Made by a program: the position numbers and the translations under genes. This document shows positions 1 through 64,000 of a stretch of 64,000 bases of DNA, piece after piece; position 1 is the stretch's first letter, and every line of letters starts with the position of its first letter. This DNA is from Polytrichum commune (lineage: Eukaryota; Streptophyta; Polytrichopsida; Polytrichales; Polytrichaceae): assembly GCA_950295325.1 (NCBI GenBank), contig OX485809.1:2480001-2544000 (forward strand), given 5' to 3'. The notes beneath the pieces were generated by a model. The model was not told where the DNA came from and did not search any database. It saw nothing but the letters and a program-made list of their open reading frames with translations.

Positions 1-330
1 CAATCAATAGCACTTGGATATTATTTAAAGGGGATTGCTATTTCCACACCTTTTTTGGCTAGATTCACACATTTTTGCCGGTTCAATTGCCGTGTCACTG
101 AGGCGCTATATAAGAGATTCTTCATGGTGCATCCGGACCGTTGATCCACCAAGGCCCATCCAATAGCCTCAATGATCCTAGGTGGCGGTGGGGTGGGGGG
201 CGGGGGTGGTGCTTGCCACCAAGGCGGGGTGGGGCCGTGGGCCTCATGTCTTTTTTGGGGAGGCCGGATTTAGGGTGGTGTCGGGCCTAGTGGCTAGGCG
301 GGCCCAGTGGCTAGGCCTACTTATTATATA
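1..330. other. Left flank of the transposon nest
   Basis: No gene is visible. A string GGGGATTGCTATTTCC at 30-45 resembles the terminal GGGGAGTGCTATCTT of the transposon family to the right, so an element end may lie here. The 9 bp before it do not match the 9 bp after the outer element's right end (13251-13259), so the pairing is not proven. Positions 180-300 are GC-rich with G runs. Confidence 0.3.
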
Positions 331-534
331 ACTAGTTGGTTATCCTTACTCTACTTACTAAATAACTAGTTGGTTACCCTTACTCTACTTACTAAATGAC
401 TAGTTGGTTACCCTTACTCTACTTACTAAATAACTAGTTGGTTACCCTTACTCTACTTACTAAATGACTAGTTGGTTATCCTTCCTCTACTTACTAATTA
501 ACTAGTTGGTCACCCTTACTTTAATGACATTATG
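331..534 (+). repeat. 34-bp minisatellite, six units
   Basis: Six tandem units begin with actagttggt at 331, 365, 399, 433, 467 and 501, exactly 34 bp apart, and differ by a few bases each. The last unit start (501-519) is repeated as a perfect 19-bp inverted copy at 614-632, so the array ends in a stem with a loop of about 95 bases. Confidence 0.9.
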
Positions 535-643
535 TTGTAATTCTATGCTATATGATTGTGGATAGTCTGCTTCCTTGCAATGGTTGTAACATGATAGCCT
601 ACCAAAATACCAAGTAAGGGTGACCAACTAGTCATGAGCTAGA

Positions 644-937
644 ATGAATAGACGTGTTCCTCGAATGACGGGAGTGGACCTATCAGATACAACAAGAAAT
701 TTGACATACGAAGATATTGTGGCATGCGAAATGATAACGGAAGATGTCTTCGAACATCAAACTCCTACATCTGAAGCTCAACCACATATCGTCTCTGAAT
801 GCAATGAGGACGATGAAGAGGAGGAAAATTATGACAAAGGCATTGACGAAGAGCAAGCTACACAATACGAAAAAGAAGAACAATCTTCTGAGGCAGAGAT
901 GGAGGTAGGTTGTACGAACGAAATTGTAAGAGAATAA
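644..937 (+). CDS. Small acidic ORF at the left of the outer element, unrecognised
   Basis: A 97-residue reading frame, rich in Glu and Asp in its second half. Its last third (about 860-930) recurs in inverted form at 7975-8030 in the inner element, so it belongs to the transposon family and not to a host gene. It may be the first coding or leader exon of one of the two transposon genes. No domain is recognised. It could equally be chance coding in a leader. Confidence 0.3.
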   Translation: MNRRVPRMTGVDLSDTTRNLTYEDIVACEMITEDVFEHQTPTSEAQPHIVSECNEDDEEEENYDKGIDEEQATQYEKEEQSSEAEMEVGCTNEIVRE

Positions 938-1570
938 TTTTAAAATGAAAATAAATTTGGAGGTATGTAATGTATACTATATTATACATGCCGAGAATAC
1001 GATTCCAACGATATATAGCATAAACAAAATCATTTTGTTTTGCATGTTTTAGAGCCAAAAAATAATTAGAGCATCCTAGATTCTTCTAAAATCTTCAAAA
1101 AATGAAGATTTTATGCAAGAAATCTAACCATATTAATTTCAATAGACTTTGACGATTTATGTAAAATTGATATTATCTCCACAAATTCTGAAAAAAAATT
1201 AGAGTAAATGGTTAGGCTATAATCTATGGACTTTATTTGTAGAAATAAATCAGAATATTTGAAAACGTTATAGCAAAGATTCCATAGACTAAAATCTACC
1301 AATTTTGTATTTGTTTTTTTTTTTTTTTATGAGTCCGACTTACCCTAATATCTTGGAGCCGTACTCTTTCTATTGTCTTCAGTCCTTCTCTTTCGAAGTG
1401 CGGCGGCAACAACATACGCAACAAGGAAGAGCGCGCAACATGGAGGAACCTGATGTTGTCACAGCTTCCAAGCGGCGACGTGGGCACATAGATACAACGA
1501 GCAAGAGCGACAAAGAAACTGTAACTCCGGAAAGCGACTCGAATCAAGGTGCATTTCTCTTCCAAATGGG

Positions 1571-2400
1571 TAGCCGTTAACGGCCACCCTTTCTATGATG
1601 CCAACTTCAGTGTTCTAGTCTAGGGTGGCCGTCAACGGCCACCCTTTGTATAATGCTAACTTCTTTGTTCTTGGGTTTCAGTCTTCATTTAACAACACAA
1701 CTTCTTTTAAATAAAATCACATATATACATAAATTTCTTATCTTTATTCCATCTAAAAGTGTGGCCGTCCACACTTGGTTGCCTCTCAGATTTATAAGTA
1801 TATGTGTTTTCTTCTTCATGTATACACCAATTTTCTTAATTTCTTTTTCCTTTAACAAGGGTGGTCGTTGACGGCCACTCTTATTGAAATTTCAAATTCT
1901 TTTATATATGTGTTTCTTTCTTAATGTATACACTTATTTCCTTCAATGTATTTCCTCCAACAAGACTGGCCGTTAACGGCCACCCTCATTAAAATTTCAG
2001 ATTGTTTTTTATATGTGTCTCTTTCAGAATGTATTCATTCATTTCCTTCGATTTATTTCTTTCAACAAGGGTGGCCGTTAATGGCCATCGTCATTGAATT
2101 TTATTTTTTTTATATATGTTTCTTTCATTATGTATTCACTCATTTCTTTCGATTTATTTTCTTCAACAAGGTTGGCCGTTAACGGCCACCTTCATTGAAA
2201 TTTCATATTATTTTTTATATGTGTTTATTTCTTCATGTAAATATTCATTTATTTAATGTTTTGTCCTTCAACAAGGGTGGCCGTTAACGGCCACCTTTAT
2301 TGAAATTTCATATTATTTGTTATATGTGTTTTTTCCCTCATGTATACATTCATTTCATGAAATTTTGGTCCTTTAATAAAGGTTGTCGTTAACGGCCACC
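1571..2400. repeat. Subterminal array with palindrome GTGGCCGTTAACGGCCAC
   Basis: Copies of the 18-bp palindrome, or near matches, begin at about 1571, 1625, 1861, 1965, 2071, 2171, 2277 and 2382. The last six are spaced 104, 106, 100, 106 and 105 bp. Between them lies T-rich sequence with recurrent tatgtgtttcttt and caacaag strings. No splice or coding pattern fits; the repeated peptides read here are a by-product of the repeat. Regularly spaced palindromes ahead of a transposon gene suggest binding sites for the transposase or a regulator. Confidence 0.85.
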
Positions 2401-2548
2401 CTTATTGAACTTTCAATTTTATTTTCATATGTGGTTTTTCTTTTATGTATATTCTCATTTTCATAAATGTTTTTGCATTTTGTTTTAGTTTACATATGTG
2501 ATTTTTTTCATATGTATATATTGCTTTTAATTTGTTTTTGGTTTTGAT

Positions 2549-4484
2549 ATGGGTGATAATTTTTGTGCTTTAGACATGGAAGTTGTACCTCTTTATGAAG
2601 ATCAATTGGAGTTGCAATTACATGCATTTTTTAAAAAAGAAACTGTCAATACATCTTCTCGTCTTGAACGGTTGAGGTATCAACCAAGGGCTAAATCAAA
2701 ATTCAACATTTCAGTATGTCGAATGGTTGCATTGCCTGTTGTTAGGCCTTTTTTGAAAAATGACGTTATGAACTTGGCTGCACATTTTGTTGCTTGTGGT
2801 TATATGGAGGGCAATGGTGTTTTTTACGTGGCCTTAGAAAATAATGAGGAAAAAACAATAGATGTTTCAGATAGTATCATTGAATCTTGGAGTGAAAATT
2901 GGGTGCGGGCAAATGATGCCTTTGAAAAACTATTGCAAACTGATGAGAACCTCAAAGTTTTCTCTGGCAAAATGTTCATGGTGCCGGACGGAAACCACCG
3001 TTTGTAATGATGGTTGCCTATTATTAATCGAGATCATACACATGATCATGCTTGGCATTATGCTGTTGAAAATATTATTTTAGACATCAAGGGAGATATT
3101 GCAAGCATGTTGGCAGCTTTACATAAAGTCAATTGGTAATTCCTTCATTCTTCTCTTTTTATTTGTTTGGTTCATTTGGTTTTTTTTTAAATTATTTTTT
3201 TATTGAGTATTTTTTTTCCTTGGCTTATCATTGGTTGTTTTATTTTGTCATGAGGAACCAAAAATCCCATATTTGTACAAATCTTATTCATAAGTTTTTT
3301 CGCATTCAAAGCATTGCAGGGCAACCACTTTCATATTTTGAAAAACTTGTCTCCAAATAAGATCTTACTGCCGTTGATGCCAAACAAAAATCCAAACATA
3401 GGACTTGGTTCACTTTGATCGTTAAGGCTCTTAATGGATTTCTATACCAGGTTATTTTTTCTAAAGTATTCGTTTTTCATGCATTTTTTCCTTTTATATT
3501 TTTTTGTTTTTTTATTTGAATTTCTATAATTATGATTTTTATTGCATCTTATTTTTATTATGTGTGATTTATCATACTATTATATATTTTTTCCTTGGTG
3601 TAGCAAGAGTTGGGAGATGTTGCTGCTACTGCTCAAAGGAAATTTTATGAAAAATACCTTAATCCTGCACATTGGACTTCAAGTGCAGTAGATGAATTTG
3701 TTTCCAAAGCTGTTGAAAGGCTGAGATTGACTTCCCATTCGGAACTGAAGAAACAACTTCCCATTGCAGATCCTAGACATTCTCCTATGTTCTTAGAGCA
3801 GGTGAAGTCTCATTATGAAACTCACAATGAAAATCCTGAGATGACTCAAGAAAAGCTTTGGATGTTAGCAACTTCGGCAATAGACACATCTATGAAGATT
3901 AAGTGGCTAGAGAGATGGAACAGTTCACCTGCTCTTCGTGAGGCTCTCAAGTTTCCAAAACCAAAATTCAATGATATAGAGTTTCCTAAGTGGCTTTATA
4001 AAGCTACTTGGTGGGCTCACGTAATAATCTGTTTTCATTCTATTATTTTTGGTTCATTAATTTTTTGTCTATGTTTTTATTTATACTTAATATGTTTTTA
4101 ATCATTCAATTTTTTTAATCTTTATTTTGTATTTGGCAGTTGGCTATTGAAACCGAGAAGCTCTTTAATGCTACTGTGGCTGATATGCATGTGTCCATCT
4201 ACTATCTTCCAGATAGTATGGATCCTTTGCCCCACTATTTTTTATTATGTGGAGGCAATGCACATATTATTGTGGGATACTGCATTTTTTCATGAATTCG
4301 GTGTACACAAGGGAGTTCACAAAAACCATAACATTGACAAGCAACTCAATTTCAATCCGGCCATGCGAAGGGTGTTTTATAGGTACTTCAAATATGTCTT
4401 ATTTCCTGCTAAAGCCATTTCCAAATCTCCCATTTTTTTGGCTAACTATTTGGATATCGAAAGTGAAGAATGCATGTTCCCAGA
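2549..4484 (+). pseudogene. ParB-like/DNA methyltransferase-like gene, first half (outer copy)
   Basis: Exons inferred from reading frames and GT-AG sites: 2549-3135, 3320-3450, 3604-4020 and 4140-4484 (then broken by the inner element and resumed at 10720). The first exon ends in MFMVPDGNHRL followed by a decayed QTWLPIINRDH stretch. DGNHR is the signature of ParB/sulfiredoxin-fold domains, which in bacteria are often fused to DNA methylases. The third exon (139 codons, in phase) is hydrophilic and helical and is not recognised alone. The copy is broken by in-frame stops just after DGNHRL and in exon 2, and by a frameshift in exon 4. The start ATG at 2549 is conserved in the inner copy. The ParB assignment rests on the motif and on the methylase half downstream. 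Confidence 0.7.
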
Positions 4485-4499
4485 GGGGAGTGCTATCTT

Positions 4500-4556
4500 G
4501 TGAGCGGTGAGCGGTGAGCGGTGAGCAATGAGCGGTAATTTGTGAGCGGTGAAGAA
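4500..4556. repeat. Terminal GAGCGGTGA array (inner element, left end)
   Basis: About six copies of gagcggtga or close variants follow directly inside the left terminus. The same array, reverse-complemented, lies at 10620-10690 (inner right end) and 13186-13240 (outer right end). Its location right behind each terminus marks it as part of the family's ends. Confidence 0.85.
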
Positions 4557-5157
4557 AACAAAATATTTGGTAATAGGACCCCTAGTATCCTATAACCGTG
4601 GCCTAAAGAAATAAATTTTTAGGGTTCAATAATAAGAAGATTGGGGAGGACAAACAATACGAATGCTAGATTGCAAGTGTGAGCAATGAAAAATACCAAT
4701 ATGTACATGACTCGGGGTTGCTAGTATGTGAGCATGCGAGTGTGAACCTGTGAGCCCTCAATTTTTTCCCGGTTATGGTTTGTAAATCCGTTGGGGGCTT
4801 ATGATTGTGGAATTACATGTAAGGGTCTATAGTCAAAATGAACAACAAATGAGAATGTTGCTATAACAATTTTGTATAAAAAACGAACTAATATACATTA
4901 AACTGTTGAAATAATAATAATGTAATTGGAGACAATGTGTAAGCAAACTCATGTTGAAAACAAGTGTAGGATGTTAGAATGTCTCATTATAATACACATC
5001 AATGTAAAATTTGAATACCTCATAATACCATCATAAGGGTGATATTTACGAAGTGCAAAACATAAAGAACAACAAAAGTGAATTGTAGATATAAATCGGG
5101 TAGTAGGTTTAAATTGTTGAAGTTCTTGGAAATCAAATATCAAAAATAAAAAAATAG
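4557..5157 (-). other. 3' untranslated part of the inverted methyltransferase-like gene
   Basis: This stretch is the reverse complement of 12745-13190, the 3' flank of the outer gene copy (for example tttgatttccaagaacttc in both). It contains no coding frame. At about 5158 it is joined directly to exon 4, so the whole second half of the gene is deleted in this copy. The join lies in a T-rich stretch, which suggests a microhomology deletion. Confidence 0.75.
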
Positions 5158-6790
5158 TGGGCACATGATCCATATCATCTGGAAGATAGTTGATGGACAC
5201 ATGCATATTAGCCACAGTAGCATCAAAGAGCTTCTCGGTCTCAATAGCCAACTGCCAAATACAAAATAAACATTAGAAAAATTGAATGATTGAAAAAAAA
5301 AAAAAATTCAAAAAACATAGACAAAAAATTATCACTTGAGCCCACCAAGTAGCTTTATCAAGTCACTTAGGAAACTCTATATCTTTGAATTTTGGTTTCG
5401 GAAACTTGAGAGCCTCACGAACAGTAGATGATTTGTTCCACCTCTCAAGCCACTTAATCTTCATAGATGTATACATTGCCAAAGTTGCTAACATCCAAAG
5501 TTTTTTTTGAATCATCTCAGGATTCTCATCGTGAGTTTCATAATGAGACTTCACCTGCTTTAAGAACATAGAGGAATGTCTAGGATCTACAATAGAAAGT
5601 TGTTTCTTTAGTTCCAAATGGGAAGTCAATCCTACCCTCTCTACAACTTTAGAAACAAATTCACCCACTGCACTTGAAGTCCAATGTGTAGAATCAGGGT
5701 ATTTCTCATAAAATTTCCTTTGAGCAGTAGCAGCAACATCTCCCAACTCTTGCTACACCAAGGAAAAAACATATAAGAGTATGATAAATCACACATAATG
5801 AAAATAAGATGTAATAAAACATATAGTTATAGAATTCAAAATAAAAAGAAAAAAAATATACAAGAAAAAAAATGTGAAAACTAATACTTTAGAAAAATAA
5901 CCTAATATAGAAATCTATTAAGAGCCTCAACTGTAAAAGGGAACCAAGTTCTATATTTGGATTTTTATTTGGCATTAGCGGCAGTAAGATATTTTTTGGA
6001 AACAACTTTTTAAAAATATGAAAGTGGTTGTCCAACAATACTTTGAATGCGGCAAAGCTTATGAACAAGATTCGTACAAACATGGGATTTTTAGTTCCTC
6101 ATGACAAAATAAAACAACCAATAATAAGCCACGGAAAAGAAATATACAATAAAAAATAAACTTAAAAGAAAACCAAATGAATCGAACAAATAAAAAGAGA
6201 AGAATGAAGAAATTACCACTTCATGTGAAGTTGCCAACATAGTTACAATATCTCGCTTGACGTCCAAAATAATACTTTCAACAGCATAATGTCAAGCATG
6301 ATCATGTATATGATCTCGATTAATAATGGGCAACCATGTTTGCAAACGGTGGTTTCCATCCCACATCATAAACATTTTGCGAGAGAAAACTTTGAGGTCC
6401 TCATCAGTTTGCAATATTTTTTCAAAGGCATCATTTGTCCGTACCCAATTTTTCACTCCATGATTCAATGATATTATCGGTAACATCTATTGTTTTCCCC
6501 TCATTGTTTTCCAAGGCTACGTAAAAAACCCCGTTGCCCTCCATATAACCACAAGCAACAAAATGTGTAGCCAGGTTTATAACGTTATTTTTCAAAAAAG
6601 ACCTAACAATAGGCAATGCAACCATTCGACATAGTGGAATGCTGAATTTTAATTTTGCCCTTGATTGATACCTCAACCGTTCAAGACGGGAAGATATGTT
6701 GACAGTTTCTTTCTTAAAAATGCATGCAATTGCAATTCCAATTGATCTTCAGAAAGATGTACAACTTCCAAATCTAAATCACAAAATATC
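5158..6790 (-). pseudogene. ParB-like/methyltransferase-like gene, internally deleted inverted copy
   Basis: This carries the same exons as 2549-4240 in reverse order: the LAIETEKLF exon at 5158-5250, the QELGDVAATAQRKF exon at about 5347-5755, the PLSYF exon at 5925-6065, and the ParB-like exon at 6210-6790. Here the motif reads MFMMWDGNHRLQTWLP without the stops seen in the other copy, which shows the ancestral frame through the ParB-like box. The first exon has a small deletion near its start. The methylase half is absent because exon 4 is fused to the 3' flank. Such internal deletions are usual in Mutator families. Confidence 0.75.
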
Positions 6791-6944
6791 ATCCATATGA
6801 AAGATAAAACTAAATTAAAAGAAATATATACATATGAAAGAAATCACATATGCAAACTAAAATAATATACAAAAATATTTATGAAAGTGAAAGTATACAT
6901 AAGGAAAAATCACATATAGAATAGAATCTGAAATTTCAATATGG

Positions 6945-7560
6945 ATGGCTATTAACGGCCACCCTTGTTGGAGGAAAAAAAATGAAGGAAATAACTGTAT
7001 ACATGAAGAAAGATACATATATAGAAAATAATATAAAATTTTAATAAGGGTTGAAATGACTGTATACATGAAAAAAAATACATATATAGAAAAAAATATG
7101 AAATTTTAATAAGGGTGGAAATGAGTGTATACATGAAAAAATAAACTTATATACCAATAAATTTGATATGCAACCAAGGGTGGCCGTTAACAGCCACACT
7201 TTTAGATGGAACATACATAACAAATATATGTATATATGTGATTTTATTTCAAAGAAATTATGTTGTTAAATGAAGATTGAAACTCAAGAAGGGATACCCT
7301 AAACTAGAAAATAGAAGTTAGCATCATACAAAGGGTGGCCGTTAACGGCCACACTTTTAGATGGAACATACATAAGAAATATATGTATATATGTGATTTT
7401 ATTTCAAAGAAATTATGTTGTTAAATGAAGACTGAAACCCAAGAATGGGTACCCTAAACTAGAAAATAGAAGTTAGCATCATACAAAGGGTGGCCGTTCA
7501 CGGCCATCCTAAACTAGAACACAGAAGTTGGCATCATAAAAAGGGTGGCCGTTAACGGCT
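6945..7560. repeat. Inverted copy of the palindrome array
   Basis: Near matches to GTGGCCGTTAACGGCCAC occur at about 6945, 7182, 7335, 7490 and 7545. The array is shorter and less regular than that at 1571-2400. A segment of about 150 bp beginning near 7182 (ggtggccgttaac, acacttttagatgg) is repeated directly at 7335, so this array has changed by local duplication and deletion. Confidence 0.8.
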
Positions 7561-8044
7561 ACCCATTTGGAAGAGAAATACACTTTGATTTGAGTCACTT
7601 TCCGGAGTTGCTATAACGTTTTCAAATATTCTAATTTATTTCCGAAAAAAGTCAAGTACATAGATTATAGCCTTGTCATTCACTCCAATTGTTTTCAGAA
7701 TTTTTGGAGATGATATCAATTTTACATAAATCGCCAAAGTCTATTAAAATTAATATGATTAGATTTCCTGCATAAAATCTTCATTTTTTGAAGATTTTAG
7801 AAGAATCTAAGATGCTCTAATTGTTTTTTTGGCTCTAAAACATGCAACACAAAATCATTTTGTTTATGCTATATACCGTTGGAATCGTATTATCGGCGTG
7901 CACAATATAGTATACATTACATATCTCCAAATTTATTTTGATTTTAAAGTTATTTTCTTACGATTTCGTTCGTACAACCTACCTCCATCTCCGCCTCAGA
8001 AGATTGTTCTTCTTTTTCGTATTGTGTGGCGTATTTCTCCATGG
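7561..8044. other. Shared 5' region between the two divergent transposon genes
   Basis: This is homologous in reverse to 860-1560. The match ends near 8035, at cacacaatacg on the - strand, where the transposase sequence begins on the + strand. The likely divergent promoter region of the inner element lies here, or a deletion has joined the two parts. No clear TATA box was picked out. Confidence 0.4.
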
Positions 8045-9789
8045 TTGCACGTGAGCGTACATGTCTTTTCCATTGGTCTACGAGCTTGGATAAGATGACC
8101 CAAAAATATATCAAACCATCCTTGCAGTTTCAACACAAGTAATTATGCAAGGATTACAAAGACGCGAAAACAATGGACGACGCCGAGACTAAGTATCATG
8201 TGATTCGTTATTGGTGGTTGTCATCCAGATCTGCCTCGGAAGAAGGCATTGTTGGCCTTTCAAAGTGGTTGGGTTTTTAGCACTTTCGTTACAAACAATG
8301 GGGTGGTCATATATTATTTGTAAGTACATATCAAAATTGAATATTCAATGTCATTCATTTTTCTTCCATTTTTAAATATATCTTATATTTTTATTATCCT
8401 CATATTTGTGTGTTGTTCATAGGATATGACAATATAACAACGTGCGGAAATGCCAACATGCAACCTTGCAGAGACTATGCACAAAAAATGGCTCCAACAA
8501 TCCGGCAACAAGATGACTTGTTTATATGAAGCTACAGTGGATGACATGATCCGTGCCTTCATGCAAACTACAAATTACCAGACATGGTTGAAAGGGGGTC
8601 TGATGGTAAAGGTCTTGATTCGGCATCCTTGAAACTCAAAGCGGCTGCCAGGTGTGGAGATCCAAAAATGTTGGCTGATGCCATGAAGTCTTATCTAGGG
8701 GCAGAAGACGTCAATACTAGAGATTGTGCATTGGAAGGGTCAGAGCTCTTTGGTTCCACGAAACGCAAACTCAACCTATCACTGGGTGTTAATTGTGACT
8801 CTCATCGACCCGACAAAGTGAACTATTTCATTCCTCATCCCAACACCCGAGCAACTCGTCAACGCATAGAGGAATCGTTGAATTTTGCAATTCATGGTGT
8901 GGCTCATACCACATCTGTGTTAGAGACTGATTGTCTTGCTTCTAAGTGGCACATTGCAAGATTGCCACCCAACTCAGCAAAACGATGTTGGGTACTGCAA
9001 GCCATTACAGGGACTGTGTACAATACCAAAGTCGGGATTGGAAAACATGGCACACCTGCTCCAACATACAAAGGGCTCAAGAAGGAATTTTGCTCACCCA
9101 ACAATGTGGAGTATGAATTTTGGTTTTGCCTTGACGATATTAAGCATTGTGTGAGTGGCAGTATGAAGAAATATGTGTTGGTTTGGCCTATAGTACCCAA
9201 CATGTGGCCGGTGAAGATAGGTACCAATCTATCGAGAGAGGAGGTTCTGGCACTTGAAGATGCTGAATTTCAACTACAGCAGAGGGAGGCATTGTCCCCT
9301 TGTCGTAGGCTTTCAACAATCGCAACTCTTCCCAACCCTTGCTCGCATTTTTGTATGCCACCAAACCCGGACGTCCACTCTACATTCAGGTTTGGGAAGA
9401 CAGTGCGTCGTAATCCAACAGCACCGCTAGCGGATCACAAAAACAAATGGAAAAGCACCGGACTCATGGAAGATTACTATGTGGTTGGGATCATTGCCAT
9501 TCCATATCCGGGCTTTGGAGTGATAATAAACATTGTCTCCAAGCAGGATATCACCTACCATGTCACAATTGGCGACATCCCGCATTGCACATGCCCGGAT
9601 TTCACGAAAATGTCATCTCATGCATCGGGAAAAAAAGGAAAATGGGTGTATTGTAAACATCTTTATTATGTGTTTAGATTTTTGTGCAAGGTGGATTACG
9701 TGAGTGACAAGTTCATTCATGCACCTACATATACATATAATGAGGTCATGCAACTACTTGAACTTGCTGATATTGTAAAATGTGAGTAG
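8045..9789 (+). pseudogene. SWIM-domain Mutator-like transposase, 5'-truncated
   Basis: The frame begins within ARERTCLFHWSTSLDKMTQK, continues through CNLAETMHKKWLQQSGNK and ends with a long open stretch (8584-9789, 401 residues). The C-terminal end holds a SWIM zinc motif: CTC at the start of the motif and CKH about 30 residues later, typical of Mutator and FAR1-type transposases. A probable intron runs from about 8313 to 8423. The copy is broken: stops occur near 8149 and 8278, and there is a one-base shift near 8595. The catalytic DDE part upstream is not present. The 9-bp target duplication of the element supports the Mutator call; without it this would be only a SWIM protein. Confidence 0.65.
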
Positions 9790-10042
9790 TATTGCAAGTG
9801 TTCTATTAAGCAACATATATTTGAATGTCAATAAATGGCATGTTTTGGTTTGGATTATTATAACAAAAATTAGTTATGGACTGAAAGTCTTTCAAATGAT
9901 TCAGTAACTTCAATTCTATTTAGACTACGACCCAACCGTGAGCGGTTTGATTGAATCACACAGATAAATAATAACAAGTTTCTAAAAATAAAAAATAATT
10001 GACAAGATTCTACGTACATCCGCGTAGCAACCTTTTCTTGGT
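9790..10042 (+). other. Transposase 3' flank, first copy
   Basis: Positions 9720-9910 (end of the transposase and its 3' flank) are repeated with changes at 10304-10500, including the coding tail and the TAG stop. A tandem duplication of the transposase 3' end, split by a small insertion, explains this. Confidence 0.7.
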
Positions 10043-10183
10043 ATCCGCCTATAGATTATTCCTACTTTATCATTAACTCAATTTGGGATAGCACCAGTCA
10101 ATGTAACCAACCGGATTCGAACCCGGGTTGATCCAGACCTAATACCGGTCTCTTACACAACTCGCATCTATAGGCGGATGTCT
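10043..10183 (-). repeat. Possible tRNA-derived SINE or small MITE
   Basis: On the - strand the string GGGTTCGAATCC matches a tRNA B box exactly, and about 35-45 bases upstream a weak A-box-like tagatgcgagttg is seen. The segment is bounded by an inverted repeat ATCCGCCTATAGAT (10043 onwards and near 10170-10183). A SINE would explain the B box; a MITE would explain the inverted ends. No intact cloverleaf was found, so this is not called as a tRNA gene. Confidence 0.4.
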
Positions 10184-10303
10184 CAAAATCTAGTAGCTAC
10201 CTACATATTGACTATTTCTAATATCTAATTTCCTTGCTTTTGTAGATTGTGGGCCTTAACTGAGCCCGTGAGTGGTTTGAGTGGTTTGAGTGGTTCACAA
10301 TTA

Positions 10304-10600
10304 TGATACCTACATATACGTATAACGAGGTTATGCACCTACTTGAACTTGTTGGTGTTGTGAAATGTGAGTAGTTGTACAAGTGTGGGTTGTAACTACA
10401 TGTATAAGGATGTCAATAAATGACATGTATTGGTTTGGATTATTATAATAAAAATCAGCAATGGATTGAAAGTGTTTAAAATGATCCATGGTAATAGGAT
10501 CCTTTCACGTGTGCTTCATTTAAAATACTGGCAATTTACAATTGAAAATATATAATTAATTTGTCAAAATTCTGGTTATGTACCCTAAATCCGTATGTCT
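10304..10600 (+). repeat. Second copy of the transposase 3' end
   Basis: This copy repeats the transposase tail (YTYNEVM, LLELV..VKCE) and the 3' flank. Its part from 10390 to 10590 matches 13257-13465 closely, down to a shared gtaccctaaa. The three related pieces show that several members of the family have inserted into or recombined with each other here. Confidence 0.75.
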
Positions 10601-10619
10601 TTACTAAATTTGGAGTCAT

Positions 10620-10705
10620 TGCTCATATGTTACTGCTCATTGCTCATGTGTTACTGCTCACCGCTCACCGCTCACTGCTCATCGCTCATAAGATAGCTTC
10701 CCTCT
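10620..10705. repeat. Terminal gctcaccgctca array (inner element, right end)
   Basis: Seven to eight variants of gctcaycg precede ATAAGATAGCTTCCCTCT, the inner element's right terminus. The array is in opposite orientation to that at 4500-4556. Confidence 0.8.
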
Positions 10706-10719
10706 GTTCCCAGAGGGGA

Positions 10720-12717
10720 TTATGAAATCTTGGGATCCTATGCATTTTGAAAAATGTGGGTGGTATTTGGATTGTCCTCTTAAATCACCTCCCACTTTTG
10801 ATATTGCCCTTCGATATTCCATTCAACCCGCCCTCAAGGGTACAACTAAAATTGCTCCCTCCATAATGGATGAGGATGCAACCAAGATGCCAGAAAAAAT
10901 CTAAGCCTAAAATACCAATCCTCCTAATTCATGATAGCGATGACGATGCTCCAATTCAAAGTAGTCTCTACAACCTTGTAGTTATTGAACTTTCTTCTTC
11001 AAATCTAGAGGCAATGTTTTATACTTTAAAGCGGAAGAAAACAACCCCTTCTCCTACCTTCGATATGCCTCCCAAGCTTAGAGGTATGATGGATATCTTG
11101 CCTTCTTTACCTGCAAATCATACATCTTCGGATTTAATCTTGAATGATTATGTTGTGAGGATTATCAAAGATAAGAAGCAAACATGTACATTTCGTGCAC
11201 CATATGACGACATTGTGGCTTTTCTATCAAAGGTGAGTTCATTTTATTTTACAGTTTTTAATTTTTTTCATGTTTTATAAAGTTTCACTCATATTTCATC
11301 TCGTTATTTCATTTTTTTTTCTTTCAATTGTCGTTTTTATTCATGAATTGTAATATTTATATTTTATCTTTGTAGGTTGGTGAAGGTAGACAATTTTTTT
11401 TTATGGCCAATTACAAAAGAAACTTGTTGTGGACCTCATTATTGCGGATTACCCAGATGGTCTTCAAGTTCCTGGTGTCTTGGATCCGCCATCTCAAATT
11501 CTCCCTTGGAATGTCAACATTCCAAGTTTTCTCAACATATTCATGGCATTTGCTCTTACATATCTTCATGATTATGGAACATTCTTTTTGTTTTATCTTG
11601 ACAGTTCTGCGGTGAAGAGAGAAGTGGCAGAATTCTTCAAGAACTATAAGTTCAAGATCAATGATGAGTGGACTATCATTAATTGCTTGCACTTGGCAAA
11701 TCCTATGAATCCGTCCAAAAATGTAAGTAGCAATTATGGCATTTTATTTGGATTGGTTCATATTTGAATTTTTTTTATGTGGTGTATATTTTTTAATTTT
11801 TTAATTTTTTTTTACTTTCAGACTTTGAAGTTCAAGGCTTTGTTATTGGTTCGATCATTTTCATCTCTTATTGCGAGGCAACCTCAAGAACTTCTGATCA
11901 CCATGCATCCTTCAATTCCAGAGGTTGATTTAGCCACATATGACGTTATTTTCAACTCTATTACTACGGAAACTCAATTATGTAGACAAATAGTTGGTAA
12001 GCCATAGAGGGGTGCAAAGGAGAAGTCTGAAGTTTTAATGAAGTTATTTGTTCATGGTTTAAGTCATGTAGGCGGTATTGTGGCAGACTTGACTGCTTTT
12101 ACATGTATTATATTTTACAGTATCTAATTATTAGTTCATTTTTTTTTAATTCATACTTCAATGTTCGTATTTTCCTAATTAATATTGTGCTTCATCCAGG
12201 TTCTTTTATTAGAGCGGCTCATTCATCCAATCGTCATATTCTAGCATTAGAAAGTAATGCCGAACTCTTTGATGAGGTATTAAAGCCTCTTCAAACACCT
12301 ACAACTAATACCTCATGCGATGGTATGGACTTTGATGATGATACTCCAATAGAAGACGTTGCACTACTTAACTTATGTGAGTAAGTTTTTTCCATGTTTT
12401 TTTTTCAACAACTTCAATTACAAATTCTAGATTTTGTATTCTAATTTGTTGTTGCATATTCTAATACATAGTCTGTTGTTTGCAGTTGGATGAATCCATC
12501 ACCGATACAAACCTCGTCATTTTATCGGCACCGTGGATTATTGAGAATCCCCTCTCTTAGTCCTCATAGCCTCCCTGTGTATACTGAGGCTTTAGCTGAA
12601 GCTTATACTAATGCTTCATCTACTTCATCTTCAATTTCACCTTCACCTCGTAGATATTACGATACTAGAGTATGTGCTTATTTTGAACTCAGTGCATCTG
12701 AGTCCGACGATATTTAA
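10720..12717 (+). pseudogene. ParB-like/DNA methyltransferase-like gene, second half (outer copy)
   Basis: Inferred exons are 10720-11232, 11376-11722, 11822-12104, 12200-12380 and 12486-12717. The second reads VVDLIIADYPDGLQVPG, which sits where beta-class methylases have motif IV (DPPY), followed by an HDYGTFFLFY strand. The third and fourth read EKSEVLMKLF, then GGIVADLTAFTCSFIRAAH and ILALESNAELFDEVL. These correspond to motif X, the SAM-binding motif I and the acidic end of the second strand (IGIEIDPEY in bacterial enzymes). The order IV-X-I is that of beta-class N4-cytosine/N6-adenine DNA methyltransferases. The copy is broken: frameshifts lie near 10895 and in the T run at 11390, and there is a stop near 12005. 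Motif I is damaged and motif IV is non-canonical, so this copy cannot be active. Confidence 0.7.
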
Positions 12718-13250
12718 GTTTGTATTCATGATTTGGATTTTGATATTTGATTTCCAAGAACTTCAACAATTTAAATCTACTACCCGATTTATATCTACAA
12801 TCCACTTTTATTGTTCTTTATGTTTTGGACTTCGTAAATGTCACCCTCGTGATGGTGTTATGATGTATTTAAATTTTACATTGATGTGTATTATAATGAG
12901 ACATTCTAACATGCTACACTTGTTTTCAACATGAGTTTGCTTACACATTGTCTCCAATTACATTATTATTATCTCAACAGTTGAATCTATATTAGTTCAT
13001 TTTTAGTATAAAATTGTTAGAGCAACATTCTCATTTGTTGTTCATTTGAACTATAAACCCTTACATGTAATTCCACAGTCATAGGCCCCCAACAAATTTA
13101 CAAACCGTAACCGGGAAAATTTTATTTCTTTAGGCCACGGTTATAGGATACTAGGGGGTCCTATTACCAAAAAAAAAATTCTTCACCGCTCACAAATTAC
13201 CGCTCATCGCTCACCGCTCACTGCTCACCGCTCATAAGATAGCACTCCCC
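12718..13250 (+). other. 3' flank and right terminus of the outer element
   Basis: This is non-coding and matches the reverse complement of 4485-5157. It ends with a gctcaccgctca array (13186-13240) and GATAGCACTCCCC. The following 9 bp, gttgtggaa, have no partner in the visible left flank. Confidence 0.7.
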
Positions 13251-13256
13251 GTTGTG

Positions 13257-13465
13257 GAAGTTAACTACATGTATAAGGATGTCAATAAATGACATGTATT
13301 GGTTTGGATTATTATGATAAAAATCAGCAATGGATTGAAAGTGTTTTAAATGATCCATGGCAATAGGGCCCTTTCACTTGTGCTTCATTTAAAATACTGG
13401 CAATTTACAATTGAAAATATGCAATTAATTTGTCAAAAATTTGATTATGTACCCTAAACCGAAGT
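13257..13465 (+). repeat. Third copy of the transposase 3' flank
   Basis: This is closely similar to 10390-10600, but the terminal gctcaccgctca array is missing and the match stops after gtaccctaaa. The outer element therefore abuts, and probably inserted into, the 3' region of yet another family member. Confidence 0.75.
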
Positions 13466-14559
13466 CACCCATAGGGCTATGGCTATGGCTATGGCCATGG
13501 TTGTTTCTCGTCTAGCATGTGCTTTGTCCCAAATATCAACTTTCCCCTTACCATGAAATGAAATTGTTCAAGAAGCCAAAAGGCATATTGGACTACATGC
13601 ACATCAAGATGCTATCAAACTTGCTACTTCCCTAGATTGCAGTAGCCTTTGTGAGATAGAGGCAAATATTGACTTGATGGTCCCATTGAAAGAAGAATTG
13701 AGACTCCCTAATACTACATTCTCAAATAACAATTATAACCTATCTCTAATGGAATTATATAGGGACACTCCAACACAAAGCCTCATTTCCAAGTACGTTA
13801 TAAGAGCAAAAGTGGCATGATCTGTTATTTCTAGAGATAGGAATAATTGACCACTATCTAGTTTCAATCCCAAATCATTGCTTTGAGGTGTAGTAAGCAA
13901 CAATGAACTTGCATTGGATTAGCTAGTGTCAATGGTTGCTTCAAGTCCAATTCATATTCATATTTGAGAGAATCCTTGAATTGGAGGTAATCTAGTTTCT
14001 TCGCCAAGAGATGGAAAGAGTTCCATTTTTAGCAAGAAAATTTCCTCCTTGAGATCATCGAATGTGATTTTTGATAGTGTTGGGTGTCATAGTTATTAAT
14101 TAAGATAAAACCCAATGATGCCTTCCATATGGTTGTCAATTTGTGTCAGGTGTCAAATCCTTGTTCGGTAAGGTGTCGAGAAAGTGAGGTTTCTTGATTG
14201 AGTAACCAAGAGGAGGGTAGGTGGGCAAGTTGTTGTTGAAAAATATACTTAGCTTAACCCAAATAAAGAACACGGGGTCTCAATATATGGCTATATACAC
14301 AATTTATACAAGCTTCACCAAGTTCATAATCATATTATATATAAATATGTGTGTGTATTTCAAACCTTATAATACGCATTGTCATGTGTCAAAGAGAAAA
14401 TAAATATGAACTCATACTAGACATTGATGGTCAAAATACAACGTATGATCCAAGGGCACCTAGGTTGCATATGTGAACTTAGATTTGTGATAACATCAAA
14501 GTGTTTAACTTATCCAAATAATACACTTGAAGAATAATTTGATTCTAGATAGGGTCATT
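13466..14559. other. Spacer without recognised gene
   Basis: Nothing recognisable apart from a short ctatgg repeat at 13479-13500. Short frames such as that near 14221 look like chance. Confidence 0.5.
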
Positions 14560-14990
14560 TTTGAATGATTAGCCAAGAGTATGTAGTATGCAATTTTTTG
14601 CTTGGAGAGGCTCAATCTAGGCATGTTAGATGCTTAGGGGCTAAGAACATATATTGACATGGGAAGTTCTTCAAAAATAGCCAGACATGTTAGGTAATCA
14701 AAGAATGGCCTTTGACATGAGACATCATATGTATTTTCATGCTTTGCTCAAAATATTTCTAGTGAGAGTTTTTCAAGTCACCTTCCCAAATCTCAATGCC
14801 ATACATGAAAGTTGAAAGCACCAAAACCTTCTATAGATGGAATTTGGGTTTCCAATATGTGACTCTAACTACTACTCATTTCCTTAAGGTGGCCATCAAG
14901 GTTTTCATACTTTTAATTTGTTACCTTTTACTAGATGACTCAAAGTATCCATGTGAATAGAAATCAATATTGTCGGCCACCGATTCTCAT
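14560..14990 (-). mobile_element. LINE fragment, C-terminal reverse transcriptase region
   Basis: On the - strand the pieces KVLVLSTFMYGIEIWEGDLK, EQSMKIHMMSHVKGH and KQKIAYYILLANHSK follow one another in order. The TFxYGxEIWxGxLKxSH and HMMSHVK strings are typical of the segment after the reverse transcriptase core in plant LINE ORF2. Several stops interrupt it. Only about 430 bp is recognised; neither the endonuclease nor a poly(A) tail was seen. Confidence 0.65.
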
Positions 14991-15346
14991 AATCTTGTAT
15001 GCATGACTCCAAATAAAATGTTTCCACCTATATAACCCACTCCTAGATAAGTTCCCACACTCACTCAAAACCACCCATGCTTATCACCCAAATATGCTCT
15101 AGTTGTTTGCGGTAATCATAAGGGCATTTCTAGTAGGTGTCCTTAGGTTGCAAGTATAGGATGCATCTATATGCGATTTTGGGCAGGGATGGGATTACCA
15201 CCCTCTTGGCCCAAAAACCAACTTGCCCAAAACATTGCGGGTTTAATCATGACAAAATTTAAAGTCGTTTGTAGTGGAAATTGTGGGTCTAGGGAGGGAT
15301 TTAAGTAGCTAGGGATAAGTGACTTCACAAAATTGTAGCAATGATT
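14991..15346. other. Spacer, possibly more LINE debris
   Basis: No frame or repeat is clear. It may contain upstream LINE sequence too decayed to read by eye. Confidence 0.35.
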
Positions 15347-15554
15347 GGGGAGAACTTGTAGTTAGTTACAAATGAACCGGTTGAGTATGAAAAATAACCG
15401 GTTGAAGTTCAAGACTGCATGAAAATTACCAATCATTTTGGAGGAATTTATAAAATTTACCCCAATTTAATAAAGGAGAACTAGAGGATGTCAACATGTA
15501 ATTGGTTGGACTTACAAACACTAGGACCTCAACCAATTACGCCCAAAAATCTCC
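15347..15554 (+). repeat. MITE family 1, copy a
   Basis: A unit of about 208 bp starts with ggggagaac and ends with gcccaaaaatctcc. It shares long stretches (tgaaccggttgagt, gttgaagttcaag, gatgtcaacatgtaa, ctaggacctcaacc) with 48750-48960 and, inverted, with 57778-57962 and 63480-63640. Short ends GGGGAGA/TCTCCCC form the inverted termini. It has no coding capacity. Confidence 0.7.
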
Positions 15555-16365
15555 ATGATCACTGATTTGCAGTATATTCATATAGTATGCAATGTATTTT
15601 ATTTTTGTTCATATCATGGATAAGACAATATGTTAAGCCACTCGTGCACACCACCAATCCATGTTGACTTAAAAAAATAGGCTACATCAACCAAAGGATT
15701 GGTGTATGCACCCTCTACCTTAGGTTACCTAGGCAACCTAGGGTTATTGAGGTTGCCCAAGGGTCATGATCTCCTTGGCCCAACATGTTGGCTATGGCTA
15801 TGGGTGTTTTTCTTTTCTTTTCTTTTCTTCACCCTTCTAGAGAAAATGATAAAGGGATGCAAATTAGGGAGGTGGTGTAATTTCCCTCCTCAAAACTTCA
15901 ACCTACCCCTTACAAATCGTAATGACTGCCATTATCCTCATTCCATGTGGAAAATTATTGAACAAGTCCATATTGAGGGCGTCCAATAATTTTTTCCCCA
16001 TATTTTGTGGTTTCCGCCTGTAACAAACCTCTCACAGGTTTGTCACCAACTTTCACACCAACACTTATCAATCAAAACAATGAGTTGAAGAACTCAATTT
16101 ATTTTCTTTGTAATGTCAAATTACAATCATAGACCAAGTAGGTATCGGTCTAAGCTCAACCACCCGACCATAGGAGAGAGACAAAGAGATCCTCTCTCCT
16201 CCCCCGAGCTTCCTCTTATGCCAAAGGCACTACTTTTACTTTCTATTTTATATTATAGTAACATTTCTATTCATAGCTTTATCTCTTAGTTCTACTATGA
16301 ATCTTCTATCTTTGGTTCTTCTAGAATTTTCTTCCATCTTTTAACTCAATCTCATTCTTCCAATT
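15555..16365. other. Spacer with pyrimidine-rich tracts
   Basis: Contains a ttttctttt repeat near 15810-15830 and the phrase caacctagggttattgag near 15735, which recurs at 18656. No gene is recognised. The stretch around 16080-16230 (agaactcaatttatt, cctctctcctcccc) resembles the end of an old LTR, but no boundaries could be set. Confidence 0.4.
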
Positions 16366-16677
16366 GGAATTGTCTAATTCCAACTTGATTCATCCATCCT
16401 TCCTTCTAATTGGAACTGTCTAATTCCAACTTGATTTATCTCTTCATTGAGAGTTGTCTAACTCCAATGAATAGCATTCATCTTTCCAAATTTGGAGTGG
16501 TTTAACTCTAATGCACCTCATAAAGAGTTGTTTAACTCATGTGCACATGTTGTCAATATGGAATGGTCTAATTCCAATGCATTAAATGCGGAGTTGTCTA
16601 ACTCCAGTGCACATGTTGTCAATATGGAGTTGTCTAACTCCAGTCCATCCATCTTCAACTAGGAGTTGTCTAGCTCC
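16366..16677. repeat. Array of nine tetraloop hairpins (GGAGTT-GTCT-AACTCC)
   Basis: Nine 16-nt imperfect palindromes start at 16366, 16412, 16450, 16494, 16524, 16560, 16590, 16626 and 16662. The common form is GGAGTTGTCTAACTCC: a 6-bp stem with a GTCT loop. Some units read GGAATTGTCTAATTCC, in which both arms have changed together so that pairing is kept. Linkers of 10-30 bp are loosely related (aatgcacatgttgtcaatat, cttgattcatcc). There are no frames through the array and no CRISPR-like features. Confidence 0.85.
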
Positions 16678-17164
16678 CATCATCCTCTGCTTACACACTG
16701 ACAGATGTGGTTAGAATATTCAATCATCCATCAATATTTCTAGTTACCTTACACCGCCTACTTGAATGTTAAGCTTATCCTTAGACAAACTCAAGGTATA
16801 TTCATGTTACTTAGAACACCGATTCTTGTTCTATAAGTCAAATGAACACACGATCTCATGTTGGGAGTCCCATTTTTTTTTTTGAGTCATTTTATCCGAT
16901 TTTTTTGCCAACTTAATTGGGGCATGAAAGTGTGCCCTTATCTTGGGTCCATCCACACCACCTAGTTAAGAGAATTAGCTAACTTATGGGTTAGTGAAGT
17001 TTGGCTAACCACGTGCTAGTTAACTGAAATCATGGTAAAAAATGCTTGCACCACATAGTTAGGAGAATTAGCTAACAATATGAGTTTGTGAGAATCACCT
17101 GATTAATATGTTGGCTAACCGATCTCACACCCACTAACCAAATGTTTACCAATTCAAGAGAGGA
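16678..17164. other. Spacer with short repeated phrases
   Basis: The phrase gagaattagctaac occurs at about 16971 and 17056, so a small local repeat is present. No gene is seen. Confidence 0.4.
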
Positions 17165-17575
17165 GTGAAGGTTGACTGGCCAAAGTTGTACTCAAGTTGC
17201 CTCGGGGGGGGGGGGGTTAGTCATTGGTTGGAGTAGCAATATATGTGCGAACAAATGATAGGGTATTTTAAAAACATGGGGGCTAAAAATTATAAATGGA
17301 CTTAAGAGTAATATAGGGTATCAAAAATGGCACTGGACATCTTTAAAGTACTATAGGGTATGGAATAATAGGTAATTTGGAATTATAAGTAATGCAAGCT
17401 ATTTTTCTATTAACCCAAAGTACAAATTACATAATGATAGCATGTGAAAAAAAGAAGAGAATTGAAAGTAATACCCTCCTATAAAATAGTGGTTGTTCGC
17501 ACCTATATCCTTAACTTTTTAACACACTGCCCCCCCCCGAGCAACTTGCCCAAGTCTTGAACATGACATTACTCA
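17165..17575. repeat. Foldback element with G-tract ends
   Basis: The left arm has ctcaagttgcctc followed by about 12 G, then gtagcaatatatgtgcgaacaa. The right arm has ttgttcgcacctatatcc, then about 9 C and gagcaacttgcccaag. Paired, the arms are about 80-100 bp with a loop of about 230 bp. It contains no coding frame. It is best read as a MITE-like foldback element. Confidence 0.75.
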
Positions 17576-18104
17576 AGAACATTATGAATTTTGTGGCCCA
17601 CAATATTTGTCTTTCATTATAATTAATTTTAACTACAAGAATAGTAAAATATATAAATGATAAAAGCATATTCAAAGATCAAAATATGCTCTAATTTAGG
17701 ATGATGTAAGAAATAATGTGGTCCACCTCGTAGCGGGATTTGAAAGAGATGGGCAAAATTGAAGGTGGGCACTCAAGAAAATAAAAGTGGGCTAATCATT
17801 GGCAAAAGTTTAGTAAACATCAGGGGTATGGACGAGTTAAGATTTCATCACAAAAGCAAGGTCCAAAAGCTACACCAATTATCCCAAATAGTGCATGTTA
17901 TTATTTAGAGTTACGCAATGCTATAGCTATTTAATGAGAATTAATATTTTATTAAGCAAAGTCATTTATGCTCTTCTATAATATCCAACCTATTGAAATT
18001 TCATTAGTAAAAATGAAATTCTTATTAAGATGTTATTGAACTCTTGAGTAAGATGTTATTGCATTGTGTAACTCCAAACAATACCACACACTAATTGGGA
18101 TAAC
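17576..18104. other. AT-rich spacer
   Basis: Nothing recognised. Confidence 0.5.
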
Positions 18105-18470
18105 TACACTAAATATGAGTGTCACCAATTCTCACTGTTTTGCTCAATACTAGATTGTAAACCCTGGTATAGTGTCACCAACACTAAATGTTAACCCAAC
18201 ATTATTGTCATTCCTTGTACAAAACTTTGGGGGACTATTGATCTACAACGTTGCAATTACCGTGACTTACCAAGTGATTTTTCATCCAAATTTCAATCAT
18301 CCATGACAATATTTCATCACAAGTTGCAGACGAGAGATGGTAGGGTTTTGGTTGATGGATGAACTCATTTATCATCCATGACAATAGTTGTTCACTTATT
18401 CATAAGAAGTGTCATCCAAAAAGTTACCATAGTGACATAAAGTATCATAGGACACTAAAATGCCATAATT
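18105..18470 (-). repeat. MITE family 2, copy a
   Basis: This is an inverted relative of 52143-52506: shared phrases include gttaccatagtgacat, acttaccaagtg, ttttcatccaaattt and ttgctcaatacta. The family ends in TTTAGTGTC/GACACTAAA. It has no coding capacity. Confidence 0.65.
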
Positions 18471-19899
18471 TGATAACTTTCATTTAAACCTATATTTTCA
18501 ACTAGATGGTGTGGGGGGTGGGAGACTAATTGACTCTCATATAGGTTAGTTACCTCATATGTTAGCTAACCCTCTTAACGGCCGGTGCGGCACAATAGAA
18601 GTATGTAATTTGAGTGGTCACTTACTCTAAGCAAGCTAAGGCTTAGACTTGGGCCAACCTAGGGTTATTGAGTCCTCACTCCTTGGCCAAGCATGTGTTA
18701 TTAGTTGTTCTCCGACTTTGTGTCTTGTGGCTCTGGCTGGCTATGGCCGCTGCTCCTCTTGTTCAGCCTGCTAGAGACAACTCTTCTGCCACTTCTCCAT
18801 CGTGGGTGCATCTTATGTCGCCAGGACGCGCACCTATCTGTTGTTCACTTCCCAAGTTCATCATCTCTCACAATCTCTGACTCACTTATTAAGTTATTCC
18901 CTAGGTCAACCTCAACCTTGGCGATTGGGTTCCTTGCAGGCAGGATATGGATTTCCGTTTGTTGGAATTGTGTGCAAGGTGACTTTGGAAGCTGCTGACA
19001 GAAAAGAGCAAGCCAAGCGGAGTGTGAATTGGCCCATGTCTCACAGACCAAGACAAGACTAATGTGAGTTGGTTTTCATTTGAAATTGTATGAAATTGTT
19101 TGAATTCCCCTCCCCCCCTCCAGCTGTGTCCTTGATCTTTGGTACCGGGATGATTGGTCGATCATTTGTGAGCTATTTTTTTTTGGTACAAGGTGGCTTC
19201 TTGTGGATCAAAATTAGGTTTTAGAGATTTTTTGGGTCCAGACTTTCCCAGCCTTGATAGTTGCCTGCTGTTCTCGGTGGTGGGTATGAGTAAGTAGGGT
19301 TTTGCAGAGAGAGACAGAGAGCAAGAGAGCGAGAGAGCGAGAGAGCGAGAGAGAGAGCTATATTGCTATTATTTCATTTGTTGGGGGTTAAGACCAGTGG
19401 GACACCAGACCTAATTTTCCTTTCAAGATACATTTTTGAGGCATAATAGAATGGGTGCTGCATAAGAGTGCTGTTCTCATGTGCACTTGATCAGAAAAAA
19501 TACTAGTATAGCAGGAAATTGTGTGGAAGCGAGAGAGAGTTTTATTTTTAAATTAATAAATATTTTACAATAAAATTGTTGTACGAGGATTAGGGGTTTA
19601 GAGTGAGCCTGTTTCTTCTTCTTGGCAATAATGTTGCAGGAACGTGGGATGCATGTACAGATGTGTGGAGAAGGTAGTCTGCGAGAAGGAAGGCAAAAAG
19701 AGTGCGGATTTTACTTCGGTTCAGATTTGCTGAGACAACATCTACATTCCAAATCTTGTGGGAGAGGTAGCTGCAGTTTTGTGGTGAAAGGTGTCAGGCT
19801 TTGTTGTTGAAAAATTCATCGTATACTTCGCAACTTTCTTTGCAAATCCTGGCTACATAGTCAGGGATTCTGGTGGCCCCTTCAATATAATTGGCCACC
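18471..19899 (+). other. Upstream region and leader of the CCCH gene
   Basis: A GA-rich microsatellite lies at about 19310-19352, a usual feature of plant 5' leaders. Part of 18600-18730 resembles 15700-15800. Small frames here have no recognised match. No TATA box is asserted. The region probably contains the promoter and 5' untranslated exon of the gene at 19900. Confidence 0.45.
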
Positions 19900-22800
19900 A
19901 TGGAGGAGGAGGCGTTAAAGAAGAACACAGACTGTGTGTACTTTCTGGCGTCTCCCCTGACGTGCAAAAAGGTAAAATTACAACTATCACCCTTCAATTT
20001 TCCCCTTTTTTATTTTTTATTTTTTTCTCTACACAGCCTGAAGCATTCTTCGCATTTCTTTGGATTTCCAGGCACATTGCTTAGCTATTGTTCAGCTGTT
20101 GCGCCTGTCCTTCGAGTATGTGATATGAAAGTGTGGAAATCAAGGCATTAACCAATCTAGGTAACCAGGTAGACCTATTGGGGCAGTTGTCATTGAGACG
20201 ATTTTTGTTGCCTTTGTAGCATCATTGCCTTGAGTAGAGAGTCTAGTCTTCAGGTTGTTACTAGGCTATGCAATACTATTCCATCAAAATTTCCCAGCAG
20301 TTTATGATGAGTAGTAATGCAAAAACTCAAAATTTTCTAGCTAGTTCCTCAAGTTGGTTTCTCAAGTCGCATTGAACATGAAACATCAAAGTTTGGTTTG
20401 TGCTTTTTAGAAGGGTACGATGATCTTAAAGTAATGTTAGCTCAGCTATCAGGTATGGGTTTTGCAAAAGCAATGAGGTTACTTCTGCAAGGTCTTGATT
20501 ATATGGAAGTTATGAGCAGAGTGAGGCTTTCATTATTTAGTGCCATTTTTCTGAGGAAGTTTGGTTGAATGCTAATTAAGTTACCTAATTGATTGGCTGT
20601 AGTCACCATCAGTCCTGTATTCATGCTGTAAAATTATGATCATACTAGTTTGTTCTCGTTTGTATTTTTTTTTGTGCCTGATTTGACTTGTCTTGCTCCA
20701 ACAATAGCACACAACACATACTTTCTGACAAATAAGTGACTTTGTGTTTGTCACTCTTTGGGCTCCTGTTTGACTGTGAAATGTAAAATACATATAGTAT
20801 GTACGGTTTGATCCACAAATTGATAATAATTTCGCCTGACAGTCCTCTCGACAATCACTGATGTTCTCCTACTTGTGCAGGGCATTGAGTGTGAATTCAG
20901 GCATAGCGAAAATGCTCGAATCAATCCAAGGGACTGCTGGTATTGGCTAGGGGGCAAATGTTTGATGGTTGACTGTCCTTTTCGGCATCCTGTATGTTCC
21001 TTTCCCTATGCTTTTTTAATCTATTTCAGTAAGCTGGAAAGTCGTTAATCAGAAACTCTGGCTGACATCTTGCTAGGTGCTTTCTGGGAGTTTTGAGTTC
21101 TATTTAGGATCCCCATCTCCTATCTGAATATCTGCTGTATGGAGCTTGCTTGATTATCATGCTTTGGTAAGCATAGGACGTCACTACTTGTTAGCTTTCA
21201 AACTGTAGGTGATAAGCAGGTTTTGGCACTCTGGCACTTTGGTGCTGAAATGCTAATTTATTGATGTGACACATGGGATTTTTATATAACTCCTAACTAA
21301 TAAGTGACATGTGGCACTTTGCTCACACTTTGCTCACAATTTTGTTTAACCTGCTTGTCACCTGCGGGTAGTCTTCTTGGTTGCGGATTGCTAACTGATA
21401 GGCTGTTGGTAATGACTACTTTGGCAGCCTCTGGATGGGAGGCCAGTGACTGGTGGCGCCCCGATGGCCCCTCCTACCGGGACAGTTCCTGCCAGAGCAC
21501 CAGCAGTGACCAAGGCTTTAACTCCCTGTTTCTTTTTCTCCCAAGGTTATTGTGCCAAGGGGGACAAATGTCCATTTCAACATGGTGGGTCTACTGGCCA
21601 TGCCTCCAGTGGACAACAACCTGGGCCTAATATGAGAGCTTCAAAAACCGTTTATGCTGGGCACATGGTCAAAAAAACTGGAAACAATGGCCCAGCTGTT
21701 GCGAAGATGGATGAGGGAGCACAAGATGGTACTGGTGTCCCTGAAATGGGACCTGAATCATCTGTACTTCCCAATAAATCTCTGCCACAGGTGGAGAAAA
21801 AGGAAGGTCAACATGCAGGATCTTTATTACAAAATGGGTCACCGAAAGGAAGGCTTGAAGGAGTAGCACCCTTGAAGACCAATACTGTAGCCACAGCCGG
21901 GGCTGGGGCTAGCAGTAGATTGCGTGTACGCCAACTTCATTCCGGAGACGAACGCTTTTCAAATGGATTGAAAGGGGAGGACTGTTGGGAGGAATCATCA
22001 CCTGGTTTTGATGTCCTGGTGAATGTGGGCCCGGATCAAATGTACGATGAAGGTGGTCAATATCAAAGTGGGCATGAGGCAGAAGGGGAGCATGGAAGGT
22101 CTCAAAGGAGAGGACGGCGGATGTATCCAACCGATCAATTTGATGAGTATGGGAGTGACTATATGGGTGGGGTTGATCCGTCAGGGTTTGCTGTAGGGGG
22201 ACAGTATAGTCATGGGGGCTATCATGAAGATTATGGGCATGAAGGCCGTGATCCCATGCTTTATAACACACAAGGAATGCCGTTTGGCATGAGGGCCGAA
22301 GGTCCCGAAGGAGGAAGAGATAGAATGGTCTTGAATTTTGAAGTGGAAGGGGGTGGTAGGCTTGGGAAGGACCAAAAGCAAATGTTGAAGCGCCAAAGGT
22401 CAGATGGTCATCCGGCAGGGAAGAATGCCCGAAGGCCACGGATAGAGCCAGGGCAAGACAACTACTTTCTTAGGCGGATGCAAGAGGAAGCACAAAGGTC
22501 ACATGAGATGCACTTAAGGCAACAACTAGTCATGCAGCAACAGCAGGGTAAAGGCAAGCCAAATAATGGGAGGAGGCCAAATGACCGACTCTCAGCTGAG
22601 ATGGGAAGGAGGTTAGAACCAAATCCGAATCTGGAGAGTCTTGATAGAACAACACAAAATGGGGGCATGGGGCTGACCGAACAGGAAATGCTCAAGGGAG
22701 AATCTCACAGAGCTGGAGAAGGTGAAAAACATAGAATGGATATTGATAGGCGGTTACAATCCGAGGCTGCTATGGTTGTTGATGATCAAAAAGGACATCA

Positions 22801-23512
22801 AACCAAGCAGAAGAAAGAAGTGCCTCCTACGACTTTTGCAGGGCCCAAGTCACTTGCACAAATACTAGCCGAGAAGAGGAAAGCGACTACTGCAGTAAGC
22901 GTTGTGGAAAGTATTAATAGCCCTGTGGAATCACAGAAAAGAGATCAGAGTAGTAGTATAGACCTGACTCCCCATGGCAGTCCACCTGTTGACACAACAC
23001 CTGGGGAGGAAAGAAAGATAAGATTGGAAAAGGTTGTAGGTTATCCAGAGTCTACCAAGCCTGTAGCTTTTGTAGGACCGAAGTCTTTGAGTGATTTACT
23101 TCAAGCCAAACGCCAAGAAGGGAATGCAGTTTCGATTCGAAGTGAAATCACTCATGGAGGAGATGACAGTATGGTGCTTCCCTTGTCAGATACCAGAAGA
23201 AAAGTGACTAATGATGAATATGTCACAGCCATCAATGCACCTAAGCGCATGAACAATGAACCAGCTGAAAACAATGGGGATGAAGCACAAAATGACACGG
23301 TGGCAGGAGAGGAAGGCATAGACAATAGCATGGAGATTGATAACCTAACTTCGGATGCACATAGCTTAGGTGGTATTTATGAACTAAAGATTGACACAGA
23401 TGCTTTTGGACTTGAAAACAAGTCAAGCATAGACCTTGAAGAGGATGAGGAATACACTGTAGATGATGAGGACGATGATTTTGCAAAGAAGCTGGGAGGT
23501 TTCTTTTCTTAG
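19900..23512 (+). CDS. CCCH zinc-finger protein, C3H17/C3H44-like
   Basis: Three exons join in frame: 19900-19971, 20881-20991 and 21428-23512, giving 755 residues. The start is the ATG in gccaccATGG; the opening EEEALKKNTDCVYFLASPLT matches the plant C3H17/C3H44 family. Three CCCH fingers are visible: C12-C22-C28-H32, C43-C51-C56-H60 and C95-C103-C109-H113 (spacings X9-X5-X3, X7-X4-X3, X7-X5-X3). Such fingers bind RNA, and relatives are nuclear or shuttle between nucleus and cytoplasm. The middle is hydrophilic and Gly/Arg/Asp-rich with a QQQQ stretch. A motif GPKSLxxxLxxKR occurs twice, near residues 532 and 610. The C-terminal end is acidic (DEEYTVDDEDDDFAKK). Exon phases and stop are clean, so the gene looks intact. 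The exact RNA targets cannot be told from sequence. Confidence 0.92.
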
Positions 23513-25590
23513 CAGTAGACAGGATCTCCTCAGGTTAGGCTAGTGTCATGTGGAACTATTTGACATTGAGGAGATTGGATTATAATGCAGGTGGAAGCAA
23601 AATGGGTCAGGATTCACCTGCCTGTTTGACACTATTTTCTTGGGGACTTCCTATACCATCGAGAACGTTGGGTCAGTGATGTGGGAGTAGAGTAACCCAA
23701 TCCATCCATGTTCACCCTTGGTTGTGATTTCTAGTTTTTTGGGTATGTTCATATTGGAAAATCTGGGGAGCAATTTCTCCTTGTACGAGTTCATAATAAA
23801 ATGTAGGGTTGGTTCACTCCCTAGACTTGCCAGTTGTAGGGAGTGTAATGGTTGAGCAGCATTTGTGTCTAGGATCACACTCAGGAAATTTGTGGTGTGA
23901 GAAATTGTGGTTGGATTTGCTCGATGATATATATCCTAGTGGAATATATAGGTACAGTCTAGTGAAACTCATCAAGGTAACTCCAACTTGTTTTGCAACT
24001 ATCACAGGCTATGTGCATACATATGTGGCAGTAATCTGAGCATTCATAGTTGTTTGTGTATTTACAATTTGCAAGCAACTTAAAGAATGTGTAAACTGAT
24101 TCTACCTAGTATGAGATTCGGATGTTAGAAAGGCAATATTGGCCTGGAGTTTGTGAGCTTGTACCTGGGATTGGGCTTGGCTTGTGTACATAGATAAATG
24201 TACACGAGTGCTCATTTCTGCATGCAAGCAATTGGAATTCTTGCATATGGCTGCACTTATTAATTGGGTACAAGAGTTCAGCACTTGGATCATTTATCAC
24301 TGCAAGTGAACTATCTCTACATTTCAAAAGCTTGATTGCAAAAAACAATCATCAAAGGTTATCCTTTATGCCTCATGGTGTGTTCACAAAATTTTGCCAC
24401 TTGAAGAACATGTAACGTTTGGGACTTCCCATCATTCTAAGGTATTTATAAATTTGTCCAACCATTGCACGTTTCTCATCAACATTATTAGCAAAAAAAT
24501 TCAAATAGGTTAGTGAAAAACACCCAAATAATCCAAAAAGCCATCATTGGGTGTGCTACTAAGGCATTTCATTATTGAGTGTCTAACATTGGTCTTGTCC
24601 ATATGAGGAATAATTTTGACAACCTCTGTTTTTGGAGCTCTGTAGCTCTAATGAAGGAGTTAATTCAAGCTCTTCAAGTGGCAAAAGTGTGAATGATAAT
24701 AATTGTGAGTTTTAGGGGGGTGAACATATTTGGATAAAAAAGTAGTGCATGCCCAAAAGGGATGTTGTACTACCTCAAAGCTAAGATGATGACTCAGTAT
24801 GGGTGCCATAGTCAATCAGGGGCTAAGTTATGTGAAGTTGAAATCTTCCAAATGCCAAGTCAAACAAACGTGTCATGTATAGTTGAACAAGTCTTGATAA
24901 GGATATGTACTTGCTTACAATAAAATTGACTATACTAATGCAAATTGGGAAGGTTTCCTTGATATCTCTACAAGGGGGTACAAGTAATTATACACAATTT
25001 TGACTGCATTAATGTCAACTTATTGAGCACAATAATGTCAAAAAATGACACTCTCTCTTAATGAAAACTATAATTGTCACCAAGTTGACAAACGAATATG
25101 GCATTAAATCCATTGAATTTCCAGTAGTCTCAAAATGAACATAAATTTAGGAACCTACACTTAATTACATTGACAAAACAGCATTGTCAACTCCTTTAGA
25201 TAAATCTTCAGACTTTTAAGATAAGACTCAGAGCTGAAGAAAAGTGATGTATACACACACACACATACACATCATCACAACCTTCAAAAAGTGGCCAACT
25301 GCTGCATTGTCTGTACTGTGTCCTTTGCGCACTACATGTATCATAACTTCCAATGCAATATTCTGAGTGCTCCCAATTCCCATGCGGAATCGTGGATATT
25401 TCCGCACTTACTCGAAAGTCTGCACTAAGTTATGCTGCTCCAACTGGGCATCACTCAACCTTACCTCCAAATTCCAATAGACATTATTGGTCCGTGGGCC
25501 GCGACATTGAGGTTCACGTCAAATAAATGGCCTTGACTTCCTTGTCACCTGTTGAAAACCAAGCCACAAGGTGGTTTGCTCTTCTAGTGC
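23513..25590. other. Spacer between the CCCH gene and the protease gene
   Basis: The first 300 bp or so are likely the CCCH 3' untranslated region (aataaaatg near 23793). The rest is AT-rich with a CA microsatellite near 25252-25270 and no recognised gene. Confidence 0.5.
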
Positions 25591-25598
25591 CTATATAA
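25591..25598 (+). promoter_or_regulatory. Probable TATA box of the secretory protease gene
   Basis: CTATATAAG lies about 265 bp before the start codon. It is a good plant TATA match. The leader after it may contain a small intron ending in ctacacag near 25808. Confidence 0.55.
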
Positions 25599-25860
25599 GC
25601 ATCGCCAACTTCAGCTTCTTCCCACTGAGAACTACTGGCAACTACACCCAGCTGATGATTTTCTCACCCTTCATAGAGCCTTCCACTGAAAGGTGACAAT
25701 AGCATGTGGGTGAAGAGGCTCTTCATTTATGTTTGCTTTCATAGGAATATAATGTTCTTATCTATCTAATTGACCTTTGAACATTAGGTTTTCTTATATT
25801 TCTACACAGTTGAGAGTTTGTAAGGTCTCGGTGCTACATTTGTTGTGGTAGTGCTTACTA

Positions 25861-26559
25861 ATGGATCGCGGATCCCGTTTGGGATTAACTCTATTGGGTT
25901 TAGTTCTGACAAATATTTTTTCAGTTGGGATGTTTATTATGGGAGCCCATGCAACCACATTTCAGGTTACCAACAATGCGTTAGGCACTTCCGGAGGGCA
26001 GAGGTTCGACAAAGAGCTTGGGAACACGGCGATGCAAACAGTCTTGATGGACGCCACAAATTACATCCAGGACCAGTTTTCGTTGAGCACCCCAAAAGAC
26101 GTGGCAACTGTCACGCTCTTTGTGGACGACATGTCGGGAGTCGCGTATACTTCCAACAACGAGATTCACCTCTCCGCATCCTATGTGGACGGGTTCACGG
26201 GCGATTTGACGTACGAGATCACCGGGGTTTTGTACCACGAGTGCACTCACGTGTGGCAAAACAACAACGCGGGAGGGTCTTCAACTCCTGAGTTTTCAGG
26301 TACCATCGAAGGCATGGCCGACACCATTCGGATGCGTGCAGGGTGGGGTGCCAAGTCGTGGGTGCAAGACAAAACTGGGTCGTGGTATGCAGGGTACTCC
26401 AACACGGCCTATTTCTTCAACTGGATCGAGGATACAAAGAAGCAAGGCTTTATTAACGAGTTGAACCAGGATATGGCCAACCCATGGACCACCGATTTCT
26501 TCACGCAGATTATTGGCACCGACGTCAACACTCTGTGGCAGCAATACCAAAGTTCTTGA
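25861..26559 (+). CDS. Plant basic secretory protein (BSP), metalloprotease-like
   Basis: A single exon of 232 residues. An N-terminal hydrophobic signal (LGLTLLGLVLTNIFSVGMFI) ends in AHA, a good signal peptidase site, so the protein is likely secreted. The mature part shows VTLFVDDMSGVAYTSNNEIH, then HECTH at residues 126-130 (HExxH zinc-binding pattern) in the family context YHECTHVWQ, and IEGMADTIRMRAG downstream, all hallmarks of the plant BSP family. These proteins are apoplastic, are induced by pathogens or stress, and are grouped with zincin-type metalloproteases. The length is usual for the family. The GC content is higher than the surroundings. The frame is uninterrupted, and neighbours give no functional hint. 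Confidence 0.93.
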   Translation: MDRGSRLGLTLLGLVLTNIFSVGMFIMGAHATTFQVTNNALGTSGGQRFDKELGNTAMQTVLMDATNYIQDQFSLSTPKDVATVTLFVDDMSGVAYTSNNEIHLSASYVDGFTGDLTYEITGVLYHECTHVWQNNNAGGSSTPEFSGTIEGMADTIRMRAGWGAKSWVQDKTGSWYAGYSNTAYFFNWIEDTKKQGFINELNQDMANPWTTDFFTQIIGTDVNTLWQQYQSS

Positions 26560-28429
26560 TGAAATCATTAATTCTCCATAGTGCAGAATGTTTGGTAATA
26601 TTTTTGGTAAACACGTAAACACCAGTGTTGGACTGGTACACTGTTCACCTCTTCCTGATACCATAAACTTAACCAGGTATATATAATAAGCATTTTGTTC
26701 TACTTTAGAAATTTGGTACAGTACGGGTATTTGAATATAGCTTGTTTTAGATACTGTTTGGGTAGATTTTTTGATGACATAGGACACATTTTCAGTGACA
26801 TGCGTCAAGTACCCATTGACTCATACGCTTGTAGTGCATAACATGATGCAGGTCAGGTTTCACAATCATGCTACTTGCACAAATTGCACCAATATTGATA
26901 AAAGTACTTCAATCTTGATAGAGAAGTGATCTTTGTAAATTGTGCTTTCTGCCATTCCTTGACCTGATCCATGCATGATTCATGATATTTCTTCCATTAC
27001 ACTCCCATGCCTTCTGAACTGGTGAATATGACAAAACGCATACACAAATTCACATTATTCTTACTATTGCATTATCAATTGGTTATTCACTAAAATGTCC
27101 AATGGGTTTCCTTGTAAGTTTACTTAAGGATTTAAAGTATTATCGTTTCTTCAAAGAACCAACAACTGCAGTTGCAATATAACACCATACTTCATGAAAC
27201 CAATTGCATTTGTGAGATGTTTGGAGTATTTGAAGCTGATGATGTGCATGATCAAGACCTAGCGTTGGTGAAGACAATTCACAATGACAATAGTGGGAAA
27301 ACAACAATAGTCATCTTTCTTAATAAGATCAAACTGCCATGTAAGCATTTTAAAAATCATCTTCCGAAGAATAAACCATACATTTGATTATGGACTGGCC
27401 AATAATGAAGACTAGTCTGTTGTCAAAAAATTCCAACACTAGATCATCATGTGCTAGCTACAAAGATCCATATCTTGAATGAGCTTGGATGGGAGCACCA
27501 AGTATAGTAGTTTCAAGCTACATACGGGACACCCCTTCCAAAGACACCATAATTGGAAATTTTTGGTAGTCAAAAACTTAGATTTCATTGCAATCCATAA
27601 ATCAAACACCAACAACAAGAAAATATAAATTTGTGGTCTCACTGCAACCTCGACTTACCAAAGCTTTGGAGTCCAAGGTTGTATTATCAATATGGAGGAA
27701 ATTGATGATACTCGGGGTATTATTATGGCTCCCAACAACTTGCTTGCAATTCACAAATACAATGCAAAATTTGTTCAACATTGCATAGTTTGCTTTAGCT
27801 TGAATCTTGCCATGAAATGGTTTGTTGAGATTACAAATATGTACTAATTATACATGTTAGCTAATTTCACGGGTGTTACACGGAGACAATCAAAGGATTG
27901 GGGAAACTCCATTGTTTACATAATGCGTGTCCTAATCAACAAACACCGGATTATTTGATTTGTTTGAATATCATATTATAAACACCGGAATCAATGTGCT
28001 CTTGTAGAAATTCAACTACCAAGAATTTACATTCCAAACTCCGCGTGATTAACCTGAAACCAACTACAATGCCACATTCATACTCACTTTAGACCTCGCC
28101 TTAGTACCCATCATGAAATTTCAAAATCCATTCTTTTGGAACATGTTATGATCCTAGAATTCACTAAGTAATGTCATGTCTATAATGACCATTTTCTTCT
28201 AAACATAAGCTTTCTATTGCCCACACATCTTTAACTCTCATTTTGTCTCATTAATGGTTCAAGAAGATGTAGCTAGATCCAGTGTCACATGGACAGAGAG
28301 AAGTGAATAAACTCACTTGAAATATTATACTCTTGACACTACCCAATTGCATAACTTTAAAGCCAATATCGGAGAATTACAAAACAAAGCTATGTAGGTG
28401 AATAACTTGAGGAGTGACGAGTGAACTTT
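26560..28429. other. Spacer without recognised gene
   Basis: AT-rich. The first 150 bp are probably the BSP 3' untranslated region. Small frames (for example near 27172) have no recognised match. Confidence 0.5.
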
Positions 28430-29520
28430 ATCAAACATATAACATAACATAATAAAAGAGAGGAGAGGAGACGCAAGTGATGAGTCCAATGTTATGCCAT
28501 AACCTTAATCCACTCCTTGTAGATGTTCTTACTTTCTCATGTCCCAACCCCCTTGAAATCCTAGGATACATTTGGCGCTTAATACCATGACATGTAAGCT
28601 TGTCTTCCGACTTGGCTACCACTTCCCAATACACCTCGAGGACTTTACACTGAAGTTGCTCTCCGGCTCTCAAGAATTGTGCTCAAGTGCATAAATCTGA
28701 GCCATTTTATAAGATTGAATTTCTTGGGGTGAGAACAAGACCCTTTATTTGCACATGAAAGCACATGTTCTACTTCATATGTTGCACACATCAAAGACTG
28801 GCGGAAGGGGAGGTTGTACCCCGCCATTAGTTGTATATGACCGAAGAAGTAATACATAAAACATCATGAATATTTATTGTGCTTGGCAATTGCACACATC
28901 ATGCTACGACCCCTATCCTCATGGTTATATGAAATGGTCAAATCTACCATGGTATTAGCTTTCTATCACCTTGGACCTTTAACTTTATGTTGGTAATACT
29001 TACAAACATTTGTTGCCCAATTTCATAAGAAACTTCTCGTCTCTTCTCGTCTCTTCTCGTCATCATAGTATTTTTGCCATTGTTGCACAACAATTAGATC
29101 TCTCTTGGCTTGGTTAGTTACATCAAACATATTCTCAACAAAAAAACATTTATAGCATGGATTTGACACTTGTTAATCCATGTACTTGGTGTCACGGAAA
29201 GTCGCCTTGTGTTTAGAAAAATCGGAGTATTTTGAATAGACTCTTGCCAATAGTCATTTATGTGAAAATCCTACCATAGGAAAACATTCATCCTAGTCAT
29301 CTTACATTGAATTTATATAATGTCACAACATGTCCTCAATGACGCGATTTATCCGTTCCGTTCTATGGTTTTGAGAATGAAATGTGGTGGACATAGCCAA
29401 CCTTGTCCCCAAAAGACCATGCAATGAAACCAAAATCTACTTGTGAATCTAACATCCTTGTCGAGAAGAAGTCTATGGGCGATGAAAACAACTTCTGGCT
29501 TCTGGTGAGGCCACGTTGCC
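28430..29520 (-). mobile_element. Ty3/Gypsy retrotransposon fossil, integrase to C-terminal part
   Basis: On the - strand HGLLGTRLAMSTTFHS followed by TERINRVIEDML is the conserved segment of a Ty3/Gypsy integrase. Sequence downstream on that strand is compatible with the C-terminal end of the same polyprotein. No long terminal repeats were identified. It is old and heavily broken. A short ttctcgtctc repeat lies at 29035-29064. Confidence 0.6.
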
Positions 29521-30618
29521 TGTGTATTCTCGACCGTCGGATTTGACCGATGTAAGATCTCCACCGTTCCTGCCACCACTCATCCACTGCATCCACGTTG
29601 TTCCAAATCTACTAATCCTAGTATCTTTGTATTCCTCTCATTTTCTGTCTTCCCTGTGTGTTTCTTCGCCTACGCCTCACTCTTGTGTTTTCCCTCGTCT
29701 TTCTTGCTGCTGCTGCCGGTGCTGCGGATTCCTTGCTACACTAAGGTAGACACCAACTCGCCGCCGAATCGCCGCCGAAATGTCTCTTTGAATCCCTCTT
29801 CTTTCAGCGACTGTCAAAATGAGGTAAGTCTCCGACCTTGCTGTTGATTTTTTTACCCGTCTTTGGACCCTTATTTGTGTTAACCAACAACAAGCAGGTT
29901 CAATTCTTAGAATTCATTCCGATGAAGAGAAGCTCCGTCATTGGACTGTGAAGGGACTTCTAATTAGCGACCAATTTCGAGCAATGTGGGCATGTAGAAT
30001 TATCGTTTGCCCTTAAGTGCGACAATTTCGTCCCTGTGGATTTGATCTGATTAGAAGCCCGAAGCAATGGAATTGGTCGGCATCGAGGGTGTAGGGATTA
30101 TATTCACACATGCGACGACATTAACGTAATCGGCAATGCGTGCATTTTGGTCCTCGATCTTCTTCTGTTGCGTCAACCCATTCGATCTGTTGTGTACAAC
30201 TATTGGGCTTCAAACTTTTGGCAGAGCTAAAGTTGATGCGTTGCAAGATAAAAAGTGCAGCTTTTTGCATGTCTGCTTGCCATTTTCGCCAGTTTTTCTA
30301 GAGTTGGGCACTAAGTTCCCAGGCACTGAATCCAATTGCCCCTCACCCTTGTGCATGAGTTGCTTTCTTTTGCGGTCTAAGAGCGGCCGGGTTTTAGACC
30401 ATCTGTGCACTGAGGGTTAGGCTGTTTAGTTGCAGTTCAAATGTAACTCTTGGATGCAGCCATGTCTGAGAGAGAGAGAGAGAGAGAGCTCGCCTTGAAA
30501 GCCTGTGCGGACTCCTCGCTAACTTGTTACTGTGCTTAGGTTATTTGTTTATACATACATATGTAAAGAAACCCGGCCCGGGCGCTGGACTCCTCACTTA
30601 CCCTGCTTTCAGCACAAG
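29521..30618 (+). other. 5' leader region of the UBR-box gene
   Basis: Contains pyrimidine-rich sequence and a plausible leader exon ending in caaaatgag before gtaagt at 29823, as well as a GA microsatellite at about 30470-30488. This composition is typical of plant 5' leaders. No TATA box is asserted. Confidence 0.4.
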
Positions 30619-30821
30619 ATGTCTTTCAGCACGCCCAAGCGGACAGGTTTTGTCGAAGCAGGAAAAACTCTCAGGGAGCTTAGCTGCCAAATGTGTGGTG
30701 GGGAAGATCTTGACACTTATCTTGAGGAGTATCGCTCACAGGGGCAGTCTCAATGTACCAATGTCTGGTCTAAAGGGAATATAGCCTATCGCTGCCGCAC
30801 TTGTCAAACCAAGGACTCCAG
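30619..30821 (+). CDS. UBR-box (N-recognin-like) first coding exon, partial gene
   Basis: The exon starts at ATG 30619 (MSFSTPKRTGFVEAGKTL) and ends at CCAG before gtgcta at 30822. It encodes ELSCQMCGG followed by CTNVWSKGNIAYRCRTC, the start of a UBR zinc box, the domain that reads N-degrons in UBR1/UBR3/PRT6-type E3 ubiquitin ligases. The rest of the box (the CxxC..H part, which would follow as AICVPCFQ.GNH) was not found within the window, so the gene is either truncated or has a distant next exon. A full UBR ligase exceeds 1,500 residues, so this is only a small part. Confidence 0.65.
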
Positions 30822-33119
30822 GTGCTATTTAGAATATTTCCATATATATAGTACCAGTGTTTTTGTTCCTTTGGAGTTTGTCTCTCAATTTACTCTTTGC
30901 AATGGTTTGTCGTTCGATCATGTATTTCAAAGCCATAGTTTCTAATTTGACCATAGTCTCTTAAGTTGGAGAATTGGAGTGCTTGCAGTTTTGTGGGGTC
31001 ATTCTGCTCTCTTGCAGGTGTATATTGTACGAACATTGACAGATGAGTTTCTTGCAAAAATATGTTTTGAAAACTTCTGCGAATCGAACCTCATAATCAG
31101 AGTAATGTGCTCTACAGGTGGTGAGGGTTTTGTACAGTGTGTCTCTTCGAGGGTTTTAGGGTTTAGTGTAATATGCACGTTATCATCGACTTTGCGTTTA
31201 TTCTGAGTAGGATGTCCAAGTAGTAGTTTTTTTGAACTCACTGATAAGTGGAATGGTTTCTTGATGTTGCACTACCAAGAATTTGAGTTTTTGCTCACTT
31301 CGTGTATGGATCTCCTTGTATCCAATTTCAGATGAATTTCTGGGTGTCTGAACATGGCCTCTATCGTCAATTGGTCTGTATTTGATCGCCAGAGGTCATC
31401 CGATTATGCATTCTCTGTTCAGATTGGATCGATGTCAGTAGGGTTTCAAAGTTGGGGTCTAGATTTGTGTGGCATAGAAAGATTGTGTTGTGAAGGTTGG
31501 GAGCCATTGGCTACTGGAGTGTGTAAATTTTAGAGTTCTCTTCTTCGGAATCGGATATAATGGATGTTACTTATTTGTTTGTGGATTGGTTTGTCCGTGT
31601 GCTGTCCCTGTTCAGGCCTTTCATTTGGAGGTAGTACAAATTGGAACATACCATCTACAGATCCCTTGCAAGCACCGATATTGTTGAGTCTAATTGAACG
31701 ACCTCCACGATAGAGAACTCCTAGCGGGCATCATTGGCACATGACTCTCGACAAAAAATTGTGAAAAGAATGTAAGTTTGAGTTGCAGATTGTGGTTCGA
31801 GGCAGACATAGTATATGCTGACAGAGTTTATATAGACAAACACAATGCGTGGCCCTCCTGTGATAATTTAAAGTGTGTGATTACGAGAATAGGCATTGTT
31901 TTGGGATTGTGTGTTTCCCTCATATTTTAGAAATATAAGCAAAATTGGGCAAGGAAAATATGGTCTGGTCAAAGTATACGTTTGGAACGTATTGTACAGG
32001 TATGTTGGAACCAGTTCTCAGGTTATGGAGGTGGTGGAGAACTATGTCCGAGGTTAAGCATAGCATTGGAATGGCATGTTTACGAGAACATGTCTAATTA
32101 ATGTGGATAATCCCTTTCCGATGAAAGTCATGGTAAATTATGGCCAGGAGCAATTTTAAGGAGGCAACCGAGAAAGCCAAGAAGGAAACCTTTGTCGGTC
32201 TTTAAGCTTTTTTGTCGCTCAGGGTATCCCAGTTTAAAATTCTGTTTAGAAGCTGCAGAAGAATAGGTCAAATTGTTGCAACATTGTAACATTGCGAAAC
32301 CACCAGTTTGGTGATTTTGGTGTTTGTCATTAAGATGTGTGAACCTATAATGGATACTTCTAACGTTTTACTTGCTTCTGATGGGTGGGAGAATACAAAC
32401 TCAGTGCAGCCAGCGCAGTTTAGTGTAATAATCATGTGCACAATGTGAATTAATTCTGAATCTAGAAATCCAAGATGCTCAGTGACATTGAATAGTGGAC
32501 ATTGCATCGGGCATAAAATGGCAAGTGGTTGTTCATAGGTGGACTCTGGTCCACCTCAGCCACTTTTCTTCAGCCACTTTTCTTCGTGTGCCTGTTTTAT
32601 GTCTGCACACACCCATTATACCCACAACTAGAGATGTCTATTTCAGAACATCAACCATTTTGGTTCGATATATGTTGTGCCACCACCGACCTTTAGACAT
32701 TGTTATAATGTCAGTATTTGTATACTCAAAAGGATTCATGTGCAAAGCAGACTTGCTATGCTTTGTTTTAGTGTAATATGCACGTTATCATTGACTTTGC
32801 TGTGTTGACTGTTTTCATAAATGAAGGTGTAATTTATCTACACAATTCCATTTTGCATATTATTTTGAGTGGTCAGCGAAGATTGGCAATTTGCATGAAG
32901 ACAATTTTGGGGCACTTTTTGAAGTGGTAAGGCTGGGTTGTGGTTGGCCAGTTACTGCAACGATTGTAGGGACCTTGATTTGTGCCGTGACCCTGCGCTT
33001 TCAGAACATAATTGTCTCAGCTTGTGTTGCATTGTGAGGCTCACAGCTCCTAGATCGCATTCTTCTTGCGCAAGTGTTCTCGGTCAGGAGATGTGCTTCA
33101 AAGCACAATACTGCAGGGG
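30822..33119. other. Possible long intron or spacer after the UBR exon
   Basis: No coding exon was recognised. The phrase tttagtgtaatatgcacgttatca occurs at about 31164 and again near 32767, and a weaker form near 32421. The part 31268-31600 is duplicated at 38519-38840. Confidence 0.4.
31268..31600 (+). repeat. Duplicated segment, copy a (partner 38519-38840)
   Basis: About 320 bp match in direct orientation at high similarity, for example cttcgtgtatggatctcctt, ctctatcgtcaatt and agccattggctactggag in both. A third, short copy of the beginning (ctaccaaaaatttgagttttt) is at 40801. The segment is non-coding. Confidence 0.85.
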
Positions 33120-33530
33120 ATGAAGGAGATAATGCAATTTTAAGGAATCATAATCAGCAAGGAGTTGGAACAGAGAGACCACATCCACATCATGATAATG
33201 ACATTGGTAAGGGTGGGAGAAGTCATCAGAGCAAAGGCAAGGGGAAATCAGATGAAAGTGCTCAGAATAGAGATGCAAGTATCCAGAGGGATCATCACAA
33301 GTTGGGTTACAAAGGTGGTGGCTCCATCGGATTCTGTACATGTGCCAAAGGAGAAAACTGGGAACAAGGTTGTTGGGAATGGGAATAGAAATGGGCGAGA
33401 CAGTTCTTGGATTGATGGCAAGATTAAAAATTATTACGATAGAGAGAAAGGTATTTTATATGTGCAATATGTTTGGGGTTCTCTGCCCCACGATTGCATA
33501 AGGGAAGAGAAGAAGATCCCTGGGGAATGA
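33120..33530 (+). pseudogene. Unrecognised ORF with a conserved-looking C-terminal end
   Basis: One frame gives a hydrophilic stretch rich in His, Gly, Lys and Asp (GVGTERPHPHHDNDIGKGG), open to 33388. Another frame, open to 33530, ends in SSWIDGKIKNYYDREKGILY followed by VQYVWGSLPHDC. The second string has the look of a folded, conserved segment, and a one-base shift near 33330 would bring the two into one frame. I do not recognise the family. It lies in the same orientation as the neighbouring fragments. Confidence 0.4.
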
Positions 33531-34008
33531 CTTGCTGAGGGAATGGAGCGACACGAAGCCGACAGTTTACGCGGTTTGCTGTTCATGTTTTCTGTAAGGT
33601 TTTCCCTCTAATTTTCTCTCTTCTGGACTCCCACACAAAGAGCTTGCCTAACTTTTGAAGTAAAGTGGGAGTATTTCGAATTCTGTAAGAGTGAGTTTAA
33701 TTTGAGTGCATAACTAATTTAATTCACTGTAGTTCCATGTGGGAATGTAGTTCCATGTGGGATGTAACTTGGTTCAACCAATGCATGAATCACACATGGC
33801 AATCTTGAGGAGGAAACAATTGTCTTCTGTCAGAATAGAGCCTTCTACGGTAAAGTCAATTTCTAATGTTACTTTACTCCCTGCAAAGTCTTGGCTTTTT
33901 GTGCCTCTAAAGTTTTCTGGCTAGCCCTGCTTTGGATGTCAATCATTGCACGTGTTGAGATGATTCTAACAAGAAGATTGTGGGGTTGTTGTGGTTGGTT
34001 TAAGGTAG
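33531..34008. other. Spacer before the EYA exons
   Basis: A short tandem repeat gtagttccatgtggga lies at about 33731-33762. No EYA N-terminal exon (DMDETL-type catalytic motif) is visible. Confidence 0.5.
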
Positions 34009-34682
34009 GGGGTTGTTGGATGAATGCGAAAGAATTAATCGAAGGTTGAACAAACAAGGAAGCGGTATTGGTTCATCCAAGACCACCAATTGTGACCCTA
34101 TACTCATAGCAAATACTTTTGTCAGCCATTATAACATTCTAATCACATCAGGAACCGTGGTGCCAAGCCTTGTGAAGTGTTTGCTTTTCCGCCTTGACAA
34201 ATACTTCCATCACTTTAACAGTAAGTTCTCATACCTATACCTAATCTGTGATGTTCTTGTTTGGTTAATGCTCGTGAGTCTATACACTTTTTACCAGTTC
34301 CCACCCTATCATGAAGTTTTGAAATCAACACGGATGGGATTTACATGTAATACTCTTGTTAGCCTTTTTTGTGTGAGGTTTTGGAATCAACATGATATTA
34401 TGGGTTTTTAAATCTTCTGCAGTATATAGCTCTTGGGAGGTTGGCAAGTTGCAGTGTTTCCAATGGGTCAAAGAGCGAGTGGAAAGACTTCCCTTAAAAT
34501 TCTGCGTGATTGGAGATGGAATAGATGAATGTGAAGCTGCTCATGTGTTAACCTGGCCCTTTGTGAAGATAAATATTGGACCTCATGCCGTCCATCGGTT
34601 GCCAACTATGTCAATGGATATCTTGGATCACTACATTAAAGTTATCTATGATCCTGTAGATAAATCTCAGGCAAGTACTTAG
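34009..34682 (+). CDS. Eyes-absent (EYA)-like phosphatase, last two exons only
   Basis: Exons 34009-34220 and 34423-34682 join in phase. The first reads NILITSGTVVPSLVKCLLFR, the second YSSWEVGKLQCFQWVKER, then LKFCVIGDGIDECEAAH and WPFVKINIGPHAVHR. These match the C-terminal half of plant EYA homologues, which are HAD-family protein tyrosine phosphatases; GDGxxE is the conserved acidic motif of the HAD fold. The N-terminal catalytic DxDxT exon was not found in the window, so the gene is partial and probably without function, unless far upstream exons exist. The stop is clean at 34680. Confidence 0.75.
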
Positions 34683-36254
34683 AGATTGGGGATTTAAGTT
34701 GTACAGGTGTAACTATAGATATTGTACAGCTGTAGTAATATGCGTATATATGCACGCGCACGCACGCGCGCACACACACATATATACTTTGTCAAGAGTG
34801 GTGCATAGACCTTTCTCAAAACATTGGATAATCTTCATACAACTCCATCACACCATATACTTCCATGGAACAGTCTTTCATGGCTTCGTGTCAGATTTTT
34901 ATGTGGTTAATCTTAATTTTTGTGTGAAGCATGTCTTTCATTTCCTACATATGTTCTGGGTGGAGTTGGGAGGAATCATGGCAGGAAAGCCACTAAGGTA
35001 GAACATATATCCTTGTACTAATCACAATTTTATATCCTAAGAGAAGTGTGCTGGTCGGAGAAAGTAATCATGTCTATCTTAGTGCCCAACATTACCGTGG
35101 TCCCTCGTTCGGAACTGCTTTGACTAGATTCAAGGTTACACAATTTAGAGGTGGGAATTTCGCCAATCCATGTTGGTCCCTTGTTAGTATTCTGCGAAGT
35201 TAGTCATTCACAGAAATGTAAACCGATTTCAGACTGTACACACTTGCGGTATCGAAACAATGTCGCCGACGAATTCGTTATTGTCTCTCTGAGGTGGTTT
35301 GCAGGGAGAACGAGCATTTCACTGTGCTTTCAAGATCGTCGGATTTGATACTTTTTTCTTGAACCACCGATGTAAAAATTTCCATGCGAAAAGACCACAA
35401 CCGAGCCACCACAATACACCAAACCAACAGTTTGGGCGGAGAAACTTCCAGGTCCAGGCGAGAAGCGAGCAATGCACCAAAACCCAAATGCAGGAACCGA
35501 GACCCAATTTTTTCCACATGCGATGTAACCAGGGAAGGGGAGAAATTGAATAGAGAACTCTGGTGCGTTTTACGACAGAGACTTCGTCTGGACAAGTGTA
35601 GGGTTGTTGGGTTCGAAGATTCGATTGGGATCTTGGTAGTAAACCAGGAGTCTGATCGCGGAAGCTTGTCAACAGTGAGCGAAAAGAGGGGAGGTGGAGG
35701 ATTATATAGCCATGTGTCTGAAGAATGTCCGTCCTGGTTGCTCAGAATCCATGTCGGGGATGGGTTCTCCAATTGTGTTATGTGACAGTTCTGGATGGGA
35801 ATTTGTAGAGCGGCGCGTGGTTCAAGAAAAAAGTATTAGCCAGTGCGGATTGCATGTGTATGTGCATGTGCATGTTGGGCAGTCAAGCCATTCCCGAAGT
35901 TTGAATTTGTCAGCAGATCGGTATGATAGACATATTTCTTACCCAAACAACTAATTGAGATTAGCATGCCTCACAAAAGAGCTCTCTCTTAATGTTCACT
36001 ACTGGGATATTCAGGCACTAATGTCTCGAAATTTTCTAGAATGTCGAGCCTGTAATGTCTCAACCGATCCCATAAAGTGACGGCAGGAATGTCCCAAAGT
36101 GGGTTTCTGCAGGTTTTCCCGGGAGGTGCAGACTGAACTCCGACTCTTTCTGCCTATCTCCCTCCGCTTATGATTGTGACTGGCACCCTTTACCAGCTTT
36201 TCCGAGAAGTTTTCTCACCCCACGAAAAAATCCACTAGTGGTTCTTTCTCAAAG
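34683..36254. other. Spacer with a microsatellite
   Basis: A CG/CA/TA alternating purine-pyrimidine microsatellite lies at about 34753-34788. Two overlapping frames near 35278-35785 lie on opposite strands and have no recognised match. A TGTGCA-type repeat is near 35860. Confidence 0.5.
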
Positions 36255-36292
36255 TCATTCGGTTCATCTATAACTAGCGCTCGGTTCTCCCC
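36255..36292 (-). repeat. MITE family 1, terminal remnant
   Basis: Only the end ggttcatctataactag...tcggttctcccc is visible, matching the terminus seen at 57962 and 63638. The rest of the unit is not found nearby. Confidence 0.45.
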
Positions 36293-38518
36293 ATTCGTTG
36301 GTCAAACACTGTGCACCGAGAGAATATGATCGTAATAAAGGAGGGAGTGAGCTGTTGCGTATCCACCGAACCAAGAGATGAAAAGCGGTGGAGATTTCTA
36401 GTCACAGCGAGCTTGCACCTTTGGGGCTGCAAGCAAATCAGGTAGCCCACCGTCCTAACTGCACAGGATTTCTAGTTTCAGGAAAGCCCTGAGGAGATAA
36501 TCTGCACACATGACAATCTTCCCCAACTTTACTTCCTGAATCTCGAATGCTCAAGTATGTTGCCGAGTTGTGTTGTGGCGTGTCATGCTGATTGCCTTTG
36601 TGTTGCAATTGAAAGGTCAGATTGGTTGAGCTGATTTCTTACCCTGCCTGTTGATTGCATGTACAACAAGATGGTTTTAATTGTCCAACATCACTCTTTG
36701 TGTATGGTAATTTAAGCATTAAGAAAATTTGGATGATTTTGTGTTAATTCTTCATGAGCTCAAAGTTTGGGACTAAACCTATGATTTAATCTACTTTACT
36801 TTATAAATAACTCTACTGACTTGCAAAGATGAAGTGGAAATCCTTATAGCCAAGAGTATTGTGGCACCCATAGACTATTTGGTGTTGGTGGTTCTCATTG
36901 TTTGTCACTAACAACTTATTGAAAGAGTGTACAAAAGCTTTGTTTGTGAAACACTCGTCTATTTGTAGATGTGCTTTTGGTTGGTTATTTTGAGGAACTT
37001 GCTTCCAAATCAATGTAATATTGTATATGAATGCACCAATCTTCTTAACAAATATTTCTGCATTTGTTTTTTTATTTGTGAGATATGTATCAACCAATTG
37101 AAGTTGACATGTTGTCTTCACTAATTTGCAGTTGCGTTGAACCTCTCAGCCACGACAATTAAGAGTGCCGACGACGCACCCTACATGCATGCATGCTTGC
37201 GTAGTTTTGTGTCATAAATGCAATTGTTGACATGACCAAAATAACACAATATTCAATCTCACAAAATATTATGAATTTGCAACTACATCGCACACATTTT
37301 GTTAAAAGCTTGTGATTTCAAAACCTTCAAATTCTGGCTTTGCACACTTCCACACTTTCTCCAAATGTTTGGCTATTTGACTATTTGCATGCCCTCAACA
37401 AACTCAAAGCATGATATTGTATTTCAAGCGATATCAAAATTAAGTATCAATATATTAGATTCATCTGCTTGAATAATCAATTGCAATGCGTATTTTTGCA
37501 CTACACCTACACGTGCGATACAATCTATTGAGAGTCATACATAAGACCTTGTCATTGTGCATATTCTACAAGAGCAATTAAGCGAAGTTATAACGTTGAA
37601 CAAAAATAAAGCTCTACTTATGCCATAAATCCAAAACCCTGATTTTTTCACACAAATAAGTCTTCAAACAACTTAATATATTGAATTGAATTGATTGGTT
37701 GAAGTAAGACATAATTAGTACGATGAGGTTCAAGAAAGAGTACATGAACGAATACGACTAAAGGCGTGTGCAACGATTTCAACCATGGGATCGATCGTAG
37801 TCTCATAGAAGTGATATGCATGATTCTTGGTCAATATATACGAATTCATTTTCCAAAGACTTACATTGTTGTGCAATATGTGGCGTGACAAAGATGGGAA
37901 ATCGTAGGCAACAATATCAATTAGTACATAATTCATACATTGATCCTACAATGCCCATGCAAGGCTCTACACCATATGGAGCAACAAACGCATATCTTGC
38001 AAACTTCACAACCAACGCCTCAGGTTACAAAATGATTATCTGTAGTCATGTCATTCAAACAAGAACAAACCTCCAAATGCCCCTTATGTGGTGTACAACT
38101 CACCAACATATATGAGATCCTTTATCACAACCAATCATTTCTTATCTTTCTTTGACATTGGAATGTATATACAATCAAAAGATTGGAGTTTTAGTGTTGG
38201 CAAAATTGTGGACACTAGTCTTTTGATAATGAATAAGATATTTGTACGAGTTCTGAAAATTACATAATTGCCATGGCCATGATTTGGATTTGTCAATTTG
38301 CTATCTACATTCTTTGAGTGTTGCACAACCTACGAGAAGTGGGTGCTTAATTATGAGGAAAATGGGTGATTCTCAGGGTTCCATCCTTCTGTCCTTTGAT
38401 TCTTGGTTGGTTTAGCAGTTGAAATAGTATTTAGTGTGATTGTCTACGTTAAATAATCTTTGTAGAGATGAATTCGATGAAGGCAGATAACATGTTTGCA
38501 ATTTCAGTCAATTATTCA
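36293..38518. other. Spacer with small unrecognised frames
   Basis: A 102-residue frame on the - strand (36813-37121) and a short one on the + strand (37891-38115, MGNRRQQYQLVHNSYIDP) have no recognised domain. They could be remnants of transposon genes. Confidence 0.4.
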
Positions 38519-38840
38519 GTCAAATTCAGAATTTGAGTTTTTGCTTATTTCGTGTATGGATCTCCTTGTATCCGATTTGAGATGAATTTATGGGTGCCTG
38601 AACACGGCCTCTATCGTCAATTGCTCTCTAGTTGATCGCCAGAAGTCATCCGATTACGCCTTCTTTGTTCGGATTGGATTGGTGTCAGTAGAGTTTCAAA
38701 TTTGGGGTCTAGATTTGTGTGATTGTTTTGTGAAAGTTGGAAGCCATTGGCTACTGGAGTGTGTAAATTTTAGAGTTGTCTTCTTCGGATCCGGATATAA
38801 TGGTTGTTGCTTATTTGCATAAGGATTGGTTTGTCCTTAT
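38519..38840 (+). repeat. Duplicated segment, copy b (partner 31268-31600)
   Basis: Same sequence as at 31268 with scattered changes and a deletion of about 15 bp near 38722. The match breaks off at ttggtttgtcc, where a GC-rich segment begins. Confidence 0.85.
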
Positions 38841-39850
38841 GGACGCCTCTACCAAATGAATTGCCGCAACCCTTGCTAGCCCCCTTGACCATATTGCCAA
38901 TTTTCAATTCTAGCAAAGGTTACGTGTCGCTAACCCTTCGCATTCCGCCATGCTAATGGTTAGCTCCTCCTACCCCGGACCTTACAGTTCATAGGAGGGA
39001 ACCAACCCTCCTACTTTGCTTTCAGGACTCACCCCTTAATCGGTAACCAATTCCCAAATGTGGACTTCCATCCATGGAAGTCCAATCCTATGTTGATCAT
39101 AGCATTGCCGAAGCAACACTACAACAACCCGAACCATACTAGGCAACTATGGCCTCACAATGGGCCAAAGCCCATGGAGGCCGTGCCGTTCGGCCTCGGG
39201 TGGGTGAGGCCACACCATCTCACCCATATAAGCCTCTAGGACTTTACGCGGGGCCCCTACCCCACCGTCAACCAACCTCTTGTCTCTCTACCAAGATTTG
39301 GGGCCAAGTGGACATTTTCCTTTAGCTGCTGGGCCTAGAACCTCCCCAACAGCTTTAGACCATCATAACTTCCTTGTATGATGTCCGATCATAACAACCA
39401 ACCACTCCATCTTCATCTACGCTTCACGTAGATGCCGATGGACTCCTCACTTGCCCCATTCGGGTAAGTCTTGAGGAAGTTATGCCTGTTTGAACCTTGG
39501 CAGTCCCAGGAATCACTCCCAGGCACTGCTGTACCAGGGCGCTGTCCCGGGACAGCGCCCCACTCAAATGGCCGTAACTCCTAGCTCACACCTCCGCTTG
39601 AGGTAATCTTGAGCATTCTAGAATCACCAGGCCATGAGCTACGCATAGCTCATGGCCTTACCCCCATGCCTCCTAGTCTCCGTGGGTGGGAGGCGTTCCT
39701 AACGCCCAAGGCCCTCGCCCACACTAGGATCACTTGGGCCCTCTCACCAACGGCGCCACAAGTCCCGGGTGTCACTCCGGGGTCCCCCTTGTGCCCATGG
39801 TGTTTCGGGCATTCCTCATGGAGAGGTGCGCGACATGTATGCTGCCAAAT
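38841..39850. repeat. GC-rich hairpin-rich insertion, unclassified
   Basis: This block of about 1 kb is much richer in GC than its surroundings and begins exactly where the duplicated segment stops matching. It holds several short perfect hairpins: 39062-39083 (10-bp stem), 39414-39434 (8-bp stem), a 24-nt perfect palindrome at 39537-39560 centred on CCCGGG, and 39630-39657 (12-bp stem, 4-base loop). A TATA-like catataag lies at about 39220. It may be an old solo LTR, but terminal TG/CA with a target duplication was not established. Confidence 0.5.
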
Positions 39851-40859
39851 TAGCTTCATCAGGTGGCTTTCCAGTGCCTACAATTGTAATGTTAGAAGGT
39901 CCCTTGGGCTATTGGGAGAATGTTAGAAAGACTTTGGGAATGGGTTTTGTATAATATCTTAGGGGCAAAGATGTTGTGCAGGTAGCTGCCAATAGGTTTG
40001 GGTTAGATGGAGTTGCATTTTTGTTACACACGGTAAATTGGAGGGAAGGAAAATGTGGGAAGGGTTAAGCTTTTCTGTTTCGTTTAACGAACATTTAAAA
40101 TTTTATTACTGGAGATTTTTCGGGAGGCTGGATATTGGCCTGATTCAGGGAGGGATGCAAGTTCTACACTGCTTTTGTGTACACCTGGGGTTTTAGCAGA
40201 AACTACGAGTAGTAATGGGTTTGTAAATTTATGTGATGGGTACCACGATTTAGAGTTAATGTTATCAGATTCTTTAAAGATCTATGCTACTGGGCTAACC
40301 ATCATGCAACTGGAAGTACTTTTCCCATTTATGAAACATGAGAATTGATGAGTTGAGAAGAAAATACACGAATTTGCAATTGACTTCAGGTGCAATTAAT
40401 GTTATAGGTTGAGATGGAAGAGGGCTCTGTGTCGTGTTAATTTCTAGATGGAGTTGCCGATGAACATCGGATTGTGACATGTATTTACAACCCTACTATG
40501 CAGCTCCAAAGGATTGCCTTTGGGGTTCATTCAGCACTTTGTGTCGTTTGGAAACATGTGTTGCTTACTCACCTTTAATATGCCCAGAAACATTGAAGAA
40601 ATGATTAATTTGAGGATAATTGACATATTCTAGTATATCTAATGGGCTTCAACAATGAAAGCCATAAATTGAGGCCTTGGTGAGTCTTGTGAGAATGTAA
40701 AATGGTCATTTGCCTGCAACTAAATTTGGTCTTTCAGCATCTTTGGGGTTGTTTATGAAGTCTGTAAGAAAGTCTGTAATTTTCAGACGGACATGAATGC
40801 ACTACCAAAAATTTGAGTTTTTTTTTCACTTCGTGTACGTTTATTATGCAGAGCTCACA
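39851..40859. other. Spacer
   Basis: No gene is recognised. A short third copy of the start of the 31268 segment lies at 40801-40840. Confidence 0.5.
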
Positions 40860-43370
40860 ATGGTGGCTAGCAATGCCAACAACAATTATCCTACAATCAA
40901 TTACTCCCGGCTACTCACAAAATTGAAGGCTGAGTTGCCGGAGACGAGCCCGAAGAAATCACGCAACACGAAGAAATTCTATCCCACCAAAGCGCAACGG
41001 CAACTCTTGGATGTCTATGGGTACAAGAATTTTTTGAATCCACCTGGTTTTGACAGTGTGCGTGAGGTCAATCAGTTCGTAACAGAGCATGCGGACTATC
41101 AAAAGGGTTTCGAAAAGATCCATGGTGGATTGCCGTGTTCATGTATTTGTTTTAAATTATCATAGAATTTTTTCCTTTTATATACATATCAATATCATTG
41201 CAATTTTCTAAATGTGTTAACCTCCTCAAGTTACTTGAAGCTGCTTTTAAACATGTTTCATATTCAATATGAAAATATCGAAGCCACCCTTCCAGCTTGG
41301 AAAGCGAAGACATTGCTGAAGACCATTGTCTCCGGCGATTTGACGCCACACCAAATGTTCCGATTTTTAATGAGTTTGGAATCACTGACACCACTTCGTG
41401 GTTTGATCTGTCATACGATCGCGCAGAATCTATATTACGTGTAATGGAAGAAGAAAACATGCAGACGCAAATCGATACATTGACCTTTATTCTTTCAACT
41501 CCAAATTCAATCCTCAGTACGGTGTCGTGATGTGGGCCGACTACTACATAGAACTTAGACATTTTATATGTTATTATTATTTTCAAATTGATATTTATAT
41601 GAGGATGTAAGTTAGTTGTTTAAATTGAGAACCGGTATTAAGTTCAAGGTCGGATGACTCGGTAGATATATGTGGTAGGTAGATTTGGGAAAGATAGGAT
41701 TTACCGGCGGGCCGTTACCTAACAATCTAGGGATTCTAGAAGGCCTAACCTTTTAGTTTCCTATTTGTTAGCGGGATAAGGTCTCTCGAAGCCTTAAACC
41801 CGAACTTTCCTATTGGCTTGCCGGATTAGCTTTTAATCCAAAATTTTCCTACTTCTAGCGGGATAAGGGTTCTAGAAACCTTTAACTCTAACATTTCTTA
41901 TTTCTAGCAAGATAAGGGTTCTAGAAACTTTTTACCTAAAAAGTCTCCTATTAGTTAGCCACTTGGGGTTCTAGAAATCCTTACCCAATGGTTTTCTATT
42001 GGCCGAAGGGGGCAAGGTAGAAGAGTATTTAAGGGGTGTTAGAAGTGTGTTAAGCGGGGGAACGTTAGCATTTGGAGTTAGTACTTGTGTAGAGTTGAAA
42101 GAGCTTTGAGCATTTTAAGAAGAAGAAGTGTTTAAAAAGCTCATCTATACAAGAGGGTGAAGGGTGAGAGTTTTAGAATGACTAGGTTACACTAAGTGCA
42201 TTATTTGTATTATTTCATTCAATATTAAGTAAGCAGAACTTTGGAATGAAAAATTTGTGAATTATGGATGATTAGATTGTTTGATTGTTATGAAAATTTG
42301 CGAGGATGTTCTTTATAAGATATAGAAGTCGAGGTAAAAATTTAGAAGCTTCAGTCTATGGGGAGAAAAATTTGTAAAAAGTTGAAGTGAAGGGTGTCTA
42401 GGAACAAAGGTAACTAGGATAATAAAGTTGAAAATATGGATCTTTTTTAATACTATAGATATGGCTACAAAAATTTGATATTACCTTCTGATCTTATCTA
42501 TGTATTACGTGTCAAAAATTGAGATTGATTGGACTTAATGGTCAGAAGTTATTAGAGTTTTAGTGACCGGATGTTATACCACAACATTCATGCTAGAAAG
42601 TTAGAGTTAGAAAAACATGCATAACTTTTTAGTATGAGCTCCATTTGTGCTAAAATTTGGTGTGGCTACTTTTAGTAAGGTACTTCATAAGTGTACCAAG
42701 TTTCACTTAAAGAAAGTGACTTAGGTGAAAGTTATACTATTCTGAAGTTTAGTAGGACAACATTGAGAGGGTTTTACAACAAGGATATAGGAGAAGGGAA
42801 AGGTACTATAAATTTTTGAACATTAGAATAAATAAAGGAGCCCTGTGCTTACCGGATAGTGCACATTTTTCTTGACAACGAGATTCGATGATGCGCCGGT
42901 TCTAGCTCCAGCAGGAATTTCTCGTTCAAAAAATGGGAAGCGCGGTGCTTGAGCGTCTACACAATAATCTGCAAGTACAGCTCATTTATTACGTCCATAA
43001 TTTTGTATTTGTATTTCATTATTATATTGTATATAATTCTAAATACTAACTACATTGCGTAATTAATGGCAGGGACAATGGACGAGTATACGTAGGCCAA
43101 ACCATATCACCACACAAGCGATTGCTTCAACACGTCCGGTCCCCACCTCTCAAGATGAGGGACAATGCTAGACTATTCGTTTTATTCGCGCAACATTTTA
43201 ATATGGAAGTTGTCTATACGACTACAAGAAAATATCTAGCTGATAGGAAGGAGAAATAATTAATATGCATGTACCAATCGGAACCCTTGCGAAGCTATAA
43301 TATAATGAGGGGTCGTCCATCGGCCAACCTTTTATATTGGATGCTTAAGAGGAAATCTACGAATAAGTAA
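40860..43370 (+). pseudogene. GIY-YIG nuclease-like gene, split and decayed
   Basis: Exons 40860-41134 and 41296-41530 join in phase (GGLP-LESEDI) to give MVASNANNNYPTINYSRLLT onwards and SWFDLSYDRAESILRVMEE, an unrecognised N-terminal region. After a non-coding insertion, an exon from 43073 reads NGRVYVGQTISPHKRLLQHV, then YTTTRKYLADRKEK, one stop at 43257, then in the same frame LICMYQSEPLRSYNIMRGRP. This matches the GIY-YIG fold: GxxYVGQT strand, the Arg of KRLLQH, the expected Glu position at the stop and the final Asn of YN. Such domains cut DNA in homing nucleases, UvrC, SLX1 and Penelope elements. No reverse transcriptase is near. Whether the N-terminal exons and the GIY-YIG exon form one gene is inferred from order and strand. 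Confidence 0.55.
41600..42850. repeat. Possible LTR-type fossil inside the GIY-YIG gene
   Basis: The block lies between the exons. Its first third has four to five diverged units of ggataagggttctagaaac with linkers (41740-42000), followed by a TATA-like gagtatttaagg at about 42026. The layout resembles an old LTR promoter, but ends and target duplication were not found. No internal genes are visible. It is old. Confidence 0.35.
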
Positions 43371-43639
43371 TAAAAATGTCATCTTCTTGCTTTATACAAA
43401 ATGTCCATCTTCGCCTTTGGATATAACATTTATTTCCGCATTTGCTATTTTATACTTGATTACAATCATGATGCACTTGCTAGCGAGTTGTGGCTGCCTA
43501 ACTACTTCATTGTGCAAGAGATTTCAATTCGTGGACGGTTCTAATTCAAGAAATAAAGAAGTTAGTAAGTTATGAACTTATGAACTTGAACTTGGGGATT
43601 GTTAAAGTGTTTGATCTTGATTTGCAAATGTTTTAAAGT

Positions 43640-44091
43640 TTACAAAAAGGGTGCAATAATAGTGTACCCTTCATGTGACAAATGTGCACATTATAGAAGG
43701 TGGTGTAAATTTCGAGCCCCATGCTACAATGAAATCTTTGGCTGTTGTCGCTGCCACAATGAGATCAAGGTAACGTACTGCTCTTTGTGTAATAGTCTTT
43801 GTAGGTGTTTTTAATATACTTTATGCTGTAGTTTTTATTTTCAAAATAATAAATGTAATGGGTGGTTGTATTTTTTGAGCAGTCCATGCCCTGGAAATTG
43901 ATTTAAACCAATTGATAATCCCTTGTCAATTGGAGAGTCATAATAAGTACATTGTACTTTCTGGGTTGGCAGTGTAATAAGCCTGGGAAAGGTAAGATAG
44001 CTGACAAGACATGAACCTTCATGTTGTGCAGAATGCAAATGAGAAGGACTGTGAAAAATGTCATGATATTCCAAGACACAACATAAAAAAG
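43640..44091 (+). pseudogene. CHY zinc-finger (RZFP34/MIEL1-type) fragment, two exons
   Basis: Exon one ends at 43769 and reads [17 protein letters not shown] followed by [14 protein letters not shown], matching the CHY finger of plant CHY/CTCHY/RING E3 ligases (typical form HYRRRCKIRAPCC.EIF.CRHCHNE). Exon two, 44032-44091 in phase, reads NANEKDCEKCHDIPRHNIKK, the next step of the same finger. The following CTCHY and RING exons are not recognisable. One Cys of the usual RAPCC pair is a Tyr here. The family ubiquitinates transcription factors in stress and ABA signalling; this fragment alone could not act as a ligase. Confidence 0.65.
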
Positions 44092-44966
44092 GTACAGAGC
44101 TCCTCACTAGGACTTATTAGTGAATTCCATTGTAGCGGAGGAAGATTTATAACTCTGTACACATAGTACTTTACTTACATGTTGCAAAGAATATTTTTAT
44201 GTGAGCCGTAATTTGTCACGTGAGCTGAAACTTTAAGTATTTTGATTCTTTGGTTTGGGAGATTGTAAAAGTTTCATAGATCATTGTAGAGTAGAAATAT
44301 GCTAACTGTTGCACATACGAATTTTAACAGAGGTTTTTATCACTACAAAGGCCACTCGACCTTCCCTTATATACATTAGCAAGCTTTATCAAATGATTGT
44401 AAACGAACAATGTCAAAGGCTTGAAATTTAAAATAATATTCTTGAAATTGGAGGATGTAAGTATAATAAATGTGAAAGAAAGGGGGTTTGATTGAGATGA
44501 GTCTTGTGGTCTAATACTACATTGTTCTCGATATACAGAGTATGGGACTACCGCAATCCCGTCGCAACAAGATACTGAAGAACAAGAGAAAGTTGTTGTG
44601 AACAATGGGAAGGAACTAATTGCAAAGTTTTGCAGTCAATGTGCACAATCTGAGGTGAGCCAATGAATTTGCTTCTCACGTCCTCAGTACATTGGTGATT
44701 TAACCCTGTTGCACACTCGCAGTGACATTATTTTCCTACATTATGAAATGGACATACTGGTGATATCAACACTCAAATACAATTTGCACAATTCTGAAGA
44801 TGTGAGATGTTTGGTTCCCGTGATCATGAGAAGGCCCCTTTTGTTGCGTAGGTTTCTTTCATGATTTTTGTTCCAAGAATGGATGGACCTCGAGTATTTG
44901 TGGAACGAGTTTGGGTTTGTGTATGTTATGCTGAATAAGGTGTCCGGTACAGATTGCTTGTGCAGG
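44092..44966. other. Spacer
   Basis: No exon is convincing. A frame near 44540-44655 (QSQQDTEEQEK-like) is open but unrecognised. Confidence 0.45.
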
Positions 44967-45399
44967 AGAGGTAGTAAAAGGCGATGCTGGCACTTAGATT
45001 GTTGATGAAGGAAACCGTCTCAGTGCTGATATTATCGTCCTTGGAAGCCGTGGTGGTGGAGTTCTGAAACGGTGACCTCTTTAATGATCTTCACTGCACG
45101 TTGTGCTTTGGATATACTTTTTGGGATTATTGAATCTACTTGGCTACTAATGTTAGACTTATGTTCTTTATATGTGTAATATAAAAATGATCATAGGGAG
45201 TCACCCTATGACCTTCATTTGCAAGTTGTGTGTTTGTTATAATTATTGGGATTACTCTATCTACTACCCCCACTCATGTTAGTCTTCTGTTCTTTGTATG
45301 TGTAATACCAGAATGATCATGGGGAGTAAGAGTAACTACGTCCTGCACAATGCTAGATGTCCAGTGGCAATCATTCGCCACGAAGAAGAGGCCCTCTAA
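44967..45399 (+). pseudogene. Universal stress protein (UspA-like), copy 1, partial
   Basis: Exon EVVKGDAGT, a stop, then IVDEGNRLSADIIVLGSRGG (44967-45071), joined to an exon at 45312-45399 reading MIMGSKSNYVLHNARCPVAI and ending EEEAL. The pair contains the ATP-binding G-x2-G-x9-GS motif of USP domains (GSRGGGVLKRMIMGSKS). The N-terminal half is missing. Inside the intron, about 45122-45200 is a tandem duplicate of 45247-45325, including a false acceptor copy gatcatagggag. The single in-frame stop near 44995 marks it as decayed. Confidence 0.65.
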
Positions 45400-45420
45400 G
45401 TTCACCATCCACTGAGTTCT

Positions 45421-46167
45421 TCTGGAGGGAGTCCGAAGATTGTTATTGCTATAGATGACTCACGAGAGGTATTTTCCGAAATTCTGTAAAAATTGATTGA
45501 AGTTCTGTGCAGAAATACTGGAGGGTTATCTACAAGATTTATAGTGATCCATGTGTTGCTCTGGACAGCTTCCCTATATATCAAATTCCTTCTGAGGCAA
45601 AGACTAGTGGAAAGGATTTCCAGAATAAGGCTGCAACCATTTTGATTGAACTACATCTATTTTAACTAGTAATTATTGTTTTTACAGGCAGTCTATGCTT
45701 TCATATGGGCATTAAGTGCTTACACATTAAGTGCGAGGGAATGGTGGTAACTGGTCACGCTAAAACCAAGGTTATTGAAGGGTAACCAACCTTCATGCGG
45801 ATGCAGTTATCATTGGTACCCATGATCGCAACACATTGTCTAGGTATGCTTCCATCATTCTTTTACAATCGACCAAGATAATGATTTGCTAAAAGTAACT
45901 GAAATCAGCACGATGACGAGATTATTTGCAAGTTTTTGGTGTTAAAGATCTTATAATCACTATACTAGTTACTGGTGGCTATGCATGATATCCAACTTTG
46001 TGATTATATTTCTCACTTCCATATGTTGTGCATTTGACATGAGTCTTCTCAGCAGCGTCACAGATTATCTCGCACACAACAACCCATGTCCTTTTATTAT
46101 TGTGAAATTGCCCAAGGAGCCCACAGCTGCTGAAGTGGAAGCTGCAAACCATGCACATGATACCTGA
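45421..46167 (+). pseudogene. Universal stress protein (UspA-like), copy 2, decayed
   Basis: Pieces in order: PKIVIAIDDSRE at 45427-45478 (first strand of the USP fold), FIVIHV near 45535, the frame DSFPIYQIPSEAKTSGKDF near 45570, MVVTGHAKTKVIEG near 45740, DAVIIGTHDRNTLSR near 45805-45840, and LLSSVTDYLAHNNPCPFIIV from 46038 to the stop at 46165. Together these are a complete USP domain with introns, but frames change several times. It lies tail-to-head after copy 1, so the locus was a tandem pair. Confidence 0.6.
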
Positions 46168-47044
46168 TTGTACAAATCATTGTTAAAATCATTGTTATAT
46201 ATTTGAGGCTTATAGTTCCTTAGATAACAACGAAGTGTAAATGAAGAGTAGGTGTTGTATGTTCTGAATAATATGTTCAGAACAATGATCAAATGAAATG
46301 AAATTATGGAATTATGGGATTATGTAATTACTTTTTCCTCCATTCTTGCAGGTGTGTATTCTCAATAACGACTGTGGAAATAGTGGTGAAGTCGTGTTTC
46401 ACATAGTAGGACAGAAGTGCCAAGGGTGTGTGCTCATACAACACCCGGTCTACTTGCCCACCTCCTGTGGAAGTCCTACCTGGATTGGAGAGGAATTTGA
46501 TCATCGAAGAGTGATCAAGGATGCTTTGCCAGTGATCATCAACCATGGCATCTTATGTGACCAACTAATTGCATCCTCAGGTTGAACAATCTTGGCAAAA
46601 CTATGTGCAGCTCCTATGTCAAGCCTTTCACAGTAAAAACTCAATGAGAGACAAAGGACAATTTTTATATCCGATCGCCTGCTTAGAGACTAGGGTGACC
46701 ACGGACAAGTAGGAAGTCGTCTTGTTTCCTTTTGAATTTTGGGCTTGGGCGTTTGTGTAGTGGACATTCAGGATTGAATATCTTAATTTGAGCAAAATGG
46801 TCAAGAGTATAACATTGAATCCAAACATTCTCAACAAGTGCGAACTGCAATACCCATATATATGCACACTTCCAAACACAACTTCATTGAGATTATTGCA
46901 GGCCATCTTATAATGGCTTAGATTGTATCCATCATCCCTATGTTAGGTGTGGGCCAGAATTCAATGCCAAGAACAAAGATCAAACAATTCCATATTGTTT
47001 TGTAGTTGTTTTGATGATTCTTTTGGTGTAAGCATCACTACCTA
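46168..47044. other. Spacer
   Basis: Small frames near 46346-46585 on the two strands have no recognised domain. Confidence 0.5.
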
Positions 47045-47290
47045 TTACCCAAACAAACTCTTTGCTTTGCCAACTTCCTTGCGGACTTCTTCTCCCACCA
47101 GCGGTGGGCCTTTGACCCCTAGCGGCTCGTTGATTAGGATTACTTTGGATAGACCATGAAGTTTATACACATGATCGTGAAATAACCTTGTCATTCCTTC
47201 ACCAATAACATGTGTCATGGTTGGCATAAAGTGGACCATGGACAACCAAACCACACATACAAAGGTGCTAGCATAACCATAAGTAGAAGG
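47045..47290 (-). mobile_element. Ty3/Gypsy retrotransposon fossil, integrase fragment
   Basis: The - strand reads SMVHFMPTMTHVIGEG followed by RLFHDHVYKLHGLSKVI, which fits the catalytic core of a Ty3/Gypsy integrase. Only about 80 codons are recognisable; no terminal repeats were seen. Old and broken. Confidence 0.6.
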
Positions 47291-48749
47291 TGTGAAGCCA
47301 AAGATAAAATTCAGGTTGCCAACCTACCATGGGAGCCTTGTTGCAACACTAAGGGCCGGTCTAGACTAAGGTGAACAAGTGGACTAGTCAAGTACTTTAG
47401 GGGAATGGAGCAGTATGATTGGCTATGAAATGGGTTCTTCATTGGCCGGGCTTTACACTATGGTCAAGACTTCTCTAATGGAGAACTTCAAGCATGAATG
47501 AAAAAATGACATGGATGCCAACATGGCAACGCTTTTTGTTAGGGGAGTTCTCCGGAAGTCAAGTTTCTTGGGCAACCTCAAACCCTTAAACTAGAACTTG
47601 ACCTCCAGAGAAACTCCAACTTGAGACATTTATTTAATTGTTTTCTTTCATCTTGTCTTCCATACCAACCATTGCTTCAATTTTTTTTGCCTTGGGCAGA
47701 AATTCTTGACCGACCGGTGCACTTCTTCACCACAGTCTAAACCGACCCTAAGACTAAAATTATCATTTCGTGAGATTCATAAGTATTTTATTCTTAGCCT
47801 TTGGTTGTACTATTCTCCTGCCTAGGGTGAGGGTGAATGAGGCTTAGCAATGTAGAGGTCACATTGCTTTTCTTCAGCTCTTTTTGATTTCAACAAAACC
47901 ACTACAGCAGTAAACAGATGGACAATTGCTGACCCAAACGTCCCTGGTGGGTGAGAAACGCAAGGATGTCCAAAAGCATGAACTTGCTGCTATTGACACC
48001 ACAACAACCCCTGTACTGATTGTGACCTCCAACTAAAGAAATTAAAGACCACTGGTATTGGGTGGCATTGTTACGAGAAGAGGTTCCCAGATAGTACTTA
48101 CTCCACAAGGAGGCCATACGGAAAGACGAAGAATCAGGCTTCCCTAAATTATTCTCTACTACTTTGCCTGCTCCTCTTTCCATCCGTCCGTGACCATATC
48201 GACCATGCAATGTTGCTCAGTTTTCGTACACAGCTTATGTCATTCTTGAAATGATGTAAAGCAACCTTCTTTAGGGTACGGGGACCTATTGTGAGCATTT
48301 CCAACCCCGCATCCAATTTTGGTCAGTGGATCGGATTAGGAATAGTTTCATCCTGTCATCAATAGCGAATCACGAAGATTCACATCTCAAGTTTTAGAAT
48401 CAAAGTAGAGATGCAAAAGTTGTAAGAATGATCACAGTTGTGTTGCCTATTGAACCCGGGGTGTCTATTGATTGAGGACAGTCCAATTTCTCATCGTGAC
48501 ATGTGTCTTTTGGGTGTCTATTCTTGATTAGAAAGCCTTGCCATATGCCGCTTAAATATAGGCACCCCTTTAAGAAGAGTGACCACATAAGGCCCCAAAT
48601 GTAACCAAACTCAAGACTGAAGCCTGATTGAGACTCAGTGGCCGCCATATGTTGAATCATCATACCCAAATAACAGTTGAAATTGCAGCCATTTACATGC
48701 ATCTTGAGACGAGATAAATTCTCCTTAACGATTCTCTGGTCCAATGCAC
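47291..48749. other. Spacer
   Basis: No gene recognised. The frames at 47902-48210 and 48400-48744 on the - strand have no known motif. Confidence 0.45.
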
Positions 48750-48960
48750 GGGGAGAAACAGACTGCTAGGTACAGATGAACCAGTTGAGTTTGAGAAATA
48801 AGCGGTTGAAGTTCAAGGCTTCAGGAAAATCATGGATGATTCAAGAGGAACCTATGGAATATACCTCGAATTAATAAAGAAGAACCGAAAGATGTCAACA
48901 TGTAACTGGCTGGACTTGGAAACACTAGGATATCAACTGATTATGCCCAAAAATCTCCCC
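48750..48960 (+). repeat. MITE family 1, copy b
   Basis: The best-preserved copy: begins GGGGAGA at 48750 and ends TCTCCCC at 48960, 211 bp. Shared core with 15347-15554. No clear target duplication was found. Confidence 0.75.
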
Positions 48961-50869
48961 AGACATTGGTCTGGTCCAATCAGTATCAAAAGCTAGGGTT
49001 TTGGTCAATAAAAATTGGCTTGCATCTAAATCATTTTAGCTTTCAGATGGTGTACATGACAAATTGATAGATAGATACGCAAGTCCCGTAGAGGGCAAGC
49101 ATACGTGAAGAGTCTTTCCACTTGAGGGCTACTGCCACTGATCGGTGCTGGACTATGTGACTTGGCCTGACAAAATTTACCAATGAGGGGTGCTTTAATC
49201 GGATTGAATAATACTCGGGGCGGGTGGGTGATTGTGAGGTTTAAATGATAACCTAAAATGGTGTGCATCTAAACCACAATCCAAAAGTTAAAGGCTCACA
49301 TCACTCGTGTGTGAATCTCAAATGTCTCTCCAGCTAAGTTATGCAAAGCTAAAATGATAATGAAAAACAAGTCAGACTGTATGCCAGAATACAAGTTAAT
49401 ATGTTACTGCAGAAAAGCTGATGAAAAGCAAACAAATAGATATTAGCTGTGATATGCGGGCAGTGCAGGGCTTCTCAAAAAACAAAACATGCACTCTTTT
49501 TGGCGCAACAAGTCTTGTGAGCACTACGATGTTGCACGCTTTCAATTCGAAGATCACTGATGATTCTTGAAACATTTCTTTGCTTAACTTAGTACTTGGC
49601 TTAGTTTCCTTTCCTTGTCACGCCAAGACTGAAGAACCAACCGCCATGATGTTAGTGTGGGTTCAAGAAATGCTAAAAACACTGGAAGGGGACTGGAAGT
49701 GGTCTCTACTTAGAGCTGTTAAGACATCCACAGAACCATGAAAATGATGCATTTGAAAGTTCATGGCTGAGGTGAAGCATCTAAGTAGGAGTTAAAAGAA
49801 AGACATGGAATAACTGTTCTCTTCACCATACATTTGCATACCAGCAGTGTACAAATCAGGGTTTGGAACTAAGGGGAGACGTAGGGTACAGAAGTCAGAA
49901 AGTTCTCTACTTCACATGGATAAATGCCCTCTTACTAAAGTCATTGAACCAGGAGGTTTGCATTGATGGTAGAGGGTCTGGAATTGACATCCTGTTACTT
50001 TCATAGTGGTCAGGCCAAGTGTCTGTTCCTTGAGGAGACAATTCAAATTCTGTAAATGATAACCCTGCCATGTCTCCCACTATTGAACATCTGGTAATGG
50101 ACATGTCTTGCCCTGCCATTGGTTATAGACACCCAATACCTATCTCATCTCTACCGTAGTGCAGGAGGTTGGGCGCCTATTGCAACCCGTGGGAGAGCTC
50201 CTTGTATCCATTACCTACTTAATATACCAAGAGTGAAGGAATGAGCCCCCTAATGTGTGAGGACGTCAATTGGATTGATTCCATCACCTTGCAAGTTCCA
50301 GTTGATGGCTTGTACATCAAAATCCTGGTGTTTCCTCACTTTCAGGTTGTAAGGTGAACATATGAACAATGGAGATGTGAACATTGATTCAAAGCTTCCT
50401 TCAATTTCTTGTTTAATTCCACTCAAGACCTTGTGTAGTGTAGCTATGGTGGGATCTATTTGAAGTCAATTATTATTCTAATGCCAAGTATGCAAACACT
50501 CACAATGGAAGCTGAGACTTGATCAAAAAAATTAAAATGGTTGACCATGAAAGTCATTGGTATACATTTTGTGGTGTATGCAATGCGAGTCCCCAAACAT
50601 TGTATGCCTACACAATACAAGGAGACCCCAACAAGTACTCAGTCAAATTTCACTCTGTCTATGACATTGAAACTATATTGAACATAAGATGCTTCAACGA
50701 GGAAGTGAAATTACAGTTATTATCCATAACTACGGTTTTAACATCAAGATATTATGTACTAAACTCTAGGTCATTTGTATGAGCCAAAATCTCCGAATAT
50801 TTTCACATATCTGGATTCTCTGAGTGGGTTGAATGAGTTAATTTCCAGTAGTGTCACTTTTGCTGTTTC
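48961..50869. other. Spacer
   Basis: No gene recognised. Confidence 0.5.
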
Positions 50870-53800
50870 AGATCAAAACAGCCACAAGTCGCCTTGAACA
50901 CCTCCATAGGACGCCTTGAGTTCCATAATGGGCCTCTTGGAGCTTGAAGGCTTTAACAGGGACTCTTTGCTTTACATTGAAAATGAGGGCATGCGTTGCT
51001 TCGCAATGTTTCTGTGCAAAACTTTGTATTGCAGGTGCTGCTCACACAACAGCAACAAGCGATGTGGACTACATTCTTGTCCAGCTTGAAAGTGTTACAT
51101 CTATAGCTTCTTAAATCCCCAGCAACATGTGATTTGGAATACATTTTGGTACAGGAAAGTGTTACATCTATAGCTACTCAAATCCTGATGGATGATTTAA
51201 ACTAGTGCAATGGACTGTATATCAGACCCCTCTATTTATTGTATGAAGTTGGAACAAAGGCGACCGTGTGGAGAGTATTATGTAGAGTGGAGTGGAGTCG
51301 ATGAGTCATCAATTGATTTGATGGGGAATCTTGAACAGAATGGGGCCAATGGGGCCAATGGGTTCAACTTCACGTTGGCAACAATGTTAGTGTTTGTTTT
51401 TGTTTTGTTTTCTTGATGTGATGTGATGTGATGTGATGGTTAACCTCACAAACTCATCGTTTGTAGAAATTAGGTGAGGAGGGTGAGATCCATGTACAAT
51501 CTGTAGTATGGGTGCATGTGGAGGATCGAATCGTGTAATGAGCCTCTTGGAGCTTTAGGGCTTTATAAATAAGAGCTCTTGAATTACATCGGAAAAGAGG
51601 GTCTTGTTGCTTCACAATGTTGTTACTGCAGAACTCTGCAAGGAAAACGTGCTTAATTCGGTTAGTCATCTAATCGGACACCTATATTTGAGTGGTATGT
51701 GGTTAGGTGTGGCTCCAAGAACGGATATAAAAAAGATGCATGTTTAAAAGAGATTGGACTATGTGCTCAAAATATGGTCACCATTCTAGGCTCATTACAC
51801 AACATAATTGGGGGGAAACTATATGATCATTTGAGTCTAACCAATGCCATGTTTTATGTTAATGTAAGTTTATACAAAGTAAAGTTATTAATGTTCTATA
51901 ATGTCCAAACAATCAGTTTGACCTTTGTTGGTAAAAAATAAGATCTTTAATGAATAATTGTAGCACTGTGTAGTCAAAGAGTCATTTTGTGATTCAGTGG
52001 ATTTGTTGAATACAATCAAGCTGCAGGGATATGTCTTGCATTGGGGTATTTTCAACAGGCTGCTCAAATGGTGACTTAAGGCACTGATTCCTCACTAATC
52101 ATATTAGTTGCATTGATAAGTGACAGTTCTCTTCACTACAATGAATAATTGTATTTAGTGTCATATGGTATTTTATGTCACTATGGTAACTTTTGTAATG
52201 ACAATTCTTATGAATAAGTTTACAAGTATTGTCATCCCAACTTACTTTTGATTCATCCACTCGTAGTTTGGTTTATTTTGCATTCTAACATATATTTTTA
52301 ATATATAATGTTGTCATGAATGATTAAAATTTGGATGAAAAAGCACTTGGTAAGTGACAATACTTGGAACATTGTAAATCTAGAATGCCCAAATTAATTT
52401 ACAAGGAATGACAAATGATGTTGGGTTTATGTTTAGTGTTGGTGGCACTACACACACAATTTACAATTAGTATTGAGCAAGACAAATAGAATTGTTGACA
52501 CTAAATACAATATTTAAGGTAGTGATAGAAGGTTCGATCATCTCCTTCGACTTGCTCCTCTACATTCAAATTGAGTTATAGCATATGTCCACACTAGGAC
52601 CAGCAACTGGCCCACAACAAAGAAAGAGTTTCCATCTTGATAAAAGTTTCAATATTATATGCAATGAATTGAACATGCAAAACTGCACTACCTTACATCT
52701 AGTGAGGGTGTTGTGAGTAAGACAAAGTATCCTTACCGATAGTAGTACATTTCATAAAGAGACTAATGAACTTTTTCTGTTACTACCAAGGAACAGCAAC
52801 TGGCCGTAGTGTGGGCATGCTATTAGTTGTTGTTGCTACTGTAATTGTAGGAGTATGTGTGTATTAGTAAACTTGCAGACCGTTGTAGATACGATGTCGT
52901 CAAGAAAGTAAAAAACTGTATCATTAAATCTCAACACATATAATGAGGTGAAGCAGCGTGATTACGATGGTACATGTATGCATGTCATGTTGATTTGATT
53001 GAAGAGAACGGTGTTGTAAGATTGAGTGTGTACATTGATTGATGAAATTTCTTATTGTCATTCTGAAAAGGATTATGAGAGAATTAGCTGAAATAGTAGT
53101 GATGTCTGTTTTCACCAGGATTAACCTGACAAACTCATCACCTGCAGAAATCAGGTGAGAAGGGTGGTGGGAATTGTTCAAGTGGAGGATCAAATTATGC
53201 AATGGCCCTCTTGGAGCTTGAAGTCTTTATGAATGCGAACTTTACATTGAGAAACAGGGCCTTCACATTGCTTTCCAATTGTTGTCGAAAAACTCTATTA
53301 CAGATGCTGCTTACACGAGATGTGGACTATGTTTATGTCCATCCTGCAGATGGTGTTCCATTCATAGCTACTCAAATCCTCATTGCCTTAATCTTGTGCC
53401 ATGGATCATATACCAGATGCCTGTAATTATTTTGTTGAAGGCTATGACCGTTGAAGGAGCAACAGGAGTAGTGCATGAGCCATTTTATGCGATGTGATGC
53501 AACCTCACAAAACTCATGGCCCGCAGATATTGAGTGAGAAGGGTGGGAATGGTTTACAAGTGGAGTAAGCGCAGGTGGAGAATCAAATTGTGTTATGGCC
53601 TTTACAAATAAGAATTCTTGGTTTACATTGAAAAAGAGGGCCTTCGTTGCTTCTCGACTTTTTTGCAAAACTCTGTATTGCAGGTGCTGCTCACAACAGC
53701 AACCATGCGACGTGGACTACAATTTTTTTGTCCACCCAGCTGGAAGTGTTCCATCCATTACCTACTCAGATCCTCATTGCCGAAAACTTGTGCAATGGAT

Positions 53801-53930
53801 CACATATCAGATGCCTATGATTATTTTGTTGAAGGTAAAGACCATTCACGATGTAACAGTATAACTAACTTAGTGTACAGCGGAGTCGATGAGCCATTAA
53901 GTGAACTCATCGCCTACAGAAGGGCGAGGA
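50870..53930 (+). repeat. Four to five diverged copies of the NRT2 3'-flank sequence
   Basis: Units at about 50880-51200, 51280-51650, 53100-53500 and 53505-53925 share ggcctcttggagcttgaagg, gttgcttc.caatg, gcaaaactctgtattgcagg, tgctgctcacac, gatgtggactac and an end rich in gatgcct.ttattttgttgaagg. The phrase actcatcgcctacagaagggcgagg continues into the sequence bordering the NRT2 stop codon. An ATGTG microsatellite lies at 51415-51438. Translated frames across the units are not conserved, so the repeats are non-coding. Confidence 0.75.
52143..52506 (+). repeat. MITE family 2, copy b
   Basis: The element starts GTATTTAGTGTCA and ends TGACACTAAATAC, a perfect 13-bp terminal inverted repeat. 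The interior matches the inverted copy at 18105-18470. It lies between the NRT2-flank repeats and splits that array. Confidence 0.75.
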
Positions 53931-53986
53931 GGGTGGGAATTTTGGTACAAGTGGGCCGAATCATGTGTAGGAGCTGTTACCTAATT

Positions 53987-56267
53987 TTAGACTTCTTCGG
54001 CACGGGTTTCCTTGATGGCGTTGAGACCATTCTGATCAGCGGGCTTAACAGCCTCCGGTGGACTAACATTACCACGCCTGCCACGCTCGGATCGAGAGTT
54101 AGCGGCAAACTTCAAGCTGTTTTCGTGCAGCCCCTGCTCCTTCTCCTTGTCGCTCCACTCGGAAGCATAGTAATCTTCCTCGGAAGTCTGGGAGGCCGGG
54201 AAGAACATCCCTCCCCACTGGGGGAACCACACTAACAACACAAGCGAAGTGCAACACAGGATCATGATACCCATGTACACAATCCCCACCTCGGTAGAAT
54301 ACGAGGATGAGGTGAAGAAGATGGTTTGTGTTATCACCGATCCAACGTTACCCCCCGCCCCTGTGAAGCCAGAGATAACCCCAAGGGACCTTCGGGAGAT
54401 GAATGGGATGATTCCGAACGTGGCCCCGCAGGCAGCTTGCACGAAGAAAGAAAAGATGATCATAACACCGATGGAGGCACCCAGAGTGCTTGTGCTGCCG
54501 AGGATGATGCAAAAAACGCCTCCAAGTGATTGGATGATCCAGAGGTTCCACAGACGGCCCCGCATGCCGAACCTCCTTCCCAGCAGGTCGGAGATGACCC
54601 CACCGCTAGGGCGGGAGAAGAAGTTCATGAACCCGAACAGGGAGGCGATCACACCTGCCTTGGAGAGGTTCATTCCGAATCTGTCGTAGAAGTATTGCGC
54701 GATGATGTTGTCGACCGTCAGCTCCACTCCGAAGCAGTAGCCATATGTGATGAAGAATATCCATGTACGGTAGTTTGTTACTGCGTACAAGAAAACCTGC
54801 AGGAAGACATCCACCATCGAAATGCTTAACAAATTTGGATTCAGTGTAACCCCAATGCACACAGGCGTCCCACTCCATCAATTTATTCCGTATAAATTTG
54901 TTGGATTCTCTGACATAAAGAGAAGAGGATCGAACTTGTGACGAACAAGACTGACCTTAAGGAAGCTGTCTTTCACTTTGGCGCCTTCCTTCTGAAGTTG
55001 TCTGTAGTTACCGTCCGGGAGATCTTGCCCGAAGAACAATACCATCAGCCCCATGACTGTATGCATAAATCCAGGCAGGAAGAATGCAAGTCGCCATGCT
55101 GTGAAGTCCGTGGCTTTAAAACTGACAAAATCAAAGCGCAAACCAACTTAGCAAATCAGTCCAAGAAACGTATCTTCCTCCAACTTGCCACATTTCAACA
55201 AATCTATCGTACGAGTTAGAGGACAAAGGCCAAACAAACGAGCAGGAGAAAGTATTTGGGTGTGAGGTAGGAGATGTTCATACCTGTCGCGGATCAAACT
55301 GTAGACAAGAGGCATAATGAGTTGGGTTGCCCCGCCTCCGAGGTTACCCCAGCCCGCAGCGATGCCATTTGCAGTGCCCACAACCTTGCTGTTAAACATG
55401 GAGCTCATCCAGAACTGGCAAGACACAAAGGTCGCCAACGAGAACCCTATGAAAAAGCGTACCACGATGAAGCCCGTGACATCGGACACCGTCGCCATGG
55501 AGTACACGGCGGGCGCAATGATCATAATCAAGAAAGCGCATCCGTATCGCGGTCCCACCAAGTCGCATACGGACCCCATTACAAGACGTGACAAGATGGA
55601 ACCTGCAACCACAATTTTTTTTCCCGTGACCATCAAATTCCAAAGGTCAAATGTCAGGAACAACTTCACATAATTGCAGAACTAGCAGCAATTCTAGTCG
55701 TACCTCGGAACCTAGGAAAAAAGCTATCCCACTCCTTGACATGGACCTTGACGTTGAATTCATCATCTTCTTCACACCTTGCAAAAATCAAACTCATAGC
55801 AACTTTTGTACTTAGACTTCACATTGAATTTCCAAGAACATGACTGACATCCTTGCTTGTGACTGCTGAGCAGAGAGAGTTTGACTCGAAAGATAGACTG
55901 ACTTACCAGACACGGAGGCGATGCTCGCATTTCCGATGTCCGTCTTGGTGAGGTTGAGGTTGTCACGGATGATAGGGATCAGAGGGGGCGCTGCAAAAGT
56001 GGACAGGAAACACGTGAAGAAAGAAATCCAGGAGAGATGAAAAGATCGCATGTGCGGCGCTGCGAAGCTGTAGATTCGGATGGTCTTAGCCTTGTGCTCC
56101 GAATCCACCGGGAGCGAGAACTTGGCTGCATTTGGGTCCTCGTCAACTTTCCCCTTTCCTTGCATCACCGAGAATGCGTACACGGGCTCCTTACCCGTCA
56201 CTCCGTGCATCGACATTCCGGGGTCCCCCTTCCCCTCCCCAACCCCCGACGTCGTCTGGTCCGCCAT
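53987..56267 (-). CDS. NRT2: High-affinity nitrate transporter NRT2 (MFS, NNP family)
   Basis: Four exons on the - strand join in phase: 56267-55907, 55602-55284, 55121-54956 and 54796-53987, giving 551 residues, a usual NRT2 length. The start is [12 protein letters not shown]; the N-terminal tail is cytosolic and polar. After the first membrane segments comes [17 protein letters not shown] (major facilitator motif A), then the nitrate/nitrite porter signature [11 protein letters not shown] near residues 204-214, and a second Gly-rich [11 protein letters not shown] near 425. The C-terminal tail after [12 protein letters not shown] is long and hydrophilic, as in plant NRT2. These carriers import nitrate with protons across the plasma membrane, usually with the partner NAR2. 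Splice sites and frames are clean, so the gene looks functional. Confidence 0.95.
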
Positions 56268-57777
56268 TTCGATCGACTACCTCGCACCTCCCAACCCACC
56301 AACCAACAACCACACAAATCTCCCCGAAAACTCACTCTTAAACCTTAAACCCCACACAATTCTCCCCAACCCACAGTACCCACCCCACACCCATCCACTA
56401 AAACCCAAACCACCTCCGACCCAATTCACTCTCAGCAGCAGCAGCGACGACTTGATGACCTCTTACAATTGTGGTCTCTCACTTGCAGACCAGGCTCTTG
56501 AGAGATGTTTGCTCATAGCCGGTGAAGGCGATGAGCCTAATACTTAAAAAAATTAGTGCTGTGGCCTGCAGAGGCTGGCCGCAGGTGTGCCGTAGCTTAA
56601 ATATGCAAGTGTGATGCTTGAGAATGAATTTGTAGGTGAATTCATGTAAGTGTAAGGAGTCTGCAGAATCATGTGCTATTTGAGAGCGTGGGGTTGGGGC
56701 GGGATCTGATAGGGGAGGCCGCTTCTGTTGCTACTTTTTACCGCTGCCAATTCTAAAAGCGGGGACGCTTGGCTGGCTGGGGCTTCCTTGCGGCCATGCG
56801 CACGCGTCGCCGCGGGCCAACGGGAGCGGCCCCCACAAGCCTGGAAGTGAAGTGCAGATGCTCGCCTCAGTTCTTCCTTCCCCCCCGGCCTCTCTGATCT
56901 GGCTGCCCTGAATGAATGAATGCATCCCCGCCCCCTTGGCAAACCTCCGAATTACTGTGGGCTAAAAGGCCACTTCCCACACGAGCCAAGAAACGTCACC
57001 ATGACAATTGTGAGAGCCCCAAAGAAAGTGTCCCAACACACCTCCAAACTCATGTAGTGTGGTCACGGGCCCTCAAGTGTAGTGTGAAGCCATATGGGAC
57101 CGGGCCCTCCACCAAATGCTATTTCAATGAATGTCAATTCATGCACGTCCTCACGCATGGTGAAATGGAATAAATCAGCGGTCGTGAGCGTTCGGAGTAT
57201 CATGGTCTCCCGGTTTATGTGGTAGGTCTAACTCCAAGAGGTGGTTTTTGAAAATAATCCAAGTGATTCTGAAACATGATCCATTCGATGCCATGTAGGA
57301 ATCCATGTGGACTTTACATCCATCTTGTATTCACATGCTCCGTTGGTCCCTCAAGCGTGATGTGAAGTGAACTTGGACCGGCTCCGCCTTTTCCACCAAT
57401 GAGAGTGCTTGAAGTGTGATGGTCACAATCTCTCAGTCTCATGTGTGAAGTGGCCCTAATTAAGGTAGACTCAGGTTTCACACACCTTACTGGTGGTGGC
57501 CACCAGCAAACCAGCGGACGTTGTCCATTGCCCACCAGTAAGTGTGGGCAAAAATTCACTTGTTGGGAGCAAAGTGGCAACAAACTAGGAGCAAAACCAA
57601 TAGCAAAACCAATGAACAGTTGTAATGGTCGTCCGTTACTATCTAGTCATTTGTTGTTGGTGAAAAGCATATTCAAAGTGGTCCCTTGCTGGTGGGAGGC
57701 GTCCACTAGCCCCTACACCAACAAGTGTGGGCAAGCTATCAGTGGACTCCAGTTGGAATGAATCGGCCCTCAACCAT
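56268..57777. other. Upstream region of NRT2 and spacer
   Basis: Positions 56268-56460 are C-rich and likely the NRT2 leader and proximal promoter. A GC-rich block lies at 56690-56950. Overlapping frames here run on both strands and have no known domain. Confidence 0.45.
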
Positions 57778-57962
57778 GCAAAGTCCTAGTGTTTCCAAGT
57801 CCAACTAGTTACATGTTGTGATCTTTTAGTTTTTATTTCATTATTGTGAAGTATATTCCCTATAAAACTTATGAAATGCTCGGTAATTTTCCTGAAATCT
57901 TTAACTTTGACAGGTTGTGTCTCAAACTCAACCGGGTCTGTAACTAGTGGTCGGTTCTCCCC
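57778..57962 (-). repeat. MITE family 1, copy c
   Basis: Reads gtcctagtgtttccaagtcc at the left and ggtcggttctcccc at the right, the reverse complement of the family, with a missing left terminus. Confidence 0.65.
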
Positions 57963-57974
57963 ATTCATTGCCTC

Positions 57975-58195
57975 AACCTTGGGGAGAGGAAATTATATCA
58001 TATGTATGAGTGCACCCCTCATTCATCCAACATAAAACCTTGAAATAGGATGCAACCCAACAGTTGTATTCTTTAGTTGATTCGACACCATAATTAACTC
58101 TAAAGACACCAAAGTAGTCTAGTCGAGCTCATTTGAGATGAATCGACAACAAACATGTGGGGGGTTCAAGTTTTATGTTCAATGGATGAGAGCTT
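57975..58195 (+). repeat. Dispersed repeat, copy a (partner 63230-63455)
   Basis: Shared phrases: ttcattcatccaacataaaa, tagtctagtc and gggggttcaagttttatgtt. Both copies lie close to a MITE family 1 unit in the same orientation, so the two may be parts of one larger element. Confidence 0.65.
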
Positions 58196-61100
58196 GTGAT
58201 CGTCTAAATTAATTCCCTCTCATCCATGATGGATGGGTTTACATATAGCATGCATATGACTAGAGTCAATCGTTGCTCCTTGGTAGCATAAGGAGCCCCT
58301 TTTGATAGGAGTAAGTTCATCACTTTCCAAAATTTATTGTTGTCGGTTGGATTTCTTGTCTTACTCACGATATCCTCATTGAATGTAATGTAGTACAGTT
58401 TCACCTGTGCACTTCATTGCATACAATACATAAATTCCTATCAAAGACATACACCCTCCCTCCATTACGAACGAGCCGTTGGTCCCAATGTGAACATGCT
58501 AATAGATGCCACGAACCCCAAGCATGGTCAAAGTGTTGGGTGCCCTAAAACTAACCCTAAAAGTAGCCAAGTGAAAAGGTGTCAACCAAATGGGAGCCTT
58601 GATTGTATCTTGATGTAAAGTTGAACTTGGAGACATCAATGGCGGACTTTTTAAGATGAAACCCACAATTCCATCCCTCTTGAAGGACTTCACGGATAAC
58701 TCTAATATGTAAGTTTAGGTTGGAAGTTATTCTTTGAAGTTGATTTGTCATCAAGATCAACTTTAAGTTGCTAAGTTAGTATATATAGTCAAAATCATTT
58801 GATAATACAAGTCATCAACAAACTTATAGAAGGGAAGTCAAGTTTTTATGTTGGATGAACATGATGAATCTTTTTAGATGGATTCAACTAGATTCATTCA
58901 TGATTTTGGACCATGAATTAGGGATCAATTTGGCTAAAAATAAAAACCACCAACCTAGTGTACAATCTTTCTCTGCTCCCCCCTCCCCTCTCCTCCTTTA
59001 GTAAGTGTCACGAGGCATTACTAGGATGACAAATATGCTCATGTGTAACAATTCTTTCTCAATGTAAGTTTATTATGGGCCTTGGTTATTGATCTCAATG
59101 TTGTCAGATCTAGGCTAAAGTGAAATATGGCTTACATGTACTGTACTTTGTTGTTCTTTAGGCGAAGTCAATCCTCTTGAGATTGGATAAGTGGCCAAAC
59201 TTCCACTGCACTCAAAGGTGTACACCATGCTTGAACTAAAATCACACCTCGTTTTTATACCATTCGGTTATATATATTGAAGACTTTTCATTTTTAGGAT
59301 ACAAGTACGCGTACGGATGATTGAAGATTTTTTTAATCTTTGATATCACTCATAATTGTATACTATCTAAAATTATTCATACCTAGGCAGAATAACCCTA
59401 GTATCAATATGATATCAACATGGTATTGACCCGAATAATGACTTGGGTATACAAAGATTCTTTCATCTTCTGAAGATCAATAAAAGTGTTTCTACTTCTA
59501 ACATGGATGTGGACTCAAATTCACCCATCTATAGTTCTTTGCTTTGTATGTTAACTTCAAAGATTGAATTATTAGTGCAAAGGAAAAATCAATGTCAAAT
59601 GAAGTCAAGAGGGGATTTACAATAATTTGGTTTCTACTAGGAAGTATATTTAGTGTCTAATGTGGTGGTATTTGTGTGGAGAATAAATATATAAGTACAA
59701 TAGTTATTATTTCTAATTCATCTTAAAATCAAATGACTGCATAATATTTACACTATAAATCTAGTGATCAATTAGTGGAGTCTACACTAAATTCATTACA
59801 CCGTTGATGGTATTTAGTGTCACATGCGTAATAGAGTCACTTACCTCATTTTGAGGTATATGCTAGGTTACACTAATGACCAATAACTTCATCATTAATG
59901 TCACCTCATGATACTTGGCGTTCAAGTGCACTTTCTCATACCTTGGCATTAGTATGCTCAAGAATATCTTATTCTTGTATACTACAATGTAAACACATGA
60001 CACTTGTAATTAGTACACTCAATACTATATTTCCTTTGCATATGAAAGTGCAAGAATGTATCCCTTTTTGCTATGCTAAATGTAATAAAATTTCACTTTA
60101 AAAACTCACTTATGTTGACAAATAACATCATATTGGCATTTAGTGGACATGACACTTTGAGGCCTCTAGGCATCAAGTTTAGGCCTTTTGCAAACAATGT
60201 CCGTGACATTATATACCATAAACGGTGTAGCTAGTAGTATAGGTCTCTAGCTCATGCATATCTTGTACTACACCTTGACTTTTGAGGTGTCCCACTTGGG
60301 TCATTATTAAGGAACTATATTGAAAGGTCCCAAAGGCCTATCTTTGACCTCAAGACCTTGTACAAGGATATTTAACGTTTATTGTGATTTTGTGGGCATT
60401 AACACTGACGTAAATAAGAGCCCATTCTTCCTTGCCGTGACCATGTGTCACCAAACTTCACTGTAAATGTACTTATTTCCTTTGGTCTAGCCAGGCATGT
60501 ACAAGGGGAGATGGTGCACGAATATTGGAGTAACCAGTCTACGATTTTGATATCTTGGGGTCTACAATTTTACTTTCATGCATTGATGAAGGTGTAAGGT
60601 ATTGCGTTCCCGTTTGATTGGAGTATGTGTGTGCCATTTACTCAAAAGAGGTGAGTAGTTATGTCCCAATGGTCCTCTGTCCGGTGGGCACCGGACCATT
60701 AAACATTACGAACAGACACTCTATTCACGCCGACCTGTCAAAAGGCCAGAGTTTCTATCTATCTATCTATCTATCTATGTGTGCCATTTGGTGTACGGCA
60801 TTGTCATGATAGGCTATGCGGAGTCATTTTATATGTTAATTTGAGCATGTGGGGAGTAGATGTAGTCATTTGTCTAGGGTGATCTTGGGGCATATTGTAC
60901 AATTTGGGCTTGGATGTGTGGTTGGCCAAAACATGCGTTTATAGTGGTTGTCCGTGTATTGGGCACAATAAAAATTTAGTGTTTGTGTGATTTGGGCGTT
61001 TGAGATTTTGGGCACTTCTGAAAGTGGTTGGGGAATTTGTGGTTAATTTAGTCATTGTATACCCATTTATTTGCGTACATAAATTTTGATCGGGCTAGTC

Positions 61101-61499
61101 TAATTTTCTTCTTCTTTTGGTGGTCTTTGTTTACGCATGCTTGTAGGTTGCGGATGGTGCCTACATGTGCACTGGTTGGGACGCCATTTAGCCAATATGG
61201 TGTGGTGTGGGCTATATGTGTTCAATGCGTGATAGTGGATTTGCGTAGGGAGTGATTCCATCATTCGATAGGTCGTCAACAATTTCACTGCGTACTGTGC
61301 CGATGTGTGCTCTAACTTTTTGTATTATAATGTTGTGTATGGACCACAGTAACTTGACGTGATGGTTGTGTTGAGAGGATGGGTGTCATTGTGGGTATTT
61401 ATTAAATACAGATTATTGAGATCATTTGTGAAGATGAAGATATGTTGGAGTGATGTCATGTAGCGGTTATTGCTATTAGTAAAACATTTAGTTCAACCT
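58196..61499. other. Spacer with MITE family 2 debris and microsatellite
   Basis: The terminal string gtatttagtgtca of MITE family 2 recurs at 59815, and tatttagtgtc at 59646. A CTAT microsatellite lies at 60754-60777. No gene is recognised. Confidence 0.45.
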
Positions 61500-61830
61500 T
61501 GAGTATGTTTCATAGGCCCAAGAATCTTTCGATGATTCGGGAATTGTTGGTTGCGTTAAAGAGATGCAAGAATGTAGAGATCCGTTGAGCACATGGACAA
61601 TCGATGAACTTGTGAAGTACTTGTACCATAGTTGCCCCACAATGCGGGCACACCTTTGTCAACATTGGAGGAGATATTGTCATGTCCATTACAACAACTT
61701 CGTGGATGATAAAGCAAAGAATGGTTCCTTCCTTTTGAAAATTTGCCTTGTGCCAAATTGAGTGCCCTTGGCCATTATAGTGTACGGTGGCCCTTAGTAA
61801 AATTTGACTTTGATGATCAAACAAACTCGG
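61500..61830 (-). mobile_element. LINE fragment, zinc-binding domain after the reverse transcriptase (zf-RVT)
   Basis: The - strand reads KVCPHCGATMVQVLHKFIDC followed by PCAQRI, the C-x2-C ... H-x4-C pattern of the zf-RVT domain at the C-terminal end of plant LINE ORF2 proteins. The open stretch is 104 codons. No other part of the element is seen. Confidence 0.65.
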
Positions 61831-63229
61831 AATATTTTGTTCACAACACCTACTGTAGGGGGAAAGAAGAGGGTGTTAAAACTTGCCTCCTATAAGTTTG
61901 TGGCTGATTCATCCCAATTTAGATTCACGAGTCTCATTTGGAGTCATTGTCACCGAGTTAATAGTTAATTTGACTAAAAGTAACAATGCCTTGCCTCTAC
62001 AATAGCACTCAACTCTTACACCTGCCCCCTTGGTGTGTGTCATGAAACTTTACGCTTTGCAATAGCTTAGAACCTTTTTCCAAACATCATGTATATGTAC
62101 TCCATTGATTCACATGTGGGAGGGAAAGATACTATAGATCTTTATTCACATGTGGGTATATTAATTATTAATTGTTTTATTATCTTTAATTATAATTTCT
62201 TTAACTTTTGTTTCTTGTTCTATTCTTATTTTGTTTCATCTTTCACTTTCTTCAATTTTTGACGCATACATATCCACGTTGAGTTTTTCCTCACATGTGG
62301 GTTTATTAGTTTCATTAGTTATTATTGGTTATTGTTTCTTTGACTTCCTTTTCTTGTTCTTATTTAGATTTTTTATTTCTTTAATTGTTTGAAACTTTTG
62401 ACACATACATACATATATAGTTAGCTTTATAGTTGAATTCTAGAGAACATGGTTTGGGGTTGGAAGCGCATGTTTAAACCCATTCATCATGGATGAAGGG
62501 ACTCTAGTGAAAACAAGTCCTTTGCAAGGTGAGGGCTAATTCATTCCAACTAGAGTTTTTTAGACTAATTCGGGGCCTTTGATGCCATTTCTAGAGTCAA
62601 CCAATCATTAAATAGTTTTTGTCAAACTCTAAAATAGCTCATTGCATTTTCACCTTACTAATGGATTTTACATAGCCACAACAAATCCCTAGCCTTTTGA
62701 CCAAGCCCTAACTCAATTATGCCCATGCCAAGTGGTCTTTTGGAGTCACTCCGACTTCCATGCTTAGTGGGAGACACATGTTATTCATATATTTTCCTCT
62801 CTACACCCACTTCTCATGGGGATATGAAACATAAATTAGTACAAGATGTTTAGCAAATATAAATCGTGCATGTTGCCATTTGCCTCATAGTTTTTGGATC
62901 TCAGATGAATATCTTATTCATTATCAAAGTGATTATTCTCATGCTCAATAAGTGATCATATAGGTCCCCCTAATCATGTTAAGTATTGAGCCTAGTATGA
63001 TCAACATATTTAGTCCAGTGGGATCCAATGGCTATGATTTAACAACAAACTTGGGATGGTCAAGTTTTTACCGTACCCCTACCCCTTGGTAGGCATGGTG
63101 AATCAAGCTCCAAAAGAGTTGTTCCGCAAATTAGCTATACGAAGACTACACACAATTGAGACCCTTACCCATAAACTATCACCCCTACACGTTTTTATCT
63201 AAAGTGGACATGATGTGAAAAGGGTTGGG
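61831..63229. other. Spacer
   Basis: AT-rich; two similar stretches with tattagttattattggttatt-type sequence near 62160-62200 and 62300-62330, each preceded by cacatgtgggt. No gene recognised. Confidence 0.45.
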
Positions 63230-63455
63230 TTGAATACATGGAGAGAGGGAATTATTGCATACAAGCATGCCTTTCATTCATCCAACATAAAAAAGTACTC
63301 AAGTAGTATGCATCCCATAGGAATATTATTTATAGTTTATTTGATGATGAAATTAGCTTCAAAGACCCCACATCAGTCTAGTCCAAGACACTTGAAATAA
63401 GTTGGGCAAAAACATATAGGGGGTCAAGTTTTCATGTTGGGTGGATGAGAGCAGT
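63230..63455 (+). repeat. Dispersed repeat, copy b (partner 57975-58195)
   Basis: Direct-orientation copy with small indels; in the partner the MITE is on the left of the repeat, here it follows on the right. Confidence 0.65.
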
Positions 63456-63479
63456 GGGAAGTTTTTTGGACACAAACAG

Positions 63480-63640
63480 TTGAGGACCTAGTGTTTCCAA
63501 GTCCAACTGGTTACATGTTGACATGTGTCGGCTTTTTCTTTATTACTTTGATTAAAAAAATTCAAGGTCTTGAACTTCAACCCCGGTTATTGCTCCAACT
63601 CGACTGGTTCATATGTACGTAGTAGTTGGGGTTCTCCCTA
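63480..63640 (-). repeat. MITE family 1, copy d
   Basis: Begins gaggacctagtgtttccaag and ends ggttctccc, inverted relative to 15347-15554, and about 45 bp shorter through internal deletions. Confidence 0.65.
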
Positions 63641-64000
63641 ATCACTAGATGAGAGGTACACTCTTATGCGATTATTCCCTGTCTCGTGTGGCCTCCCCTT
63701 CATGAGACTGAAGGCCTATGACCATTGCCTTCTAAGATCACTCATTGGTTGAAATGGTTGAGACTGTTCAAGTTTACTTCACATGCATTAGAAGATGAAG
63801 GCCTAAGAACCCAAAGAAATCGTCATAATGAAAAGTCTACATGAAATCCTACAATGTAGATTACAAATAAAGTTGCATGGTTTGTTGGACTTTGCATTAG
63901 GCCCACCTCCAAGAGACAGACATGGCGTAACTTATGGCAAACCATGTTAATGAGGCAACCTTTGGATGAGGACCAAGGGTCCTCACAATTACATGATCAC
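63641..64000. other. Right edge spacer
   Basis: Nothing recognised. Confidence 0.5.

Follow-up and report, generated by a model that had tools for sequence, protein, structure and literature searches.

The window (the whole 64,000-nucleotide stretch of Polytrichum commune contig OX485809.1 analysed here) carries a transposon, element A, that contains a decayed copy of an eight-exon ParB/methylase-like gene, and into this copy a second member of the same transposon family, element B, has been inserted in inverted orientation. Listed in order, the features are:

1567–2402, no strand: palindrome array of element A, tandem repeats of ~105 bp, upstream of the gene
2549–3135, plus strand: exon 1, predicted ParB/Srx-fold domain, with the DGNHRL box at 2987–3004 and two stop codons at 3005–3010
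3252–3450, plus strand: exon 2, with a decayed acceptor in the window copy and one internal stop
3604–4020, plus strand: exon 3, with 40 scored places in the genome
4140–4474, plus strand: exon 4, left part, interrupted by element B and carrying a one-base insertion
4475–4484 (left) and 10705–10714 (right), no strand: 10-bp target-site duplication TGTTCCCAGA, flanking element B on both sides
4485–10704, minus strand: nested element B, 6,220 bp, an inverted, internally deleted member of element A's family
4950–6786, minus strand: gene copy in element B, located by searching the window with the gene (tblastn), running from exon 1 to the start of exon 4 (to about residue 437), the remainder deleted
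6942–7565, no strand: palindrome array of element B, 5 sites at up to 6 mismatches
8039–9789, plus strand: fragment of a divergent transposase-like gene, with a SWIM-like CxC...CxH and an open frame at 8545–9789
10705–11232, plus strand: right part of exon 4, frameshifted near 10885 in a poly-A run
11376–11722, plus strand: exon 5, methylase-like domain, with ADYPDG at the motif IV position (11444–11461)
11822–12104, plus strand: exon 6, with RGAKEKSEVL at the motif X position and the opening part of motif I
12200–12380, plus strand: exon 7, motif II (ILALESNAELF), preceded by the remainder of motif I
12486–12717, plus strand: exon 8, the C-terminus, ending with a stop codon
13236–13250: right end of element A, terminal inverted repeat AAGATAGCACTCCCC

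The motifs that a first-pass annotation had named in this region are present in the window in the order it gave, with EKSEVL at 12020–12037, ILALESNAELF at 12238–12270, and motif I split by an intron into ADLTAFT (12083–12103) and CSFIRAA (12104, resuming at 12200). Its reading DGNHRLQTWLP holds only in part: the box is there, but the window copy runs DGNHRL-stop-stop-WLP; QT occurs in the inverted partial copy (6334–6360, minus strand), and QA at this place in two genomic copies, L029 and L031. A single uninterrupted gene over 2549–12717 was rejected, as element B splits exon 4; the interval thus also contains a second, inverted and truncated gene copy and part of a different gene, which encodes a SWIM-like finger. 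The window copy of the gene is dead. When its separate exon translations were compared with domain profiles, as the first-pass annotation had proposed, Pfam matched neither domain in the raw window exons, and searching proteins with the entire decayed reading brought none of 8000 scored candidates to 0.001.

Of 96 candidate places for exon 3 in the P. commune genome, the best 40, with the window's own among them, were scored and match at 91–100% identity; a host gene present in one copy would have escaped this search. Taken together, 11 fuller copies yield a single open reading across the eight exons, save one frameshift, and encode a protein of about 1,036 amino acids. All 12 copies checked are broken, and changes from the majority, summed over 11 copies, number 199, 163 and 183 at codon positions 1, 2 and 3, with no excess at the third; compared with the majority, the window copy has exons that diverged about half as fast as its introns. 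Deletion derivatives without the methylase part have spread. Copy counts exclude L022 because its 3′ part has no match.

Aligned with a complete element, element A shows homology from window position 611, its left part being either missing or outside the window. Eight elements in which both ends were located have terminal inverted repeats, with GAGGGAAG(C/T)TATCTT... at the left and ...AAGATAGCACTCCCC at the right, and the inverses of the element ends share GCTATCTT(A/G)TGAGCG. Six of the eight are flanked by target-site duplications of 10 bp and one by a duplication of 9 bp, with none in L035. The right terminal repeat was identified in 16 of 20 fetched stretches; L022, L023, L029 and L030 had no match to it, and three of these stop near the gene. 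The transposase-like gene reads, in leftward frames, GFMADSAQANWNAVR...CLFHW and CTCPDF...(CK)H, which may correspond to the CxxH and SWIM-finger motifs of a MULE-type DDE transposase; in Pfam it matched no MULE model, and SWIM at E 0.1 only. Target-site duplications of 8–11 bp are given for MULEs in excerpts of PMC6446971, and the lengths found here lie within that range. The earlier proposal of carriage by a Mutator-like transposon is therefore upheld by the terminal inverted repeats and the 9–10-bp duplications but not by a MULE-model match of the transposase-like gene. On balance we favour the view that the ParB/methylase-like gene, adjoining the transposase-like gene, is the second, accessory gene in a family of Mutator-like DNA transposons.

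The palindrome array lies between the element's two divergent genes, and the gene adjoins it in both complete elements. The array of element A has 8 sites that resemble a 24-bp palindrome, AGGGTGGCCGTTAACGGCCACCCT, each differing from it at 6 positions or fewer and none matching it exactly; in the comparison of palindrome with flanks, the 24 columns used sit one base off the palindrome.

Better-preserved relatives were found outside the window for both parts of the protein, as the first-pass annotation had anticipated. For the N-terminal part these are 90 protein clusters at E ≤ 8.1e-14, one of them an annotated Ceratodon purpureus protein, and 86 of the 90 were aligned (P0135, P0138, P0139 and P0142 were omitted). 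The methylase part has 52 relatives as protein clusters, with 47 proteins matching at E ≤ 1.5e-10; 46 of the 52, with at least 60 aligned columns, were kept alongside the majority row, and alignment A3 has 14 rows. The motifs are retained in relatives of roughly 40–90% identity.

The N-terminal domain has a ParB/sulfiredoxin fold in the AlphaFold model of a close relative, P0053, as compared by VIA-align. The fold thus agrees with the ParB-like domain originally suggested, but the Pfam ParBc profile does not: none of the 86 relatives matched it at E ≤ 1. Pfam DndB matched 3 of the 86 (best 0.0059), yet DUF5531 matched 15 and MC2 5; likewise the PHROG 'ParB-like partition protein' matched 3 of 86 (best 0.14), yet a tail-fibre PHROG matched 16. 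An hhalign comparison of the ParB part with YbdM relatives scored no better than shuffles, and PDB sequence searches returned either no match or a protease (E 1.5), eL24 (0.011) and a scaffolding protein (1.3), which were taken as chance. Over 83 rows the box reads DGNH in 78, the rest being DGNY (2), DGKH, KGNH and NGNH, with Cys in none of these five. Sulfiredoxin has its catalytic Cys in G-C-H-R, and a sulfiredoxin identity was rejected given the absence of this residue at the box in the 83 rows. DGNHRLQAW is presumably the G-x-x-R-x-x-A box of the ParB family. The long middle region of the protein contains no recognised domain.

For the C-terminal domain, remote sequence homology supports descent from beta-class amino-methyltransferases. 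With default settings, hhalign against N6_N4_Mtase (PF01555) covered X-I-II over 69 columns with a score of 52.0 (shuffles ≤19.9), and looser and global alignments were collinear from IV to II over 222 and 235 columns. The permuted order of PF01555, IV ... X-I-II, is present, and the Pfam score was 17.8 bits, below the gathering cut-off of 26.7. Beta-class enzymes carry a catalytic (D/N/S)PP(Y/F/W) and, at the SAM site, a motif I of G-x-G. None of 26 aligned rows has the former: the motif IV position reads EYPDG in 15, DYPDG in 4, DFPDG in 2 and otherwise in 5, and its identification as a normal catalytic motif was rejected. In motif I, the final G is kept in 26 of 27 rows and the first in 9, with S in the rest. 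The beta-class assignment of the first-pass annotation accordingly survives as homology, strong at X-I-II and collinear back to the IV position, but not as a catalytic motif IV. The AlphaFold entry for the methylase part is a piece with a retained intron that ends at motif I, and was uninformative.

Bacterial and phage proteins exist in which a ParB-like domain is fused to an amino-methylase; they have the same two domain types in identical order, whereas the moss gene has eight exons and a long middle region. No close relative was recovered from phages (tblastn using residues 197 onward of the decayed reading), from viral contigs (one peptide pattern only) or from prokaryote contigs (N-terminal part of the relative P0078), and the 20-bp palindrome core gave nothing useful in viral contigs. 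Since these limited searches returned no close bacterial or phage relative, the bacterial acquisition previously proposed is putative. The ParB CTPase domains (7bm8, 7bnk, 6sdk), Noc and KorB resemble the predicted model in fold and in the G-x-x-R-x-x-A box but differ in that a sequence-profile match is absent here. Walker et al. 2025 reportedly concerns 4mC in Marchantia. As described in PMC8885841, the bdelloid rotifer N4CMT is a permuted-type, active host gene with a chromodomain; it and the Marchantia 4mC methyltransferase, the latter compared by description, are likewise bacterial-type amino-methyltransferases in eukaryotes, but, unlike N4CMT as portrayed there, the moss gene is transposon-borne, fused to a ParB-fold domain and non-canonical at motif IV. 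The VANDAL elements of Arabidopsis offer a parallel in organization: these are MULEs with genes beyond the transposase and non-coding tandem repeats of short motifs, and VANC binds such repeats in its own element and causes loss of DNA methylation, according to excerpts of PMC5735166, which mention no ParB or methylase domain for VANC. The motif here, in contrast, is a 24-bp palindrome, a candidate binding site. Among the open-access papers listed for genes of this kind in transposons of mosses or eukaryotes, no title or abstract opening described one.

Beyond the observed gene structure, repetition, element ends, target duplications and array, we are confident of what the parts are: a ParB-fold N-terminus, a methylase-derived C-terminus and a transposon. 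That decayed plant DNA resembles methylase motifs by chance would fit the lack of profile matches for single window exons, but this reading is scarcely credible and was rejected, given that relatives were found and that profile comparisons beat shuffled and reversed controls as well as unrelated ones. An old moss nuclear gene family of bacterial origin, immobile in other mosses and picked up by the transposon, is improbable; the diversity of relatives (90 and 52 clusters) and the Ceratodon protein speak for it, whereas the right terminal repeat in 16 of the 20 stretches, from a search scoring the best 40 of 96 candidates, argues against it.

A somewhat better case, although still unlikely, can be made for a gene captured once and carried without use: all checked copies are broken, codon positions show no third-position excess, derivatives spread without the methylase part, and MULEs tend to pick up host gene fragments (excerpts of PMC6446971). 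Against such a passenger stand the lower divergence of exons than introns, the motifs kept in relatives and the position of the gene beside the array. Slightly more probable, yet doubtful, is an active DNA amino-methyltransferase that modifies the element with N4-methylcytosine or N6-methyladenine through an unusual (D/E)YPDG catalytic loop. Homology and the nearly invariant final G of motif I are consistent with activity, as are the active bacterial-type 4mC enzymes of bdelloid rotifers and Marchantia (PMC8885841); with the canonical motif missing from every aligned row and the first G of motif I in only a third of rows, methyltransferase activity is doubtful.

Considered as a whole, a transposon accessory gene for a protein with a ParB fold and a methylase-derived domain is the explanation we lean towards; recognition of the element's own array by that protein is rated at somewhat less than even odds. 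ParB CTPases bind CTP and load as clamps at parS, and ParB proteins classically load at palindromes; for this reason the ParB-fold protein may recognise the palindrome array between the two divergent genes. The methylase-like domain, with motif I largely kept and motif IV changed to (D/E)YPDG, might then mark or shield array DNA, such that element copies would be distinguished from host DNA and their expression maintained, as VANC does for VANDAL. By analogy with that system, we propose this mechanism tentatively. More speculative still is the possibility that a Mutator transposon recruited a bacterial partition-type module, with a ParB-fold clamp on a parS-like array and a methylase-derived domain that writes DNA methylation on its own element or shields the element from it.

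If true, this would be an epigenetic system, encoded by the transposon, that tells self from non-self. VANC is a precedent for a transposon protein that defeats silencing, but the present protein combines parts whose biochemistry is known, which opens its DNA target and its use of nucleotides and SAM to direct testing. The question also arises of whether bryophyte amino-methylases and transposon-borne ones have a common source, and the finding would bring a ParB-type protein and a relative of bacterial-type amino-methylases into plant mobile elements.

The first-pass annotation had read the region as one gene fusing a ParB-like box to methyltransferase motifs; the motifs are present in the claimed order, but the single undivided interval proved to be a nest of elements. 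Copy A, the window's gene copy, comprises eight exons, and nested within it is element B, an inverted copy of the same transposon family with an internal deletion.

Gene copy A and element B, window coordinates
2549-3135, copy A exon 1
3252-3450, copy A exon 2
3604-4020, copy A exon 3
4140-4474, resuming 10705-11232, copy A exon 4, split by element B
11376-11722, copy A exon 5
11822-12104, copy A exon 6
12200-12380, copy A exon 7
12486-12717, copy A exon 8
4485-10704, element B, inside exon 4 of copy A, 10-bp duplication TGTTCCCAGA on both sides
4950-6786, minus strand, element B, exons 1-4 of the ParB/methylase-like gene
8039-9789, plus strand, element B, piece of the second gene

Relative to the majority (the consensus of gene copies), copy A carries four stop codons, two directly behind DGNHRL, as well as two 1-base indels, one 3-base indel and a damaged splice acceptor. 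An inverted piece of the element's left end lies just past element A (13265-13460; 93.9% to positions 3738-3933 of the complete element E31), so element A probably inserted into another copy of the element. Elsewhere in the window, open frames at 53987-56276 (minus), 21416-23512 (plus) and 25852-26559 (plus) presumably encode a nitrate transporter (NRT2)-like protein, a CCCH zinc-finger-like protein and a protein resembling plant basic-secretory-protein peptidases, respectively.

A search of the genome (408 Mb, 64 contigs) placed exon 3 at no fewer than 40 sites at 91-100%, the window's own included, when the best 40 of 96 candidates were scored. Twenty 10-kb stretches were taken, and 11 fuller copies from them (L021, L023, L025-L032, L034), lined up against the window copy, show 97-99% identity to the majority. 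Using splice sites that most copies keep in canonical form, the majority forms a single open frame across eight exons, broken once by a frameshift where exon 4 has a poly-A run. This run (near window 10885) varies in length and shifts the frame in most copies, which could reflect replication slippage or, if functional, slippage in transcription or translation; a metagenome relative (P0048) is open across the region, and forms with an open exon 4 frame therefore exist. The run aside, each of the 11 fuller copies has at least one lesion. Their summed changes from the majority by codon position (199, 163 and 183) are distributed as in dead copies. The window copy differs from the majority by 0.060 in exons versus 0.112 in introns, with codon positions 1, 2 and 3 carrying 60, 46 and 81 changes, as would be expected if the active line were under selection. 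Eight of the 20 stretches contain a deletion form in which the match stops at residue 430-438; this form (window 4485-10704; L024, L033, L035-L040) retains the ParB part and array with the methylase part gone, and has spread.

Two complete elements were delimited, both starting at the left with GAGGGAAGCTATCTT and ending at the right with AAGATAGCACTCCCC, with 10-bp target duplications GTGCATTTAC and CCCTTGAACC.

Complete elements
Contig C3, 15,942 bp, complete element 1
Contig C6, about 13,093 bp, complete element 2

Among eight elements with both ends located, the duplication is 10 bp in six, 9 bp in one and absent in one (L035). The second gene lies left of the ParB/methylase-like gene on the opposite strand and encodes a SWIM-like finger and a stretch that we take to resemble MULE transposase. 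Pfam gave SWIM (E 0.1) and DUF6208 (E 0.008), both below cut-off, and no match for the latter stretch, so that its identity as a transposase gene, though likely, is short of proof. The 9-10 bp duplications in seven of eight elements agree with the earlier proposal of a Mutator-like transposon, MULE duplications being 8-11 bp (PMC6446971).

Protein searches returned 52 relatives of the methylase part at E <= 10 (47 at E <= 1.5e-10, best 9.6e-75) and 90 of the N-terminal part (best 5.6e-116, worst 8.1e-14), almost all nameless database proteins. One N-terminal relative, P0106, is M758_UG129100 of the moss Ceratodon purpureus (63% identity, 63% of the query covered). In many methylase-part relatives the intron between exons 5 and 6 appears to have been retained, which argues that this intron is old. 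Walker et al. (2025) reportedly described a Marchantia 4mC enzyme of bacterial origin. PMC8885841 likewise places a 4mC enzyme of bacterial origin in Marchantia, and bacterial-type permuted amino-methylases in bdelloid rotifers. Our searches of the open-access literature turned up no account of any plant transposon that encodes a ParB/methylase-like protein, which does not prove that none exists. MULE-like elements that carry accessory genes are of a known kind; the make-up of this one's accessory protein appears to be new.

The region separating the two divergent genes contains tandem repeats, each about 105 bp long, with a perfect 24-bp palindrome, AGGGTGGCCGTTAACGGCCACCCT.

Palindrome arrays
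Window 1567-2402
Window 6942-7565
L164+L031
L165+L028

Allowing <=6 mismatches, the window has 13 sites (0 exact), the complete elements 16 each (7 and 6 exact), each of the 20 stretches 4 to 44, and five Markov resamplings of 16 kb zero. Conservation (% majority base per column) across 45 units was 94.2% in the 24 site columns, which are offset one base from the palindrome, versus 76.7% in the remainder. Corresponding values were 90.7 versus 61.3% for window units, 92.9 versus 53.2% for ten units hand-picked for differing flanks, and 96.1 versus 86.0% and 95.1 versus 86.9% for the two complete elements. The palindrome has therefore been kept while the surrounding repeat changed, as a binding site would be; common descent of the units weakens the statistics and leaves the site/flank contrast unaffected. 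A separate 34-bp tandem repeat (317-520; six copies, 92%) lies near 611, where complete-element homology starts.

ParB proteins load on palindromes, and here the gene for a protein with a predicted ParB fold adjoins a palindrome array within one element. VANC of Arabidopsis VANDAL MULEs binds tandem-repeated motifs of its own elements and causes methylation loss (PMC5735166); both systems are MULE-type or MULE-like, with tandem-repeated motifs in VANDAL elements and palindrome repeats in this one. A fair alternative assigns the binding of the array to the transposase-like protein instead. Given ParB loading, the adjoining array and the VANC precedent, self-recognition by the ParB/methylase-like protein appears most likely. 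Our analysis shows the anatomy, predicted fold, homology and array; by binding the array the protein would identify its own element, bring its putative SAM-site domain into use, whether active or not, and so may alter the element's epigenetic state.
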